Source: Acidithiobacillus caldus ATCC 51756 (GTDB lineage Bacteria > Pseudomonadota > Gammaproteobacteria > Acidithiobacillales > Acidithiobacillaceae). From it: a stretch of DNA of 64,000 nt. Both the position numbers and the translations under genes were made by a program. The stretch covers positions 2,561,001-2,625,000 of the forward strand of contig NZ_CP005986.1 in assembly GCF_000175575.2 (NCBI RefSeq). The letters run 5' to 3'. Below, in pieces: positions 1-64,000 of the stretch (positions are counted from its first letter, which is position 1; each line of letters opens with the position of its first letter). Below the pieces are notes generated by a model. It saw only the letters and a list, made by a program, of their open reading frames with translations, ran no database searches and was not told the DNA's origin.

Positions 1-878
1 AGGCCGACATGGTCTTCATCACCACCGGCATGGGCGGCGGCACCGGTACGGGAGCCGCCCCAGTGGTCGCCTCCATCGCCCGCGATATGGGCATCCTCAC
101 CGTGGGTGTGGTGACCAAGCCCTTCAACTTCGAAGGAAGAAAAAGGCAGCAGCACGCCCTGGCCGGCATCGATGAGCTGTCCCAGCACGTCGACTCTCTG
201 GTGATCATTCCCAACGAGAAACTCCTGGCGGTGTTGGGCAAGAACGTCAGCCTCAAGGATGCCTATCAGGCCGCGGACAACATCCTGTTGGGCGCAGTGC
301 AGGGTATTTCCGAGCTGGTCACCCGTCCGGGTCTCATGAATCTGGATTTTGCCGACGTGCGCACCGTCATGTCCGGCATGGGTCTGGCCATGATGGGCGC
401 GGCCAGTGGCCGTGGCGAAAACCGGGCCCGGGACGCCGCCAGCCGTGCCGCCAGTAGCCCCCTGCTGGACGACATCAACCTGGCGGGAGCACGCGGCATC
501 CTGGTCAACATCACCGCCGGTACCGACCTGACCTTGGGCGAGTTCGAGGAAGTGGGTGAGCTCATCCGCAGCTATGCCGCCGACGATGCCAACGTCAAGG
601 TGGGAACGGTTCTGGATCCCGATCTGGACGGTGAACTGCGGGTGACGGTGGTAGCGACGGGGCTGCAACGCGAGCCCGTCCGTCTGGCCACGGACAACCT
701 ACGCGCCCGCGGCGCCCTGGTCTCGCCCAGCACCCCCCAGGAGTGGCGCAATCTGGACAAACCCACGGGGCAGAGACGGGCGGCAGAGCAGCAAGCCGTT
801 GCGGCGGGCGGTCGGCAGCACGTTCCGGACTACTCGGACCTGGATATCCCTGCCTTCCTCCGCCGTCAGGCGGACTGA
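1..878 (+). CDS. ftsZ: Cell division protein FtsZ, 3' part (5' end outside window)
   Basis: Tubulin-like GTPase that polymerises into the division ring. The frame is open to the window edge (an Ala-Asp precedes the first Met), so the N-terminal GTPase part is missing. Visible are the tubulin signature [10 protein letters not shown] at the very start, the T7-loop region [11 protein letters not shown], and the conserved C-terminal peptide [11 protein letters not shown] that binds FtsA and ZipA. The linker before the tail is about 60 residues. ftsZ normally closes the division and cell-wall cluster and is often followed by lpxC; here glgP follows. A stem-loop lies 75 bases after the stop. Confidence 0.97.
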
Positions 879-951
879 GGACAAACCGCCCACTCCTGCT
901 GGTAGCAGCGGGTGCGGGGGTGTCTTCCCCTATCCCGCAGCAGCAACGGGG

Positions 952-967
952 GGGCTGCGAGCAGCCC
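952..967 (+). terminator. Weak hairpin after ftsZ
   Basis: GGGCTG and CAGCCC form a 6-bp stem around a four-base loop in the ftsZ-glgP gap. Only two T follow, so it is a poor intrinsic terminator. It may still separate the division cluster from glgP. Confidence 0.25.
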
Positions 968-1025
968 TTCCCAACCCGGGTGCGGCACCCTATCATGGGC
1001 CCGACGCAGACCCCAGGAGCTTCGC

Positions 1026-3527
1026 ATGTCCAGTCAGCCCACCCCATCGGAACGTCCCTGTCGCCTGGAACCCCTCGGGACCGACGCCGACACCCTGTGC
1101 CGCGACCTGCTGCGTTACCTGGAGCTGGGGCTCGGTCAGGATGCCGGCCAGGCCAGCCCGCTTGCGGTCTACACGGCCCTTGGCCTCACCCTGCGCGATC
1201 GTCTGGCACAAAACTGGAAACACACCAGTGAGCTGCGCCGCCAGCAAGGCGGCAAGCGCGCGTTCTATCTGTCCCTCGAATTCCTCCTCGGACGCGCCCT
1301 GGGCAACACCCTGCTGAATCTCGGTCTGGAAGAGGAAACACGCGAAGCCTTACACCGACAACGTCGGGATCTGCCGGAGCTTTTGGATGTGGAGCCGGAC
1401 GCTGGTCTGGGCAATGGCGGTCTGGGGCGTCTGGCTGCCTGTTTCCTCGATAGCTGCGCCACCCTGGCGCTGCCCGTGACGGGTTACGGTATCCGCTATG
1501 CCTACGGCATGTTTCGCCAGGAGATCCATGCCGGCGAGCAGCGCGAGGAACCGGATCATTGGCTGAAGCACGGCTACCCCTGGGAGCTCAAGCGGCCTGA
1601 GCGGGTCCGACGGGTGCAGTTTGGTGGACGCAGCGAAAGCTATCGCGACGGCCAGGGCCGGGAGCACCGGCGCTGGGTGGACACCCGCGATGTCTTGGCC
1701 GTTCCCTACGATATTCCCATACCCGGCTACCGCAACGGCATCGTCAATACCTTGCGTCTGTGGCGGGCAGCGGCCACCGACATCTTCGATCTCGGTGAGT
1801 TCAACGCCGGCGCCTATCCCGAGGCCGTCGCCGCCAAGAACGAGGCCGAGCACATCAGCATGGTGCTCTACCCCAACGACAGCAGCGAAAACGGCAAGGA
1901 GCTGCGGCTGCGGCAGCAGTACTTCCTGGCCTCCGCCAGCCTCCAGGATGTGCTTGCGGACTGGACCGCCGAGCGGGGCGAAGACTTTCGGGATTTTGCC
2001 GAGCGCCACAGCTTTCAACTCAACGACACCCACCCCAGTGTCGCCGTGGCGGAGTTGATGCGCCTCTTGCTGGACGAGCACGGCCTCGGTTGGGACGAGG
2101 CCTGGTCCATCACCAGTCGGACCATGGCCTACACCAACCACACCCTGCTCCCGGAAGCCCTGGAAAAATGGCCGGTGCGCCTCTTCGGCCATCTCCTGCC
2201 CCGCGTTCTGGAAATCATCTACGAGATCAATGCCCGTTTCCTGCGCCAGGTGGCGCAGCGTGCGCCGGGCGATACCGCGCTTCTGCAACGCCTGTCCCTG
2301 ATCGAGGAGGGACCGGAGCCCATGATCCGCATGGCGCACCTCGCCGTGGTCGGGAGTTTTTCCGTCAACGGCGTGGCCGCCCTGCACACGCAGCTCCTGA
2401 AAGAGGAATTGTTCCGCGACTTCTACCGTCTCTGGCCCGAGCGTTTCAACAACAAAACCAATGGGGTGACGCCCAGGCGCTGGCTCCTATGGGCCAACCC
2501 GGAACTGTCGCAGCTGATCTCCCAGCGTATCGGCGAGGGCTGGCGGGAAGATCTCGCCCAATTGTCTGCTTTGGCCCCCGCAGCGGACGACCCGCAGTTC
2601 CGGGCCCATTGGGCCGAAGTGCGGCGCAACAACAAGGCGCGCCTGGCGGCGCTCGTGCGGGCCCAGACGGGAGTGGAGCTGATTCCCGAGGCTATTTTCG
2701 ATGTCCAGGTCAAGCGTATTCACGAATACAAGCGCCAACTGCTCAACGCCCTGCACGTCATCCACCTCTACGACCGCATCAAGCGCGGCGAGGCCAGCCA
2801 GATCACACCGCGCAACGTGCTCTTTGCCGGCAAGGCCGCGCCCGGCTACTTCATGGCCAAGCGGATCATCAAGTTCATCAACAATGTCGCCGCCGCCATC
2901 AACGACGATCCCGATACCGAGGGCCTCTTGCGGGTCTGCTTCCTGCCGGATTATCGCGTCTCCGTCATGGAGCGCATCTGTGCGGCCACGGATCTCTCGG
3001 AGCAAATATCGACGGCGGGCAAGGAAGCTTCCGGCACCGGCAACATGAAGTTCATGATGAATGGCGCCCTGACCATCGGTACCCTGGATGGCGCCAACAT
3101 CGAGATCCGCGAGGCCGTAGGACCCGAGAACTTCTTCCTCTTTGGCCTGCGTGCCGAGGAGGTGGCCCGTCTGCGACCGCAGTACGATCCGCGCCAGGCG
3201 GTGGCGGCGGACGAGGATCTTGAACGGGTGATGGACCTCATCCAGAGCGGCTACTTCAATCCCTTCGAGCCGGGTATTTTCGACCCCATCCTGCACGCCC
3301 TGCTGGCACCTCAGGATCCCTGGATGGTGCTCGCGGACTTCAGCAGCTACAAGCACCGCCAAAGCGACGTGGCCGCACTCTGGCACGACCAGACGGAATG
3401 GCAGCGGCAGAGCGTGCTCAACACCGCCGCCAGCGGCCGCTTTTCCAGCGACCGCAGCATTGCCGAGTACAATCGCGATATCTGGAACCTGCAACCCCTG
3501 GTAGCCTCGGTCCCAGGACTTGTCTAG
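1026..3527 (+). CDS. glgP: Glycogen/starch/alpha-glucan phosphorylase
   Basis: Releases glucose 1-phosphate from the non-reducing ends of glycogen using inorganic phosphate; cytoplasmic and PLP-dependent. The product is 833 residues, close to the usual 800-840. The family signatures KRIHEYKRQ and EASGTGNMKFMMNGALTIG are present; the PLP-binding lysine is Lys675 in NMKF. The frame is open further upstream, but the ATG at 1026 has AGGAG at 1014-1018 and begins just before recognisable homology, so I chose it. gpmI follows 45 bases later, placing glycogen breakdown beside lower glycolysis. Confidence 0.96.
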   Translation: MSSQPTPSERPCRLEPLGTDADTLCRDLLRYLELGLGQDAGQASPLAVYTALGLTLRDRLAQNWKHTSELRRQQGGKRAFYLSLEFLLGRALGNTLLNLGLEEETREALHRQRRDLPELLDVEPDAGLGNGGLGRLAACFLDSCATLALPVTGYGIRYAYGMFRQEIHAGEQREEPDHWLKHGYPWELKRPERVRRVQFGGRSESYRDGQGREHRRWVDTRDVLAVPYDIPIPGYRNGIVNTLRLWRAAATDIFDLGEFNAGAYPEAVAAKNEAEHISMVLYPNDSSENGKELRLRQQYFLASASLQDVLADWTAERGEDFRDFAERHSFQLNDTHPSVAVAELMRLLLDEHGLGWDEAWSITSRTMAYTNHTLLPEALEKWPVRLFGHLLPRVLEIIYEINARFLRQVAQRAPGDTALLQRLSLIEEGPEPMIRMAHLAVVGSFSVNGVAALHTQLLKEELFRDFYRLWPERFNNKTNGVTPRRWLLWANPELSQLISQRIGEGWREDLAQLSALAPAADDPQFRAHWAEVRRNNKARLAALVRAQTGVELIPEAIFDVQVKRIHEYKRQLLNALHVIHLYDRIKRGEASQITPRNVLFAGKAAPGYFMAKRIIKFINNVAAAINDDPDTEGLLRVCFLPDYRVSVMERICAATDLSEQISTAGKEASGTGNMKFMMNGALTIGTLDGANIEIREAVGPENFFLFGLRAEEVARLRPQYDPRQAVAADEDLERVMDLIQSGYFNPFEPGIFDPILHALLAPQDPWMVLADFSSYKHRQSDVAALWHDQTEWQRQSVLNTAASGRFSSDRSIAEYNRDIWNLQPLVASVPGLV

Positions 3528-3572
3528 AATCCCGCAAGCGCAACCGAGGCCGGCCACCGCCCGAGGAGTTAC

Positions 3573-5102
3573 GTGAACCCGCAACCCATCCGCCCCATCG
3601 CCCTGCTCATTCTGGACGGCTGGGGCTACCGTGAAGCACCCGAAGACAATGCCATCGCCCAGGCGCACACTCCCAACTGGGACGCCTGGTGGAAGAGCCA
3701 GCCCCACACCCTGCTGCAGGCTTCGGAGGCCGCGGTGGGCCTGCCGCGCGGACAGATGGGCAACAGCGAGGTCGGGCACATCAATCTGGGTGCGGGACGC
3801 GTGGTCTACCAAGAGTTCGAGCGCATCAACCAGGCCATTCGCGACGGCAGCTTCGCCCGTAATGGCGAGCTTTGTCGCGCTGTGGATGCGGCCGTGGCTG
3901 GGGGCGGCGCCGTCCACGTCGTCGGTCTGCTCTCGCCCGGCGGCGTGCACTCCCACGAAGAGCACCTCTTTGCGGCCTTGCATCTGGCCCACGCGCGCGG
4001 CGCTACCCGCATCTACCTGCACGCCTTCCTCGACGGTCGCGATACGGCCCCGCGCTCGGCGGCGGCCTCCCTTGCCCGCCTGCAGCCTGAACTGGACGCC
4101 ACGGGCGCGCGGCTCGCCACCCTCATCGGCCGCTATTACGCCATGGATCGGGATCACCGCTGGGAACGCATTCGCGCCGCCTACGACCTCCTCACCCTTG
4201 GCGAGGGTCAGGTCTACGCCACGGCAGAGGAGGCACTGGCGGCAGCCTATGCCCGTGGCGAGAGCGACGAGTTCGTGACCGCCTCACGTATCGGCGAGCC
4301 AGCGCTGGTCGCAGACGGCGACAGCGTCCTGTTCATGAACTTCCGCTCGGATCGCGCCCGTCAGATTGCCCGCCCCTTCATCGAGGAGCACTTCGACGGC
4401 TTCGAGCGGCGCCGGCAGGTTCGCCTTGCCGCCTTCGTCACCCTTACGGAATACAGTGAAAACTTTGCCGTACCCGTCGCCTTCCCGCCCATGCGCCTGC
4501 ACAACACCTTCGGCGAGTGGGTTGCGCGGCACGGCCGCCGGCAACTGCGCATTGCCGAGACGGAAAAATACGCCCACGTGACCTTCTTCTTCAATGGCGG
4601 TCAGGAGAAAGTCTTCGCCGGCGAAGAGCGCGTGCTCATACCCTCCCCATCCGTCGCAACCTACGACCTGCAACCGCAGATGAGCGTGGAGCTGCTGGCG
4701 GATACCCTGGTGGAACGGGTCGCGCAGCGCCGGGACGATGTCATCATCGCCAACATAGCCAATCCCGACATGGTCGGCCACACCGGCGATCTGAACGCCG
4801 CCATCGCCGCCGTGGAGGCGGTGGATGCCGCGCTGGGACGTATCGTCGCAGCGATTCGTCAGCAAGGCGGTGAGGTCCTGATCACGGCCGATCACGGCAA
4901 CGTGGAGCAGATGCGCGATGACCACTCCGGTCAGGCGCACACCTCCCACACCTGCAATCCCGTGCCGCTGCTCTATCTGGGGCGGCCCGCGCGGCTGCGC
5001 TCCGGAGGCGCCCTGGAAGACATCGCCCCCACACTGCTCACCCTCATGGGGCTACCGAAGGCGCCGGAAATGGGCGGCCATAGCCTGATCGAACTGCTCT
5101 GA
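3573..5102 (+). CDS. gpmI: 2,3-bisphosphoglycerate-independent phosphoglycerate mutase
   Basis: Interconverts 3- and 2-phosphoglycerate through a phosphoserine intermediate; a dimetal (Mn) enzyme of the alkaline phosphatase superfamily. It is 509 residues, the normal size. LILDGWG near residue 15 supplies a metal-binding Asp, GQMGNSEVGH holds the nucleophile Ser65, and ITADHGNVEQM near the C-terminus is the second metal site. Translation starts at GTG with GAGGAG at 3563-3568. The stop overlaps the start of envC by one base (TGATG), so the two are probably translationally coupled; this gpmI-envC-ctpA order is common in proteobacteria. Confidence 0.96.
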   Translation: MNPQPIRPIALLILDGWGYREAPEDNAIAQAHTPNWDAWWKSQPHTLLQASEAAVGLPRGQMGNSEVGHINLGAGRVVYQEFERINQAIRDGSFARNGELCRAVDAAVAGGGAVHVVGLLSPGGVHSHEEHLFAALHLAHARGATRIYLHAFLDGRDTAPRSAAASLARLQPELDATGARLATLIGRYYAMDRDHRWERIRAAYDLLTLGEGQVYATAEEALAAAYARGESDEFVTASRIGEPALVADGDSVLFMNFRSDRARQIARPFIEEHFDGFERRRQVRLAAFVTLTEYSENFAVPVAFPPMRLHNTFGEWVARHGRRQLRIAETEKYAHVTFFFNGGQEKVFAGEERVLIPSPSVATYDLQPQMSVELLADTLVERVAQRRDDVIIANIANPDMVGHTGDLNAAIAAVEAVDAALGRIVAAIRQQGGEVLITADHGNVEQMRDDHSGQAHTSHTCNPVPLLYLGRPARLRSGGALEDIAPTLLTLMGLPKAPEMGGHSLIELL

Positions 5103-6481
5103 TGGCGACTCACCTCAGGCTCCGCTGGCTCCTCGGCGTGGGTCTCGTCTGCGTCATTCCGTGGGCCGGAGCAGCCAATCTGCAGCAAAAGATCGAAAGC
5201 AGCCGCGAACGCCTGCAGTCCATTCACAGCAGCCTCGGCGCCCTGCGGGCCCACGTCGCCGCGACCCAGAAAAGCCAGGCCGAGATTCGTGCGGAAATCG
5301 CCGCCCTGGACCAGAAAATTCAGGCGAGCACGCAGAAACTGGCGCAGATCCGCAGCGAACAGCAGACCACTCGCGGCAAGATCGACGCGCTGGAAAAACG
5401 CATCTCCGAGTTGAAAAACGAGTTGGCACAGCAAAAGGACATCCTTGCCAAACAGCTGCGCGCCGCCTATACCCTCGGTAGCGTCACACCGCTTGCCGTC
5501 TGGCTACAGACCGAGAAGCCCGCACAGATCGGCCGCCTGAGTGTGTATTATCAAGCTCTGGCGCGGGCGCGTAGCGAACTCATCACCCGCACCGAGGCCA
5601 CCACCGCCGCCATTGCCAAGCAGCGCAATGCTCTGAAGGGGCAAGAGCAACATCTGGCGGAACTGGCCCAGGCGGTGCGCACGCAAGAACAGACCCTGGA
5701 AAAGCAGCGGCAGCAGCACGCCAAGTTGGAGCAGCAGCTGGCCGATCGCATCGCCGCCGACAAGGCCAAGATCCAGGAACTCCAGGCCAACGCCCAGGTA
5801 CTGGACGGTCTGGTAACCCGTCTGGTGAAGGAATATCGACAGCAGCAGGTCCTCGCCGAGGCGCGACGGAAAGCCGCCGCTGCGGCAGCTGCCCGGGCCG
5901 CCGCCCAGCGCAAGGCGGCGGAGGAGGCCGCAGCACGGCGCCGAGCCGAGGAAGCGGAGCGGGCACGCCAAGTGGAGCGCGAGGCGCGCAAGGCGCAGGT
6001 GCCGTCGCCCACCACCCACGTCGCCCCGCCGCAGATCGCCACGGTGCCATCGGTGCCATCGGTGCCGACACCGCCGCCATCCGCCGCTCCGGCCGTGGGT
6101 CACGGACCTTTCCCGCCTCCCGTACGGGCCCCCATCGGTGCGCGCTTCGGCACGCCGCGCATGCAGGGTGGCCCCAACTGGCAAGGCATCACTTTCAGCG
6201 CAGCACCGGGGACAGGCGTCAGCGCCATCGCTCCAGGCATGGTCCTCTACTCCGGACCGTTACGCGGGTACGGTCAGATCGTCATCGTCCAGCAGGCAGA
6301 GAAGGTGCTGGCCATATACGGCCATCTCGGCCAGACCGATGTGCACGTCGGTCAGGAGGTGCAGACCGGGACGGCCATCGGCACCGTTGGCAGCGGTGGC
6401 GAGCTGGGCCAGGATGGCCTGTACTTCGAGATCCGCAGTGGCGGACATCCGGTCGATCCGCTGCGATATATCCACAACTGA
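5102..6481 (+). CDS. envC: Murein hydrolase activator EnvC
   Basis: Periplasmic activator of septal amidases. Signal peptide at residues 1-24 (cleavage near AGA|ANL), a long coiled coil to about residue 300 with an Ala/Arg/Glu-rich stretch, a Pro-rich linker, and a C-terminal LytM (M23) domain at about 345-459. The LytM metal site is degenerate: the region holding the first His/Asp ligands reads RFGTPRMQ...NWQGI, and the final HxH becomes LYFEIR. This is the pattern known for EnvC, which activates AmiA/AmiB rather than cutting wall itself. It overlaps gpmI by one base and is followed by ctpA. Confidence 0.93.
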   Translation: MATHLRLRWLLGVGLVCVIPWAGAANLQQKIESSRERLQSIHSSLGALRAHVAATQKSQAEIRAEIAALDQKIQASTQKLAQIRSEQQTTRGKIDALEKRISELKNELAQQKDILAKQLRAAYTLGSVTPLAVWLQTEKPAQIGRLSVYYQALARARSELITRTEATTAAIAKQRNALKGQEQHLAELAQAVRTQEQTLEKQRQQHAKLEQQLADRIAADKAKIQELQANAQVLDGLVTRLVKEYRQQQVLAEARRKAAAAAAARAAAQRKAAEEAAARRRAEEAERARQVEREARKAQVPSPTTHVAPPQIATVPSVPSVPTPPPSAAPAVGHGPFPPPVRAPIGARFGTPRMQGGPNWQGITFSAAPGTGVSAIAPGMVLYSGPLRGYGQIVIVQQAEKVLAIYGHLGQTDVHVGQEVQTGTAIGTVGSGGELGQDGLYFEIRSGGHPVDPLRYIHN

Positions 6482-6520
6482 ATGTATCCCCGAGGGGATA
6501 CGATACGCAGGAGTTTCTCC

Positions 6521-7936
6521 ATGGTTCTGTCCCGTTTGCTCCAGGCCTTCCCGCGCTGGCCACTCCTCCTCTCCATGCTCTTGGGGGCAGGCTGGGGCCA
6601 TACCGCTATGGCTGCGGACAAAGTCGACAACAGCATCCCCCTGCGCCAGATCCAGACCTTCAGCGAAGTCTTCTCGCTGATCAAGTCGGACTATGTCGAT
6701 CACGCCTCGGACAAGAAGCTGATGGAGGGCGCCATCAGCGGCATGGTGAGCGCCCTCGATCCCCACTCGGCCTACCTCTCACCCAAAGAACTGAAGGAGA
6801 TGCAGAGCTTCACCGACGGTAAATTCGGTGGCGTGGGCCTGGAGGTGGCCGCTGACCACGGGGTACTGCGGGTCATTGCCCCCATCGACGGCACCCCCGC
6901 CGCCAAGGCCGGTATCCGAAGCGGTGACCTCATCGTCAAGATCGATGGCAAAGCGGTGCAGGGGCTTGGCCTCAGCGCTGCCGTGGACCGCATGCGCGGC
7001 AAAGTGGGAACGACCGTGGAGCTGACCCTGCTGCGTCCGCACGCCGCCAAACCCATGACGGTCAAACTCACCCGCGCCATCATCAAGGTCCAGAGTGTGC
7101 GGGCCAGCCTCCTTGCGCCGGGCTATGGGTATCTGCGCATCAGCCAGTTTCAGGACAACACCGGGGTCGAGACCCGGCGTGCCGTGGAGCGTCTCGAGAA
7201 GGAATCGGGCGGACGCCTGAAGGGCCTCATCCTGGATCTGCGCAACAATCCCGGTGGGGTGCTGGGGGCCGGTGTCGAGACGGCGGACACCTTCCTGGAC
7301 CGCGGGCTCATCGTCTACACCAAAGGCAGGGCGGCCAACAGCGACATGCGCTTCACTGCCCACGGTCCCGACGCGCTGCACGGAGCGCCCCTCATCGTGC
7401 TCATCAATGGCGGTTCGGCCTCCGCCGCCGAGATCGTCACCGGCGCCCTCAAGGACGATGGCCGCGCGCTGGTCATGGGCAGTCGCAGCTTTGGCAAGGG
7501 CTCCGTCCAGACGATCATTCCTTTGGACGATGGCGGCGCGCTGAAACTCACCACCGCCCTCTACTACACGCCGCTGGGCTGCTCCATTCAAGGTGAGGGC
7601 ATCGTGCCCAACGTCGCCATCCGTCCCGCCAATGCCGAGCAGGAAGCCCTGGATCAGGACCTGCTGCGGGAGTCGGAACTCCAGGGAGTGCTGAAGGCGC
7701 CGGCGCAGTGTCGCGCCCAGAAGCCGCAGTACACCATCCTCGAACCGACTCCGCCGGCGGCGCCCAAGAAGGACCAGACCCCGAATTTCAGCGACAAACC
7801 CGACCTACGGACGGATTTCACCCTGCGCGAGGCACTGGATGTGCTCCAGGGCAAGCCCGTGCCCGTGGACGTGGACGGCAAGACGGTGCCCATGGTCATC
7901 CCCCTGCCGGCCGTAACGGCGCGTAAGGCCGGATAA
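6521..7936 (+). CDS. ctpA: Carboxy-terminal processing protease, S41 family
   Basis: Periplasmic Ser/Lys protease that trims or degrades envelope proteins. An N-terminal signal (about residues 1-31) is followed by a PDZ domain (about 90-170, GGVGLEV...AAKAGIRSGDLI) and the S41 core. By spacing to known Ctp proteases, the catalytic residues are Ser301 in GGSASAAEI, Lys326 in GKGSVQT and Gln330. I chose ATG 6521 because AGGAG lies 7 bases upstream; an in-frame ATG at 6482 directly abuts the envC stop and lacks a site. The product is 471 residues. It is probably co-transcribed with gpmI-envC. Confidence 0.94.
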   Translation: MVLSRLLQAFPRWPLLLSMLLGAGWGHTAMAADKVDNSIPLRQIQTFSEVFSLIKSDYVDHASDKKLMEGAISGMVSALDPHSAYLSPKELKEMQSFTDGKFGGVGLEVAADHGVLRVIAPIDGTPAAKAGIRSGDLIVKIDGKAVQGLGLSAAVDRMRGKVGTTVELTLLRPHAAKPMTVKLTRAIIKVQSVRASLLAPGYGYLRISQFQDNTGVETRRAVERLEKESGGRLKGLILDLRNNPGGVLGAGVETADTFLDRGLIVYTKGRAANSDMRFTAHGPDALHGAPLIVLINGGSASAAEIVTGALKDDGRALVMGSRSFGKGSVQTIIPLDDGGALKLTTALYYTPLGCSIQGEGIVPNVAIRPANAEQEALDQDLLRESELQGVLKAPAQCRAQKPQYTILEPTPPAAPKKDQTPNFSDKPDLRTDFTLREALDVLQGKPVPVDVDGKTVPMVIPLPAVTARKAG

Positions 7937-7986
7937 AAAACCCCGGGCACCTTGTCCAACGGCTGTGTGATTCAAGAGGTGACTGC

Positions 7987-8553
7987 ATGAATCTACGGGT
8001 CGTGATCCCCATCGCTGAGGGTTTCGAGGAGATGGAAGCGGTGACCTGCGTGGACATCCTACGCCGGGCAGGTTTCACCGTCGTCGTGGCGGGCATCGGC
8101 CCGGCACCGGTGCGGGCCTCCCGGGGACTGCGCGTGGTACCGGATGCCGACTGGGAAGCGGTGCGCTCCGAGTCCTGGGACCTCATCGTCCTGCCTGGCG
8201 GAGCAGCGGGGGTGCAGGCGCTGTCGGCCAGTGCCTCGCTGCGGGCCTTTCTGCTGGACCGACACCAGCAGTGCCAGAGGATTGCAGCCATCTGTGCAGC
8301 GCCCGGGCTGCTCGCCGAACTGGGGATACTCGAGGGTCGGCGGGTAACGGCCTTCCCGGGCGTCCTCGACCCGCAGTGCCCGAGTTATCGGCTGGTGGAT
8401 GCACCGGTAGTGGTGGACGGACCGGTGATCACCTCCCGTGGGCCGGGCACCGCCCTGGATTTCGCCCTGACCCTGGTGGAGCTCCTTGCGGGAACATCGA
8501 GGCGGCGGGATACCGAAGCGCCCTTGCAGCGACCACTGGAGTCCCCCAGATAA
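7987..8553 (+). CDS. DJ-1/PfpI family protein (YajL-like)
   Basis: 188 residues with the DJ-1 fold hallmarks: GFEEMEA near residue 12 (conserved acidic residue Glu17) and the nucleophile elbow AAICAAPG with Cys103. Relatives act as stress-protective chaperones, glyoxalases or proposed deglycases, so the exact activity is open. It sits 50 bases after ctpA, with an AGAGGTGA ribosome site. The last ~20 residues are Arg-rich and not part of the fold. Confidence 0.88.
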   Translation: MNLRVVIPIAEGFEEMEAVTCVDILRRAGFTVVVAGIGPAPVRASRGLRVVPDADWEAVRSESWDLIVLPGGAAGVQALSASASLRAFLLDRHQQCQRIAAICAAPGLLAELGILEGRRVTAFPGVLDPQCPSYRLVDAPVVVDGPVITSRGPGTALDFALTLVELLAGTSRRRDTEAPLQRPLESPR

Positions 8554-8556
8554 CCT

Positions 8557-8585
8557 TTGCCCAAAGCCCCGCGCCTATGGATAAT
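8557..8585 (+). promoter_or_regulatory. Sigma-70 type promoter for ppiC
   Basis: TTGCCC at 8557-8562 and GATAAT at 8580-8585 are separated by exactly 17 bases and lie just upstream of the parvulin gene. Confidence 0.6.
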
Positions 8586-8617
8586 AGGCCGAGCTATCGC
8601 TAACCCAAGGAATGCTC

Positions 8618-9394
8618 ATGAAACTTCGCTCCATCGTCCTCGCCGCCCTGGTCGGCACCTTTGCCGCCCCCGTTTTCGCGGCACCCGTGGCCACGGTCAA
8701 CGGCCAAGCCATCGATAACAGTCAGGTACAGGCCATCCTGTCCATGAGCCCGGAACTGGCCAAGGAACCCAACGCCCGGGAGCAGGTGGTCCAGAATCTC
8801 GTCAACATGGAAGTGCTGTCCCAGTACGCCATGAAACACAATCTGGACCAGTCTGCCGACGTCAAGGAGCGGCTGGCTCTGGCCAAGCGCCAGATCCTGG
8901 CCGACGCGGCCGTGGATCAGTACATCAAGGAACATCCGGTACCTGAGTCGGAAATCCAGGCAGCCTACAACAAATTCGTCGCGGCCATGGGCAAGAAGGA
9001 ATATGAGGTCCGCCACATCCTGGTAAAGACCAAGGCGGAAGCCGACAAGATCCTGGCGGAGCTGAAGGCCGGCAAGAAATTCTCGACGCTGGCGGAAAAA
9101 TACTCCATCGACAAGGCCAGCGCCGCCCACGGTGGAGAGCTGGGCTGGATCGTCCCGGGCATGGTAGTACCGCCCTTTGCCGAGGCCATCGAGAAGGCTC
9201 CCATCGACAAGCCCGTAGGCCCGGTGCAGACCCAGTTCGGCTACCACATCATCGAGGTGCAGGCGACCAAGCCCTTGACCCCACCTCCTTTGAGCGCCAT
9301 GAAGGATCGCATCAAGGCGCAGTTGCAGCAGGAAGAGGCGGCCAAGTTTGTCTCCGACCTGCGTAGCCAGGCAAAGATCGACATCACCAAGTAA
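8618..9394 (+). CDS. Peptidyl-prolyl cis-trans isomerase, parvulin (PpiC/PrsA-like), periplasmic
   Basis: Folding catalyst with a signal peptide cleaved near VFA|APV (residues 1-21), an N-terminal SurA/PrsA-like helical region, and one parvulin domain (about 130-225) with the typical EVRHILVKT start, GGELGW and GYHIIEV. It is 258 residues from ATG 8618; an ATG two codons earlier lies too close to the AAGGA ribosome site. One parvulin domain and short length argue against SurA proper. It has its own promoter and a strong terminator, so it is monocistronic. Confidence 0.9.
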
Positions 9395-9434
9395 GGCGGC
9401 GGCCCCTGCGGGCGCGCCCATCCCGAAGTACCAG

Positions 9435-9461
9435 CCGGGGGGTTCCCTCCCCGGTTTTTTT
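9435..9461 (+). terminator. Intrinsic terminator after the parvulin gene
   Basis: CCGGGG (9435-9440) pairs with CCCCGG (9449-9454) across an 8-base loop and is followed directly by seven T (9455-9461). Confidence 0.85.
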
Positions 9462-9469
9462 GCGCCCCG

Positions 9470-9502
9470 GGCAAGGTCCCGGATGCGGCCTGCGACCTTG
9501 CC
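9470..9502 (+). promoter_or_regulatory. Inverted repeat overlapping the clpS -35 region
   Basis: GGCAAGGTC (9470-9478) and GACCTTGCC (9494-9502) are perfect 9-bp arms separated by 15 bases. The right arm covers most of the -35 hexamer of the putative clpS promoter, the position expected for a repressor operator. Confidence 0.5.
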
Positions 9503-9526
9503 TCACCTGGGGTCTGGGGTCACAAT
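9498..9526 (+). promoter_or_regulatory. Putative promoter of clpS-clpA
   Basis: TTGCCT (9498-9503) and CACAAT (9521-9526) with a 17-base spacer, 30 bases before the clpS start. Confidence 0.5.
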
Positions 9527-9555
9527 GGCGTCGTAGGAGATTCGATGGAGTGGGT

Positions 9556-9864
9556 ATGCCGAGTCGCAAGGAACATCGCCAGCCCCTGCTGGAACGTGAG
9601 CCCCGGCTCAAGGAGCCGAGCCGCTACCGGGTGCTTTTGCTGAACGACGACTTCACTCCCATGGACTATGTGGTCCAGGTGCTGCAGCAGTACTTTCACA
9701 AAACCCATGAGGAGGCGGTGCAGATCATGCTGGAGGTCCACCACAGTGGACGCGGCATCTGTGGGGTCTATCCTTACGATATGGCCGAGACCAAGGTCGC
9801 CCTGGTCACCGCTGACGCGCGGCAGCACCAGCATCCGCTGCGCTGCACCATGGAAAAGGAGTAA
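9556..9864 (+). CDS. clpS: ATP-dependent Clp protease adaptor ClpS
   Basis: N-end-rule adaptor that hands substrates to ClpAP. 102 residues from ATG 9556, with GGAG at 9547-9550. The ClpS core is plain: [16 protein letters not shown] (Asn-Asp-Asp of the N-degron pocket), [11 protein letters not shown], and [13 protein letters not shown]. The extended N-terminal tail needed to engage ClpA is present. clpA begins 3 bases after the stop. Confidence 0.96.
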
Positions 9865-9867
9865 GCC

Positions 9868-12120
<2,253 letters not shown>

Positions 12121-12133
12121 GCCGTGCTGCAGT

Positions 12134-12153
12134 AGCGGCCCCCGTGGGCCGCT
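12134..12153 (+). terminator. Hairpin after clpA
   Basis: AGCGGCCC pairs with GGGCCGCT around CCGT. A T tract begins only 13 bases later (12167-12171), so termination is plausible but not textbook. Confidence 0.45.
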
Positions 12154-12213
12154 GCCCTTGCCCGAGTTTTTCCCCACCTTTACACTGCGACGGTTCCGTT
12201 GACCAGGATGGCC

Positions 12214-13365
12214 ATGCCCGCTGTCATTCCCACCGATTCCGTCGGTCTGGTACACCCCCAGACGGTAGATTTCCCCGAACCGCTTACCCTAGAGTGCGGC
12301 CGTAGCCTGCCCGGCTACACCCTTGCCTATGAGACCTACGGCACCCTCAATGCCGCGCGCAGCAATGCCATCCTCGTCTGCCACGCCTTGTCGGGGGATC
12401 ACCACGCTGCCGGCTACCATAGCGTCGACGACCGCAAACCGGGCTGGTGGGAGACCATGATCGGACCCGGCAAGCCCATCGACAGCAATCGCTTCTTCAT
12501 CGTCTGCAGCAACTTCATCGGCTCCTGCCGCGGCTCCACGGGCCCCGCCAGCATCGATCCGGCCACCGGTGAGCCTTGGGGACTCAATTTCCCCATGGTC
12601 ACCGTGCGCGATTGGGTTCGCACCCAGGCGGCACTGGCCGATCGTCTCGGCATCGCCCAATGGGCAGCCGTCGTCGGCGGCAGCCTCGGCGGCATGCAGG
12701 TCCTGGAATGGGCGATGCTTTATCCCGAACGCCTGCGTCACGCCGTCGTCATCGCCGCCGCGCCACGGCTCACCGCACAGAATATCGCCTTCAACGAGGT
12801 CTGCCGCCAGGCCATCATGACCGATCCCGATTTCCACGAGGGACGCTATTACGCCCACGGCACCAAACCACGACGCGGCCTGGCGCTGGCGCGCATGATC
12901 GGCCACATCACCTACCTATCCGATGATGCCATGCGTGCCAAGTTCGGACGCGATACCCGCAACGGCAAGGCCTTTTCCTTTGGTTTCGACGTCGACTTCG
13001 AGGTGGAGAGCTACCTGCGCTACCAGGGTTCCCGTTTCGTCGAGCAGTTCGACGCCAACAGCTATCTCTACATCACCAAGGCCCTGGATTATTTCGACCC
13101 CGCCGCCGCCTATGGCGGTGACCTGGCCGCTGCCTTCGCCCCCATCCGCGCCTCGGTACTGGTGATCTCCTTCAGCACCGACTGGCGTTTTTCGCCGGAA
13201 CGCTCGCGCGAGATCGTTCAGGCGCTCTACCGCGCGGGGCGGGAGGTAGCCTACGCCGAGATCGAGGCCGCCCACGGTCACGACTCCTTCCTGTTGCCCG
13301 TACCCCAGTACCTTGCCGTCATGTCTGCCTACCTCGAGCGCATTGCCCAGGAGTCCGGGCGGTGA
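12214..13365 (+). CDS. metX: Homoserine O-acyltransferase MetX
   Basis: Acylates L-homoserine, the first committed step to methionine. An alpha/beta-hydrolase of 383 residues with the nucleophile elbow [10 protein letters not shown] and a C-terminal AHGHDSFL that holds the catalytic His. Upstream in-frame TTG (12199) and ATG (12208) exist, but ATG 12214 gives the usual MPxVIPxDSVGLV start and fits the AGGATG site. Many MetX proteins use acetyl-CoA, but some proteobacterial ones use succinyl-CoA, and the sequence alone does not settle this. It overlaps metW by four bases. Confidence 0.93.
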
Positions 13366-13970
13366 GCGCCCTACGCCCCGATCTCGCCATTATCGCCCAA
13401 TGGATCGAGCCCGGTAGCCGGGTGCTGGACCTAGGCTGCGGCGAGGGCGAACTGCTGGACTACCTGCGCCGCGAAAAAGGCGTCACCGGCTACGGTGTGG
13501 AAATCGAGGACAGCCGCGTGGTGGCGGCCCTGCGCCGTGGACTGCCCGTCATCCAGCAGGACCTCGATGCGGGTCTGCGCCAATTTGCCGACGGCAGCGT
13601 GGATACTGTGGTATTATCCTTGACCTTGCAGGCGGTCCGCTATCCCCGGGATCTCCTGCTGGAGATGTTGCGCGTAGGTCGCGAGGGCATCGTCACCTTT
13701 CCAAACATGGGTCACTGGCAGGCTCGGTGGCAGCTTGGGGTGGCTGGACACATGCCCGTTACCCATGCCCTGCCGCACCATTGGTACGACACCCCCAATA
13801 TCCATCTGTGCACCATTCGCGATTTCGACGCCCTGTGCCAGGCCAACGGCATCGAGGTCCGCCAACGGGTGGTGCTGGACGATCGGCGGCGCAGCAACTG
13901 GGCGATTCGCCTCCTGCCCAACCTTTTCGGCGAGGTGGCGCTCTACCGCTGTGCCCGGGGGACCGGCTGA
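13362..13970 (+). CDS. metW: Methionine biosynthesis protein MetW (SAM-dependent methyltransferase fold)
   Basis: 202 residues, class I methyltransferase fold with the SAM motif [12 protein letters not shown] near residue 20. MetW is a conserved partner of MetX; its exact reaction is not well established, though it is needed for homoserine acylation in some bacteria. It starts at a GTG whose last bases overlap the metX stop (GTGA), the tight coupling seen for this pair elsewhere. Confidence 0.92.
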
Positions 13971-13988
13971 AACTTATGAGGAAATCCT

Positions 13989-14645
13989 ATGACACTGGAA
14001 TTGATCAGCTTCCCTCTGTGTCCTTACGTTCAGCGCTCGGTCATCACGCTCTTGCACAAGGAAGTGCTCTTCACCCTCACCCACATCGATCTCGCCCACA
14101 AGCCCGACTGGTTCTTGCAGATCTCCCCCATGGGCAAGGTACCCTGCCTGCGCGTCGACGACGATGTCGTGCTTTTTGAGTCCCAGGTCATCAACGAATA
14201 CCTGGACGAGACCACCCCCCCGCCCCTGCACCCCGCCGACCCTCTGGAGCGCGCCCGCCATCGCTCCTGGATTGCCTTTGGCGGCGACGCCCTGGCCGAT
14301 CAGTTCCAGATGATGGTGGCGCAGGGTGAGGAACGCTTCACGGCAGCCCACCGTCAGCTCTTCGAAAAACTCGAACGTCTGGAGGCCGCCGCCAGCGACG
14401 GGCCTTTCTTTGCCGGCGATTCCTTCAGCCTGGTGGATGCCGCCTACGCGCCCTTGTTCATGCGCATGGAAATTCTGCACAACCTGCGCCCATTGCCACG
14501 CTGGGAATCCTTGGGCAAACTGCGGCGGTGGGCAGCACACCTTCTGGAGCTACCGGAAGTGGCCGCGTCGGTGCAGCCGGGTTTTCCCGAGCAGATTCGT
14601 AACTATCTGAGCGAAAAAGGCAGCCTGCTGCTGCGCTCAGCCTGA
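13989..14645 (+). CDS. Glutathione S-transferase family protein, SspA/omega-like
   Basis: 218 residues with an N-terminal thioredoxin-like domain and a C-terminal helical domain. SFPLCPYVQRS near residue 8 has a single Cys in the omega/SspA position, and MGKVPCLRVDD and LFESQVINEYLDE are the cis-Pro and Glu-Ser motifs of GST folds. Relatives include stringent starvation protein A and omega-class glutathione-dependent reductases; the CPYVQR site favours thiol-transfer chemistry. It has a good GAGGA site and lies between metW and ubiE, probably in one transcript. Confidence 0.8.
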   Translation: MTLELISFPLCPYVQRSVITLLHKEVLFTLTHIDLAHKPDWFLQISPMGKVPCLRVDDDVVLFESQVINEYLDETTPPPLHPADPLERARHRSWIAFGGDALADQFQMMVAQGEERFTAAHRQLFEKLERLEAAASDGPFFAGDSFSLVDAAYAPLFMRMEILHNLRPLPRWESLGKLRRWAAHLLELPEVAASVQPGFPEQIRNYLSEKGSLLLRSA

Positions 14646-14658
14646 CCGGAGACGAGAG

Positions 14659-15453
14659 ATGACCGAAGACGATGCGAGCGAATCCCAGACGGGCAGCGAG
14701 CAGGCCCTCGTACCCCTGACGCACTTTGGTTATCAGGAGGTACCGGAGCCCGAAAAAGAAACGCGCGTCCGCCGCGTATTCAGCAGTGTGGCGGGCAGCT
14801 ACGATCTCATGAACGACCTCATGTCTCTGGGCATCCATCGTCTGTGGAAGCGCTTCACCGTCGATCTGGCCCGTCCGCGACCGGGACAGGCGGTGCTGGA
14901 CCTCGCTGGCGGTACCGGCGATCTGGCGGCACTGATGTATCGACGGGTACAGCCCCATGGACGCATCGTCGTCTCGGACATCAATCCCGACATGCTGGCC
15001 GTGGGCGAAAAACGGCTGGCGGACAAGGGGATGCTGGCTGGCGTCGAGTTCGTGGAGGCCAATGCCGAGGAACTCCCCTTCCCCGATCGCTCCTTCGACC
15101 TCGTCACCCTGGCCTTCGGTATCCGCAACATGACCCACCCGGAGCGCGCCCTGCGCGAGATTCACCGGGTACTGAAAACGGGCGGCCGGGTACTGGTCCT
15201 GGAGTTCTCCCACCCGCGCTGGCCGGGTCTGCAGAGCCTCTACGATCTGTATTCCTTCAACATCCTGCCGCGTCTTGGCGAGCTGATCGCCAAGGATCGG
15301 GAGAGCTATCAGTATCTCGTGGAATCCATCCGCCGCTTTCCGGATCAGGAGACCTTCCGCGCGATGATGGAGGAGGCGGGCCTTGCGCGCGTGGACGTGC
15401 ACAACCTCTCCGGTGGGATCGTCGCCATCCACCGCGGCTTCCGCTTCGACTGA
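14659..15453 (+). CDS. ubiE: Ubiquinone/menaquinone biosynthesis C-methyltransferase UbiE
   Basis: SAM-dependent C-methylation of the quinone ring. 264 residues with VFSSVAGSYDLMNDLMSLG before the SAM motif VLDLAGGTGDLA, and the family signature around GIRNMTHPERAL. An acidic ~35-residue N-terminal extension precedes the domain. A respiratory role fits resB-ccsA elsewhere in the window. The MetR-like palindrome follows the stop by a few bases. Confidence 0.95.
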   Translation: MTEDDASESQTGSEQALVPLTHFGYQEVPEPEKETRVRRVFSSVAGSYDLMNDLMSLGIHRLWKRFTVDLARPRPGQAVLDLAGGTGDLAALMYRRVQPHGRIVVSDINPDMLAVGEKRLADKGMLAGVEFVEANAEELPFPDRSFDLVTLAFGIRNMTHPERALREIHRVLKTGGRVLVLEFSHPRWPGLQSLYDLYSFNILPRLGELIAKDRESYQYLVESIRRFPDQETFRAMMEEAGLARVDVHNLSGGIVAIHRGFRFD

Positions 15454-15459
15454 GTCCCT

Positions 15460-15482
15460 GCCCATGAATTTCCTTCATGGGC
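15460..15482 (+). promoter_or_regulatory. MetR-type operator upstream of metE
   Basis: A perfect 9-bp palindrome GCCCATGAA / TTCATGGGC with loop TTTCC. Its core, TGAA-N5-TTCA at 15465-15477 with T in the middle, matches the published MetR box consensus. It lies about 30 bases upstream of the -35 of metE, the right place for an activator. It could alternatively be a ubiE terminator, but no T tract follows. Confidence 0.6.
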
Positions 15483-15500
15483 CCTCCGAATAAATTCCCC

Positions 15501-15529
15501 TTGAGATTGCCCTATCCTCGGGGCATCAT
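15501..15529 (+). promoter_or_regulatory. Promoter of metE
   Basis: TTGAGA (15501-15506) and CATCAT (15524-15529) with a 17-base spacer. The strong -35 and weak -10 suit an activator-dependent promoter. Confidence 0.55.
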
Positions 15530-15557
15530 GGCCGCAACTTTGGCATAGGAGAAGCGC

Positions 15558-17909
15558 ATGACTCGGGTCCACAATCTGGGGTTTCCACGTATCGGGCACA
15601 AACGCGAACTCAAGAAGGCCCTGGAGTCCTTCTGGTCCGGAGAGATCGACGGCATGGAACTCGAGGCCCGCGCCGCCCAGCTGCGCGAGCGCCACTGGCG
15701 TATCCAACAGACCTGCGGCGTTGAACTCATCCCCGTCGGCGATTTCAGTCTGTACGACCAGATGCTCGACATGAGCTGCACCCTGGGCGCCGTGCCGCCG
15801 CGCTATGGCTTCGACGGCAAGGAAGTGGACCTCGCCACCTTTTTTGCCATGGCCCGCGGCTCCAGCAGTCAGCCGGCCATGGAGATGACCAAGTGGTTCG
15901 ATACCAACTACCACTACATCGTCCCGGAATTTCACGAGGGCATGGACTTTGCCCTGCGCAGCGAGCGGCTCTTCCGGCAGGTTCGCGAAGCCCAGGGCCT
16001 CGGCCTTGCGCCCAAGCCCGTCATCGTCGGTCCCATCACCTATCTGTGGCTGGGCAAGGAGAAGGATCTGGCCGCTGAGGCGGTCCACGCGCCACAGCAT
16101 CACCACGACGACAGCGCCTGCTGTGGTCACGGCGGCAGCAGCGCCCCCGCCGGCTTCGATCGCCTCTCGCTGCTGCCAAAGCTTCTGCCCGTCTACGGCG
16201 AAATCCTGGCCCGCCTGCGCGAGCTCGGTGTGGAGTGGGTACAGATGGACGAGCCAGCCTTGACCCAGGATCTGCCCGGGGAATGGCTGGAGGCACTGGA
16301 TCGTGCCTATGCCGAACTCGGCAAGAGCGCCGCTCCCAAGATCCTCCTGGCTACCTACTTTGAATCCGTGGCCGATCACGCCCAGCGGCTGATGGCACTG
16401 CCCGTGGCAGGCCTGCATCTGGATCTGCGCCGCGCGGCACAGCAGCGGGATGCCTTCCTCCAGCATTATCCCAGCGACAAGATCCTCTCACTGGGCGTGG
16501 TGGACGGCCGCAATGTCTGGCGAACCGATCTCGATGCTGCCCTCGCCTTGGTCGAACCCGCCGCCAAGAGCCTGGGCGATCGCCTCTGGCTCGCCCCATC
16601 CTGCAGCCTGATGCACAGCCCGGTGGATCTCGAGCAGGAAACCGAGCTCGATGACGAACTGAAATCTTGGCTCGCCTTTGCGGTGCAGAAACTGGACGAA
16701 CTGGCGATGCTCGCCCGTGCTCTGGATCACGGTATGGAGGCGGTGCAGGGCCCGTGGGAGAGCGCCCGGGCGGCGGTGGCCTCACGCCGCTCCTCCCAGC
16801 GGATCCACAACGCCGCCGTGGCGGCGCGCCTCGATGCCTTGGGCAGCGACGAAGGCCACCGGAAAAACCCCTACCCCGTCCGTGCCAAGGCGCAGCGGGA
16901 GCGTTTTCACCTGCCGCTTTTCCCCACCACCACCATCGGCAGCTTTCCGCAGACCCCGGAGATCCGCAAGGCGCGCCTGCAGCACCGCAAGGGTGAACTC
17001 TCGGACGCCGATTACCGCAAAGCCATGGAGGCGGAGATCGCCCACGTGGTGCGGGAGCAGGAGCGCCTGGACATCGACGTGCTGGTGCACGGTGAACCGG
17101 AGCGCAACGACATGGTGGAATACTTCGGTGAGCAGCTCGCCGGCTTTGCCTTCACCCGCCACGGCTGGGTCCAGAGCTACGGCTCCCGCTACGTGAAGCC
17201 GCCCCTCATCTTTGGCGACGTCTCCCGCCCGCGGGCCATGACCGTCGATTGGGCACGCTACGCCCAGTCCCTCAGCAGCCGTCCCATGAAGGGCATGCTC
17301 ACGGGTCCCGTGACCATCCTGCAATGGTCCTTCGTACGCGACGACCAGCCGCGGGAGCGCACGGCCCTACAGATTGCCCTCGCCATCCGCGACGAGGTGA
17401 AAGACCTCATCGACGCCGGCATCGGCATCATCCAGATCGACGAGCCGGCCTATCGGGAAGGACTGCCCTTGAAGCGCAAGGACTGGGATCACTACCTGGG
17501 TTGGGCCTCGCGAGCCTTCCGCATCTCGGCGCAGGTCGCGCCCGACGACGTCCAGATCCACACCCACATGTGCTACTCGGAGTTCAACGACATCCTGCCG
17601 GCCATCGCCGCCATGGACGCCGACGTCATCACCATCGAGACCTCGCGCTCGCAGATGGAGCTCCTGGACGCCTTCGCCCACTTCCAGTATCCCAACGAGA
17701 TTGGGCCGGGCGTTTACGATATCCACTCCCCGCGCGTACCGACGGAAGCCGAGATGGTTCATCTGCTGGAGAAGGCCGAGCGCGTCGTCCCCGCAGAGCG
17801 GCTCTGGGTCAATCCCGATTGCGGCCTGAAGACGCGCAAATGGCCCGAGGTCACCCCGGCCCTGGAACACATGGTCGCTGCGGCAAAGGCCATGCGCCGG
17901 CGCCACTGA
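15558..17909 (+). CDS. metE: Cobalamin-independent methionine synthase MetE
   Basis: Transfers the methyl of 5-methyltetrahydropteroyltri-L-glutamate to homocysteine. 783 residues (E. coli 753). The N-terminal half starts with the typical [17 protein letters not shown]; the catalytic C-terminal half has the zinc-site regions [24 protein letters not shown] and [10 protein letters not shown]. The extra length is mostly an insertion at about residues 171-199 that is rich in His and Cys (HHHDD then CCGH), absent from the E. coli protein at the loop before FDRLSLL. It has its own promoter and MetR-type box upstream and a terminator downstream. Confidence 0.96.
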
Positions 17910-17914
17910 AAACG

Positions 17915-17945
17915 GTGTGAGGGCGACACCAGGTCGTCCTCACAC
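17915..17945. other. Perfect hairpin after metE
   Basis: A 13-bp stem (GTGTGAGGGCGAC with GTCGTCCTCACAC, one G-T pair) around a 5-base loop starts 6 bases after the metE stop. No T tract follows; it probably protects the metE 3' end or works with the terminator 30 bases on. Confidence 0.5.
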
Positions 17946-17973
17946 GCCGGGTAGCCCGCATTGAGTGCGGTTC

Positions 17974-18005
17974 GGCCCCCAAGGACGATGTCCTCGGGGG
18001 CCTTT
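17974..18005 (+). terminator. Intrinsic terminator of metE
   Basis: GGCCCCC-A-AGGAC, loop GAT, GTCCT-C-GGGGGCC (12 pairs, one mismatch), then TTT. It lies between the convergent metE and TPR genes. Confidence 0.65.
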
Positions 18006-18020
18006 GCTGTCCAGGACCAC

Positions 18021-18950
18021 TCAGTGCGGAAGCTTGGGTGAGATGTGCAGCTTGCGCGATGCCGCCAATTCCCGCAGCTTGGCGCGATCGCCGTCCCACT
18101 CCTCCAAAGTCTGCCACAGGGGGTGTGGACCAAGATTCAGGCCAGCCTTCAGCATCCGCTCGCGGAGGGTACGCATGGTGTCTCCCAAGGCCAAAAACAG
18201 GAGGATGAGCCCATCGATGAAACCCTCCAGGTCGTGCTGGCGGTGGGTTATTCGCAAGAGTTCAGCGTACAGGGGTAAGCGCAGGGGTTCTTCGAGAATC
18301 GCTGCGTGGAGTACGGAAATGGCGTACTTCGGGTCCGGGTTGCGCGATACCAGGGCCAGGGCCTTGGCCGCCGTCATGGGCTCTTCCACCCCCTCCCCGG
18401 GTGTGGGGATGGGGATACCCAGTTTTTCCGCCAGAACCAGAAGCTCGAGATTGCCGGGATCGCGCTTGAGGCCCTCGTGGATCTTGCCACGCCACCAGGT
18501 CGGGCTCTGCACGCCGAGCTTCTCGCCAAGGCTTGCCAAAAGCTCGGTGTAGGCGTCCAGATCCTCCAGAGCAAGATACGCATCCAGGAGCTGATTGATG
18601 GCCCGGGTATCGTCCGGTCGCAGGTCCACATACCAGCGCAGCACCGTGGCCGCCTGGGAGTAGTGTCCGTACTGCATGTAGATGGCCGATTCCTTGAGCA
18701 GATCGTCAGCACTGAGACTGGCTTCCTCCATCCCCTCCGCCGTCCCTTGGCTACTGGACACAGCGGCCACGGAATCCGCCCGCGGCGGCACTGGGGCCGA
18801 CGGGGGTGCCGATTGTGGGGCGGAGCTCTTGGACGGTGAAGCGGGCTCGTCCTCCTTGGCACGTTTACGACGCGCCCGCAGGCGGATGTACACCTCCGCC
18901 GCCAACAGGAGCACGACCACGATTTCCAAAACCAGCATCAATCCATCCAT
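18021..18950 (-). CDS. Membrane-anchored TPR protein, FimV-like C-terminal region
   Basis: 309 residues. One N-terminal membrane helix (about 5-22) is followed by a basic stretch, a Ser/Pro/Ala-rich linker to about 80, and a helical repeat domain with TPR-like units (KESAIYMQYGHYSQAATVL, LRPDDTRAINQLLDAYLALED). This layout recalls the cytoplasmic TPR part of FimV/TPR inner-membrane proteins, but the LysM part of FimV is missing. I chose ATG 18950 because the frame upstream lacks a ribosome site and the helix then sits at the N-terminus. A small GTPase gene lies upstream on the same strand. Function unknown. Confidence 0.7.
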   Translation of the reverse strand: MDGLMLVLEIVVVLLLAAEVYIRLRARRKRAKEDEPASPSKSSAPQSAPPSAPVPPRADSVAAVSSSQGTAEGMEEASLSADDLLKESAIYMQYGHYSQAATVLRWYVDLRPDDTRAINQLLDAYLALEDLDAYTELLASLGEKLGVQSPTWWRGKIHEGLKRDPGNLELLVLAEKLGIPIPTPGEGVEEPMTAAKALALVSRNPDPKYAISVLHAAILEEPLRLPLYAELLRITHRQHDLEGFIDGLILLFLALGDTMRTLRERMLKAGLNLGPHPLWQTLEEWDGDRAKLRELAASRKLHISPKLPH

Positions 18951-19090
18951 GCTTCCCGGTCCGTTTGGCTTGGGCCCAGTTAGATTAGTCGAAGACGGGC
19001 TTTCTCGCCGGATTGGCACCGGCCGGTCCGAAAAAAACTGACCTCTGACTCAGACAAAAGCAGCCACTGCAACGGTCTTGGGTGGACCCA

Positions 19091-19657
19091 TCAGGCCAAC
19101 TGCTGCCCCGTCTCCGCGCTCTGGACGATCTCGGTCAGGAGCAGCTTCAGGAGGTCCAGCACCTGGGTACGATCCCGCACATCCGTCGGTGCGAGCCTCA
19201 GACGCAGTTCACCATGACGCAGGTAGGGCGGCATCTGCAGAAGGTCGCGCTCTGCCGGCTCGAGCTTGTTGAGGCCGACCACCACCGCTGGCCGCTTGAG
19301 GTGGGGCAGGATCTTGTCCAGGTAGAGGTGCAGCGCGGTAATGGGCTCGGGCTGACGCACGTCCAGGAGAACGACGAGTCCATCGGTATTGCGCCCGAGG
19401 ATATCCCACATGAACTGAAAGCGCTCTTGCCCCGGAATGGCATAGACGTGCACCCGCTCCGGTCGATCCGGGCAGGATAGGACACCGTAATCCATGGCCA
19501 CGGTGGTCGTCTTTTTCTCCACCGAGCCGTCCGCTTCGGAGTGGCGGGCATCCGTGGTCAGCGCCTGACCCCAGAAAAGGCTCTGCAGAGCCGTCGTCTT
19601 GCCAGAGCCCACCGGACCGGCAATGATGACCTTGCGAACGGATGCCGCTTCCTGCAT
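19091..19657 (-). CDS. Small Ras-like GTPase (MglA / COG2229-like)
   Basis: 188 residues. The P-loop is GPVGSGKTT, the switch-II motif is AIPGQERFQFMW and the base-recognition motif is NKLE instead of NKxD. These features match predicted bacterial Ras/Arf-like GTPases, which often work with Roadblock proteins to set polarity or motility. I chose ATG 19657, which has TGAGGTGG at proper spacing, over a GTG at 19696. The TPR membrane protein downstream on the same strand is a candidate partner; no Roadblock gene is visible nearby. Confidence 0.75.
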   Translation of the reverse strand: MQEAASVRKVIIAGPVGSGKTTALQSLFWGQALTTDARHSEADGSVEKKTTTVAMDYGVLSCPDRPERVHVYAIPGQERFQFMWDILGRNTDGLVVLLDVRQPEPITALHLYLDKILPHLKRPAVVVGLNKLEPAERDLLQMPPYLRHGELRLRLAPTDVRDRTQVLDLLKLLLTEIVQSAETGQQLA

Positions 19658-19740
19658 CAACCACCTCAGAGCATGCGGAACATAGGTTTTGGCCACACCA
19701 CGGCGGCGAGCCCTCCAGTCTACCGCCGGTATTAGATTAA

Positions 19741-20130
19741 TTAGTTCGGTCTGGCAATCGCTTCGCCCACATACTTACCCATCCAGTGCTCGATCTCCTG
19801 AACTTCCCGCAGGTGCCCGTAGAGGCCGATCTTGGCGCTGAACTTGGTCACCGCCGCACCCTCGCTGTGCAGGGTGATGAGAATGGCGTCACCGCTGCTG
19901 GTGTATCCCCGCACTTCCGTGGTACGTGCATCCACGGTCTTGACGCCCGAGAATTGCATGCCGGCAGCGGGCAGGGCCCGCTCCGCCGCCTGCGTCACCA
20001 CCGCCAGGGAAGCTGGATAATACGTGTAATAGGGTATGGGGTTGATTTGCGGAGCGATAGCGGAACTGCAACCGGTGAGGGCGGCAGACAGGCACAGTGC
20101 GCCAAACATTCCCACCAAGGTTTTTTTCAT
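19741..20130 (-). CDS. Small lipoprotein, DUF3568-like
   Basis: 129 residues with a signal peptide and lipobox LTGC (lipidated Cys near 21), so it is membrane-anchored. The mature part has an alpha-beta pattern (VVTQAAERALPAAGMQF...TTEVRGYTSSGDAILITL). This resembles short uncharacterised lipoproteins of the DUF3568 type, though I cannot verify that. It is divergent from the glycine-zipper lipoprotein gene. Function unknown. Confidence 0.6.
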   Translation of the reverse strand: MKKTLVGMFGALCLSAALTGCSSAIAPQINPIPYYTYYPASLAVVTQAAERALPAAGMQFSGVKTVDARTTEVRGYTSSGDAILITLHSEGAAVTKFSAKIGLYGHLREVQEIEHWMGKYVGEAIARPN

Positions 20131-20283
20131 GGGCTTTCCTTTCCAAAAATAAAGTCCTCGTGCATTTACCCAGCGTAATCCGGGACTCGCCGAGCGCCAA
20201 CGTAAACGAGTATACTAGGTGACGGGAATTCTCTGAACCTTGGCAGATCCAACCACCGATGGTCATCTTGAAGGGAGCACTAC

Positions 20284-20676
20284 ATGAAGACTGCACGCTG
20301 GACCCTGGTCACACTCCTGCCCCTGATTCTGGCAGGGTGCGCCAATAATCCCTACGCCTCCGATCGTACCACCGCCAATACGGCTGGCGGCGCCCTGTTG
20401 GGCAGTATCGCCGGTGCCGTGATCGGTAATCAGACCGGTTCCCCGCTGGCCGGTGCGGCCATTGGCGCCGGTATCGGCGGTCTCGCCGGCTACGGCATCT
20501 CCAAGTCACAGGAACAGAGCGCGCCGCCAGCGCCGCAACCGGGGTATTACGCGCCGCCTCCAGGCAATGTACCGTGCCCGGCCGGATACGTTTGCACCCC
20601 GACGGCTCCGCAGTACCAGAGCCCGACCCCGCCACCTCCCTCCTGCCCGCCGGGCTACACCTGCACGACGCGCTGA
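20284..20676 (+). CDS. Glycine-zipper lipoprotein with Cys-rich tail
   Basis: 130 residues. Signal peptide with lipobox LAGC (Cys19), then a glycine-zipper segment (about 34-72, GALLGSIAGAVIGN and GAAIGAGIGGLAGYG) expected to associate with membrane, like outer-membrane SlyB/OsmB-type proteins. The Pro-rich tail carries two copies of C-P-x-G-Y-x-C-T (from Cys98 and Cys121), which look like exposed cysteine pairs. AAGGGAG precedes the start. Its stop overlaps the next gene (TGATG). Confidence 0.75.
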   Translation: MKTARWTLVTLLPLILAGCANNPYASDRTTANTAGGALLGSIAGAVIGNQTGSPLAGAAIGAGIGGLAGYGISKSQEQSAPPAPQPGYYAPPPGNVPCPAGYVCTPTAPQYQSPTPPPPSCPPGYTCTTR

Positions 20677-21263
20677 TGTCCAAAGTGCCTGGCCAGGCAC
20701 CGGAGCGGGCCGCCAACTCTGTCCCGAAGGCCCACTGGGTCGATGGAAAACTGGACCACGCGCACCCCGTGGCCTGGTGGCAGGCGCCCGGCATCGTCCT
20801 GGCACCTGCCGCAGGTCGGTCCGGCGGCCATCTCTGGCAGGTACGGGCACACCGCGGCGAGGATAGCGCCGAGGCAGAGCTCTACCTTGCGCTGCAGCAG
20901 GCGCCCCGAGAAAAGGCCAGCTTCCTGGTACAAGGCGGCGACGTACTCCTCGTTGCCCAGGACAACACCACCCTCAAACCCAAACTGCTGCGTCCGGCCG
21001 CCATCCTCACGGTGTTGCGCCGGGAGTGGCTCCTGAGTCTCTTCCTGTTCGGACCCATTCTGGGCGTCTTTCTCGTCAACCTCATCTTCGGCATGCCCAG
21101 CTTTCTGTGGTGGTCCGCCCTCGCAGTGCTCGTCCTGTCCCTGGCCGTCATGGGTAGCCTCATCCGTAACGACCTCAAGGCATTGCAGAGCTGGGTGGAG
21201 CGCCAGCAAAAACTTGCCGAGACCGCCCTGCAGACGGCCGGTCGTTTACCACCCCATCACTGA
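20676..21263 (+). CDS. Predicted membrane protein with two TM helices, unknown function
   Basis: 195 residues, not recognised. A soluble N-terminal part of about 115 residues (AHPVAWWQAPGIVLAPAAG; FLVQGGDVLLVAQDNTTLKP) is followed by two hydrophobic helices at about 125-165 and a charged amphipathic tail. The start overlaps the lipoprotein stop by one base with no separate ribosome site, implying translational coupling. The 3' end overlaps the convergent FtsI-like gene by seven bases. Confidence 0.65.
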   Translation: MSKVPGQAPERAANSVPKAHWVDGKLDHAHPVAWWQAPGIVLAPAAGRSGGHLWQVRAHRGEDSAEAELYLALQQAPREKASFLVQGGDVLLVAQDNTTLKPKLLRPAAILTVLRREWLLSLFLFGPILGVFLVNLIFGMPSFLWWSALAVLVLSLAVMGSLIRNDLKALQSWVERQQKLAETALQTAGRLPPHH

Positions 21264-22987
21264 CCGCCACCTTCGGACCAGATCTCGGCCTGCGCCAAGG
21301 TAATGCGCGGTGCCTTGAGGGAGCAGACACGTTTGCCACACCACAGGGGCGGCACGTCCATCTCTTCCAGGGCATGTTCCATGGTCACGCGGAATACCGG
21401 AGCCGCCTCCACTCCACCAAAATTCCAGAACTTGTCGCTGTCTCTCAAGGTCACCGCCATGACGAGACGCGGATCGCGCCCTGGGGCAAAACCCACGAAG
21501 GTCGCATTGGTACGGTGGTGAAAAAAGCCGTCCTTGCCATTGGCGATATCCGCCGTGCCCGTCTTGCCCGCTACCTGATACCCCGGAATGGCCGCCAGAA
21601 TACCGGTGCCGTTGGGTTCCGCCACGCTGCGCAGCCAGCGGCGCAGATCGCCGGCAACCCAGGCGGGCATGACGCGCTTGCGCTTCAGCGGTTCACCGAG
21701 AATCAGTTCCGGGCGCACGTGATAACCGCCATTGGCAATGGCAGCGTAAGCATCCGCCAGCTGCAGGGTGGTCACCGACACACCGTAACCAATGGCGATG
21801 GTGGCGTGTCGCGCCTTGCCCCAGTCCTGCCAGGGCGGCAACACGCCGCGGGTAGCGCCCGACAGCCCGAGGCCAAGATGGCGACCGAAGCCGACCGCAC
21901 GATACATGCGATAGATGTCCCGCCTTGGGGTCCGCAGGGCGATCTTGGCCGTGCCAATGCAACTGGAGTACTTCAGAATATGTTCGATATTGAGGACGTG
22001 GTGCAGGACGTCGTCGGTGATGGGGTAGCCGCCGATCCACAGCGGATGCGATACATTGAACCGCGCCGTTGGCGGAACACTGCGGCTGGCAAGGGCGGCG
22101 GCGATGGCAAAGGGTTTCATGACCGAACCCGGCTCGAAGGCCTGGTGCACGGCATTGTCGGTGAAATCGGCAGAACTGCGGCAGCTGGCCAGGTTGTTGG
22201 GATTGCAGCTCGGGACACTCACCATGGCGAGAATCTGTCCGTTACGCACATTCATGACCACCGCCGAGCCGTTGGCGGCACCAAAATGTTTCTGGGCGGC
22301 GCGCAGGGCAACGTAGGCCCAGTACTGGATCTGTGGACTGATGCTGAGACGGATGGGTGAGCCCGGACGGGCCAGGCGTTCGACGCGCGCCACCTGGAGC
22401 ACCTGACCTCTGGGATCCAGCAAGGCCTGTTCACGCCCGCTCTGTCCAGCCAGCCAGCCGTTGAACGCCATTTCCACACCACCGGCGCCGCGATGATCCT
22501 CATCGACGAACCCCACGAGGGGAGCCGTTATCGCCCCCATGGGAAAATAACTTCGGCTGCTGACACTGACCCCCACACCGGCCAGATGCAAAGCCCGCAC
22601 CGCCCGGCCCAGGCGTGGCGCCACCTGACGCCGCAGGTACGCAAAATCAGCACCGCCCGAACGCAATCGTTGGGCGAGCTCCGCGAGGGTCAAGTGCAGG
22701 GTTCTGGCCAGGCTCTGCCAATGCCTGCGCTCCGTCCCCAAGATGCGGGGATCAGCCCAGATCGTCACCGCTGGAACGTTGACGGCAAGGGGTTCTCCGT
22801 TGCGCCCGAGAATGAGCCCGCGCTGGCTGCTGAGGGGAAGGGTCCGCAGGTAGCGCATCCGTCCCTCGGTACGCAGCCGATGATCGTCTTGAATCTGGAG
22901 AGCGAAATCGCGCCCGAGGATGGCGGCAAAGCCCAAAAGGACGATGGCGATGAACCAGCGCGCCCGCCCGGCAGGAAGGGGCCTCAT
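21257..22987 (-). CDS. FtsI/PBP3-like peptidoglycan transpeptidase
   Basis: Class B penicillin-binding protein, 576 residues from ATG 22987 (the frame is open to 23113). One N-terminal membrane helix (about 11-30), a dimerisation domain with LSSQRGLILGRNGEPLAVNVP, then the transpeptidase. The motifs are SVMK with acylated Ser288 and Lys291, and KTGT at Lys475. The middle SxN motif reads SSC (341-343), so the Asn is replaced by Cys343. FtsI normally lies in the division cluster; this gene is beside rlpA and may be the main FtsI relocated or a second class B enzyme. Confidence 0.88.
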   Translation of the reverse strand: MRPLPAGRARWFIAIVLLGFAAILGRDFALQIQDDHRLRTEGRMRYLRTLPLSSQRGLILGRNGEPLAVNVPAVTIWADPRILGTERRHWQSLARTLHLTLAELAQRLRSGGADFAYLRRQVAPRLGRAVRALHLAGVGVSVSSRSYFPMGAITAPLVGFVDEDHRGAGGVEMAFNGWLAGQSGREQALLDPRGQVLQVARVERLARPGSPIRLSISPQIQYWAYVALRAAQKHFGAANGSAVVMNVRNGQILAMVSVPSCNPNNLASCRSSADFTDNAVHQAFEPGSVMKPFAIAAALASRSVPPTARFNVSHPLWIGGYPITDDVLHHVLNIEHILKYSSCIGTAKIALRTPRRDIYRMYRAVGFGRHLGLGLSGATRGVLPPWQDWGKARHATIAIGYGVSVTTLQLADAYAAIANGGYHVRPELILGEPLKRKRVMPAWVAGDLRRWLRSVAEPNGTGILAAIPGYQVAGKTGTADIANGKDGFFHHRTNATFVGFAPGRDPRLVMAVTLRDSDKFWNFGGVEAAPVFRVTMEHALEEMDVPPLWCGKRVCSLKAPRITLAQAEIWSEGGGQ

Positions 22988-23129
22988 CACAGCCCCCAGT
23001 GCCCGGATGGCAAGAGACGAGACGGCATATGCGGCATGAACATTTATAGTCTCCAGGGATCGCGTGTGGGACCTGGCCCGGAAACGTGCCAGCCCAGCTC
23101 GCCATCCTGGCAAAGCAATGGAAAAGTTG

Positions 23130-23147
23130 CGGATAAGCCTTTATCCG
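23130..23147. promoter_or_regulatory. Palindrome between the FtsI-like gene and rlpA
   Basis: CGGATAA and TTATCCG are perfect 7-bp arms separated by GCCT, in the divergent control region. They are followed by an AT-rich stretch containing TATCAT (23159-23164). Could be an operator shared by both genes. Confidence 0.35.
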
Positions 23148-23209
23148 ACTTGAATTTTATATCATGCTCACCCTACAATCCAGAAATTCCGGTGCGGGAG
23201 AGGAGAACC

Positions 23210-24307
23210 ATGCCGACACCATCGCCCATTGCCCTATGGCGCTTCGGAGCCTTTGGTATCGTGCTCACTGGGCTTGCCGGCTGCGCCAGCCTGCCGGCGC
23301 ACCACGCTACCTCCAGTACCTTCGGCTACCACGCCGCACGGGTGGGCGCGGCATATTCCAACGGCCAGGTGTGCTACGCACCGTCTCCCGACTTGCAGGC
23401 AGCCTACAATCAGCCCTATGAAATCAACGGTCACTGGTATCACCCTCTGACCACAGCCCGCAACTACGATGTGCGCGGCATTGCCTCCTGGTACGACCGT
23501 GCCTCATCCAGCAGTGTCACGGCCATGGGCACGGCCTTTCATCAGAACGCGCTCACCGCTGCCAGCCGGGTGCTCCCCCTCCCTTCCTGCGTACGGGTCA
23601 CCAACCTCGTCAATGGTCGTAGCGTGCTGGTTCTGGTGGACGACCGCGGCCCTTTCGTATCCGGTCGGGTAATGGACCTGTCCCTGGGTACTGCCCACGC
23701 CCTGGGGATGGTCACACAGGGCACCACCCCCGTGCAGATTCAGGCCGTCGCCAACAGTCCAGGCATGCCGGCGGTCGACAGCCCACAACTGACCCCCGTG
23801 CGCAGCACTATGCCACCCCCCGAGCCCACAGCCGTCACGTCCACGGGAGCGCCCCCCAGTACCTATGCTTCGCCAGCCGCCCAGGCGCGCCTGCAGGCTG
23901 TGGTGGAAGACGCCTTTGCCAGCAATCCCGCGCGGCCCGTGGTGATCGCACATGAGGAGGCGCCCGAGACGGCCCGGGCGCCCGAGGTCGCGCCGACCAA
24001 CACGGCCACCAGAACGCAGCGGCAGCGGCGCCAGCGCAACCCGCAGCCGAGGCAGTGGCCGAGCGCTGGCCTGCAACCGGCTTTGTACCTGATCTCCGCC
24101 GATCCCATGGATCTCGACAGAGCGCGGGAAGAGCAACGCCGCCTGCAGGAATTCGGTATCAGCACCGCCCAGCTGGTAGACGTCCACGGCCGTGGCTACG
24201 CCGTCAGGATCGGCCCCATGGCCCCCACCAGCAGTCCAACCACCTATCTGCGCAGCCTCCGTCGCCTGCGTCTTGGCGACTTTACCGTCAGCCGCGAGAA
24301 CGGCTGA
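23210..24307 (+). CDS. rlpA: Septal ring lipoprotein RlpA (lytic transglycosylase family)
   Basis: 365 residues. Lipobox LAGC near residue 25, a double-psi beta-barrel domain at about 85-175 (RGIASWYDR, LPLPSCVRVTNLVNGRSVLVLVDDRGPF), a Pro/Thr-rich linker, and a C-terminal SPOR-like domain (LYLISADPMDLDRAREEQ) that would bind denuded septal glycan. AGGAGA precedes ATG 23210. The usual TAAH of active RlpA enzymes is TAAS here (Ser119), while the catalytic-type Asp in DDRGPF is kept, so hydrolytic activity is uncertain. Divergent neighbour: the FtsI-like gene. Confidence 0.88.
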   Translation: MPTPSPIALWRFGAFGIVLTGLAGCASLPAHHATSSTFGYHAARVGAAYSNGQVCYAPSPDLQAAYNQPYEINGHWYHPLTTARNYDVRGIASWYDRASSSSVTAMGTAFHQNALTAASRVLPLPSCVRVTNLVNGRSVLVLVDDRGPFVSGRVMDLSLGTAHALGMVTQGTTPVQIQAVANSPGMPAVDSPQLTPVRSTMPPPEPTAVTSTGAPPSTYASPAAQARLQAVVEDAFASNPARPVVIAHEEAPETARAPEVAPTNTATRTQRQRRQRNPQPRQWPSAGLQPALYLISADPMDLDRAREEQRRLQEFGISTAQLVDVHGRGYAVRIGPMAPTSSPTTYLRSLRRLRLGDFTVSRENG

Positions 24308-24363
24308 ACGAACCACGCCCCAGGGTGCGGCTGGCGGTACTCCAAGCATTTGCCGAAAGCACT

Positions 24364-24663
24364 TCAGGAGAAGGGCTTGCCGTCGGCGCGAAGCTTACGC
24401 AGCCCCGAGTGCGACTCGCCGAGAATCGCCCAGATCAGCAGTACCACCCAGGCGATACCGGACCAGCCGAGGACGATGTCGAGAACGAGGATCCACAGGG
24501 TATGCTCGTGGTGGCGGGCGCCCGCAACGATCGCCGGAATGAAGTATAGGAAGAGCGCGAGCACACCGCCCAGTATCCACAGCAGCACGTGCAGAAAGAT
24601 GCTGCCCACGGCAAGCCCCAGCAGGGCGAGGAAAACGATGAACAGAGCCAGAGCGGCGCTCAC
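24364..24663 (-). CDS. Superinfection-immunity family small membrane protein
   Basis: 99 residues, three hydrophobic segments. The C-terminal half, AIVAGARHHEHTLWILVLDI then GWSGIAWVVLLIWAI, matches the pattern of the Imm_superinfect family, named after phage T4 Imm but widespread in chromosomes with no proven phage role. It starts at GTG inside a four-base overlap with the K+ channel stop, so it is translated with that gene. Confidence 0.7.
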   Translation of the reverse strand: MSAALALFIVFLALLGLAVGSIFLHVLLWILGGVLALFLYFIPAIVAGARHHEHTLWILVLDIVLGWSGIAWVVLLIWAILGESHSGLRKLRADGKPFS

Positions 24664-25895
24664 GCCCGAGCCTCTTCGCCGAACATGCCCGAGAGGATCT
24701 CCTCCCCGGCAAAGCTCTGGCCGCTGAGACTCTGGATCAGCACCCGTCCACCCAGCACCTGCGGTGCGATGACCAGATCGACGCCGGTCTTGCGCAAACG
24801 GGCAAGGTTGCGCACTTCATCCACTGATGCCACCGTCTTGCCGTCGATACCGAGGTCCTTGGCGGCCAGCACGATGAAGGCATTTTCGCTGTCGTCGCTG
24901 CGCAGGGCCAGCACGCCCAAGGCTTGCAGCGCGCCGGCCTGGCGCAGTACCTCGGGATCGGCGGGATCACCGATCATGAGATCGGCCTCCTCCATCCACA
25001 GGTTCTCCGGGCGATGGGGGAGCAGTACCAGCACCGGCAGGTGGCGCTCACGCAAGGCGCGATAGGTGTTCTGAGCCAAGGCATTGTCGCCCACCAGCAG
25101 GTAATGGTTGCGCCGTCTGGATTTCTTCTCTCCCAGGAGCAAACGCTGCATCCGGCCACTGACCAGAGGCACGATCACCGCCGAGATGGAGGTGGCAAAA
25201 ACCGTGATACCGAGCAGGATGATGGACACCACAAAAAGCCGCGCATCCTCACTCTTGGGCACGATGTCGCCGTAGCCAACCGTGGACATGGTCACTACGG
25301 AAAAATAGAGGGCAGTCACCAGATTATTGATCTTGGGAGAGAAGCCGGCCCCTAGCACATAGGCGCCGAACACGGCATAACTCATCAAGAGCAGTACCGA
25401 AACCACGGCAAAAAGGCTGCCAGCAGCAACGCTGGAACGCGCAAAGTGGTTTCGGAAGATGAGCAAGGCCAGCAGAATGGCGACATTGAAGACCATCATC
25501 CCGTTCCAGGTCCAACCGAACTGATGCACGAGCAGGGCCAGGGTGACCGCGGCAAGCAGCAGGGTGATGACCCAGGAAAAACGGGAGCGGAACAAAAGGC
25601 CGAAGGCCATGATGAGGAGTACGATCCCGGCAACCAGTTCCGGAACGGTACCCAGAGCCGACAGCAGGGGCACCTGGGTCAGACTGGTGGTGGGGGTGAT
25701 GACCTGCAATTCCGGAAACACCTTGGCGAGGCTGGGCAGGGTTTCCAGCACCGACAAGGCGCCCAGTAGGCCGACGGCCAGGGCCATGGGCACATGCGGA
25801 AACCAGTGTTCCAGACGCAATGCCGCCTGCACACGCGCACCGGTACGAGACCAGCGCTGCCACCAGGAAAACTGGATCAGTTCGGGTACTTTCAA
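24660..25895 (-). CDS. Kch-type voltage-gated-like potassium channel with RCK domain
   Basis: 411 residues with the E. coli Kch layout: several membrane helices, a pore helix with selectivity filter TVGYGD (205-210), then a cytosolic TrkA-N/RCK domain (about 245-400). The Rossmann glycine loop is degenerate (LLVGDNALAQN), as in E. coli Kch. Start is TTG with GGAGG seven bases before. It lies between a 35-residue membrane ORF and the superinfection-family gene on the same strand. A paralog lies at 51568-52836. In acidophiles, K+ flux helps maintain an inside-positive potential, which gives a likely role. Confidence 0.88.
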   Translation of the reverse strand: MKVPELIQFSWWQRWSRTGARVQAALRLEHWFPHVPMALAVGLLGALSVLETLPSLAKVFPELQVITPTTSLTQVPLLSALGTVPELVAGIVLLIMAFGLLFRSRFSWVITLLLAAVTLALLVHQFGWTWNGMMVFNVAILLALLIFRNHFARSSVAAGSLFAVVSVLLLMSYAVFGAYVLGAGFSPKINNLVTALYFSVVTMSTVGYGDIVPKSEDARLFVVSIILLGITVFATSISAVIVPLVSGRMQRLLLGEKKSRRRNHYLLVGDNALAQNTYRALRERHLPVLVLLPHRPENLWMEEADLMIGDPADPEVLRQAGALQALGVLALRSDDSENAFIVLAAKDLGIDGKTVASVDEVRNLARLRKTGVDLVIAPQVLGGRVLIQSLSGQSFAGEEILSGMFGEEARA

Positions 25896-25928
25896 TGGAG
25901 ATCCTCCCGGGTCGGGGGCGGACCGGGC

Positions 25929-26036
25929 TCAGTGGGGATGCTGATCTTCAGTGTCTTTACCAAAGGTGCTACGCATGGCGAAGAACACGGCACCCACCCA
26001 CAGGCCGCCCAAAACGATAAAGGTCGCGTAGAACAT
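25929..26036 (-). CDS. Small membrane protein (35 aa) upstream of K+ channel
   Basis: An ATG-started 35-codon ORF with GAGGA ten bases upstream. One membrane helix (ATFIVLGGLWVGAVFFAM) is followed by a charged, His-containing tail (GKDTEDQHPH). It ends 33 bases before the channel gene on the same strand, so it may be a small channel-associated subunit. No homolog recognised; coding is inferred from start context and hydrophobicity. Confidence 0.45.
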   Translation of the reverse strand: MFYATFIVLGGLWVGAVFFAMRSTFGKDTEDQHPH

Positions 26037-26126
26037 GATGACAGGATCCTCGATAAATTTTGATGATGATGAAGCTTGCGGCTATTGGCAAGGTTTTATG
26101 ACCAGATTTTCCCCTCGAGGTTCCCC

Positions 26127-27974
26127 TCAGCCAAAGGCCTGTGCTGGATTCACGACGATGTTGGTGAAGGTTCGGATTTTCAGATTGGGCTTGAGATAGG
26201 CGAGGAAAGCGGCGCGCGCCACGGGCAGGGCCTGCCAGGCATTGGCGCCGCCATCCTCTACCACCGCCGCCACAGCGATACGAGGATGCCGATACGGAGC
26301 CCAACCGATGAACAGCGAATCGTCGTTATAGACCGTGCGGCCATCCTTGAAGGCCACGGGAACCTCTGCGGTACCGGTCTTACCCGCCATGGAAATACCG
26401 GGGTAAGACACCGCCTTGCACGTTCCCCGGGTGACACAGGCACGCATACCACGGCGTACGGCGCGCAAGGCAAAGGCCGGTAGGTGTAATCGGGTAGGTG
26501 CGGGCACGGGCAAGCGGATGCGCCGCCCGCTCTGCGGTTCGATCAACGCCCGGGCCACGTGCAGGTAGGGCAGTTTGCCGCCATTGGCAATGGCCGCCAC
26601 CGCCCGCACCAGCTGTAATGGGGTCACCAAGAGATAGCCCTGGCCGATGCCCAGAATGATGCTGTCGCCGGTATACCAGGGCGCGTGAAAGCGGCGCTCC
26701 TTCCAGGCAGGCGTCGGCACGAAGCCCGGGCTACTGCCGGGGGTGTCGATGGGGGCCTGGCGACCGAAGCCAAAGCGCCACAGCGCCTGATCCTGACGCC
26801 GGATCCCCATTTTCATGGCCAGTTTGTAAAAAAAGACGTCTACGGACCAGGCCAAGGCCTTGGTCAGGCCGGTCTCGCCAAAACCCGCCCGGTACCAGTC
26901 CCAGTAGACGTGCCCACCCACCCGCAGGAAACCCGGGCAGAAGGTGTGAAAATCGGGACCGATGACACGATCCTGCAAGGCCTGCAAGGCGTAGAAGGGT
27001 TTGATGGTGGAACCCGGCGGATACAGTCCCTGGGCCACCCGATCCACCAGGGGCCGTCCCGGTCGCTGCAACAACTCCTGCCAATGGCGGCGGCCGATGC
27101 CGTTCACAAACCAATTGGCGTTGAAGCTCGGATGGCTGACGCTGGCCAGAACCGCGCCGGTGTTGGGGTTGATGGCGACCAAGGCACCGCGATAGTGAAA
27201 TCGGCGCATGACCCGGGCCACGGCCCGCTCCACGCGCAGGCGCAAGGTGGTCTGCAGGGTATCGCCCGGGGTAGGCGGAACCTCCCGCAACTGCGCTACG
27301 GGCTCACCCAGGGCATTGACCTCCAGGATACGGTAACCAAAGCGCCCACGCAGCGCTCGTTCAAAGGCGTATTCCAGACCCGTCACGCCGACGTGTCGCC
27401 GGTACAGGTACTTTTGACGGTCGAAACCCTGCAGATCCGCCGCCGTCACCGGTCCCACGTAACCCACGACACTGCTGAACAAGGGCGAGTAGGGATAGAA
27501 GCGATGCCAGCGCACGGCCAGACTGACGCCAGGGAAATCCTGCTCGCGTACGGCAAAGCGCGCCATCTCGGCCCGGCTCATGTGCGCCATCAGCAAGCGC
27601 GGCAGATAGGCGGGCTTGTCGTCCAGGGTTGCCAGGAGGTGCGCTATGCGCTGCCGCGAAATGGGGAAGCGTTTCGCGAGATCGGTCAGGGTCGCGTGCA
27701 GATGGCGCACCTCGTCGGGAATGATCTCCAAGACATAGCGGGCTCGATTCCCGGCCAATATCTGACCGTGGTAGGCCAGAATGGGCCCCCGCGCTGGCGC
27801 CAGGGGCACGATGGCGCTATGGTTGGCCTGGGCCATCTGGCGAAAGCGCCGGTAGTGCAGGATCTCCATCTCCACGATCCGACCGAGGAGCAGCACGAAA
27901 AGCACCACCAAAAAGAGCACTGCCCAAAAAAGCCGGCGACGAAAGGGATGCTGGGACAGGGGCAAGGGCGACAT
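26127..27974 (-). CDS. mrdA: Penicillin-binding protein 2 (elongasome transpeptidase)
   Basis: 615 residues. Class B PBP of lateral-wall synthesis, with one membrane helix at about 13-32 and a dimerisation domain with the PBP2-type PYSPLFSSVVGYVG and GVTGLEYAFE. The transpeptidase has STIK (acylated Ser322, Lys325), SVD (377-379; PBP2 enzymes carry SxD) and KTGT (Lys532). The frame is open further upstream, but ATG 27974 puts the helix in the normal place. rodA, its usual partner, is not next to it. The gene is divergent from bamD. Confidence 0.93.
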   Translation of the reverse strand: MSPLPLSQHPFRRRLFWAVLFLVVLFVLLLGRIVEMEILHYRRFRQMAQANHSAIVPLAPARGPILAYHGQILAGNRARYVLEIIPDEVRHLHATLTDLAKRFPISRQRIAHLLATLDDKPAYLPRLLMAHMSRAEMARFAVREQDFPGVSLAVRWHRFYPYSPLFSSVVGYVGPVTAADLQGFDRQKYLYRRHVGVTGLEYAFERALRGRFGYRILEVNALGEPVAQLREVPPTPGDTLQTTLRLRVERAVARVMRRFHYRGALVAINPNTGAVLASVSHPSFNANWFVNGIGRRHWQELLQRPGRPLVDRVAQGLYPPGSTIKPFYALQALQDRVIGPDFHTFCPGFLRVGGHVYWDWYRAGFGETGLTKALAWSVDVFFYKLAMKMGIRRQDQALWRFGFGRQAPIDTPGSSPGFVPTPAWKERRFHAPWYTGDSIILGIGQGYLLVTPLQLVRAVAAIANGGKLPYLHVARALIEPQSGRRIRLPVPAPTRLHLPAFALRAVRRGMRACVTRGTCKAVSYPGISMAGKTGTAEVPVAFKDGRTVYNDDSLFIGWAPYRHPRIAVAAVVEDGGANAWQALPVARAAFLAYLKPNLKIRTFTNIVVNPAQAFG

Positions 27975-28142
27975 GCTCGCTCTGAGCGGAAAAGTCGCGA
28001 CGGAGTTCCCCAGCGCACAGCACCGCCCTCGGGAACTTACGCTTGGACACCACCGTCGAAGAGTCCGTTGCCATGCACATGCCGCCGGGACCCAGGCCGT
28101 GTGCACACGAGAATACCGGATTCGGATGAGCCGCAAAAACCC

Positions 28143-28931
28143 ATGAGTCGCATACCGAGTAACACTGTAGACATTAGACTAATACGTTGTGCATTACCGG
28201 CGGTCCTGGTGCTCGCCGCATCCGCCTGTGCCAGCGGCCCGCATCCGCATCACCACCATGCAGAGTCGGCACAGGCCATGTTCCGACCCGGAAAAGCGGC
28301 CTTGGATAGCGGGGACTACGATCGTGCGATCCGCGACTTTCAAAACCTGCAGGCGGAGTACCCCTACGGTCCCTATGCAGAGCAGGCGCAGCTGGATACG
28401 GCTTATGCCTACTACAAGCAGGGCGACTCAAAGGCGGCGGTAGCCGCCGCCGACGCCTTCATCAAGGCGCACCCGGTCAATCCCCACGTCGACTATGCCT
28501 GGTACCTCAAAGGTCTGGCTCAGTATCAAGCCATCGAAGGAGCAGAGTTCGATCCGCGTCCGGATTACCAGGCCCTGCAGACCTTCCGCTACGTGGCCAA
28601 GACCTATCCCAAGTCGGCTTATGCCCTCAGTGCACGTCTGCACATTGCCAAGATCATCGACATTCTGGGAGAGCGAAACCTGCGCATCTGCAAGTTCTAT
28701 TACGTCCGCCATGCCTTTGTCGCTGCAGCCAATCGCTGCGTACGGGTCATCCGCGACTATCAGTTGAGTCCGGCACGCAACATGGCGCTCTATTACCTGG
28801 CTCGATCCTACCGCCGCCTGGATCTTCTGGGTCTGGCGCGGACCACCGCCATCATCCTGCACCACAACGCGCCCACCGCACCCGAGACGAAAAAGCTGCG
28901 CGCGCTCTGGCAGCAGACGGCAAGGGGTTGA
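28143..28931 (+). CDS. bamD: Outer membrane assembly lipoprotein BamD
   Basis: 262 residues. Essential lipoprotein of the BAM complex that inserts beta-barrel proteins. Signal peptide with Cys near residue 29 (AASAC), then five TPR-like repeats typical of BamD/ComL (KAALDSGDYDRAIRDFQNL, YPYGPYAEQAQLDTAYAYYK, RHAFVAAANRCVRVI). An unusual His-rich segment, PHPHHHH, follows the lipidated Cys. Start ATG 28143 lacks a clear ribosome site. A tiny ORF and degP follow. Confidence 0.92.
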   Translation: MSRIPSNTVDIRLIRCALPAVLVLAASACASGPHPHHHHAESAQAMFRPGKAALDSGDYDRAIRDFQNLQAEYPYGPYAEQAQLDTAYAYYKQGDSKAAVAAADAFIKAHPVNPHVDYAWYLKGLAQYQAIEGAEFDPRPDYQALQTFRYVAKTYPKSAYALSARLHIAKIIDILGERNLRICKFYYVRHAFVAAANRCVRVIRDYQLSPARNMALYYLARSYRRLDLLGLARTTAIILHHNAPTAPETKKLRALWQQTARG

Positions 28932-28935
28932 TGCC

Positions 28936-29046
28936 GTGCTGGTGCAGATAGCGGAGATCGTGCTCATCACCCTGGCGGTCCTTGCCTTCGTGCTGCCCGC
29001 CGCCTTTGCCCTGGATCGCCTCTGGCAGCGTTGGAACCAACGCTGA
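28936..29046 (+). CDS. Small membrane protein (36 aa) between bamD and degP
   Basis: A GTG-started ORF five bases after the bamD stop, ending 36 bases before degP. One hydrophobic helix (IVLITLAVLAFVLPAAFAL) and a basic tail with two Trp. No homolog recognised. Compact placement supports it, but the GTG start has no strong ribosome site. Confidence 0.35.
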   Translation: MLVQIAEIVLITLAVLAFVLPAAFALDRLWQRWNQR

Positions 29047-29082
29047 TCGTCCCTTCACCTTACCCGTCAGGAGCTAGCAACC

Positions 29083-30573
29083 ATGTCCCAGAAAACTTCG
29101 CTTCCCCGTCCGCGGTCCCTGCTGATCGCCGTCAGTGCGGCGGTGATGGGTTTTGCCCTCGGTGCTGCCGGCTGGGCGCTGGCTGAGGACCACTCTGCCT
29201 CGGCACCCGTCACGGTCCCCAGTGTCGCCCAGGCCGCGCAAGCCAAGAAACTGGTGGATCTGCCGAGTTTCACTCCGATCGTCGACCAGTACGGCAATGC
29301 CATCGTCAAGATCGACGATTCGGACACCAAGATCGTCGGCGGCCAGAATACGCAGAATCCCTTTCCGAAGAATTCTCCCTTCTACCAGTTCTTCCAGGGT
29401 TTCCCAGGGGCCCAGTCGCCTCAGAAGGAAAAGATGGAAGCTCTGGGTTCTGGGTTCATCATTTCGTCCAACGGCTACATCGTCACTGCCGGGCACGTGG
29501 TGCGCGGCATGCACCACATCATCGTCACCCTCACCAACCATCGCGCCTACCCGGCCAAGGTCGTGGGCCTGTCGGTGCGCTACGACACCGCCCTCCTGAA
29601 AATACCGGCCCACAACCTGCCCACGGTGCAACTCGGTAACTCCAACGACCTCAAGGTCGGCCAGTGGCTGCTCGCCATCGGCATGCCCTTCGGTTTCTAC
29701 AACACCGTGACGCAGGGGGTCGTCAGCGCCCTGGACCGATCGCTGCCCCACGACGACGAGTATATTCCCTTCATCCAGAGCGATGTGCCCATCAATCCGG
29801 GCAACTCAGGCGGCCCCATCTTCAACATGGAGGGTCAGGTGGTAGGCATCAACGATCAGATCTACACCAACGACGGCGGTTATATGGGCCTGTCCTTCAG
29901 CATTCCCATCAACACCGCCATGCGTGCCGTGCACGCCTTCCTCGAGCACAAGAAACTCACCTTCGGCTGGCTGGGCGTGGATGTACAGGAGGTCAGCCCG
30001 CAGATGGCCAAGGCCCTGCACCTCAAGGAGCCCGTGGGGGCCCTCATCGCCTCGGTCCAGCCACACGAGGCGGCGGCCAAGGCCGGCCTGCGCAGTGGCG
30101 ATGTGATCGTTACCTACAACCACATTCCCATCTACAGCGTCGGCCAACTCCCGCCGCTGGTGGGCGATACCCGCCCGGGCAAGACCGTACCGGTGGGTAT
30201 CCTGCGCAATGGCAAGCCCGAAACCATCGAGGTCAAGGTCGGCGTCATGCCCCAAAAGATGCGCCACGCCGAGGCGGTGAAGACCGCGGACATCCACCGC
30301 CTGGGGATCCGCGTCACGACCCTCGGACCCCAAGAGAGCAAAACCCTGGGTATACACCATGGGGTGGTCATCGAGAGCGTCTACCCAGGTCCAGCAGCCG
30401 AGATCGGCCTGACGGCGGGAATGGCCATTCAGCAGATCGACCAACAGGAGGTGACGAGCCCCCAACAACTGGCAGAGATCGTCAAACACCTGCCCAGCAA
30501 CGAGCCCATTCCCATGCTGGTGCGCCAGGGACAGGAAAGTCTCTATGTCGTCGTCCATCTGCCCCGGCACTGA
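29083..30573 (+). CDS. Periplasmic serine protease Do (DegP/DegQ family)
   Basis: 496 residues. Envelope quality-control protease and chaperone. Signal peptide to about residue 35, a trypsin-like domain with His138 (TAGHVV), Asp168 (YDTALLKI) and Ser242 (GNSGGPIF), then two PDZ domains (about 290-380 and 400-490). CAGGAG precedes the ATG. Located with bamD, dacC and tolB, all envelope biogenesis genes on one strand with small gaps. Could equally be called MucD; two PDZ domains fit DegP, DegQ and MucD alike. Confidence 0.93.
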   Translation: MSQKTSLPRPRSLLIAVSAAVMGFALGAAGWALAEDHSASAPVTVPSVAQAAQAKKLVDLPSFTPIVDQYGNAIVKIDDSDTKIVGGQNTQNPFPKNSPFYQFFQGFPGAQSPQKEKMEALGSGFIISSNGYIVTAGHVVRGMHHIIVTLTNHRAYPAKVVGLSVRYDTALLKIPAHNLPTVQLGNSNDLKVGQWLLAIGMPFGFYNTVTQGVVSALDRSLPHDDEYIPFIQSDVPINPGNSGGPIFNMEGQVVGINDQIYTNDGGYMGLSFSIPINTAMRAVHAFLEHKKLTFGWLGVDVQEVSPQMAKALHLKEPVGALIASVQPHEAAAKAGLRSGDVIVTYNHIPIYSVGQLPPLVGDTRPGKTVPVGILRNGKPETIEVKVGVMPQKMRHAEAVKTADIHRLGIRVTTLGPQESKTLGIHHGVVIESVYPGPAAEIGLTAGMAIQQIDQQEVTSPQQLAEIVKHLPSNEPIPMLVRQGQESLYVVVHLPRH

Positions 30574-30584
30574 GGGAGATGCGT

Positions 30585-31766
30585 ATGCCTGGGCGTCATC
30601 CTTCTCCCCGCCGGCGCCGCGTGCTGGCAGGTCTCATCTTGGCAACGGGTCTGGCGGCAAAGGCGCTGGCCGGGACGCCGACGTCGGCGACCCCGGCGCT
30701 CGTCCCCCCACCGCCTGCCCTTCCGGGGGTAAAAAGCTACGTTCTCATGGATTTCCGCACGGGAGCGATTCTGGCGGCCAAGAACCCGCAGTTGCAATTA
30801 CCGCCCGCGAGTCTCACCAAGCTCATGACGGCCTACCTCAGCTACGAGGCCCTTGCCGATGGGCGCCTGCGCTGGCACGAGCGTATCCCCGTGAGCACGG
30901 TGGCCTGGCACACCGGTGGGTCGAGCATGTTCATCCAGCCCAACCTGCCCGTCACCGTGGATCAGCTCATGCACGGCCTGATCATCGACTCCGGCAACGA
31001 TGCCGCCGTCGCCCTGGCACAGGCGGTGGCCGGTAGTCGCGCCGCCTTTGTGGACGAGATGAATGCCACGGCCGCCCAACTGGGCCTCACGGGCGCCCAC
31101 TACACCGACGTGGATGGTCTTCCCCATCCAGGTCTGCATCTGTCGGCCATGAACATCGCCGAGCTTTCTCGCGATCTCATCGCCCGCTACCCGCAGGTGC
31201 TGCAGATCTCCCGTATCCAGTACTACCGCTATAACCACATCACCCAACGCAGCTGGAATCCAGCCCTCTTTGGGCATCCCCACGTGGACGGCCTGAAAAC
31301 CGGCCACACCCAGGCAGCGGGTCACTGTATGGATACCACCATCGACCGCCACGGCCGCCGCCTCATTGCCGTCGTCATGGGTGCCCAAAGCTGGCCTGCG
31401 GGTGTCCACGATGTCATGAGCCTCTTCGATTACGCCTATCGTTTCAGCCACGATCACGAATTGCTCAAGGCCGGCCAGATCGTTGGCACCTATAAAGACG
31501 CTGCCCTGGATCCGGATCACTTCCCGGTCGAGGCCGCCCATACCGTGTGGGTGAGCGCCTTCGAGGGCCAGGCGCACGAGATCCGGCGCGTACTGCACTA
31601 CGACCAGTTGGGGGGACGGGCGGTGGCACAGGGCACGCCCGTGGGCAGCATGCGCTTCGAACTGAATGGCAAGGTGTTGGGAGAGACCGCGCTGCTGGCG
31701 GCGGCCCCGGCCAAGCCCGCCGGAACCCTGGGCACCCTCTGGAATCGTTTACGCGCGGAGCTTTGA
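30585..31766 (+). CDS. dacC: D-alanyl-D-alanine carboxypeptidase (PBP5/6, DacC/DacA-like)
   Basis: 393 residues. Removes the terminal D-Ala of peptidoglycan pentapeptides. Signal peptide with an Arg-rich n-region (PSPRRRRV) and cleavage near residue 30, the active-site motifs SLTK (Ser76, Lys79), SGN (136-138) and KTGHTQAAGHC (Lys238), and a C-terminal beta domain ending in an amphipathic segment that would anchor it to the membrane. ATG 30585 is six bases from GGGAG; an ATG two codons earlier is too close. tolB starts three bases after the stop. Confidence 0.93.
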   Translation: MPGRHPSPRRRRVLAGLILATGLAAKALAGTPTSATPALVPPPPALPGVKSYVLMDFRTGAILAAKNPQLQLPPASLTKLMTAYLSYEALADGRLRWHERIPVSTVAWHTGGSSMFIQPNLPVTVDQLMHGLIIDSGNDAAVALAQAVAGSRAAFVDEMNATAAQLGLTGAHYTDVDGLPHPGLHLSAMNIAELSRDLIARYPQVLQISRIQYYRYNHITQRSWNPALFGHPHVDGLKTGHTQAAGHCMDTTIDRHGRRLIAVVMGAQSWPAGVHDVMSLFDYAYRFSHDHELLKAGQIVGTYKDAALDPDHFPVEAAHTVWVSAFEGQAHEIRRVLHYDQLGGRAVAQGTPVGSMRFELNGKVLGETALLAAAPAKPAGTLGTLWNRLRAEL

Positions 31767-31769
31767 ATC

Positions 31770-33080
31770 GTGTCGGCCAACTCCTCTCTTCCTCGCCTCA
31801 CGCCGCCACGGCGTCCCTTCCTGGCGCGCGCCGTCTTGCTGTGCGGCACGCTGGCACTGGCACCGCTGGCTCAGGCCACCTTGCTGGTGCACGTGGCCAA
31901 GGCCGTGCGCAGCAGCGATCCCGTAGCGGTCCCGGATTTTGGCGCGGGTCCGGCAGGTCAGCCATCCATTGCCCAGATCGTGCGCCAGGATCTGCGTTAC
32001 AGCGGCTATTTTCACGTCATCGCGCCGGACCTCTATCCGGCGGACCCGCACGCGGTCAGGGGTCTTTCCTCCACCGCCTGGACGAAGACCGGCGCCTTGA
32101 CGCTGGTCCTCGGTTCAGTGCAGAGCGCGGGGCAGGATTACCGAGTGCAGGCGTATGTCGTGAATCTCCTGGACGACAAGGTCATTGCTGCCCGCCGCTT
32201 CAGCGGCGCTGCTGCGAGCTATCACCAGATGGGCCAGGACGTCGCCAATCTCGTGTATCGTGCCGTCACCGGCCATCCCGGTCCTTTTCGCGGCCACATC
32301 GCCTTCGTCGATGCGCGGGGCGGGCAGTTTCGCTTGCAGGTGGCTGCCAGTGATGGCTGGCATCCGCGTACGGTCCTGCGTGGTCGTATCCCCGTCATCT
32401 CCCCGGCCTGGTCGCCGGGGCATGGGCATCTCGCCTATGTCAGCTACCGCCACCAACACTCCGTCATCTATATCCAGAATTTGCGCAACGGCCAGCGACG
32501 CGAGGTACCGGGGCATGGGGCGGCGCAGAGCGCGCCAGCCTATTCCCCCGGGGGCCACTACTTGGCCTTTGCCCGCGTCTGGGGCCATGGTCGTACGGAA
32601 ATCGTCCGACTGAATCTCGCCGACGGCCAGGAACGGGTCCTGACTCGGGAGGGGACCGTCAACACCAGCCCCGTTTGGACCCCCAGCGGGCGGCACATCC
32701 TCTTTGTTTCCAACCGCGACGGTAGTGCCCAGATTTTCCAGATGAACCGAAATGGAGGCGGGGTGCGTCGATTGAGCTTCAACGGCGGCTACAACGTATC
32801 ACCGGCGATCTCCCCCAATGGCCGCTGGATCGGCTTCATTCACGCCGACGCTGGCATTTTGAGTCTGGCCGTCATGGATCGTCAGGGCGGCGATCTGCGG
32901 GTGCTCTATGCCGGCGCCAATTGCGAACGCCCCAGCTTTGCCCCGGATGGGCGTATGCTGCTCTTCAACACGCACCAGGGCGGGCGCAAGGTTCTGGCGG
33001 AAGTCGCCATCAACGGCAAGGGCCTGCATTTCCTGCAACTACCTGGGCAGGCCAACGAGGGCAGCTGGGATTTCGTCTAA
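31770..33080 (+). CDS. tolB: Tol-Pal system protein TolB
   Basis: 436 residues. Periplasmic beta-propeller of the Tol-Pal system used in outer-membrane constriction. Basic N-terminus and signal helix (cleavage near QA|TLL, about residue 36), the TolB N-domain (VPDFG...IVRQDLRYSGYFHVI), then propeller repeats with the repeated pattern ISPAWSPGHGHLAYVS, PVWTPSGRHILFVSNRDGS and PAISPNGRWIGFI. Start is GTG. No tolQ, tolR, tolA or pal adjoins it. Confidence 0.92.
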   Translation: MSANSSLPRLTPPRRPFLARAVLLCGTLALAPLAQATLLVHVAKAVRSSDPVAVPDFGAGPAGQPSIAQIVRQDLRYSGYFHVIAPDLYPADPHAVRGLSSTAWTKTGALTLVLGSVQSAGQDYRVQAYVVNLLDDKVIAARRFSGAAASYHQMGQDVANLVYRAVTGHPGPFRGHIAFVDARGGQFRLQVAASDGWHPRTVLRGRIPVISPAWSPGHGHLAYVSYRHQHSVIYIQNLRNGQRREVPGHGAAQSAPAYSPGGHYLAFARVWGHGRTEIVRLNLADGQERVLTREGTVNTSPVWTPSGRHILFVSNRDGSAQIFQMNRNGGGVRRLSFNGGYNVSPAISPNGRWIGFIHADAGILSLAVMDRQGGDLRVLYAGANCERPSFAPDGRMLLFNTHQGGRKVLAEVAINGKGLHFLQLPGQANEGSWDFV

Positions 33081-33129
33081 GGGTGACGGCCCACCGCCGG
33101 CGCGTCGGGAGCGGCAACCCCATGAATCT

Positions 33130-34323
33130 TTACCGGCGCAGGCTGGCCATGAGGTCTGGCCGCTGCCCGGGAGGCACAGTGCCCTCGGAACAGGCTGGCG
33201 CCGGCAGACCCGTCTCCTCGGAGAGGCAGGGGGCTCGGAACAGCGCGCCGGTCCACATCCCCACAAAGCTACGCTGCGTGACGACGATCCAGAACCCCGC
33301 CAGCAGCACCGTGAAAACGGCACCGAGCACGGTCAGCGGGCCAAAATCCGTCACCTCGCCAAGGCCGTAGGTGGCAGCGTCGAACACCCCCAAGGGAAAG
33401 GTGAAGCCCCACCAGCCCATGTTGAAGGGCAGACCCTCGCGCAGATAACGCAGGGTGAAGGCGACGGCCATGACCATCCACCACAGGCCAAAGCCCCAGA
33501 GCACGAGGGCAACCAGAATACCCGCCAGCTGGCCGAAGTTCGCCATGGAGGCCAGCGGAGTCCCTGCAAAAGCCAGGACATCGGCCTTGCCCAGGGTAAG
33601 CATGGCGAAGGCGCCAGTCCCCAAGGGACCCAGGGGTAGCCAGGTGGACACGGCCATGTCGCGGTGGGGAAGCTTGTGCAGGGTCAGGCGAAGCAGGAGG
33701 ATGGCCAGCACCGCCAGGGCCAGGAGCACGGAGATGCTCCACAGCACGTAACTCACATAGACCACGGGTCGCGCAAGGGCGGGAGACAGGTGCTGGGCCA
33801 AAAGGCCGCCGCTGGCCGCACTCACCTCCGGCGGAACGATGGGAAGCAGCCACGCGGCGGTCATCCGCTCGATACTGTGCTCGTGGGCCGTAAACATGAA
33901 AAAGGGAATGAGCAAGGCGGAGATCAAGGCCATCAGGACATCGACCCACCACAGGCCCTGGGCAATGGCGAGGGTCTGCGGAGTGATCGGCCAAAAATCC
34001 AGCAACCCGTTGATGATGGTTGCAAATCCCATGGGAATGGCGCCGATGAAAAGCGACTGCACCGGATGCTCGAAAAGCTTCGCAAAACTGCGGGGGTAAA
34101 ACAGCGCCCGCCCCGTGAACAGGGCAGCGAACAGGACGAAGAAGAAGACGTTGACGGCCCAGAGCCCGCGGGCGATCTCCAGCTGTCCCCAGTGGCCATA
34201 GGGAAAGGCCGCCAGCATCAACGCGAGGATACCCGTGCCCATGTTGGCGGCAAACCAGTTGGGGGTGAAGTGACGAACGATTTCCCGAGGATCCCGACCG
34301 GGGGCGGCGGACAGCAATCGCAT
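33130..34323 (-). CDS. TDT-family transporter (tellurite/dicarboxylate/sulfite exporter type)
   Basis: 397 residues, about ten membrane helices. NWFAANMGTGILA near residue 22 is the signature of the TDT family, which includes TehA, malate permease Mae1 and the sulfite pump Ssu1. The substrate cannot be read from sequence; in a sulfur oxidiser, sulfite is an attractive guess. A divergent LysR gene and an inverted repeat beside the promoter suggest substrate-induced control. The last ~35 residues are hydrophilic with two Cys. Confidence 0.82.
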   Translation of the reverse strand: MRLLSAAPGRDPREIVRHFTPNWFAANMGTGILALMLAAFPYGHWGQLEIARGLWAVNVFFFVLFAALFTGRALFYPRSFAKLFEHPVQSLFIGAIPMGFATIINGLLDFWPITPQTLAIAQGLWWVDVLMALISALLIPFFMFTAHEHSIERMTAAWLLPIVPPEVSAASGGLLAQHLSPALARPVVYVSYVLWSISVLLALAVLAILLLRLTLHKLPHRDMAVSTWLPLGPLGTGAFAMLTLGKADVLAFAGTPLASMANFGQLAGILVALVLWGFGLWWMVMAVAFTLRYLREGLPFNMGWWGFTFPLGVFDAATYGLGEVTDFGPLTVLGAVFTVLLAGFWIVVTQRSFVGMWTGALFRAPCLSEETGLPAPACSEGTVPPGQRPDLMASLRR

Positions 34324-34357
34324 GGATGCAGCACTCCCTTAGCGAAGGACTGGATGG

Positions 34358-34387
34358 AGCATAGACACTTGCAATACAACAGACCAA
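34358..34387 (-). promoter_or_regulatory. Promoter of the TDT transporter gene
   Basis: On the minus strand, TTGGTC (34382-34387) and TATGCT (34358-34363) are 18 bases apart, 35 bases before the gene. Confidence 0.45.
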
Positions 34388-34389
34388 TG

Positions 34390-34414
34390 ACGAATATGGA
34401 TTCATGAAATTCGT
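34390..34414. promoter_or_regulatory. Candidate LysR operator
   Basis: ACGAAT (34390-34395) and ATTCGT (34409-34414), 13 bases apart, lie directly upstream of the TDT promoter's -35 and 24 bases from the LysR start. The 25-base dyad fits LysR-type sites. Confidence 0.45.
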
Positions 34415-34438
34415 TTATTTTATTACTTGGACTGCCCC

Positions 34439-35347
34439 ATGACGCGTCACCGTATCGATCCCGCTCTCCTGCTCCTTTGGGCCCGGGTGACGCGGGCCGG
34501 TAACCTCCACGTGGCTGCGGAGGGACTCTTTCTGACCCAACCGGCCATCTCACACCGCCTCAAACAGCTCCAGGAACAAGCTGGGGAGCCGCTCTACCGG
34601 CGCGCTCGCCACGGTATCGTTCCGACACCCTTGGGTCTCCGCCTGGCAAAACTCGGAGAAGAGATCGAACTGGCCCTGGAAGAGGCAGAGCATCTCTGCC
34701 AGTCCACGGAAGGACTGCTGCATGGCTCCGTACGCATACTGGCCAGCAACAGCAATGCGGAACTGCTGCTCCCGGGCGCGCTGGCGCGCTTTCGCAGCAA
34801 CCACCCGGGTATCCACCTGCGCCTGACCACCAGCAACAGCCGTCAGGCACGTTTGCATCGGGACGAGGCGGATCTGGTCTTCGTCGAAGACGATCTGCCC
34901 GAGCCGCGGGAGGCCCGCTGGGTACAGGAATGTCTGCTCCGTACCCGTATCGTCCTGCTGCTACCGGCTCAGCACCCCCTTGCCGCCAGCGCGGCCCCGG
35001 TCCACCTCCACAGCCTCCAGGAAAGCACGCTGATCTGGCGGGAGTCCGGCTCTGGCATCCGCGAGGCGGCTCTACAGGCCTTTCGTGACCTCGGTCTGCA
35101 TCCCGAAATTCGTTTCGAGCTCAGTGGCCTCGCCGCCATCCGCGATGGCGTGCGCGCCGGACTCGGACTGGCCTTCGTCAGCGCCACCCAAAACAGTGAA
35201 CCTTCGCCGGGTCTCGTTACCCGCGAGCTGGTTCCCGAGATTCCGCACCGCCTGGCCGTGCTCTATCGCGATCCGCTGGATCGTGCCAGCGATACCCTGC
35301 TGCAACATATTCGCGCCGCGATCCCTAAACTCATGCCAACGGAATAG
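34439..35347 (+). CDS. LysR-family transcriptional regulator
   Basis: 302 residues. N-terminal winged helix-turn-helix (about 8-65, GNLHVAAEGLFLTQPAISHRL) and a C-terminal ligand-binding domain with the periplasmic-binding-protein fold. Divergently placed to the TDT transporter, which it probably controls. ATG 34439 is preferred over an in-frame TTG at 34427 because homology starts immediately after it; no strong ribosome site is seen. Confidence 0.87.
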   Translation: MTRHRIDPALLLLWARVTRAGNLHVAAEGLFLTQPAISHRLKQLQEQAGEPLYRRARHGIVPTPLGLRLAKLGEEIELALEEAEHLCQSTEGLLHGSVRILASNSNAELLLPGALARFRSNHPGIHLRLTTSNSRQARLHRDEADLVFVEDDLPEPREARWVQECLLRTRIVLLLPAQHPLAASAAPVHLHSLQESTLIWRESGSGIREAALQAFRDLGLHPEIRFELSGLAAIRDGVRAGLGLAFVSATQNSEPSPGLVTRELVPEIPHRLAVLYRDPLDRASDTLLQHIRAAIPKLMPTE

Positions 35348-35484
35348 CTCCAGAACGTGTCTCCAAAACTATCTCCGTTATTCAGATATCAATAGGTATT
35401 TCATGGTTTTTTCCAATTCAGATGACGCTTGCGGATGGCCGTGGTAGCATCTTGTGGACAATAACGGAAGCCTCAGGAAAACCC

Positions 35485-36474
35485 ATGCCCAACTCCGCTT
35501 ACACACCTTCGACGGAATTGCGTCGCGCTTTTGGCACGGTGCGCATTCTGTTCGGCATCGCCTGGCTCGTGAATACCTATCTTCAGATGAATCCTGCCTA
35601 CAGCGCCCATTTTCTGGATAGCCTGTCGGCGGATTGGGCAGCTGGCCAGCCCAGCTGGCTCGCGGCTTATGGTCATTGGACGGTTCACTGGGTCACGGCC
35701 ATGGGCGCCGAGCGCGTGGCCGGGATTACCATTGCCCTGGACGCCTTTCTGGCGGCATCCTTGATCAGCGGTCTGGGACTGCCTTTCCTCGCCTGGGTGG
35801 GGGTCCTCTACAATCTCTGGCTGTGGAGCACCGTGGGTGGTCTGGGCGGGCCATACACCGCCGGTGCCACGGACCCCGGAACCGCCATCGTCTATGCCTT
35901 GGCCTTTCTGCTGGTCATCTGGACACGCAGCTGGGAGGGTCTCAGTCTTGCCCGGTCACGCCCCCAGGCCATTTCCCTCGGCCACATGCGCGCTGCACGG
36001 CTGCTCTTTGGCCTGCTCTGGGCCTTTGACGCCTTCTGGAAGTGGCAGCCCTACTTCCTGACGCACGCTGTCAGCTACCTGCAGCAGGCAGAGCCGGGAG
36101 AACCCGCCTGGATCGTTGCCTATATCGCCTTTTTCATCGCCCTCATCCAGCTGGTGGGGCCAATGATCTTTGGCGTTTTTGCCGCACTTGCCGAAAGCCT
36201 CATCGCTCTGGCCCTGCTCTTCGGCCGGGGCCTGCGCTGGATGATTCCTCTGGGGCTTGCCTACAGCATCGGTCTATGGACCACAGCCGAGGGCTGGGGC
36301 GGTCCCTACCTCCCTGGAGCAACGGCCAACAAGGGCGATGTGCTGGGAACCACCAACATCTACGCCATCGTTTTCCTTTTCTTCGCCGCCTGGGTCTATC
36401 TGGGTCCGAGCCGGTCCCGCGTCGCTGCCGAGGAGCGAAGCGCTACCGCCGCAGACCTCGGCGTGCCCGGCTGA
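35485..36474 (+). CDS. DoxD-like membrane protein, internally duplicated
   Basis: 329 residues, about eight membrane helices in two similar halves. Half one holds RILFGIAWLVNTYLQ and GGLGGPYTAGATDPGTAIVYA; half two holds RLLFGLLWAFDAFWKWQ and GWGGPYLPGATANKGDVLGT. Both resemble DoxD, the membrane subunit of thiosulfate:quinone oxidoreductase, which passes electrons to quinone. The DoxA part fused or adjacent in Acidithiobacillus doxDA genes is missing, so catalytic capacity is uncertain. ATG 35485 has AGGA six bases before it. It stands alone between the LysR gene and rplU. Confidence 0.7.
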   Translation: MPNSAYTPSTELRRAFGTVRILFGIAWLVNTYLQMNPAYSAHFLDSLSADWAAGQPSWLAAYGHWTVHWVTAMGAERVAGITIALDAFLAASLISGLGLPFLAWVGVLYNLWLWSTVGGLGGPYTAGATDPGTAIVYALAFLLVIWTRSWEGLSLARSRPQAISLGHMRAARLLFGLLWAFDAFWKWQPYFLTHAVSYLQQAEPGEPAWIVAYIAFFIALIQLVGPMIFGVFAALAESLIALALLFGRGLRWMIPLGLAYSIGLWTTAEGWGGPYLPGATANKGDVLGTTNIYAIVFLFFAAWVYLGPSRSRVAAEERSATAADLGVPG

Positions 36475-36643
36475 AAGCCACGGCACGCGGCCGGGAACGG
36501 AAGACTGCCCGGCTGCCCGGCGGTCACGGTCCGGCTGAACCGTGGCAAGTCGGCGGCCAGAGATACCCACGAGTCTGCGTCGAAAGGGCTCTGACAACGG
36601 GAACGCCGGCCGGGCATCGCCCAAGCTCCCTCACCCAAGCTCC

Positions 36644-36672
36644 TTGACCTTTCGGACTTTTCCCCTTATGCT
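36644..36672 (+). promoter_or_regulatory. Strong promoter of rplU-rpmA
   Basis: TTGACC (36644-36649), exactly 17 bases, TATGCT (36667-36672), 46 bases before rplU. Near-consensus, as expected for a ribosomal operon. The 169 bases before it, after the DoxD-like stop, hold nothing I recognise. Confidence 0.7.
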
Positions 36673-36718
36673 ACGCGCCTTTTCCGGAATACCCGAGTTC
36701 CCTTTGCTGGAGGTTCTG

Positions 36719-37030
36719 ATGTACGCGGTCATTGAAAACGGTGGCAAGCAGTACCGTGTCGCGGTGGGCGACAAACTGCGGCTCGAAAAAATCGAGGCGG
36801 AACCCGGCAGCGAACTCACCTTGGATCGGGTATTGATGCTGGGCGAGGGTAGCGATGCCCGGGTCGGGACGCCCACGCTCAGCGGCGCACTGGTCAAGGC
36901 CACGGTCCTCGCCCAGGGGCGCGCCGCCAAGGTCCACATTTTCAAGATGCGTCGGCGTAAGCACTACCGGAAGCAGCAGGGGCATCGTCAGTATTTCACC
37001 GAAGTACGCATCACCGGTATCGAAGGCTAA
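36719..37030 (+). CDS. rplU: 50S ribosomal protein L21
   Basis: 103 residues, full length. The N-terminal [14 protein letters not shown] and the C-terminal basic signature [16 protein letters not shown] are diagnostic. CTGGAGG lies just before the ATG. First gene of the conserved rplU-rpmA-obgE-proB run. Confidence 0.98.
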
Positions 37031-37041
37031 GGAGAGACACC

Positions 37042-37302
37042 ATGGCACACAAGAAGGCAGGCGGATCTTCCCGCAACGGCCGCGACTCCGAATCAAAACG
37101 TCTGGGTATCAAGCGCTTTGGTGGCCAGGCCGTGATCGGCGGCAACATCATCGTGCGCCAGCGCGGCACCCAGTTTCATCCCGGGGCCAATGTCGGTATC
37201 GGCAGGGACCATACCCTCTTCGCCCTGAGCGACGGGATCGTTCAGTTCGAGCGCAAAGGCCCGCGCCATGTGCGCACGGTCAGTGTCGTCCGGGCGGACT
37301 GA
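37042..37302 (+). CDS. rpmA: 50S ribosomal protein L27
   Basis: 86 residues. [20 protein letters not shown] is the classic start whose tail reaches the peptidyl-transferase centre. A GGAGAG site precedes it, 11 bases after rplU. An intrinsic terminator follows before obgE. Confidence 0.98.
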
Positions 37303-38490
<1,188 letters not shown>

Positions 38491-38494
<4 letters not shown>

Positions 38495-39624
38495 ACGGAC
38501 CGCGGACCGTGGGTCACCGCTGGGTGGTGAAGATCGGCAGCAGTCTCCTGACGAACAACGGTCTAGGCCTCGACAGCGCGGCCATTGCACAGTGGGTGCA
38601 GCAACTGCTGGTGCTGCACCGCGCCGGTCTGGAGCTGATATTGGTCTCCTCCGGCGCCGTCGCCGCCGGCATGGAACGCCTGGGCTGGACGCAACGTCCG
38701 GAGCGGCTGCACGAGCTGCAAGCCGCGGCCAGCATCGGGCAGGCCGCGCTGATCCAAACCTATCAAGACTTCCTCCATAAAGGCTCCGTCGTGGGGGCCC
38801 AGGTGCTCCTTACCCACGACGATCTGCGGGACCGGCAACGCCACCTGGCGGCCCGCGCCACCTTACGCACCCTCCTGGACATGCGGGTCCTGCCCATCAT
38901 CAACGAAAACGACGCCGTCACCAGCAGCGAGCTGCGTTTTGGCGACAACGACACCCTGGCGGCCATGGTCAGCAATCTGCTGGAGGCGGATCTGCTGGTC
39001 ATCCTCACGGATCAGGAAGGACTGTACGACGCCGATCCCCGCCGTCACCCCGACGCCCGCCTGTTGACTGAGGTCAGGGCCGGCGATCCTGCCCTTTTGG
39101 CGATGGCCGGTGGCGCGGGCACCGGTGTCGGCAGCGGCGGCATGCGCACCAAGGTCCTGGCCGCGGAACGGGCCGCCCGCTCCGGCACCGCAACCATCGT
39201 CTGCGCCGGGCGCCAGGAGAACGTACTCTTGCGCCTCTGGGCGGGCGAAGCCCTGGGTACCTATTTCCACCCCGCCCTGCCCAAACTTGCGGCCCGTAAA
39301 CGCTGGTTGGCCGGGCAGCTGCGGCCCCGTGGCACCTTGCATCTGGACGCTGGCGCCGCCCGGGTCTTGCTGGAAAAAGGTTCCAGCCTCCTGCCCGTGG
39401 GGGTGCGCGCGGCCGAAGGAGATTTCCGTCGCGGCGATCTCGTCTGTTGCCTCGATCCCGAAGGCCAGGAAGTCGCCCGCGGCCTCATCAACTTCGACCT
39501 CGCCGAGGTCCGTCGGCGCCTTGGCAAAACGAGCGACGCCATCAAAGCCGAATTCGGCAACCTGGACGAGCCCGAACTCATCCACCGCGACAACCTCGTC
39601 CTAACCGCAACACGCAGCCAGTAA
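38491..39624 (+). CDS. proB: Glutamate 5-kinase
   Basis: 377 residues. First step of proline synthesis, ATP + glutamate to glutamyl 5-phosphate. The amino-acid-kinase domain ([55 protein letters not shown]) is followed by a C-terminal PUA domain (about 280-360, [14 protein letters not shown]), the full bacterial layout. Start overlaps the obgE stop by four bases. Confidence 0.97.
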
Positions 39625-39670
39625 AGACCTCCACGCTCGCGTCCAGCCAGTGCGTACATTCCTAGACCGT

Positions 39671-39688
39671 CGGGCTGGGGGCAGCCCG
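39671..39688. terminator. Hairpin between convergent proB and OmpA-family gene
   Basis: CGGGCTG and CAGCCCG, perfect 7-bp arms around GGGG. No T tract on either side, so it is a guess as a bidirectional terminator. Confidence 0.3.
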
Positions 39689-39707
39689 AGCCGCCCCCCG
39701 ACCCCGC

Positions 39708-40940
39708 CTAGCGGAAGAGTCCGTGCACCAGGCTGCGCACTCCGGAGCGGACTTCGTACTCCAGCTGGTCCTTGGCCGCGTAGCCCGCCTGGTTGGCGAG
39801 ATCGCCGGCGGGATTGGGCACAGAGGCGCCAGTACCCTGCCGTGATCCTTGCATCTGCGGGACGCCGTTGTTGGCTGCGGCGGGGGCGGATGCGGGGACC
39901 AGGGAAAGCTGACCGGGAGCGGCGGCCCCTGGCGCGGTGCTGCTCGTCGCGGGGACAAAGCCGGGAGTGAGATTGACGACCTCAACGCGGCGATTCTTGG
40001 CGCGCCCGGCATCGGTGGCATTGTCCGCCACAGGCTGAGTCGCCCCGAGACCGCGTGTAGCAATACGGCTGGCGTCGATGCCCTGGGCCACGAGGGCTGC
40101 CTTCACGGCATTGGCGCGCGCCTCGGAGAGCTTTTGGTTGAAATCGGTCCCGCCAATGTTGTCCGTGTGCCCATCCAGGCCAATGAAGAGCTGCGGATTC
40201 TGGCGCATGGTCTGGGCGAGTTCGCCGACGGTTTTCAGGGCGTCGGGACGGAGGGTGGCCTTGTTGTAATCAAAGGGCAGGTGCATGTCGAACTTGCCCG
40301 GGCCCTGAAGAGCCGCGGTCATGCCGGCGCTGTCCACGGGCGTGAGGTTGGTGGTGACGAGCCCGGTCTGCATGGGCTTGGTCTGCACCGCAAATAAGCG
40401 CGTGCTGCCGTCCGTGAGGTTGATGAACACCACGGTGCGCACGCCATTGGGGGCGCGGTGCTCGGCCGTTAGGGCGCGAGCGGTATTGAGCCACTCATAG
40501 ACGGTCTGTTCTCGATTATCCGTGGTACCAGCGGCGTTGACCGTGGTACCGCGCCACACCTCCACCTTGGGCAAACCGCTACCGATGCAGTTACCCGCCG
40601 ACGCCGAACACTCCCAGCGGACCTTGAAGCCGGCATTCTGGAGCGCCTGGCGGAAATTGCTCATCATCTCCAGGGAGGAGCGTCCTTTGGGGTTGTAGTA
40701 TTCGATATAGGTCACCTCTCCTTCCAGGTGCTCCGTATACGCGCGCCAGTTCTTCTCCGATTCGATCTTTCGGATGGGGATGTTGACTTCGTCAAAGGCC
40801 GAATGGCCGTAGGTTTCCATCTGCATCCCGGGATAACGGCTCAGGAAGGGCAGATCGGCGCCGGGCTCCCGGGCGAAGGCGGTAGTGGTCCCAAGGCTCA
40901 GAAAAAGTGTGGTGAGCAAGACAAACAGTAATCTCGGCAT
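39708..40940 (-). CDS. OmpA-family outer membrane protein with DUF4892-like N-domain
   Basis: 410 residues. Signal peptide to about 23 (TAFA|REPG), an N-terminal domain (about 25-200) that resembles DUF4892 proteins (LPFLSRYPGMQ...EGEVTYIEYYNPKGRS) with two Cys, then an OmpA/Pal peptidoglycan-binding domain (about 225-335: DGHTDNIGGTDFNQKLSEAR, NRRVEVV). A Pro/Ala-rich linker and a 40-residue tail follow, which is unusual because OmpA domains are normally terminal. AGGAG lies seven bases before ATG 40940. Likely links outer membrane and wall. Confidence 0.82.
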   Translation of the reverse strand: MPRLLFVLLTTLFLSLGTTTAFAREPGADLPFLSRYPGMQMETYGHSAFDEVNIPIRKIESEKNWRAYTEHLEGEVTYIEYYNPKGRSSLEMMSNFRQALQNAGFKVRWECSASAGNCIGSGLPKVEVWRGTTVNAAGTTDNREQTVYEWLNTARALTAEHRAPNGVRTVVFINLTDGSTRLFAVQTKPMQTGLVTTNLTPVDSAGMTAALQGPGKFDMHLPFDYNKATLRPDALKTVGELAQTMRQNPQLFIGLDGHTDNIGGTDFNQKLSEARANAVKAALVAQGIDASRIATRGLGATQPVADNATDAGRAKNRRVEVVNLTPGFVPATSSTAPGAAAPGQLSLVPASAPAAANNGVPQMQGSRQGTGASVPNPAGDLANQAGYAAKDQLEYEVRSGVRSLVHGLFR

Positions 40941-41247
40941 GGTACGCTCCTGAGTGTGCGATTGAGTGCGGAGGAGCGCACCAGCGTGGGCCAGCCCGAG
41001 GGGCTTGATGCGGACCTGCAGGAAAGGGGTCCCGGCGTGCACTCCGGACTCGGCCGGGACTCACCAGGCACCCCTCTGCTACCCACGGCCCGCGCACTCG
41101 GGACGCTGGACACGGCGACGCTCCTCTCCACTGAGGTGGATGTATGCGGACCAAAGGCCCGACGCTCAAGAGTATAGCCGACGATTGTTACACTATTATG
41201 ACAGTCTCTGCCACGCGCCAGGGTCAACGGCCGCGTGGCCCATTCCA
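40941..41247 (-). other. 307-base non-coding gap upstream of the OmpA-family gene
   Basis: No gene of either strand is convincing here. The only signal I see is a minus-strand TATACT (41171-41176), a good -10 without a clear -35; it would give the OmpA-family mRNA a leader of about 220 bases. Confidence 0.3.
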
Positions 41248-42090
41248 TCAGGCTGAGGGTAGGAGGAAGGCGGGGGGAACCTGTGCGGCGGCGTGCAGAT
41301 CGGCGTGATAGTAACGCAGCCCCGTCATGGCCTCGGCATCCTTGCGCCGGAAACTGTCGAGGGCAAGCCCGCGCCGCCCCAAGGTCGCGCTCCACCAGCC
41401 GGAGGGATAACAGAATTGTGGAAAGTACAGGCTATTGACGGCATCGAAGCCGGCCGCACCCATCCGCTCCTGGCATTGCCGAATCAACGGGGCGTGCAAG
41501 AGTGGCGACTCCGTCTGGGCAACGAGAATCCCAGGTTCCCCCAGGGCCCGCAGGCAGGCGCTGTAAAACTCCTCGGAGAAGAGGCCGGCGGCAGGCCCTA
41601 CGGGGTCCGTAGAGTCGACGATAATCACGTCATAACTCCCCGCTACGGCCCTGCCCACCCAAGCGATGCCATCCTCAAAGAAAAAGTGGGCGCGCGGATC
41701 GTCGTTCTTGGCGCAAAGCTCCGGAAAAAACCGTTCGGCCACGCGGGTGACGCGTTCGTCCAGTTCCACCTGATCCACCCGCTCCACCTCCGGGTGACGC
41801 AGAACCTCGCGCAGCGTACCGCAGTCGCCGCCGCCGATGATGAGCACGCGAGCGGGCTTGGGGTGGCTGAACAGGGCGGGGTGACTCATCATCTCGTGGT
41901 AAAGAAAATTATCGCGATCGGTGAGCATGACCAGGCCATCCAGGGTCATGAGGGTGCCGAAATGCTCGGTCTCGAAAATCTCGATTTCCTGATATGGGCT
42001 CTGCTCACGATGCAGAACGCCGGTGACCTTCAGGCTCAGGGCGGCTCCGTGCTCCTCGTAACGTTCGCTGTACCAAAGTTCTGTGCGCAT
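41248..42090 (-). CDS. speE: Spermidine synthase
   Basis: 280 residues. Transfers aminopropyl from decarboxylated SAM to putrescine. The signature VLIIGGGDCGTLREVLRH and the catalytic-region VDSTDPVGPAAGLFSEEFY are clear; the N-terminal ELWYSERYEEHGAALSLKV is typical. ATG 42090 has GAGGAG six bases upstream. speD lies upstream on the same strand, but a terminator sits between them. Confidence 0.95.
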   Translation of the reverse strand: MRTELWYSERYEEHGAALSLKVTGVLHREQSPYQEIEIFETEHFGTLMTLDGLVMLTDRDNFLYHEMMSHPALFSHPKPARVLIIGGGDCGTLREVLRHPEVERVDQVELDERVTRVAERFFPELCAKNDDPRAHFFFEDGIAWVGRAVAGSYDVIIVDSTDPVGPAAGLFSEEFYSACLRALGEPGILVAQTESPLLHAPLIRQCQERMGAAGFDAVNSLYFPQFCYPSGWWSATLGRRGLALDSFRRKDAEAMTGLRYYHADLHAAAQVPPAFLLPSA

Positions 42091-42139
42091 GGGGACTCCT
42101 CGTGGTGGCAGACGGCAACGATTGTGCGCAGCCCAGCGG

Positions 42140-42171
42140 AAAAAGAAAAGGCGGCCCACGGGGGACCGCCT
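42140..42171 (-). terminator. Intrinsic terminator between speD and speE
   Basis: On the minus strand, AGGCGG...CCGCCT (one mismatch, then CC/GG inside) is followed by TTTTCTTTTT. speE would need read-through or its own promoter. Confidence 0.7.
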
Positions 42172-42189
42172 GGATTCAATGGGTAAAGG

Positions 42190-42591
42190 TCAGGCGCAGA
42201 GTTGCGGCTTGACCCGCAGCTCATGGGCCGGAACGCCCATCATTTCCACCTGTCCGCGCTTCATCTCCATGGTGGAGACCTGCGCGGCACCAAAGGCCTC
42301 CTTGAGAAAACTCAAGGCATCCTCGGGCTGTATCACGTCACCGCAGGTAAAGACGTCTACCGCGGCATAACCGTACTCCGGCCAGGTGTGAATGGCCAGA
42401 TGGGATTCGGCGACGATGACGGCGCCACTCACCCCATAGGGTGAAAAATGGTGAAAGGTCTGCGTCACGATGGTGCAGTTGGCTCGCCGAGCGGCCTCCA
42501 GCATGGCGTCCGTGACAAACTCAACATCCGACAAGGTACTGCTGTCGCATCCATAGAAGTCCGCGACGATTTGATGTCCCAATGAGCGCAT
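42190..42591 (-). CDS. speD: S-adenosylmethionine decarboxylase proenzyme
   Basis: 133 residues, the short bacterial class. Makes decarboxylated SAM for spermidine synthesis. It self-cleaves before Ser63 in AESHLAIHTW to create the pyruvoyl group; His68 and Cys83 (VDVFTCGD), needed for processing and catalysis, are at the same positions as in Thermotoga. The ribosome site AGGGGG is part of a G run that a hairpin could mask. It is preceded by a leader of about 160 bases. Confidence 0.96.
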   Translation of the reverse strand: MRSLGHQIVADFYGCDSSTLSDVEFVTDAMLEAARRANCTIVTQTFHHFSPYGVSGAVIVAESHLAIHTWPEYGYAAVDVFTCGDVIQPEDALSFLKEAFGAAQVSTMEMKRGQVEMMGVPAHELRVKPQLCA

Positions 42592-42752
42592 CGGTGCCCC
42601 CCCTAACTAGCAAAAAAAGGTTAAGAAGCAGCTCCCGTGCACCCCCAGACAGTACGTGGTTTTATGCCCTACCTTGCTGGAACCGTCTAATCGCTCCCAG
42701 TCTTTTAAGGACTGACCCCCTTGTAGCTGCTTTCGGTGCCGTGGAAACAGAG
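42592..42752 (-). promoter_or_regulatory. Long, foldable 5' leader of speD
   Basis: About 160 bases from the predicted transcript start to the ATG. By hand it folds into a closing stem P1 (42725-42732 with 42626-42633, 8 bp), a hairpin P2 (42698-42702 with 42710-42714, 5 bp) and a stem P3 (42682-42688 with 42647-42653, 7 bp with one G-U) that together make a three-way junction. A last hairpin (42620-42625 with 42602-42607), looping out a U7 tract, abuts the ribosome site. It matches no riboswitch consensus I know. Pairings are by eye. Confidence 0.45.
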
Positions 42753-42758
42753 CGGCCC

Positions 42759-42786
42759 ACTATACACTTTTTGCACCCCGATGCAA
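42759..42786 (-). promoter_or_regulatory. Promoter of speD
   Basis: Minus strand: TTGCAT (42781-42786), 16 bases, TATAGT (42759-42764). The transcript would start near 42752. Confidence 0.6.
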
Positions 42787-42828
42787 GGGGATTGACCAAG
42801 GCCAATTCATGCCACCTGAGTGGATCGC

Positions 42829-44094
42829 TCAGGCGCAGGGCTCTTCGGCGGCCCACAGCTCACCCAGGGTCTCGCGGCGACGAATGACGCGGGCGTCGGT
42901 GCCGTGTACCAGGATCTCTGCCGCCCGCGGGCGACTGTTGTACTGGCTGCTCATGGCAAAACCGTAGGCGCCGGCACCGAGGATGGCCAGGACCTCACCC
43001 TCCCGAAGATCTGCCGGCAGGGGCCGCGCCTTGGCAAAGAAGTCGCCACTCTCACAAACGGGCCCAACCACGTCCATCGGTGCCTGCGCCGCCGCCCGCC
43101 GCTCGAGCGGCCAGATCTCGTGCCAGGCACCGTAAAGGCTGGGGCGCAGGAGATCGTTCATGGCCGCATCGACGACGCAAAAGGCCCGATTGCCATTGTA
43201 CTTGCGGTACTCCACCCGGGTCAGGAGGGCGCCGGCATTACCCACCAGCGCCCGCCCCAGTTCCACCACCCGACGCACGGGCAGATCCCCCAGGGCCGCA
43301 TCCAGGATGGCAGCGTAGTCGGCGGGCGTGGGCGCCTGCTCGTCGTGGTAGCGGATGCCGACTCCGCCGCCAAGATCCAGATGCTGCAGGTGGATGCCTT
43401 GGCGCCCGAGGGCTTCATAAAGCTGGACGACGCGCCGCGCCGCCTCAGCAATGGGTGCCAGGTCCAGCAGTTGCGAGCCGATATGGCAGGCTACGCCCAA
43501 GACCTCCAGATGGCGACTGCGGGCTGCGCGCTCATAAAGCAGCGGGGCTTCGGCCATGGGGATGCCGAACTTCGTTTCGCGCAGACCCGTAGCGATGTAT
43601 GGGTGCGTCGAGGCCTCCACATCGGGATTGACGCGCATGGCAATGGGTGCGCGGCAACCCAGTTCCGCCGCCACCTGCTCGATGCGCGCAAGCTCCGCCG
43701 GGGACTCCACATTGAGGCAGTAGATCTCCGCCTCCAGTGCCCGTCGAATCTCGTCCCGACTCTTGCCGACGCCAGAAAATACGACGCGGGTGGGATCGCC
43801 ACCGGCGCGCAGGACCCGGGCAAGCTCACCGCCCGAGACGATGTCGAAGCCCGCCCCCCACCTTGCCAGACGGTTCAGGATACTGAGATTGGCGTTGGCC
43901 TTCACCGCATAGCAGAGCGTGGTCTGCGGCCCAAGGGCGTGGGTGAAGGCGTGAAAGCGCTGGCGCAGATAACTTTCGGAGTAGACGTATGTGGGCGTGG
44001 CATAGCGCTCGGCAAGATCTGCCAGGGACAGGTCCTCGACACAGAGCTGCCCCCCCCCATGCAGAAGCTGCCGATAGTGAAAAGGGAAAGTCAC
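42829..44094 (-). CDS. lysA: Diaminopimelate decarboxylase
   Basis: 421 residues. PLP enzyme for the last step of lysine synthesis. CYAVKANANLSIL carries the PLP lysine; HIGSQLLDL, LGGGVGIRY and CESGDFFAK are further family motifs, the last with the active-site Cys of the dimer partner. The frame stays open far upstream across lptM and argH, but homology starts at GTG 44094, whose bases overlap the lptM stop (GTGA). Codons 12-15 contain a run of nine G, a slippage-prone tract. Confidence 0.95.
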   Translation of the reverse strand: MTFPFHYRQLLHGGGQLCVEDLSLADLAERYATPTYVYSESYLRQRFHAFTHALGPQTTLCYAVKANANLSILNRLARWGAGFDIVSGGELARVLRAGGDPTRVVFSGVGKSRDEIRRALEAEIYCLNVESPAELARIEQVAAELGCRAPIAMRVNPDVEASTHPYIATGLRETKFGIPMAEAPLLYERAARSRHLEVLGVACHIGSQLLDLAPIAEAARRVVQLYEALGRQGIHLQHLDLGGGVGIRYHDEQAPTPADYAAILDAALGDLPVRRVVELGRALVGNAGALLTRVEYRKYNGNRAFCVVDAAMNDLLRPSLYGAWHEIWPLERRAAAQAPMDVVGPVCESGDFFAKARPLPADLREGEVLAILGAGAYGFAMSSQYNSRPRAAEILVHGTDARVIRRRETLGELWAAEEPCA

Positions 44095-44246
44095 GACGCC
44101 GCCGAGTGACTGGGGGATGCCGGATGCGCCGTATGTGGACTGGGCGTCGGCGGCAGCTGCAAAGGTGTTTTCCGGCCACAGCCGGCAAGCCCCAGCAACA
44201 GGCTCGACACCAGCAAAAAGCGTAGGAATGGGAGATCGCGCCTCAC
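44091..44246 (-). CDS. lptM: Small lipoprotein LptM (YifL family)
   Basis: 51 residues. Signal peptide, lipobox LAGC (Cys23) and the family pattern GCGRKTPLQLP right after it, then a Pro/His/Ser-rich tail. LptM is the small lipoprotein that binds the LptD translocon in E. coli, and it sits upstream of lysA/dapF in many proteobacteria, as here. Both ends are GTGA overlaps, with argH before and lysA after, so the three genes are one translational unit. Confidence 0.88.
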   Translation of the reverse strand: MRRDLPFLRFLLVSSLLLGLAGCGRKTPLQLPPTPSPHTAHPASPSHSAAS

Positions 44247-45634
44247 CGTCGCGCCTCCTGCTCCAGACGCTGCCGGGCCCGCGCGATGGCTGCACGCACC
44301 TGCGCCGGTGCCGTGCCTCCCAGATGGTTGCGGGCTGCCACGGAGCCCTCCAGACTGAGCACCTCCAGGGCCGTGGCGTCGATGGCCGGCGATATCGCCT
44401 CGAGGTCCGCCAGGGACAGCTGCTCCAGACCAACGCCCCGCTCCTGCGCGAGGCGCACGGCGCGGCCAACGACGGCGTGGGCGTCGCGAAAGGGCACCCC
44501 GCGTCGCACCAGGTAGTCGGCCAGATCCGTGGCTGTCGCAAAGCCCTCCAAGGCCGCCGCCCGCATCCGCTCCGGCCTTGTCTGCAGGCCCGGCAACATG
44601 CGCACCAAAAGAGCGAGGCTCATTTCCACCTCGTCCACGGCCGTAAAGAAAATCGCCTTGTCCTCCTGGTTGTCGCGATTGTAGGCCAGTGCCTGAGCCT
44701 TCATGAGTATCAGGAGCGCCACCAGTTGCCCCATCACCTTACCGCTTTTGCCGCGGATCAACTCGGCCACATCCGGATTCTTTTTCTGCGGCATGATGCT
44801 CGATCCGGTGCAGAAAGCGTCGGGCAAGTCGATGAAGGCGACGTTCGTGGACATCCAGTAGACCAGCTCCTCGGCCAAACGCGACAGATGCACCGCCAGG
44901 ATACCCAGATCCGCTGCCACTTCCAGCAGAAAATCGCGGTCGGAAACGGCATCGAGACTGTTTTCGGCAAGGTGATCGAAACCCAGCTGCCGCGCCACAT
45001 CCCAGCGATCGATGGGAAAGGTGGTACCCGCGAGGGCCGCCGCCCCCAGGGGCAGGACATTGACCCGTCGCCGCGCGTCGGCCAGGCGATCGCTGTCGCG
45101 CCGGAACATCTCCACGTAGGCCATGCAGTGGTGACCGAAGGTAATGGGCTGGGCCACCTGTAGGTGAGTCAGTCCCGGCAGGATGGTGTCGGCCTCGCGG
45201 CTGGCGAGATCCACCAGGACCCATTGCAGATCGTACAGGAGTGCGCGCAATCGATCGATGGCGCTGCGGACATAGAGGCGCATGTCGGTGGCCACCTGAT
45301 CGTTGCGCGAGCGCCCCGTGTGCAGTTTCTTGCCCACATCGCCGATGAGCTCGATGAGGCGGCTTTCCACGTGCATGTGGATGTCTTCGAGCCGGTCCGT
45401 GAAGGGCAAGCTTCCGGCGGCAATCTCTTCCTCGATGCGCCGCAGACCGTGGACGATGGCACTGGCCTCGACCTCCGTCAGCACGCCCACCCGCGCCAGC
45501 ATGCGTGCATGGGCGATGGACGCCTGAATGTCCTCGCGAAAGAGCCGCTGGTCCACGGCTATGGACGCCGTGAATTGCTCCACGAGGGCATCGGTTGCAG
45601 CGGCAAAGCGGCCACCCCAGAGTTTCTCGGTCAT
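44243..45634 (-). CDS. argH: Argininosuccinate lyase
   Basis: 463 residues. Splits argininosuccinate to arginine and fumarate; fumarase/aspartase superfamily. The signature GSSIMPQKKNPD holds the catalytic Ser loop, and LHTGRSRNDQVATD and the THLQVAQP region are conserved. ATG 45634 has AGGAG eight bases upstream. First gene of argH-lptM-lysA. Confidence 0.96.
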   Translation of the reverse strand: MTEKLWGGRFAAATDALVEQFTASIAVDQRLFREDIQASIAHARMLARVGVLTEVEASAIVHGLRRIEEEIAAGSLPFTDRLEDIHMHVESRLIELIGDVGKKLHTGRSRNDQVATDMRLYVRSAIDRLRALLYDLQWVLVDLASREADTILPGLTHLQVAQPITFGHHCMAYVEMFRRDSDRLADARRRVNVLPLGAAALAGTTFPIDRWDVARQLGFDHLAENSLDAVSDRDFLLEVAADLGILAVHLSRLAEELVYWMSTNVAFIDLPDAFCTGSSIMPQKKNPDVAELIRGKSGKVMGQLVALLILMKAQALAYNRDNQEDKAIFFTAVDEVEMSLALLVRMLPGLQTRPERMRAAALEGFATATDLADYLVRRGVPFRDAHAVVGRAVRLAQERGVGLEQLSLADLEAISPAIDATALEVLSLEGSVAARNHLGGTAPAQVRAAIARARQRLEQEARR

Positions 45635-45689
45635 GATGGACTCCTGTTCAACGCCGCGACTATAGCGAAAAGCCTCACCCCAACGCCAG

Positions 45690-46289
45690 TCACCAGAGCC
45701 GGAAGATGCTCCAGATGGGTTCGCGCCGCAGGGCATGGAGGAGCGTCATGGCGACGTGCCCACACCAGTAGATCCAGACCACGAGATTACCCAGTTTATG
45801 CAGGGGTACGAGGGTTTCCAGAGCACGGCCGGGCAAGGCGCCGCCCTGGGGCAGGAAAAAGTAGATGGCAGAACCCGTCAGCGCCATCCAGGTAATGGCC
45901 AGAAGCCCCAGCCCGTGCACCAGCGCGGCCAAACCCGGGCGCGGTCCACCGCCGGGCAGCCTTCCCCGGGCAAGGGCAGCGAGATCGGCGAGCACGGGCT
46001 GCCAGGGGCCGCTCCAGGGAAAGAACTGGCGGCGAATACGGCGGTCACTGGCGATCCAGAGCCACTGCCAGAGGATGAAGAGGGCAGTCATCAGACCGAT
46101 CCAGGCATGGGCGTTGAAGAGCAGACCGCCGAGACTGCCATAGTCGGCATGCTCCCACTGCGGTGTCATCCACAAAGACGACCAGATCTGCCAGGTCACG
46201 CCAAAGGCGATCCCGGCGTGCAACCAGCGGGCCTCTCTGGGCCAGGCAGGCGGCGGTATCTGCGTGGAATCCTCATCACCCTGCACCAT
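45690..46289 (-). CDS. Cytochrome b561-type membrane protein
   Basis: 199 residues, four hydrophobic segments with spaced His: WLHAGIAF, NAHAWIGL, LVHGLGLL and PLHKLGNL...YWCGHVAM. This fits the di-haem b-type cytochromes of the b561/Ni-Fe-hydrogenase-cytochrome-b fold, which carry electrons between periplasmic donors and quinone. No redox partner gene adjoins it, so the partner is unknown. ATG 46289 has AGGAG upstream. Divergent from a small membrane-protein gene. Confidence 0.8.
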   Translation of the reverse strand: MVQGDEDSTQIPPPAWPREARWLHAGIAFGVTWQIWSSLWMTPQWEHADYGSLGGLLFNAHAWIGLMTALFILWQWLWIASDRRIRRQFFPWSGPWQPVLADLAALARGRLPGGGPRPGLAALVHGLGLLAITWMALTGSAIYFFLPQGGALPGRALETLVPLHKLGNLVVWIYWCGHVAMTLLHALRREPIWSIFRLW

Positions 46290-46368
46290 GACCACTCCTA
46301 TCCATGTGCTGTCCTCACGTCCCATAAAACTCCAGGTCCGACACGGTGGTGCCATCCGTACGCCGCCC

Positions 46369-46397
46369 TTGGCAAGGTTGGCGATGCGCGCTATAAA
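46369..46397 (+). promoter_or_regulatory. Promoter of the 103-aa membrane protein gene
   Basis: TTGGCA (46369-46374), 17 bases, TATAAA (46392-46397), 34 bases before the ATG. Confidence 0.65.
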
Positions 46398-46430
46398 CAT
46401 ACCCATGAATCTGAATTTTTGGGAGCGGGC

Positions 46431-46742
46431 ATGATCTGGCTGTACTTGGCAAATACCCTCCTCGTCTGCGCCATCGTCCTCGCCGTTCTCTTCCCCAGCG
46501 CCACCCGCAGGTTGCTCATCCACCTCGGCCTGTGGTCCAGACTGCAAACCATCGACACACGCCGCTTCGCACTGGCCGTGGAGCGCCTCGGTATCTTTCT
46601 CATGGTCGCCGCATTGGCGCTTTTTGCTTCCATCCTGAGCGGCAGTCACCCGGCCGACTGGTCCTTGCCGGCAGCGGAGGGGTTGTTCTTTGGCGTGGCC
46701 CTATTTCTGGCCGGCTACTGGTCGCGCCCACCTTCCCCCTGA
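46431..46742 (+). CDS. Small membrane protein (103 aa), unknown
   Basis: Three hydrophobic helices (YLANTLLVCAIVLAVLF; LGIFLMVAALALFASIL; EGLFFGVALFLAGYW) separated by short basic or acidic loops. Not recognised. GGGAG precedes the start and a near-consensus promoter lies upstream, so expression is likely. It is divergent from the b-type cytochrome and convergent with thrB. Confidence 0.65.
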   Translation: MIWLYLANTLLVCAIVLAVLFPSATRRLLIHLGLWSRLQTIDTRRFALAVERLGIFLMVAALALFASILSGSHPADWSLPAAEGLFFGVALFLAGYWSRPPSP

Positions 46743-46768
46743 GCGCGTGCAGAGCTGCCAGACCGCGA

Positions 46769-47701
46769 TCAGCAAAACTCCCGCCGGCATGCCAGGATGC
46801 GCCGGTACTCCTCCGGATCGCGGCACTCCGTCATCGCCCCCGGGCGCGGAAAGTGGCGGGCCTCCAGACGTAACAGCCAAAAACGCAGGGCCGCTGCGCG
46901 CATGTAGGGAAACCACAAACCGTGCTCTGCGCGTTCGATGGGACGGATTTCTGCATAGGCGCGCCAAAGCGTTGCGGCCCGGTGCTTGTCCAGACTACCG
47001 TCGGTGAGGGAACACCAGGCATTGGCCAGGATCGCCAGATCGTAAAGCCAGGCATCATCGCCGGCGTAGTAGAAATCGATCACACCGGATATGGCATCGT
47101 CCTGAAAGAGGACGTTGTCCGGAAAGAGATCGGCGTGGATGACTCCCCCGGGGACTTTATCCCGGGGCCAAGCCTTCTGCGCTTCCAACTCCTCCACCAG
47201 CAGGGCACGCTCTGCCGGGCTCAGCTTGGGGCTGAGACGCCGTGCGGTGTGCTGACACCAGAACCAGCCGGCCGGGTTCGGGTGGCGCTCGGCAAAATCG
47301 GCACCAGCCAGGTGCATTCGCGCCAGCAGGGCGCCAGCCGCCGCTACCTCACTATCGCTCGGACGGCGTTGGACGATAGACGCACCCGGCAGACAGTGGA
47401 CGATGGCCGCCGGTTTGTCGCAGAGCTCGCGGAGAATCGTGCCATCGCGGGCGTGCACCGGCGCCGGGCAGGGAATACCCCGTTGGCTCAGCCATTCCGT
47501 GACGTGCAGGTAGTAGGGAATCTCGGCCGCGGGTAGGCGCTCGAAGAGGGTAAGGACATAACGACCGGAATCGGTCTGCAGAAAGAAATTGCTGTTTTCC
47601 GTGCCGGCACCGATCCCCTCCAGAGCCTTCGGGACCCCCAGGTCGTAGTGGGACAGAAACTCGGCCAGGGCCGGTGCGGAAACATCGGTGTAGACGGACA
47701 T
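46769..47701 (-). CDS. thrB: Homoserine kinase, aminoglycoside-phosphotransferase type (ThrB)
   Basis: 310 residues. Phosphorylates homoserine for threonine synthesis. Unlike E. coli ThrB (GHMP fold), this is the pseudomonad type: GTENSNFFLQT near the N-terminus, the catalytic loop VIHADLFPDNVLF and the metal motif VIDFYYAG. With metX it marks both fates of homoserine in this window. It follows the DUF2782 gene on the same strand, the arrangement seen near polA in other gammaproteobacteria. Confidence 0.93.
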   Translation of the reverse strand: MSVYTDVSAPALAEFLSHYDLGVPKALEGIGAGTENSNFFLQTDSGRYVLTLFERLPAAEIPYYLHVTEWLSQRGIPCPAPVHARDGTILRELCDKPAAIVHCLPGASIVQRRPSDSEVAAAGALLARMHLAGADFAERHPNPAGWFWCQHTARRLSPKLSPAERALLVEELEAQKAWPRDKVPGGVIHADLFPDNVLFQDDAISGVIDFYYAGDDAWLYDLAILANAWCSLTDGSLDKHRAATLWRAYAEIRPIERAEHGLWFPYMRAAALRFWLLRLEARHFPRPGAMTECRDPEEYRRILACRREFC

Positions 47702-47732
47702 GGGCCCCCAAAATCAGTGCAGATGCCGTGCG

Positions 47733-48074
47733 TCACCAGCGAAAAATGACCCAATGGGGCACGCTCAGGTCGTTGATGTCCTTCTGGGGCACCTGGGTGA
47801 ATTCGCCGCTGCCGCTCTTGTCCACCAGATAATAGGGTGGGAAGGGCTTGGGCGGGATGACCTTGATCATATACACCCGTCCGTTGACCTTGTACTCCTC
47901 GATTTGGGAGCCTTTGGGGACCTTGAGCTTGGCCTCTGGACCCGTCGCGGTGGACGGTGCGAGATTGGGGAGGTCCAACTTGTGGATGTTTTCGGCAGCG
48001 CTTTCCGCCGCCCAGGTGTTGCCGCTGACGGCTGCCAGACTGGCGATGAGTACGGACCACAGGATGCGTTTCAT
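47733..48074 (-). CDS. DUF2782 family periplasmic protein
   Basis: 113 residues. A signal peptide (cleavage near TWA|AES, residue 22) then the DUF2782 core: IEEYKVNGRVYMIKVIP, YYLVDKSGSGEF and the C-terminal SVPHWVIFRW. Function unknown; the family is consistently found beside thrB and polA. Probably co-transcribed with thrB. Confidence 0.85.
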   Translation of the reverse strand: MKRILWSVLIASLAAVSGNTWAAESAAENIHKLDLPNLAPSTATGPEAKLKVPKGSQIEEYKVNGRVYMIKVIPPKPFPPYYLVDKSGSGEFTQVPQKDINDLSVPHWVIFRW

Positions 48075-48091
48075 GAAGGGATTCCTCGCGC

Positions 48092-48811
48092 CTAGAGGTT
48101 GAGTAATGCTTCCGCCTCGGCGGCGGAAGGGGCAAAACCGCGCTTCTCGTAGTGATCAAAGATGGCCGCGACCACGGCGTCGGCATCGTCGATGACGGTA
48201 ACCAGATCGAGATCCTCGGCGTTGATGGTGCCACCGGCGAGCAGGACATCCCGCCACCACTGAATGAGGCCATTCCAGAAACTGGACTCCACCAGGATGA
48301 TGGGCATACGCCGGGTCTTGCCCGTCTGTACCAGGGTCAGACATTCGGCCAATTCGTCCAGGGTGCCAAAGCCGCCGGGCATGACCACGTAGGCGGCCGC
48401 ATACTTCATGAACATGACCTTGCGCGAGTAGAAATGCTCGAAGGACAGGGAAATATCCTGGTACGGATTGCTGTGCTGCTCGTGGGGCAGCTCGATATTG
48501 AGCCCGATGCTGTAGCCCGTGCCACGGAAGGCCCCCTTGTTGGCCGCCTCCATGACCCCCGGCCCGCCGCCGCTGATGACCGAAAAGCCGGCGTTGGAGA
48601 GCTTGGTGGCGATTTCCTGGGTCTTGCGATACCAGGGATGCTCCGGATCGATGCGGGCGGACCCGAAGATGCTGACACAAGGCTCCACGGCCGCCAGCTT
48701 CTCGTAACCGCGCACGAACTCGGCCATGATCTGGAAGATTTTCCAGGCTTCGCGGGTGAGGCGACTTTCGCCACCGTCGCGTAAACGTTCCGTCTCCAGG
48801 TGAGGGCGCAT
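48092..48811 (-). CDS. LOG family protein (cytokinin-riboside 5'-monophosphate phosphoribohydrolase-like)
   Basis: 239 residues. The family motif PGGFGTLDELAE and GGGPGVMEAANKGA are present, with conserved Arg-Lys in SRKVMFMKY. LOG proteins hydrolyse nucleoside monophosphates to the base and ribose 5-phosphate; the bacterial physiological substrate is unclear. ATG 48811 has GGAAG nearby; an in-frame TTG at 48829 is less likely. Divergent from polA. Confidence 0.88.
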   Translation of the reverse strand: MRPHLETERLRDGGESRLTREAWKIFQIMAEFVRGYEKLAAVEPCVSIFGSARIDPEHPWYRKTQEIATKLSNAGFSVISGGGPGVMEAANKGAFRGTGYSIGLNIELPHEQHSNPYQDISLSFEHFYSRKVMFMKYAAAYVVMPGGFGTLDELAECLTLVQTGKTRRMPIILVESSFWNGLIQWWRDVLLAGGTINAEDLDLVTVIDDADAVVAAIFDHYEKRGFAPSAAEAEALLNL

Positions 48812-48876
48812 GCTGACTTCCGTGTCCAAGAATGGGGCTTTCCCGTATTATGTTACAAATTCTAGGAGATGTCCCG

Positions 48877-51561
48877 ATGCCCACTGCGCCACGCATCCTG
48901 GTGGATGCCTCGAGCTTTCTCTATCGTGCCTTCCACGCCCTGCCCGATCTGCGCGCGCCCGATGGCCTGCCCACGGGGGCCATCCTGGGGGTGGCCAACA
49001 TGCTGCGGCGGCTGCAGCGGGAGTATCCCCAGAGCGAGATCATCGTCGTCTTCGATGCCCCGGGCAAGACCTTCCGCGATGCCCTCTTTGATCAGTACAA
49101 GGCGCAGCGTCCGCCCATGCCCGAGGAGATGCGTGCCCAGGTGGAATTACTCCACCAGTGGGTGCGCGCCATGGGACTACGACTTCTGGTCGTTCCCGGC
49201 GTCGAGGCTGACGATGTCATCGGCACCCTCGCCCGGGCAACACCGGTCCAGACACCCGTCATCATCGCCACTGGCGACAAGGATCTGACCCAGCTCGTGG
49301 ACGAGCACACCACCCTCATGGACACCATGAAGGGAACCCGCACCGATCTTGCCGAGGTGCGGGCCCGCTTTGGGGTCGAGCCAACCCAGATTGCCGACTA
49401 TCTGGCCCTGGTGGGCGACAAGGTGGACAACATTCCGGGCGTGCCCGGAGCCGGGCCCAAGACCGTTGCCAAGTGGCTGCAGCAGTATGGGGACCTGGAT
49501 GGGATCCTCGCCCATGGGCAGGAAATACCCGGCAAGGTGGGAGAATCCCTCCGTGCCGTTGCCGAGATCCTGCCGCGTAGCCGCGAACTGGCCCGTATCC
49601 GCTGCGATGTGGAGATCCCTCCCGCAGAGGCCACGCCGCCCGACCCCGCCACCTTGCGGCGCCTGGCCGAACGCCTCGGTTTCCAGCAATGGTTGAAGGA
49701 TCTGCCCGAGCCGTCCGGACCCTCTACCCCCAGCGCGGATCCCGTGCGACGCGAGAACTACCGCGCCATCGTCCACCGTGAGGAGCTGGCCCGGCTCCTC
49801 GCCACCCTGGAGCAGACCGAGCGCGTCGCCATCGATACGGAAACCAGCTCCCTGGACCCCCACGCCGCAGAGCTGGTGGGCTTCTCCCTGGCCTGGTTCG
49901 AAGGCGATCGGACTCGGGCCGTCTACGTGCCCCTGGGCCACCGTGAAGGCAAACAGATCCCAAGGGATGTGGCACTGGCCCTCCTGGGCCCCTGGCTCGA
50001 GGACGGCAGCAAGGCCAAGCTCGCCCAGAATGCCAAGTTCGACTGGCAGATTTTTTGGGCCCAGGGCTTGCGACCACGTGGACTTGCGCGCGATACCCTG
50101 CTGGAGAGCTATGTCCTGGACAGCACGGCGGCCCACGACCTCGACAGCCTGGCGGAGCGCTACCTGCAGCACCGCAATATCTCCTACGCCGAGCTGACGG
50201 GCAAAGGCCGGCAGGCGCGCAGCTTTGCCGCCGTCGATATCGCCAGCGCCACGGCCTACGCCGCCGAGGATGCCGAGGTCTGCCTGCGGGTGGACGCCCA
50301 GATGTGGCCGCAGATCCGCCGACACGAGGGTCTCGCCCGGGTCTTTCGCGACATCGAGATGCCCCTGGTGGAGGTTCTGGCACGCATGGAGTGGGCGGGC
50401 GTACGCATCGACGTGGATGTCCTGAAAAGGCTGAGCGAGGAGCTCGACACCCGCATGGCCACCGTCGAGTCCGAGGCCTTCGCCGCCGCCGGACAGCGCT
50501 TCAACCTCAACTCCCCCAAGCAGATCCAGACCATCCTTTTCGACAAGATGGGCCTGCCCGTCCTCAAAAAAACCCCGGGAGGCCAGCCCTCCACCAACGA
50601 GGACGTCCTGGCGGAACTGGCCAAACAGGCCGATCTGCCGCGCCTCATCCTCGACTACCGCGGCCTGGCCAAGCTCAAGAACACCTACGCCGACGCCCTA
50701 CCGCAGATGATCCAGGAGCGCACTGGTCGCGTGCACACCCATTATCACCAAGCAGTGGCCGCCACTGGACGCCTGTCCTCCAGCGATCCCAACCTGCAGA
50801 ACATCCCGGTCCGCAGCGATCTCGGCCGGCGTATCCGCCAGGCTTTCGTGGCCGAGCCCGGGCACCTGCTGATCAGCGCCGATTACTCCCAGATCGAGCT
50901 GCGCATCATGGCCCACCTGTCCGGCGACGCCGGCCTGCGCCAGGCCTTTGCTCGGGGCCTCGACATTCACCGGGCCACCGCGGCAGAGGTCTTTGCCATT
51001 CCCCTGGAGCAGGTGACTCCCGAACAGCGACGCGCCGCCAAAGCCATCAATTTTGGCCTCATCTACGGCCAGACGCCCTATGGGCTGGCACAACAGCTCG
51101 GCGTCGGCCAAGGGGAGGCCAAGGCCTACATGGAACGCTATTTCGAACGCTACCCCGGGGTCCGGGAATACATGGAAAACACCCGCCGCCTTGCCCGCCA
51201 GCAAGGCTATGTGGAGACCCTGTTCGGGCGCCGCCTGTATCTACCGGAAATCCGCTCCCAGAATCCGGCGCGGCGCAATTATGCCGAGCGCGCGGCCATC
51301 AACGCCCCCATGCAGGGAACGGCGGCAGACCTCATCAAGCTCGCCATGATCGCCGTGGACGCCTGGCTTCTGGCGCAGACGGACCACGGTCGGATGCTGC
51401 TGCAGGTGCACGACGAGCTGATCCTGGAGGTCCCGGAAAAGGCGGTGGATGCGGCTTGCCAGATGCTGCGGGAGAAGATGGAAGGGGTGGCGGAACTGGC
51501 CGTTCCACTCACCGTGGGCCTCGGGGTGGGCGCCAATTGGGACGCCGCCCACGGCGACTGA
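48877..51561 (+). CDS. polA: DNA polymerase I
   Basis: 894 residues, complete three-domain enzyme. 5' nuclease (1-290, LVDASSFLYRAFHAL; GDKVDNIPGVPGAGPKTA-like helix-hairpin-helix), a 3'-5' exonuclease that keeps its catalytic acids (VAIDTETSSLD), and the polymerase with motif A SADYSQIELRIMAHLSGD, motif B RRAAKAINFGLIYG and motif C QVHDELILE. AGGAGA precedes ATG 48877; an upstream in-frame ATG has no such site. TATTAT at 48846-48851 is a likely -10. Confidence 0.97.
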   Translation: MPTAPRILVDASSFLYRAFHALPDLRAPDGLPTGAILGVANMLRRLQREYPQSEIIVVFDAPGKTFRDALFDQYKAQRPPMPEEMRAQVELLHQWVRAMGLRLLVVPGVEADDVIGTLARATPVQTPVIIATGDKDLTQLVDEHTTLMDTMKGTRTDLAEVRARFGVEPTQIADYLALVGDKVDNIPGVPGAGPKTVAKWLQQYGDLDGILAHGQEIPGKVGESLRAVAEILPRSRELARIRCDVEIPPAEATPPDPATLRRLAERLGFQQWLKDLPEPSGPSTPSADPVRRENYRAIVHREELARLLATLEQTERVAIDTETSSLDPHAAELVGFSLAWFEGDRTRAVYVPLGHREGKQIPRDVALALLGPWLEDGSKAKLAQNAKFDWQIFWAQGLRPRGLARDTLLESYVLDSTAAHDLDSLAERYLQHRNISYAELTGKGRQARSFAAVDIASATAYAAEDAEVCLRVDAQMWPQIRRHEGLARVFRDIEMPLVEVLARMEWAGVRIDVDVLKRLSEELDTRMATVESEAFAAAGQRFNLNSPKQIQTILFDKMGLPVLKKTPGGQPSTNEDVLAELAKQADLPRLILDYRGLAKLKNTYADALPQMIQERTGRVHTHYHQAVAATGRLSSSDPNLQNIPVRSDLGRRIRQAFVAEPGHLLISADYSQIELRIMAHLSGDAGLRQAFARGLDIHRATAAEVFAIPLEQVTPEQRRAAKAINFGLIYGQTPYGLAQQLGVGQGEAKAYMERYFERYPGVREYMENTRRLARQQGYVETLFGRRLYLPEIRSQNPARRNYAERAAINAPMQGTAADLIKLAMIAVDAWLLAQTDHGRMLLQVHDELILEVPEKAVDAACQMLREKMEGVAELAVPLTVGLGVGANWDAAHGD

Positions 51562-51567
51562 CGCGGT

Positions 51568-52836
51568 TCAACCTTTCTTGCCGCCGTTATCCGTCTCACC
51601 ACTGCTGAAACGGAACATCCGCATCACGGCATCGCTGTCCAGGGTTTCGCCGTTGAGGGCCATGGCCAAAAGCTCCCCACCCATCACCTGAGGGGCGATG
51701 ATCATGTCCGGTTGCACCCGCCGCACCCGGCCGAGGTTCTTGCTGTCGTTCACCGCAGCGACGGTCTTGGCATTGCCCTCCAACTCCTTGACGGCAAGCA
51801 CGACAAAGGCGTTTTCGGAGTCGTCGGCGCGCAGGGCGAGCACGGCGATGGCATTTTCCGCCCCGGCACTGCGCAGCACCTCGGTATCGGCGGCATCGCC
51901 AAGGATCAGGTCGTCGCTTTGATAGATGGAATCCTCTGGGGGATGGCCAACGATGACCACCACCGGCAGCTGGCGACTTTTCAACTCGCGGTAACTGTTT
52001 CGAGACAGGGGGGTATCGCCGACGATGATGTAGTGGTTCTTGCGGATCATGGGTCGAGCCTCTCCTTTCAGGGCGGCCTGCAGGCGGTTGTGCACGGCCG
52101 GAACGATGATGGCGGACAATGAGGTGGCAAAGACGGTGATGCCCAGGACGATGAGGGATACCACAAAAATCCGGGCTTCGGGAGTGATGGGGACGATATC
52201 GCCGTAGCCCACCGTGGACATGGTCACCACAGAGTAGTAGAGGGCCGTGAGCAGGCTGTGGATGGGCGGCTTGAAATCGGCCCCCAGAATATAGGCACCA
52301 AAGACCCCATAACCGATGACCAGCACCGCGCCGGTCAGCGCGAACAGGGTTCCCGTGGCCAGACTGCTGTAACTAAAGTGTTTGCGGAAAAGCCACAGCA
52401 TGGCCATGAGCAAGGCATTGTAATAGAGCAGCAGGGTCGGATGGCTGGGGTGGCGAAAAAGCCCATAGCTCAGGATGGCCCCCGTGAGCACCAGCACCAG
52501 CACCCAGGCAAAGCGGGAGCGGAACAGAAGTCCCACGGACATGATCAGGAGTACGATCCCGGCGGCACCTACGGGGATACCGCGGAAGGCATCCAGAAGG
52601 AAGCTCTGGGACATGTGCGCGAGACTGCCGTTGTAGCGCAGACCCAGGATATGCTCCAGCGCCGGCAGGATGTTGAGGATACCCAGAAGACCGACGGCTG
52701 CAGCGATGGGCCAGTGCGGATACCAGAGCGACAGGTGCAGGCGATTGGCCCAGCGGCTTTGGCGGCTGCGCCAACGAACCCGCCAATCGGGGCGCAGGAC
52801 GTGCCAGGGATGTTTATGATTGAACTTTACAGTCAT
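51568..52836 (-). CDS. Kch-type potassium channel with RCK domain (second copy)
   Basis: 422 residues, same layout as the channel at 24660-25895: membrane helices, filter TVGYGD (208-213), TrkA-N/RCK domain, ending in MRMFRFSSGETDNGGKKG. The two are clearly paralogs (shared YFS/YYSVVTMSTVGYGDIVP and LGITVFATSxSAIIVP). This copy has a longer basic N-terminus. It starts four bases after the ysxC stop on the same strand and ends seven bases from polA, convergent. Confidence 0.87.
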   Translation of the reverse strand: MTVKFNHKHPWHVLRPDWRVRWRSRQSRWANRLHLSLWYPHWPIAAAVGLLGILNILPALEHILGLRYNGSLAHMSQSFLLDAFRGIPVGAAGIVLLIMSVGLLFRSRFAWVLVLVLTGAILSYGLFRHPSHPTLLLYYNALLMAMLWLFRKHFSYSSLATGTLFALTGAVLVIGYGVFGAYILGADFKPPIHSLLTALYYSVVTMSTVGYGDIVPITPEARIFVVSLIVLGITVFATSLSAIIVPAVHNRLQAALKGEARPMIRKNHYIIVGDTPLSRNSYRELKSRQLPVVVIVGHPPEDSIYQSDDLILGDAADTEVLRSAGAENAIAVLALRADDSENAFVVLAVKELEGNAKTVAAVNDSKNLGRVRRVQPDMIIAPQVMGGELLAMALNGETLDSDAVMRMFRFSSGETDNGGKKG

Positions 52837-52840
52837 GTTG

Positions 52841-53584
52841 CTACTCAAAGCCCGCAGTTGTAGCGTTGCGGTCCTGGCTTTTTCCTCCCTGGCCAGGTCC
52901 CGAGCCCTCCCCTCCCTTTGAGGGCTCTGACTTGGCCCCGGTCTCCACCGGGGTCTCTTTTTCGTAGGTTCGGGCGAGCAGCCAATGCAACTCCTCGAGA
53001 CCCAGTCCCGATTGCGTCGAAAAACACTGCAGGCCCACTCCCTCGAGGGCCGGGTTGCGGCGGGCCTGGGCCAGCGCGTGTAGCGCCGCACCGCGGCTGA
53101 GTTTGTCGGCCTTGTTCAGGAGGGCGTGCACCGGTCGCCCACAGTGCCGGGCAAAATCCAGCAGAGCAAGATCGTGGGACCCCAGCGGATGGCGGATGTC
53201 CATCACCAGTAGCAACAGACGCAGACTGGTACGGCGGCGCAGGTAGTCCTCCAGCAAATCCCCCCAGGACAGGCGCAGCGCGTCAGGCACCTTGGCGTAA
53301 CCGTAGCCTGGCAGATCCATGAGCCTTTGCCCGGGATCCAGATCGAACACATTGATGGCTTGGGTGCGTCCCGGCGTCCGGCTGACGCGGGCAAGACCAC
53401 CGTGACCGGTGAGCAGATTGAGCACGGACGATTTACCGACATTGGAGCGGCCGGCAATGGCCACTTCGGCCCCATCGTCCGCCGGCAGTTGGTCCATGCG
53501 GGTCACGCTCGTACTAAAGCGCGCCCGCCGCAGCGGCGAAAAGCGGAAGGCTTTGGCCATATCCTTGGGATTGGTACGTTCCAT
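52841..53584 (-). CDS. engB: Ribosome biogenesis GTP-binding protein YsxC/EngB
   Basis: About 247 residues. Essential GTPase for large-subunit assembly. G1 AGRSNVGKSSVLN, G2 TPGRTQ, G3 DLPGYGYAK and G4 LNKADK are all present. The C-terminus has a ~35-residue low-complexity Gly/Ser/Lys tail not needed by the family. I favour ATG 53584; ATG 53560 is also possible. In this window it leads into the second K+ channel. Confidence 0.93.
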   Translation of the reverse strand: MERTNPKDMAKAFRFSPLRRARFSTSVTRMDQLPADDGAEVAIAGRSNVGKSSVLNLLTGHGGLARVSRTPGRTQAINVFDLDPGQRLMDLPGYGYAKVPDALRLSWGDLLEDYLRRRTSLRLLLLVMDIRHPLGSHDLALLDFARHCGRPVHALLNKADKLSRGAALHALAQARRNPALEGVGLQCFSTQSGLGLEELHWLLARTYEKETPVETGAKSEPSKGGEGSGPGQGGKSQDRNATTAGFE

Positions 53585-53705
53585 GCTTAGAGCATAGTCG
53601 TCGGCGCTTGTCACTGGCAATCGCGGATGTTCGGATTCGGGACTTGTGCCAGGGGGCGCGGCCTCCTAGACTGGCCGACGTTGCGCTACAAAAGGGGAGG
53701 GGATT

Positions 53706-55565
53706 TTGCAAGCGCAGACCGATATGATGATGCGACAACGCTCGCCGTGGCGGTTGCTCGGTTCCTTTTTGGGGTCCATGCGTCTGGCCGTGAGCCTGCT
53801 GGTCTTGCTGGCCATTGCCTCCATCATTGGCACCATCCTCAGCCAACAGCAGCCCTACAGCAACTACGCCGTGCAGTTTGGTCCCTTCTGGTTTGCGGTA
53901 TTCCGCACCTTGGGGCTCTACGACGTCTACCGCACCGCCTGGTACACCGGCATCGTCGCCTTTCTGGTGCTGTCCACCGCCACCTGTGTCACCCGCAATA
54001 CGCCCCGGATGTTGCGCGATATCCGCGAGTTTCCCCTGCGTCAGCGCGAGAATGCCCTACGGGCCCAGCCCCACGTTCTGGAGATGGTGTCGGCACAGGA
54101 CCGCGACGCGCTGACCGAGCGCCTCGCCACCCTGCTACGGGCCTCGGGTTTTCGTCCTCGCCTGCTGGAAGAGGGCGACTCCCAGTACCTGGCGGCGCGC
54201 AAGGGCAAGTACCACCGCCTCGGCTACTTCCTCACCCACATTGCCATCATCGTCATCTGTGCTGCCGCCCTCTACAACGCCGACATTCCCGTCAAGTGGG
54301 CGGAACTCACCGGCAGTCTGCGCCCAGCCACGGATTTCGATCTGCCCCTGTCCAAGATTCCGGCCTCTGCCTTCATGCCCGTCCACAACCCGGCGTACCG
54401 CGGCATCATCACCCTTCCCGAGGGACAGACGGCCGACGCCGTGTTCGAACTGGCGGGTAACGGCTACCTGGTCCAGCCACTACCCTTTCGCATCCACCTG
54501 AAAGCCTTCCACATCCAGTATTACTCCACCGGCATGCCCAAGGACTTCGTTTCCGACGTCGTCCTCTACAGCCCCCAAGGGAAGGTGCTCAAGGAAGGGG
54601 CCATCCGCGTCAACCACCCCATGTCCTACGATGGGGTGGACATCTATCAGTCGAGTTTCAGCGACGGCGGTTCCCTGCTCACCATGCGCTCCTACCTGCT
54701 GGGGGCAGCCGATGGTCACAGCGGCGAACTGCAGGGCCGGGTGGGACAGACCCTGAAAGCGGGCAACTCCGGCTATTCGGTGCAGCTGAAAAACTTCGAC
54801 CTCTACAACATCGTCCCGCGCAGCGCCGTGGGCGAACCGCGCGACCCCAGGCATCCCACCGTCAATCTGGGCCCGAGCTTCACCTATGTGGTGCACGATC
54901 CGCAGGGCGGCGGAGCGGAGATGAAGACCTACATGCAGCCCATAACCCGCGATGGCCAGGGATTCTTCGTGCAGGGTTACCGACGCAGCCTTGGCGATGC
55001 CTACCAGTATGTCTACATACCTACGGGGCCGGCGGGCAGTATCCATCTGTTCATGGCCTACCTTGCCGCACTGCAACAGGCCGCCAAGGAAGGGGCAAAC
55101 GCCTCACCGGCGCTTTTTTCGGCGGTCTTTGATCGGGTGGCTGCCCGCGCCGCGCCCGAGTGGACAGCCGCCCAAAAGGAGCGCTTCGTCGAGGCCAGTC
55201 TCCAGGCCCTGGCGAGTCTGCACGACTACCCCGTACCCTTTGTCCTGACCCTGTCGCAGTTCGATCATCGCTGGGCAGCGGGCCTGCAGGTGACCAAGTG
55301 GCCTGGCACCACGCTGATCTACTGGGGCTGCGTGGCCTTGGTGCTGGGCATCTTCATCCTTTTTTATCTGCCCCAGCAAAAAGTCTGGGCGCAGATCCAG
55401 CGGCGTGCCGATGGCAGCAGCAAACTACTGCTGGGCGCCGGTACCGATCGTAACCGTCTCGACTTTGCCCGACAGTTTGCGGGGTGGCGCGCCGCACTGG
55501 AAGCTGCCGGTGCCCAGCCCATTTCCGCTCGCGAAACCCATGAGGAGGTTCACCATGGCCCATAG
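53706..55565 (+). CDS. resB: Cytochrome c biogenesis protein ResB/Ccs1 (System II)
   Basis: 619 residues. With CcsA it forms the haem exporter and ligase that attaches haem to periplasmic c-type cytochromes. Three N-terminal helices (SMRLAVSLLVLLAIASIIGT near 24-44; about 60-95; LTHIAIIVICAAALY), a large periplasmic domain, and a last helix near 540 (LIYWGCVALVLGIFILFYL). TTG 53706 has GGAGG five bases upstream; ATGs seven to nine codons later lack a site. It overlaps ccsA by 11 bases. Confidence 0.92.
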   Translation: MQAQTDMMMRQRSPWRLLGSFLGSMRLAVSLLVLLAIASIIGTILSQQQPYSNYAVQFGPFWFAVFRTLGLYDVYRTAWYTGIVAFLVLSTATCVTRNTPRMLRDIREFPLRQRENALRAQPHVLEMVSAQDRDALTERLATLLRASGFRPRLLEEGDSQYLAARKGKYHRLGYFLTHIAIIVICAAALYNADIPVKWAELTGSLRPATDFDLPLSKIPASAFMPVHNPAYRGIITLPEGQTADAVFELAGNGYLVQPLPFRIHLKAFHIQYYSTGMPKDFVSDVVLYSPQGKVLKEGAIRVNHPMSYDGVDIYQSSFSDGGSLLTMRSYLLGAADGHSGELQGRVGQTLKAGNSGYSVQLKNFDLYNIVPRSAVGEPRDPRHPTVNLGPSFTYVVHDPQGGGAEMKTYMQPITRDGQGFFVQGYRRSLGDAYQYVYIPTGPAGSIHLFMAYLAALQQAAKEGANASPALFSAVFDRVAARAAPEWTAAQKERFVEASLQALASLHDYPVPFVLTLSQFDHRWAAGLQVTKWPGTTLIYWGCVALVLGIFILFYLPQQKVWAQIQRRADGSSKLLLGAGTDRNRLDFARQFAGWRAALEAAGAQPISARETHEEVHHGP

Positions 55566-56730
55566 TCCCGTGGAAAGCTATGCCCTGCCGTCGTCGCCCC
55601 AGCCCCGATCCTGGACCGCCATCCTGCGCCAAGAGGCACCCTGGGTCGGCGCCCTGACCCTGGCCGCTTTGGCGATCCTGCTGCGCTACGGCCACGACTT
55701 CGGCTACTGGCAGTACGTCGTCCTTGCCAGCTGGTACGCCGGACTGCTCACCGCCGGAATAGCCTGGCGCCCCCTGCAGTGGGCGACCATCGCGGCAGTC
55801 TTACCCGCCCTACTTGCCGTCTGGCTCTACAGTGACGGCCAGACGCCCGCCGACAATCTACTCCTGCGCTACGTACTGCAGGGGGTGGCAGCGGTCTACT
55901 GGATGTCGCTGGCACTATTGGCAGCGACGGCGACCTACCTGGCCTATGTGGTAACGGCGCGGGAAACCTTGGGACGCCTGGCATCGGCATTGACCTGGGT
56001 GGGTGTGGTCTTTGGCTTCATTGGTCTTGGGGTGCGCTGGCGCGAGACCTATCTGGGCCATCCCGACTGGGGGCACATCCCCGTCAGTAACCTCTGGGAG
56101 GTCATGGTGCTCTTCTGCGCCTCCACGGCCTTGTTCTGGCTGTACTACGAACAGCGCAATCGGGCCCGCGCCCTGGGGGCCTTCGTGATGCCGCTGGTGG
56201 CCATGGGTGTCGGCTTTCTGCTGTGGCTGACCCTGGCGCAGCACATGGATCGGATCGAACCACTCATCCCTGCCCTGCAGAGTTTCTGGATGAAGCTGCA
56301 CGTGCCGATGATGTTCGTGGGCTATGCCAACTTCACCATCGCGAGCCTGGTGGGCCTAGCCTACCTCCTCACCCAGCGTTCGCAACGGCGGGGTGGCAGC
56401 TTGGCCCGCGTCCTGCCCAGCCTCGAGGTGCAGGATGAGGTCATGTACAAGGCCATTGCCCTGGGTTTTCTTTTCTTTACCGTCGCCACCATTCTTGGCG
56501 CCGTCTGGGCCGCCCGGGCCTGGGGTGGCTTCTGGTCCTGGGATCCAAAGGAAACCTGGGCACTCATCGTCTGGCTCAACTATGCCGGCTACCTGCACGC
56601 GCGGGTGGTGAAAGGCTGGCACGGCCGCAGCATGGCCTGGTGGTCTTTCATGAGCCTGTGGGTGGTGAGCTTCTGTTTCCTCGGCGTCAACCTGTTCCTG
56701 TCGGGCCTACACTCCTACGGCAAACTCTGA
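55555..56730 (+). CDS. ccsA: Cytochrome c biogenesis protein CcsA/ResC (System II)
   Basis: 391 residues, about nine to ten membrane helices. The haem-binding WWD domain reads WGGFWSWDPKETWALI, near residue 325; His residues in FWMKLHVPMM and near the end are candidate haem ligands. GAGGAGG lies before the ATG, inside the end of resB. Together with resB, this shows the organism uses the two-component System II route, as in Acidithiobacillus and many betaproteobacteria. Confidence 0.95.
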   Translation: MAHSPVESYALPSSPQPRSWTAILRQEAPWVGALTLAALAILLRYGHDFGYWQYVVLASWYAGLLTAGIAWRPLQWATIAAVLPALLAVWLYSDGQTPADNLLLRYVLQGVAAVYWMSLALLAATATYLAYVVTARETLGRLASALTWVGVVFGFIGLGVRWRETYLGHPDWGHIPVSNLWEVMVLFCASTALFWLYYEQRNRARALGAFVMPLVAMGVGFLLWLTLAQHMDRIEPLIPALQSFWMKLHVPMMFVGYANFTIASLVGLAYLLTQRSQRRGGSLARVLPSLEVQDEVMYKAIALGFLFFTVATILGAVWAARAWGGFWSWDPKETWALIVWLNYAGYLHARVVKGWHGRSMAWWSFMSLWVVSFCFLGVNLFLSGLHSYGKL

Positions 56731-56810
56731 GGGAAAGTACCATTACGGGAGCAGGCCTCACCGGCTAAAAGCACTATCCGGCAAGGTTTGGGATGTGACG
56801 CGAGGCAGGA

Positions 56811-58034
56811 TCAGCTGCTGGAGCCAGTTTTACGGCCATATTTCCGAAAGAAACGCTGGAACAGGAGGAGGTAGCTCCCTTGCAGGGCCGCCGCGAGCCA
56901 AAAAGGCCAAGACAGCAGGCCGGCCTCGAAGAAGAGACCGGCAATGCTGGGGCCGATGGCCCGGGGGGCTTGGACGGAGAGGCTGTTGACGGTAGCCGCA
57001 AGTCCTCGGTGATGAGCGTCCACCAGTCCCAGGAAGAGGGCCTGTCGTGACCCGATACTGCCCTGGTTGAGGGCGGCGCGGAGAATGTAGCAGGCAATGG
57101 CAAGCCAGAAGGTGGGCATCCAGGGAATGGCCAGAAGCAGGAGCAGACCGGCAAGTCGCATACCGACGACGGTATCGATCATGCCAAAGCGGTCCACCAG
57201 ACGGATGCCCAGCAGGGAAAGAAGGGCAGCACTCAGGAAGGCCAGGGCCATACCGCCACCGATGGCTGCCGGCCCGACGCCGAAGCGCAGATGGAACCAG
57301 TAGGCCATGAGCGGGCCGACCATACCGATGCCAAGCCCATTGAGGCTATTGACGCCAGCAAAACCCAGGAGCACCCGCCAGGGGCGAGGCTTCGGCCGCT
57401 CACCTTCCGGGGATGAGGTGCATTGCTCCGGATCTTTGGGAGCTCTGGAGCGCTCCTCGCGGGCGCCGGCCAGGAAGAACACGCAGAAAAATGACCCCAG
57501 CAGAACGATGACGAAGAGCAGACGATAGCCCGCGGTCAACGGGATGGCGGGCGCCAGCCACTGGGGCACCGCGCCCAGGGCAGCGCCCACGGCCATACCC
57601 AGTAGCCCAACCGCCGTATTGGTGTGAAAGACCCTGCCCCAGTTCGATCCCTCCGCGGCCCGGGAAAGCCACGACTGCTCCGCCGGGGCAAAGGGTCCGG
57701 CGCCGCCGTTGGCACCACGACCGAAGGCGCCCAAAATAGCGGCCAGGCTGAGCCAGACCGTGGCGGTGGTCAACAGGGCAATGCCGGCAGCCAGTATCTG
57801 CACCGCCTCGTAGGCCAGCAAAAAACCCTTGGCACCCAGCCGATCGCTGGCCGGGCCAACGATGAGCGTCGCCAGGGCACCCAAAAGAAGGCTCGCCGAG
57901 TAGAGTCCGCCAATGGCCACCGCCGACCAGTGCAGTGCATGCAGGTACAGCGCAAAGTCGACGACGAGCGCCCCCTGGCCGACGCTGCGGGCAGCGCGCG
58001 CGGCGATGATGCGTTGACTTGCGGTAAAGGCCAA
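56811..58034 (-). CDS. MFS transporter
   Basis: 407 residues, twelve predicted helices with a hydrophilic central loop (SRAPKDPEQCTSSPEGERPK). The N-terminal half carries the MFS loop GPASDRLGAKGFLLAYE. Substrate unknown. TTG 58034 is the first start after an in-frame stop and lacks a ribosome site; a slightly later start is possible. It follows panD on the same strand with a 41-base gap. Confidence 0.83.
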   Translation of the reverse strand: MAFTASQRIIAARAARSVGQGALVVDFALYLHALHWSAVAIGGLYSASLLLGALATLIVGPASDRLGAKGFLLAYEAVQILAAGIALLTTATVWLSLAAILGAFGRGANGGAGPFAPAEQSWLSRAAEGSNWGRVFHTNTAVGLLGMAVGAALGAVPQWLAPAIPLTAGYRLLFVIVLLGSFFCVFFLAGAREERSRAPKDPEQCTSSPEGERPKPRPWRVLLGFAGVNSLNGLGIGMVGPLMAYWFHLRFGVGPAAIGGGMALAFLSAALLSLLGIRLVDRFGMIDTVVGMRLAGLLLLLAIPWMPTFWLAIACYILRAALNQGSIGSRQALFLGLVDAHHRGLAATVNSLSVQAPRAIGPSIAGLFFEAGLLSWPFWLAAALQGSYLLLFQRFFRKYGRKTGSSS

Positions 58035-58075
58035 GACGTTTCAGCGACTGGGACTACGCCGCAAAGGCGCGCCGA

Positions 58076-58468
58076 TCATGCCGGCGCAGCAATGGCCAAT
58101 CCTGGCGTCGCCGCCGCGTCGCGCGGGCGGTTTTCGCCGTCGACGTAGACCACGCGAGGCAGAAACCCCTCCGCCTCGTCGGCCGGAACCTGGGCATAGG
58201 CGGCAATGATGAGTAGATCACCCAAGGAAACCCGCCGTGCCGCCGCACCGTTGACGGAGATGACACCACTTCCCGGTGCTGCGGCAATGGCATAGGTGCT
58301 GAAGCGCTCGCCGTTGTGGACATCGTAGATGTGGATCTGTTCGAAGGGCAAAATCCCCGCCCGCTTCAACAGTTCCTCATCGATGGCGCAAGAGCCTTCG
58401 TAGTCCAGCTCCACCGCCGTGACGCGCACGCGATGCAGCTTGGCCTTGAGCAGGGTGAGCTGGATCAC
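58076..58468 (-). CDS. panD: Aspartate 1-decarboxylase proenzyme
   Basis: 130 residues. Makes beta-alanine for pantothenate and CoA. A pyruvoyl enzyme: self-cleavage in YEGSCAID between Gly25 and Ser26 generates the cofactor. Conserved [10 protein letters not shown] start and [23 protein letters not shown] start overlaps the stop of an upstream 39-aa ORF by four bases. Confidence 0.96.
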
Positions 58469-58584
58469 CGCCGGTCTCCGTCACCATCCCGCCGACGCGA
58501 CAGGCGATGGACACCCCAGGCCACAAGGATCATCACCACGGGGGTACCGACCATGACCACGACATCTCCCCAGACACTCAACAT
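58465..58584 (-). CDS. Small membrane protein (39 aa) coupled to panD
   Basis: An ATG ORF with a near-perfect GGGAGGT site six bases upstream and a GTGA overlap into panD. One hydrophobic helix ([18 protein letters not shown]) then a strongly charged Arg/Asp tail ([10 protein letters not shown]). No homolog recognised. The ribosome site and coupling make it the best-supported of the new small ORFs. It is divergent from the proton ATPase. Confidence 0.6.
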
Positions 58585-58697
58585 GCGCCACCTCCCTTAC
58601 AGACCCTTATGTTACCCCGAGCCGCAGGCGACGGAAACAAAGGAGCATAGGATGGTTCTATACTGAGACCTATGACGCGTCGCAGATCGAGTGGATC

Positions 58698-60989
58698 ATG
58701 AGTGAAAATGCCTGTATCGGCCTCAGCAGTGCCGAGGCCGCAGCACGCCTGCAAAAGTTTGGACCCAACGCCGTACAGGAAGCGGCTACCCATCCCCTGC
58801 TCACCTTCCTCCACAAGTTCTGGGCGCCCGTGCCGTGGATGCTGGAACTGACCCTGGTGCTGGAACTGGTCCTGGCCAAATGGCCGGAAGCCATCATTAT
58901 CGCCCTCTTGCTCATTTTCAATGGCATTCTCGGGTTCAGCCAGGAACAGCGGGCACAGAAGGCCCTGGAACTGCTGCGCGAGCGCCTGCGGATAGAAGCG
59001 CGGGTGCGCCGTGATGGCAAATGGTGCAGCATCTCGGCGACGGAGCTCGTGCCCGGCGACTGCGTTCACATACGGTTGGGCGATATCGTACCTGCGGACA
59101 TCCGGCTCACCGAGGGACAGATCCTGGTGGATCAATCCGCGCTCACGGGCGAATCCCTGCCCGTGGATCGCAAGGCGGAAGACACGGTGTACTCCGCCTC
59201 CACGGTCCGCCGGGGCGAAGCCACCGGCGAGGTGACGGCGACCGGCGCCCAGAGCTACTTCGGCAAGACGGCGGAGTTGGTGCGCGGCGCCGGAGCCAAG
59301 AGCCACCTGGAGATCCTGGTGCTCGCCATCGTTCGCTACCTGGTGATCATGGATGGACTTCTGGTGGCCGCCATCCTCGCCTACGCCACCTGGATGCAGA
59401 TGCCGCTGGCCGAAATCCTGCCCTTCGCCCTCATCCTGCTGGTCGCCTCGGTGCCGGTGGCACTGCCCGCCACCTTCACCCTCGCCACTGCCCTTGCCTC
59501 CTTGAGTCTTGCCCGTCAGGGGGTGCTCGTCACCCGCCTCGCCGCCATCGAAGAAGCCGCGGCCATGAGCGATCTCTGCAGCGACAAAACCGGAACCCTC
59601 ACCCAGAATCGCCTGCGGGTGAGTGCGGTAGAGGCAGGACCGCGCCAGCAGCGCCAGGAGCTTCTGGCCATGGCGGCGCTGGCCAGCGATGAAGCGACCC
59701 AGGACCCCATCGACCTGGCCATCCTGGATGCCGCCAAGGCAGAGGGCGCAACTCCCCCGCAGCGCCAGGATTTCATTCCCTTCGACCCCTCCAGTAAGCG
59801 CTCGGAGGCCGTTTTTGCGAAAGACGGCCAACGCTGGCGCGCGCTGAAGGGTGCGCCGCAGGTGATTGCCGCACTCTGCCAGGGAGTCCATTGGGAGAAA
59901 GCGACGGAAGAACTGGCCAGCAGCGGAGCCCGCGTGCTTGGCGTCGCCGCTGGCCCAGAGGGCTCACCCCAATGGCTGGGTCTCATCGGTCTGGCCGATC
60001 CTCTGCGCGAAGATGCCGCGGATCTCATAGCCAAGCTCCAGAACTTCGGCGTGCGGGTGCGTATGGTCACCGGCGATAGTCCAGCCACTGCCGCCCATGT
60101 GGCCAAGGAGCTTGGGATCCCTGGGCGCACCTGCGACCGCGAGGCCATCCATGAGGACTGCGGCGTCTATGCCGGAGTCTTCCCGGAAGACAAGTTCCAC
60201 CTCGTACAGTCCCTCCAAAAACAGGGGCATATCGTCGGCATGACGGGCGACGGCGTGAACGACGCGCCAGCACTCAAGCAGGCGGAAATGGGCGTAGCCG
60301 TGGAGAGTGCCACCGACGTTGCCAAGGCGGCGGCGAGTCTCGTCCTTACACAACCCGGTCTGCAGGGCATCCTCACAGCCGTCGAAACGGGTCGACGCGT
60401 CTACCAGCGCATGCTGACCTACACGCTCAACAAGATCGTCAAGGTTTTTCAGGTGGCACTCTTTCTGAGCCTCGGCTTTTTGCTCTTTCACGATTTCGTC
60501 GTCACCCCACTTTTGGTCTTGCTGCTGCTCTTTGCCAACGACTTCGTGACCATGTCCCTGGCCGGGGATCACGTCCGCCCCTCGCCGCGACCCGATCGCT
60601 GGGATGTGCGCAGCCTCGTCTGGTCTTCCCTGGTCGTGGCAGGGGCCTGGCTCATCTACATTTTTCTGGTGTACGGCGCCGGTATCCTGATGCATCTGTC
60701 CCTGCCCGCGCGGCAGAGTCTCGATTTTCTGGGCCTCGTCTTTTCCGGCCTGGCCAATGTCTTTATGGTGCGGGAACGCGGCCATCTGTGGGCTTCGCTG
60801 CCAGGGCGATTCCTGCTGTGGGCAAGTCTTGCCGATGTGCTGGTGGTCTCATTGCTGGCAAGCCAGGGCTGGCTCATGGCGGCCCTGCCGCTTCCCATCA
60901 TCCTGGTCCTGCTGGCGGCCACCGTGCTTTTCACCTTGCTGCTGGATCAGATCAAGGTTCCCCTCCTGCGCCGCTTGAATCGCGCCTGA
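58698..60989 (+). CDS. Plasma-membrane proton-efflux P-type ATPase (type IIIA)
   Basis: 763 residues. Pumps H+ out at the cost of ATP, like fungal Pma1. Actuator motif LTGESLPV, phosphorylation site SDKTGTLTQ with Asp296, KGAPQV for nucleotide binding, and the hinge MTGDGVNDAPALK; about ten membrane helices with the short N- and C-termini of prokaryotic IIIA pumps, lacking the fungal regulatory tail. In an acidophile this helps keep the cytoplasm near neutral. A small membrane ORF diverges from it; the lactonase gene follows. Confidence 0.92.
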   Translation: MSENACIGLSSAEAAARLQKFGPNAVQEAATHPLLTFLHKFWAPVPWMLELTLVLELVLAKWPEAIIIALLLIFNGILGFSQEQRAQKALELLRERLRIEARVRRDGKWCSISATELVPGDCVHIRLGDIVPADIRLTEGQILVDQSALTGESLPVDRKAEDTVYSASTVRRGEATGEVTATGAQSYFGKTAELVRGAGAKSHLEILVLAIVRYLVIMDGLLVAAILAYATWMQMPLAEILPFALILLVASVPVALPATFTLATALASLSLARQGVLVTRLAAIEEAAAMSDLCSDKTGTLTQNRLRVSAVEAGPRQQRQELLAMAALASDEATQDPIDLAILDAAKAEGATPPQRQDFIPFDPSSKRSEAVFAKDGQRWRALKGAPQVIAALCQGVHWEKATEELASSGARVLGVAAGPEGSPQWLGLIGLADPLREDAADLIAKLQNFGVRVRMVTGDSPATAAHVAKELGIPGRTCDREAIHEDCGVYAGVFPEDKFHLVQSLQKQGHIVGMTGDGVNDAPALKQAEMGVAVESATDVAKAAASLVLTQPGLQGILTAVETGRRVYQRMLTYTLNKIVKVFQVALFLSLGFLLFHDFVVTPLLVLLLLFANDFVTMSLAGDHVRPSPRPDRWDVRSLVWSSLVVAGAWLIYIFLVYGAGILMHLSLPARQSLDFLGLVFSGLANVFMVRERGHLWASLPGRFLLWASLADVLVVSLLASQGWLMAALPLPIILVLLAATVLFTLLLDQIKVPLLRRLNRA

Positions 60990-61009
60990 TCCCGAGAGAG
61001 ACAAAGCCC

Positions 61010-61918
61010 ATGGAGACCCCGCAAGATACGGTACGCGAGCTTGGCGAAGCCGAGGTCGTTTGGCCCCTGGGCGCCATCCTGGGTGAGGGTCCCCTGTGGT
61101 CACCGCGCCAGGAAGCGGTCTACTTCGTGGATATTCTCGGCCAGAAGATTGCCGCTTTCTGGCCCGCGAGCGGGACAGGGCGCTTCTGGGAGCTGGACGA
61201 ACCCTGCACCTGGCTGGTGGGGTATGCAGACGACACCTGCTTCCTTGCCGGTCTGCGACGCCAGATCGTGACCCTGCGCCTTGGGGAGCGCGGCGTCCAC
61301 TTGCAACGGCGCTTTCCCCACCCGGAGGGGGAGCCGGTCAGCAATCGTTTCAACGATGCCAAGGCCGATCCCTGGGGCAGGGTGTGGGCGGGGACCATGG
61401 ACGACCAGGAAAAAAATCCCACAGGCGCCCTGTATCGCATCAGCGGAAAGAGCATGGCCCGCGTGGATGCGCCTTACATCGTCTCCAATGGCCCCGCCTT
61501 CACGGTCGACGGGCACACGCTCTACCACAGCGACAGCGCCCTACGTCGCATCTTTGCCTTCGACCTCAGCGCGCGCGGCGAAATCCGCGACAAACGGCTG
61601 CATATTCAGTTCACCGAGCTGGATGGCTATCCCGATGGCATGACCGGGGATACCGATGGCGGGCTCTGGGTCGCACACTTCGGCGCCGGAAAAGTGACGC
61701 GCTTCGACAGCAAAGGTCGGGCCACCGACTGCGTCCGGCTACCGACTCCCCAGGTCACCTCCGTGTGTTTTGGCGGCGCAGGGCATCGGGACCTGTACAT
61801 CACCACCGCCGCCCGCGATCGGCGAGACGATCCTCGTGCCGGTCACCTCTACCGCCTGACGGTACCGTACCGCGGTCTGCCACACCATCCGTACCGCCGC
61901 CATCCCCGCCATGACTGA
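61010..61918 (+). CDS. SMP-30/gluconolactonase family protein
   Basis: 302 residues, six-bladed propeller. Metal-site residues of the family are visible: Glu26 in LGEGPLW, an Asn in IVSNGPAF, and Asp in GYPDGMTGD. Likely hydrolyses an aldonolactone such as gluconolactone, feeding the sugar kinase that follows with an eight-base overlap. No signal peptide, so cytoplasmic. It starts 20 bases after the ATPase. Confidence 0.85.
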   Translation: METPQDTVRELGEAEVVWPLGAILGEGPLWSPRQEAVYFVDILGQKIAAFWPASGTGRFWELDEPCTWLVGYADDTCFLAGLRRQIVTLRLGERGVHLQRRFPHPEGEPVSNRFNDAKADPWGRVWAGTMDDQEKNPTGALYRISGKSMARVDAPYIVSNGPAFTVDGHTLYHSDSALRRIFAFDLSARGEIRDKRLHIQFTELDGYPDGMTGDTDGGLWVAHFGAGKVTRFDSKGRATDCVRLPTPQVTSVCFGGAGHRDLYITTAARDRRDDPRAGHLYRLTVPYRGLPHHPYRRHPRHD

Positions 61919-63365
61919 CACCTGCCGAGTCGTCGACATCGCCATCGATGTGGGCACGAGCGTGCTGAAGGTCGCTGCCGTGGATGGCGAAGAACGGGTC
62001 CTTGCCCAAGGGCGAGCCGATATTCCCCTCCTGCGTCCCTCTCCGGGTGCCGCCCTTCAGGATGTGCAGGTGATCGAGCATCTGCTCCGGGGCCTGCTCC
62101 AGGCCCTTGCCGACGATCTGGGAGAAACGCATCGGGTGGACAAGATTGCCTGGAGTTCGGCCATGCACAGCTTGTTGCTCGTGGATGCCAAGGGCGCTCC
62201 CCTCGGTCCGGCCTATACCTGGCTCGACGGACGGGCGGCCGCGGTAGCCCGGGACTGCTGGGACCACGGCCCGGGCCGTAACCTCTATGGGCGCACCGGT
62301 ACGCCCATACATCCCCTGTCGCCCCTCATCAAACTGCGCTGGCTGCGACAGACCGGGGCGCGGGATCTCGCCGCTGCCCGCCACATACTGTCCATCAAGG
62401 AATGGCTCTGGTGGCGCTCCTTTGGCAACTACGAGGTCGACTATGCCACGGCCAGTGCCTCGGGCGTATTGGACATCCACCGCGGCGACTGGAGCGCGGC
62501 GGCTTTGGCCTATGCCGGCGTGGACGCGGAACAGCTCTCAAAACTGGTGACCCGCGAGTGGCAACGCCCGCTGCGTCGGGAGGATCCCATTTTTCCACCC
62601 CAGTGGGCTGGCGCCTGTGCATGCCTGGGCGCGAGCGATGGCGTTTTGGCGCAGTGGGGCATGGGCGCGCTCACGGAAGACATCCTCGGCGTATCGCTAG
62701 GGACCAGTATGGCCGTACGACGCTACTCCCCGCTCCCACGACTATCCCGCCGCACGCGCAACTTTGCCTATCGCGTCGATGACCATCACTGGTTGGTCGG
62801 GACCGCCAGCAACAACGGCGGACCAATGCTGGATTGGGTACGCCGATATAGCTTCGGTGCCGATGTCGGCTTCACCGAGGCATTGGCCGCCGCCGCCCGC
62901 GCCACCCCATCGTCATTGCTCTGCCTGCCCTTCCTGGCTGGCGAGCGCGCTCCCCTGTGGCGTGCCGACGCTCGTGCTGCCTTCCTCGATATCGACACCC
63001 GGGATGGCCCCGCCGAATTCCTGTACGCCGCCGTGGAAGGCCTTTTTTTCACCCTGCGCTGGTTGTACGAAGACTTGCAAGGGCAAGCACCTCGCCCCGC
63101 ACGCGCCATCATCGTCAGCGGTCACCTCTTTCACTCAGCCTGGGCTACCCAGCTCCTCGCCAACATCCTCTGCCTGCCGGTACGGGTAGCTGGGGGCGCC
63201 GATGTCGCCCTCCTCGGGGCGATACGCTGGGCCCGGAATACCCCGCACAGCGCCCGACGGGCGGACGCCTCCACCGAGGACTGGAGTTTTTCTCCGCGGC
63301 CCGAAGCGCGTACCGAGGAACGCTACGCGCGTTTCCGAAAGGCCGCCCAGGCCCTCTATACCTGA
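61911..63365 (+). CDS. FGGY-family sugar kinase, probably gluconokinase
   Basis: 484 residues. FGGY kinase with the N-terminal ATPase-fold motif IAIDVGTSVLKV, the substrate region SSAMHSLLLVD...YTWLDGRA, GVSLGTSMAV and LPFLAGERAPLW. The residue pattern and the lactonase just before it favour gluconate as substrate; xylulose or ribulose cannot be excluded. Convergent with a sugar porter gene. Confidence 0.82.
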   Translation: MTDTCRVVDIAIDVGTSVLKVAAVDGEERVLAQGRADIPLLRPSPGAALQDVQVIEHLLRGLLQALADDLGETHRVDKIAWSSAMHSLLLVDAKGAPLGPAYTWLDGRAAAVARDCWDHGPGRNLYGRTGTPIHPLSPLIKLRWLRQTGARDLAAARHILSIKEWLWWRSFGNYEVDYATASASGVLDIHRGDWSAAALAYAGVDAEQLSKLVTREWQRPLRREDPIFPPQWAGACACLGASDGVLAQWGMGALTEDILGVSLGTSMAVRRYSPLPRLSRRTRNFAYRVDDHHWLVGTASNNGGPMLDWVRRYSFGADVGFTEALAAAARATPSSLLCLPFLAGERAPLWRADARAAFLDIDTRDGPAEFLYAAVEGLFFTLRWLYEDLQGQAPRPARAIIVSGHLFHSAWATQLLANILCLPVRVAGGADVALLGAIRWARNTPHSARRADASTEDWSFSPRPEARTEERYARFRKAAQALYT

Positions 63366-63380
63366 GCGACTTGTCTTGCA

Positions 63381-64000
63381 TCAATCCGGCTGAGCATCCA
63401 GGTGGCTTTCGATCTGCTCCAGGCTGCGCCCTTTGGTTTCGGGCACGATCCACAAGGTAAAGAGAATGGCCAACACCGTCATCGCGCCGTAGAGCAAAAA
63501 GGTAGGCCCACGGCCGATGGCCAGCAAGAGATCCAGAAAAACTCCCGAAACCACCATGTTGGACACCCAGTTGGCAATGGTGGCAATGCTGGCACCACGG
63601 CCGCGGATGGCCAGCGGGAAGATTTCCGCGATGAGCAACCAGAACACCGGTCCCAGACCAATGGCGAAGAAGGCCACAAAAGCCGCCACCATGATGACGA
63701 TGAGGTAAGCCAGCGCCCCATGCAGCTCCACCATGAAGCCAATACCGATGACGACGAGGCTCACGAGCATACCCCACAGGCCCCAGAGCAACAGCTTGCG
63801 CCGCCCCCAGGAATCCATCAGACGCATGGCCACCAGGGTCATGATGACGTTGACGGCACCGACGCCCACCGTCGCCAGGATCGACACCGAGGCCGACGAC
63901 AGTCCGGCATCCTGAAAGATCGTCGGCGCAAAGTAGATGACCGCATTGATACCCGTGATCTGCTGGAAGATGGCCAGACCCACGCCGATGATGAGGGGCT
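63381..64000 (-). CDS. MFS sugar porter, C-terminal half (5' end outside window)
   Basis: The visible part begins in transmembrane helix 7 with GLAIFQQITGINAVIYFAP, the sugar-porter signature, and ends with VPETKGRSLEQIESHLDAQ. Helices 8-12 are present. The frame is open to the window end, so the N-terminal half is missing. It probably imports glucose, gluconate or a related sugar for the neighbouring kinase and lactonase genes. Confidence 0.92.
   Translation of the reverse strand, partial: PLIIGVGLAIFQQITGINAVIYFAPTIFQDAGLSSASVSILATVGVGAVNVIMTLVAMRLMDSWGRRKLLLWGLWGMLVSLVVIGIGFMVELHGALAYLIVIMVAAFVAFFAIGLGPVFWLLIAEIFPLAIRGRGASIATIANWVSNMVVSGVFLDLLLAIGRGPTFLLYGAMTVLAILFTLWIVPETKGRSLEQIESHLDAQPD

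Follow-up and report, generated by a model that had tools for sequence, protein, structure and literature searches.

The FtsI2 gene and its motifs

The window, by which the whole analysed stretch of 64,000 nucleotides from Acidithiobacillus caldus ATCC 51756 is meant, lies in a contig of 2,777,717 bases in a genome of four contigs. The second contig begins with 4 kb that align with two A. caldus plasmid records (88% over 72%). Its minus strand carries, at 21257–22987, the gene of an FtsI-type class B penicillin-binding protein (PBP) paralog of 576 amino acids, here called FtsI2, with an ATG at 22985–22987 and a stop at 21257–21259. A preliminary description had stated that the middle motif of this protein reads Ser-Ser-Cys in place of Ser-Ser-Asn and that the two other catalytic motifs are intact; both statements are borne out by the translated frame. 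The SSC motif (residues 341–343, TCC AGT TGC) lies at codons 21959–21967, where it had been placed, and holds a Cys at the position of the Asn in the FtsI of the division (dcw) cluster. It is flanked on the same strand by the SVMK acylation motif (residues 288–291, 22115–22126) and the KTGT box (residues 475–478, 21554–21565). Among solved structures, the closest chains belong to FtsI/PBP3 proteins; the phmmer alignments inspected, to three of these, place Cys343 opposite the SSN asparagine.

Like housekeeping FtsI/PBP3, FtsI2 combines a PBP_dimer domain (Pfam, E = 3.1e-9) with a transpeptidase domain (E = 1.6e-62), has the SxxK and KTG(T) motifs, aligns over its full length and is nearer to FtsI than to PBP2: identity is 46% to the dcw FtsI of its own genome versus 26–27% to the PBP2s of that genome, 43–44% to the FtsI of the order's other family and at most 41% to those of the other families sampled. 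Unlike housekeeping FtsI/PBP3, it lacks the Asn of the SxN motif, lies outside the dcw cluster and bears additional conserved cysteines; it also stays below the curated NCBIfam FtsI cut-off (326.5 bits against NF011685, cut-off 737), and none of the 15 NCBIfam families listed for it reaches its own cut-off. A residue other than Asn occupies the same site in PBP2/MrdA (class B2, SxD), as it does in the SSD paralog described below, although PBP2/MrdA is an elongation enzyme with which FtsI2 shares only the low identity given above.

Two of the additional cysteines, Cys261 and Cys269 (22181–22207, minus strand), are present in SSC and SSD paralogs, not in housekeeping FtsI, and probably form a disulfide. 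A second pair, Cys550-GKRV-Cys555 (21323–21340, minus strand), lies close to the C-terminus of FtsI2; similarly placed C-terminal cysteines flank a LysM-like tail in a sister subfamily. The C-terminal tail past the transpeptidase domain (21260–21289 in FtsI2) is conserved as well, reading AEIW[SA]EGGG in the SSC and SSD types and W-A-E-G-x-G-D in the SSN types. An AlphaFold2 model of FtsI2 computed with 17 SSC relatives reached a mean pLDDT of 43.7, and no structural claim is built on it.

Class B PBPs of the genome and the FtsI2 block

Ten transpeptidase domains (PF00905) were found in the genome, seven of which are read as class B from length and homology. Four belong to FtsI-type genes, namely dcw ftsI (SSN), FtsI2 (SSC), FtsI3 (SSD) and a LysM-tailed FtsI4 (SSC), and three to PBP2-type genes: PBP2, whose neighbours are rodA and mreBCD-like genes, the window gene PBP2b, and PBP2c. 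There are only two SEDS genes, RodA and FtsW by place, one in each cluster. The genes of the dcw cluster, recognised by eye, run in the order mraZ-mraW-ftsL-ftsI-murE-murF-mraY-murD-ftsW-murG-murC-murB-ddl-ftsQ-ftsA. Its ftsI match (G000:C1:2546074–2547795) and the FtsI2 match (2582260–2583987) are about 35 kb apart, so that FtsI2 does lie away from the division cluster, as had been remarked, and the cluster holds a separate SSN copy of its own.

FtsI2 has as its divergent neighbour an RlpA-family septal lytic transglycosylase (23210–24307, plus strand), followed on the minus strand by a small membrane protein (PF14373, 24364–24663), a voltage-gated potassium channel (NF007828, 24660–25895) and PBP2b (26127–27974), a PBP2 (MrdA)-type class B paralog with an SVD motif. 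The first three of these neighbours recur at 10/10 loci of the 576-residue SSC type (nine relatives and the window) and PBP2b at 8/10; the LysM-type SSC genes examined lie outside the block. Linkage is matched by co-occurrence: PBP2b orthologs (69–89% identity) are found in 16 of the 17 genomes with an SSC-type copy and in none of the 12 others (Fisher p = 2.5e-7, uncorrected for shared descent), the sole SSC-type genome without PBP2b being one that is 85% complete (G013).

In three genomes (G017, G021 and G022, of 1, 4 and 2 contigs) the canonical mrd-type PBP2 was not found while PBP2b and PBP2c are kept. The canonical elongation PBP2 thus seems to have been replaced by its paralogs in these species, which suggests that paralogs of this set are able to carry an essential function.

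Conservation of the cysteine

FtsI copies from 29 genomes of the Acidithiobacillaceae were typed by best match to the four FtsI genes of this genome, the only one in which the actual dcw location of the dcw-type copy was checked. Among copies covering the site, the dcw type is SSN in 27/27 and the FtsI3 type SSD in 28/28, and FtsI2 and LysM types together are SSC in 23/23 genes from 16 of the 29 genomes. A seventeenth genome (G009) has its SSC-type copy as two contig-end fragments (L091, L092) without the motif and is counted among the SSC-type genomes, not among the motif reads. The dcw-type copy was not seen in G023 and G024 at the cut-off used, and 28 of the 30 FtsI3-type rows cover the motif, the exceptions being the second piece of L043 and L091. 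In the SSC copies the cysteine is written with both of its codons (13 TGT, 10 TGC), and dN lies far below dS for FtsI2 (0.094 and 0.893, pairwise, G000 versus G018). The SSC type occurs in g1, g2 and g4, out of four genera covered, so the Cys is old and kept by selection.

An exact search of public genomes for the SSC stretch returned 17 loci, a figure that leaves room for diverged SSC proteins elsewhere and may omit records very near the window genome. Thirteen are from Acidithiobacillus, two from Candidatus Igneacidithiobacillus, one from a 'Proteobacteria bacterium' metagenome-assembled genome (MAG), and one is L189, read from its tree position as a putative Igneacidithiobacillus relative. 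Among 104 FtsI proteins from other families of the phylum, a sample leaning to gammaproteobacteria, 94 are SSN, seven SSD, two SSQ and one SST, and none is SSC. This set comprises L138 from the order search, 29 outside loci, both copies of seven genomes of family f10 and 60 chosen matches; in the phylum samples at most three candidates were scored per genome, among the best matches listed. That a Cys at this site is unusual, as first claimed, therefore holds for FtsI, and a common Cys in ordinary FtsI proteins, which would have told against it, was not encountered in the sample.

The Streptomyces K15 DD-transpeptidase belongs to a different, stand-alone DD-peptidase type and is not an FtsI. 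Like FtsI2, it has a Cys as third residue of the SxN motif, which reads SGC there (PMC12073871), so that a Cys at this site has a precedent elsewhere in the superfamily. The SSQ proteins (L144 and L219, both of family f18) and the SST protein (L221, family f30) come from genomes with one FtsI-type and one PBP2-type gene each, which indicates that loss of the Asn is not linked to acid alone.

Origin of the paralogs

In a tree of 98 rows, made with a quick method and SH-aLRT support, the SSC and SSD paralogs form one clade (support 100) adjoining the family's own SSN copies; within the acidophile family, the SSC clade is supported at 99 and the SSD clade at 96. The tree program warned of long branches joining where the outside rows part from the acid family. 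The order's other family is represented by two genomes and is taken, on the class make-up given in PMC8886135, to be the neutrophilic Thermithiobacillus lineage; it has two class B PBPs per genome, and its FtsI is SSN in 2/2. Taken with the tree, this makes the duplications appear confined to the acidophile family.

A parallel in the Enterobacteriaceae

All seven SSD proteins among the 104 outside FtsI are second copies from family f10, read as Enterobacteriaceae. With four further second copies added, the second FtsI of this family is SSD in 11/11 and the corresponding first copy SSN in all 11, as against second copies in three other families, which are SSN in 5/5 (five genomes, SSN in both copies). 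Two of the f10 second copies were inspected (L176 and L169): each has cspC on one side and rlmA, which encodes a 23S rRNA methyltransferase, on the other, and both flanking genes score above their NCBIfam cut-offs. The same place is occupied by the gene of PBP3SAL, for which penicillin binding and division support in acid only are described, and whose authors remark on an 'SXN/D' motif (PMC5736910). Klebsiella pneumoniae is described as duplicating both PBP2 and PBP3, with expression of both paralogs up about 10-fold at pH 4.8 (PMC13251458).

The f10 SSD copies (five of seven in the tree) cluster with the f10 SSN copies (four of seven) at a support of 100, separate from the acidophile paralogs. 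FtsI2 and the enterobacterial second FtsI thus have separate tree origins and are not orthologs, and the Asn was apparently lost in the two groups independently. Across 141 comparable columns, 21 are changed in the SSD lineage of the Acidithiobacillaceae and six in that of f10; the two columns changed in both correspond to chance expectation (P = 0.22). The telling point is rather that column 343 alone was changed to an identical residue in both lineages, and that this shared change hits one of eight catalytic residues. In the periplasmic part, histidine makes up on average 2.4% of the SSN type, 3.8% of both the SSD and SSC types and 5.1% of the LysM type of the acidophile family; in f10 it is 1.2% for SSN and 2.3% for SSD. 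The mean is raised in the paralogs of both lineages, but SSN and SSD ranges touch, and the figures are uncorrected for descent. An argument from net charge for acid adaptation was abandoned, the periplasmic charge dropping in both SSD types and hardly at all in the SSC types.

FtsI2 resembles PBP3SAL and PBP3PARA in being a second, non-dcw FtsI beside a normal SSN one and in having lost the Asn of SxN; as in K. pneumoniae, a second PBP2 accompanies the second FtsI. Unlike PBP3SAL, FtsI2 has a Cys and not an Asp, which is found in its sister FtsI3. Furthermore, the acid role of PBP3SAL was measured, in hosts of mild acid, whereas FtsI2, for which such a role is proposed, comes from an obligate extreme acidophile.

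Distribution relative to rusticyanin

Rusticyanin exceeds its curated cut-off in eight of the 29 family genomes, none of which has an SSC-type FtsI, versus 17 of the 21 genomes without rusticyanin (Fisher p = 1.2e-4, uncorrected for shared descent). Counted the other way, rusticyanin occurs in 0/17 genomes with an SSC-type copy and in 8/12 without one; the SSD paralog is found in rusticyanin genomes as well. In the tree of the dcw type, two SSC-type genomes without rusticyanin, G013 and G015, sit among rusticyanin-bearing ones. An explanation of the Cys by a lack of iron oxidation was set aside: the negative association is strict in this sample, yet few independent lineages stand behind it, and the idea is therefore kept solely within one of the alternatives discussed below. 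Iron oxidation is described as restricted to one Acidithiobacillus clade (PMC8528912); G024, of genus g4, has rusticyanin over the cut-off and lies outside that clade. A MAG titled A. ferrivorans (G006; L183, L197) has an SSC-type FtsI and no rusticyanin match, and its label may be wrong.

A proposed role for FtsI2 in extreme acid

The explanation to which we give somewhat better than an even chance is that FtsI2 is a specialised second FtsI, predicted to be catalytically competent, whose task in extreme acid is to assume or reinforce septal cross-linking, the loss of the Asn being part of this specialisation. The only FtsW would serve both FtsI2 and the housekeeping FtsI, and FtsI2 would have the equally duplicated PBP2b as its companion. 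This reading is based on the conserved Cys, the otherwise intact catalytic motifs, the low dN relative to dS, the duplication within the family and the linkage and co-occurrence with PBP2b. The earlier suggestion of a specialised transpeptidase is well supported by the separate SSN ftsI in the dcw cluster, the fixation of the Cys in its clade and the co-occurring partner PBP2. Beyond this, we infer that FtsI2 is enzymatically active and that acid is its operating condition. Most likely, the genome encodes an acid-phase set of class B PBPs that resembles the enterobacterial acid paralogs without descending from them.

Peptidoglycan cross-linking in an extremely acidic periplasm requires a lysine to act as a base. 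The Asn of SxN in FtsI positions the substrate amide and packs against the lysine of SxxK. We propose that paralogs working in acid drop this Asn because the polar contact that it makes with the lysine and the substrate would be suited to neutral conditions. The Cys, neutral and less polar, would disfavour the protonated lysine: by removing the polar contact, an uncharged Cys343 might bring down the lysine's pKa and so let it serve as a base even in an acid periplasm. The Asp of the SSD sister paralog would be protonated in acid and thereby become Asn-like.

Several observations count against an acid reading. The housekeeping SSN FtsI is exposed to the same acid periplasm; rusticyanin genomes, which are from acidophiles too, lack SSC copies; the apparent convergence concerns the change from Asn to Asp, and the Cys seems confined to one clade; and PBP2 of class B2, which normally has an Asp at the third SxN position (PMC4038516), works at neutral pH.

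The loss of the Asn from both acid lineages raises the possibility that this residue is part of FtsI function in acid. A wider proposal, offered tentatively, would treat the loss as convergent acid adaptation, with Asp arising twice (Enterobacteriaceae and Acidithiobacillaceae) and Cys in extreme acidophiles, with FtsI2 plus PBP2b and FtsI3 plus PBP2c together forming a complete alternative class B set, and with displacement of the canonical PBP2 in some species. Among the literature matches listed, mostly openly accessible, no paper dealt with FtsI paralogs in Acidithiobacillus or tied loss of the Asn to acid, and a term search of the main text of PMC8886135 and PMC8528912 gave no match for 'penicillin' or 'peptidoglycan'. 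With N, D or C at a single catalytic position, the family has three FtsI types, in many species all within one cell; together with the separate enterobacterial change from N to D, they make the question of cross-linking in acid testable by one-residue swaps. According to a 2026 paper (PMC13251458), acid-type duplication of class B PBPs had been described only for pathogens until then; the Acidithiobacillus case extends it beyond them.

Alternative explanations

FtsI2, RlpA and PBP2b might instead constitute an alternative divisome or elongasome of sulfur oxidisers, serving cell shape, the pole or growth attached to sulfur, with pH playing no part. The conserved block fits such a morphogenetic role, as does the absence of the SSC type from rusticyanin genomes, and the N361S exchange in E. 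coli PBP3 is described as changing pole shape (PMC4038516). The SSD paralog, however, is present in rusticyanin genomes too, the LysM-type SSC genes examined lie outside the block, and where joint duplication of the two class B enzymes was encountered in print, it is acid-induced; we regard this explanation as unlikely.

Less likely still is a low-affinity, beta-lactam-tolerant accessory PBP, in which a Cys in place of the drug-contacting Asn would permit division while FtsI is inhibited and acid would be incidental. The role ascribed to Asn361 in E. coli PBP3 is positioning of the stem-peptide amide between D-Ala and diaminopimelate (PMC4038516), and for this reason the altered beta-lactam binding of FtsI2 that the preliminary description had considered is plausible by analogy. 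Reduced beta-lactam affinity is stated for PBP3SAL (PMC12447407), and the title of the structure paper on the K15 enzyme speaks of 'intermediate penicillin sensitivity'. On the other hand, FtsI2 and its dedicated PBP2 partner are conserved across a family of chemolithotrophs, none of the neighbours scanned was recognised as a resistance or mobile gene, and lasting drug selection in such habitats does not seem obvious.

Returning to the cysteines, Cys343 could be the odd free one of five, its oxidation switching the activity of a redox-tuned enzyme. Of the 23 SSC genes, 22 indeed encode five cysteines and L025 encodes six, two probable pairs leave one over, and rusticyanin-bearing genomes lack the type; the pairing is itself a prediction, however, and the sister paralogs carry a redox-inactive Asp. 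We consider this idea very unlikely. Least credible is a sequencing error, a pseudogene or a dead scaffold, an explanation to which the truncated FtsI4 might lend some colour: the open frames, the invariant Cys in two synonymous codons and the low dN led us to reject error and pseudogene for the window gene, and the retained catalytic Ser and Lys and KTGT box argue against a scaffold.

A LysM domain at the C-terminus of an FtsI-type PBP seems unusual in its own right. FtsI4 (L013, 10092–11327) has lost its N-terminal half and with it the dimerisation domain; a relative, L194, keeps the dimerisation, transpeptidase and LysM domains.
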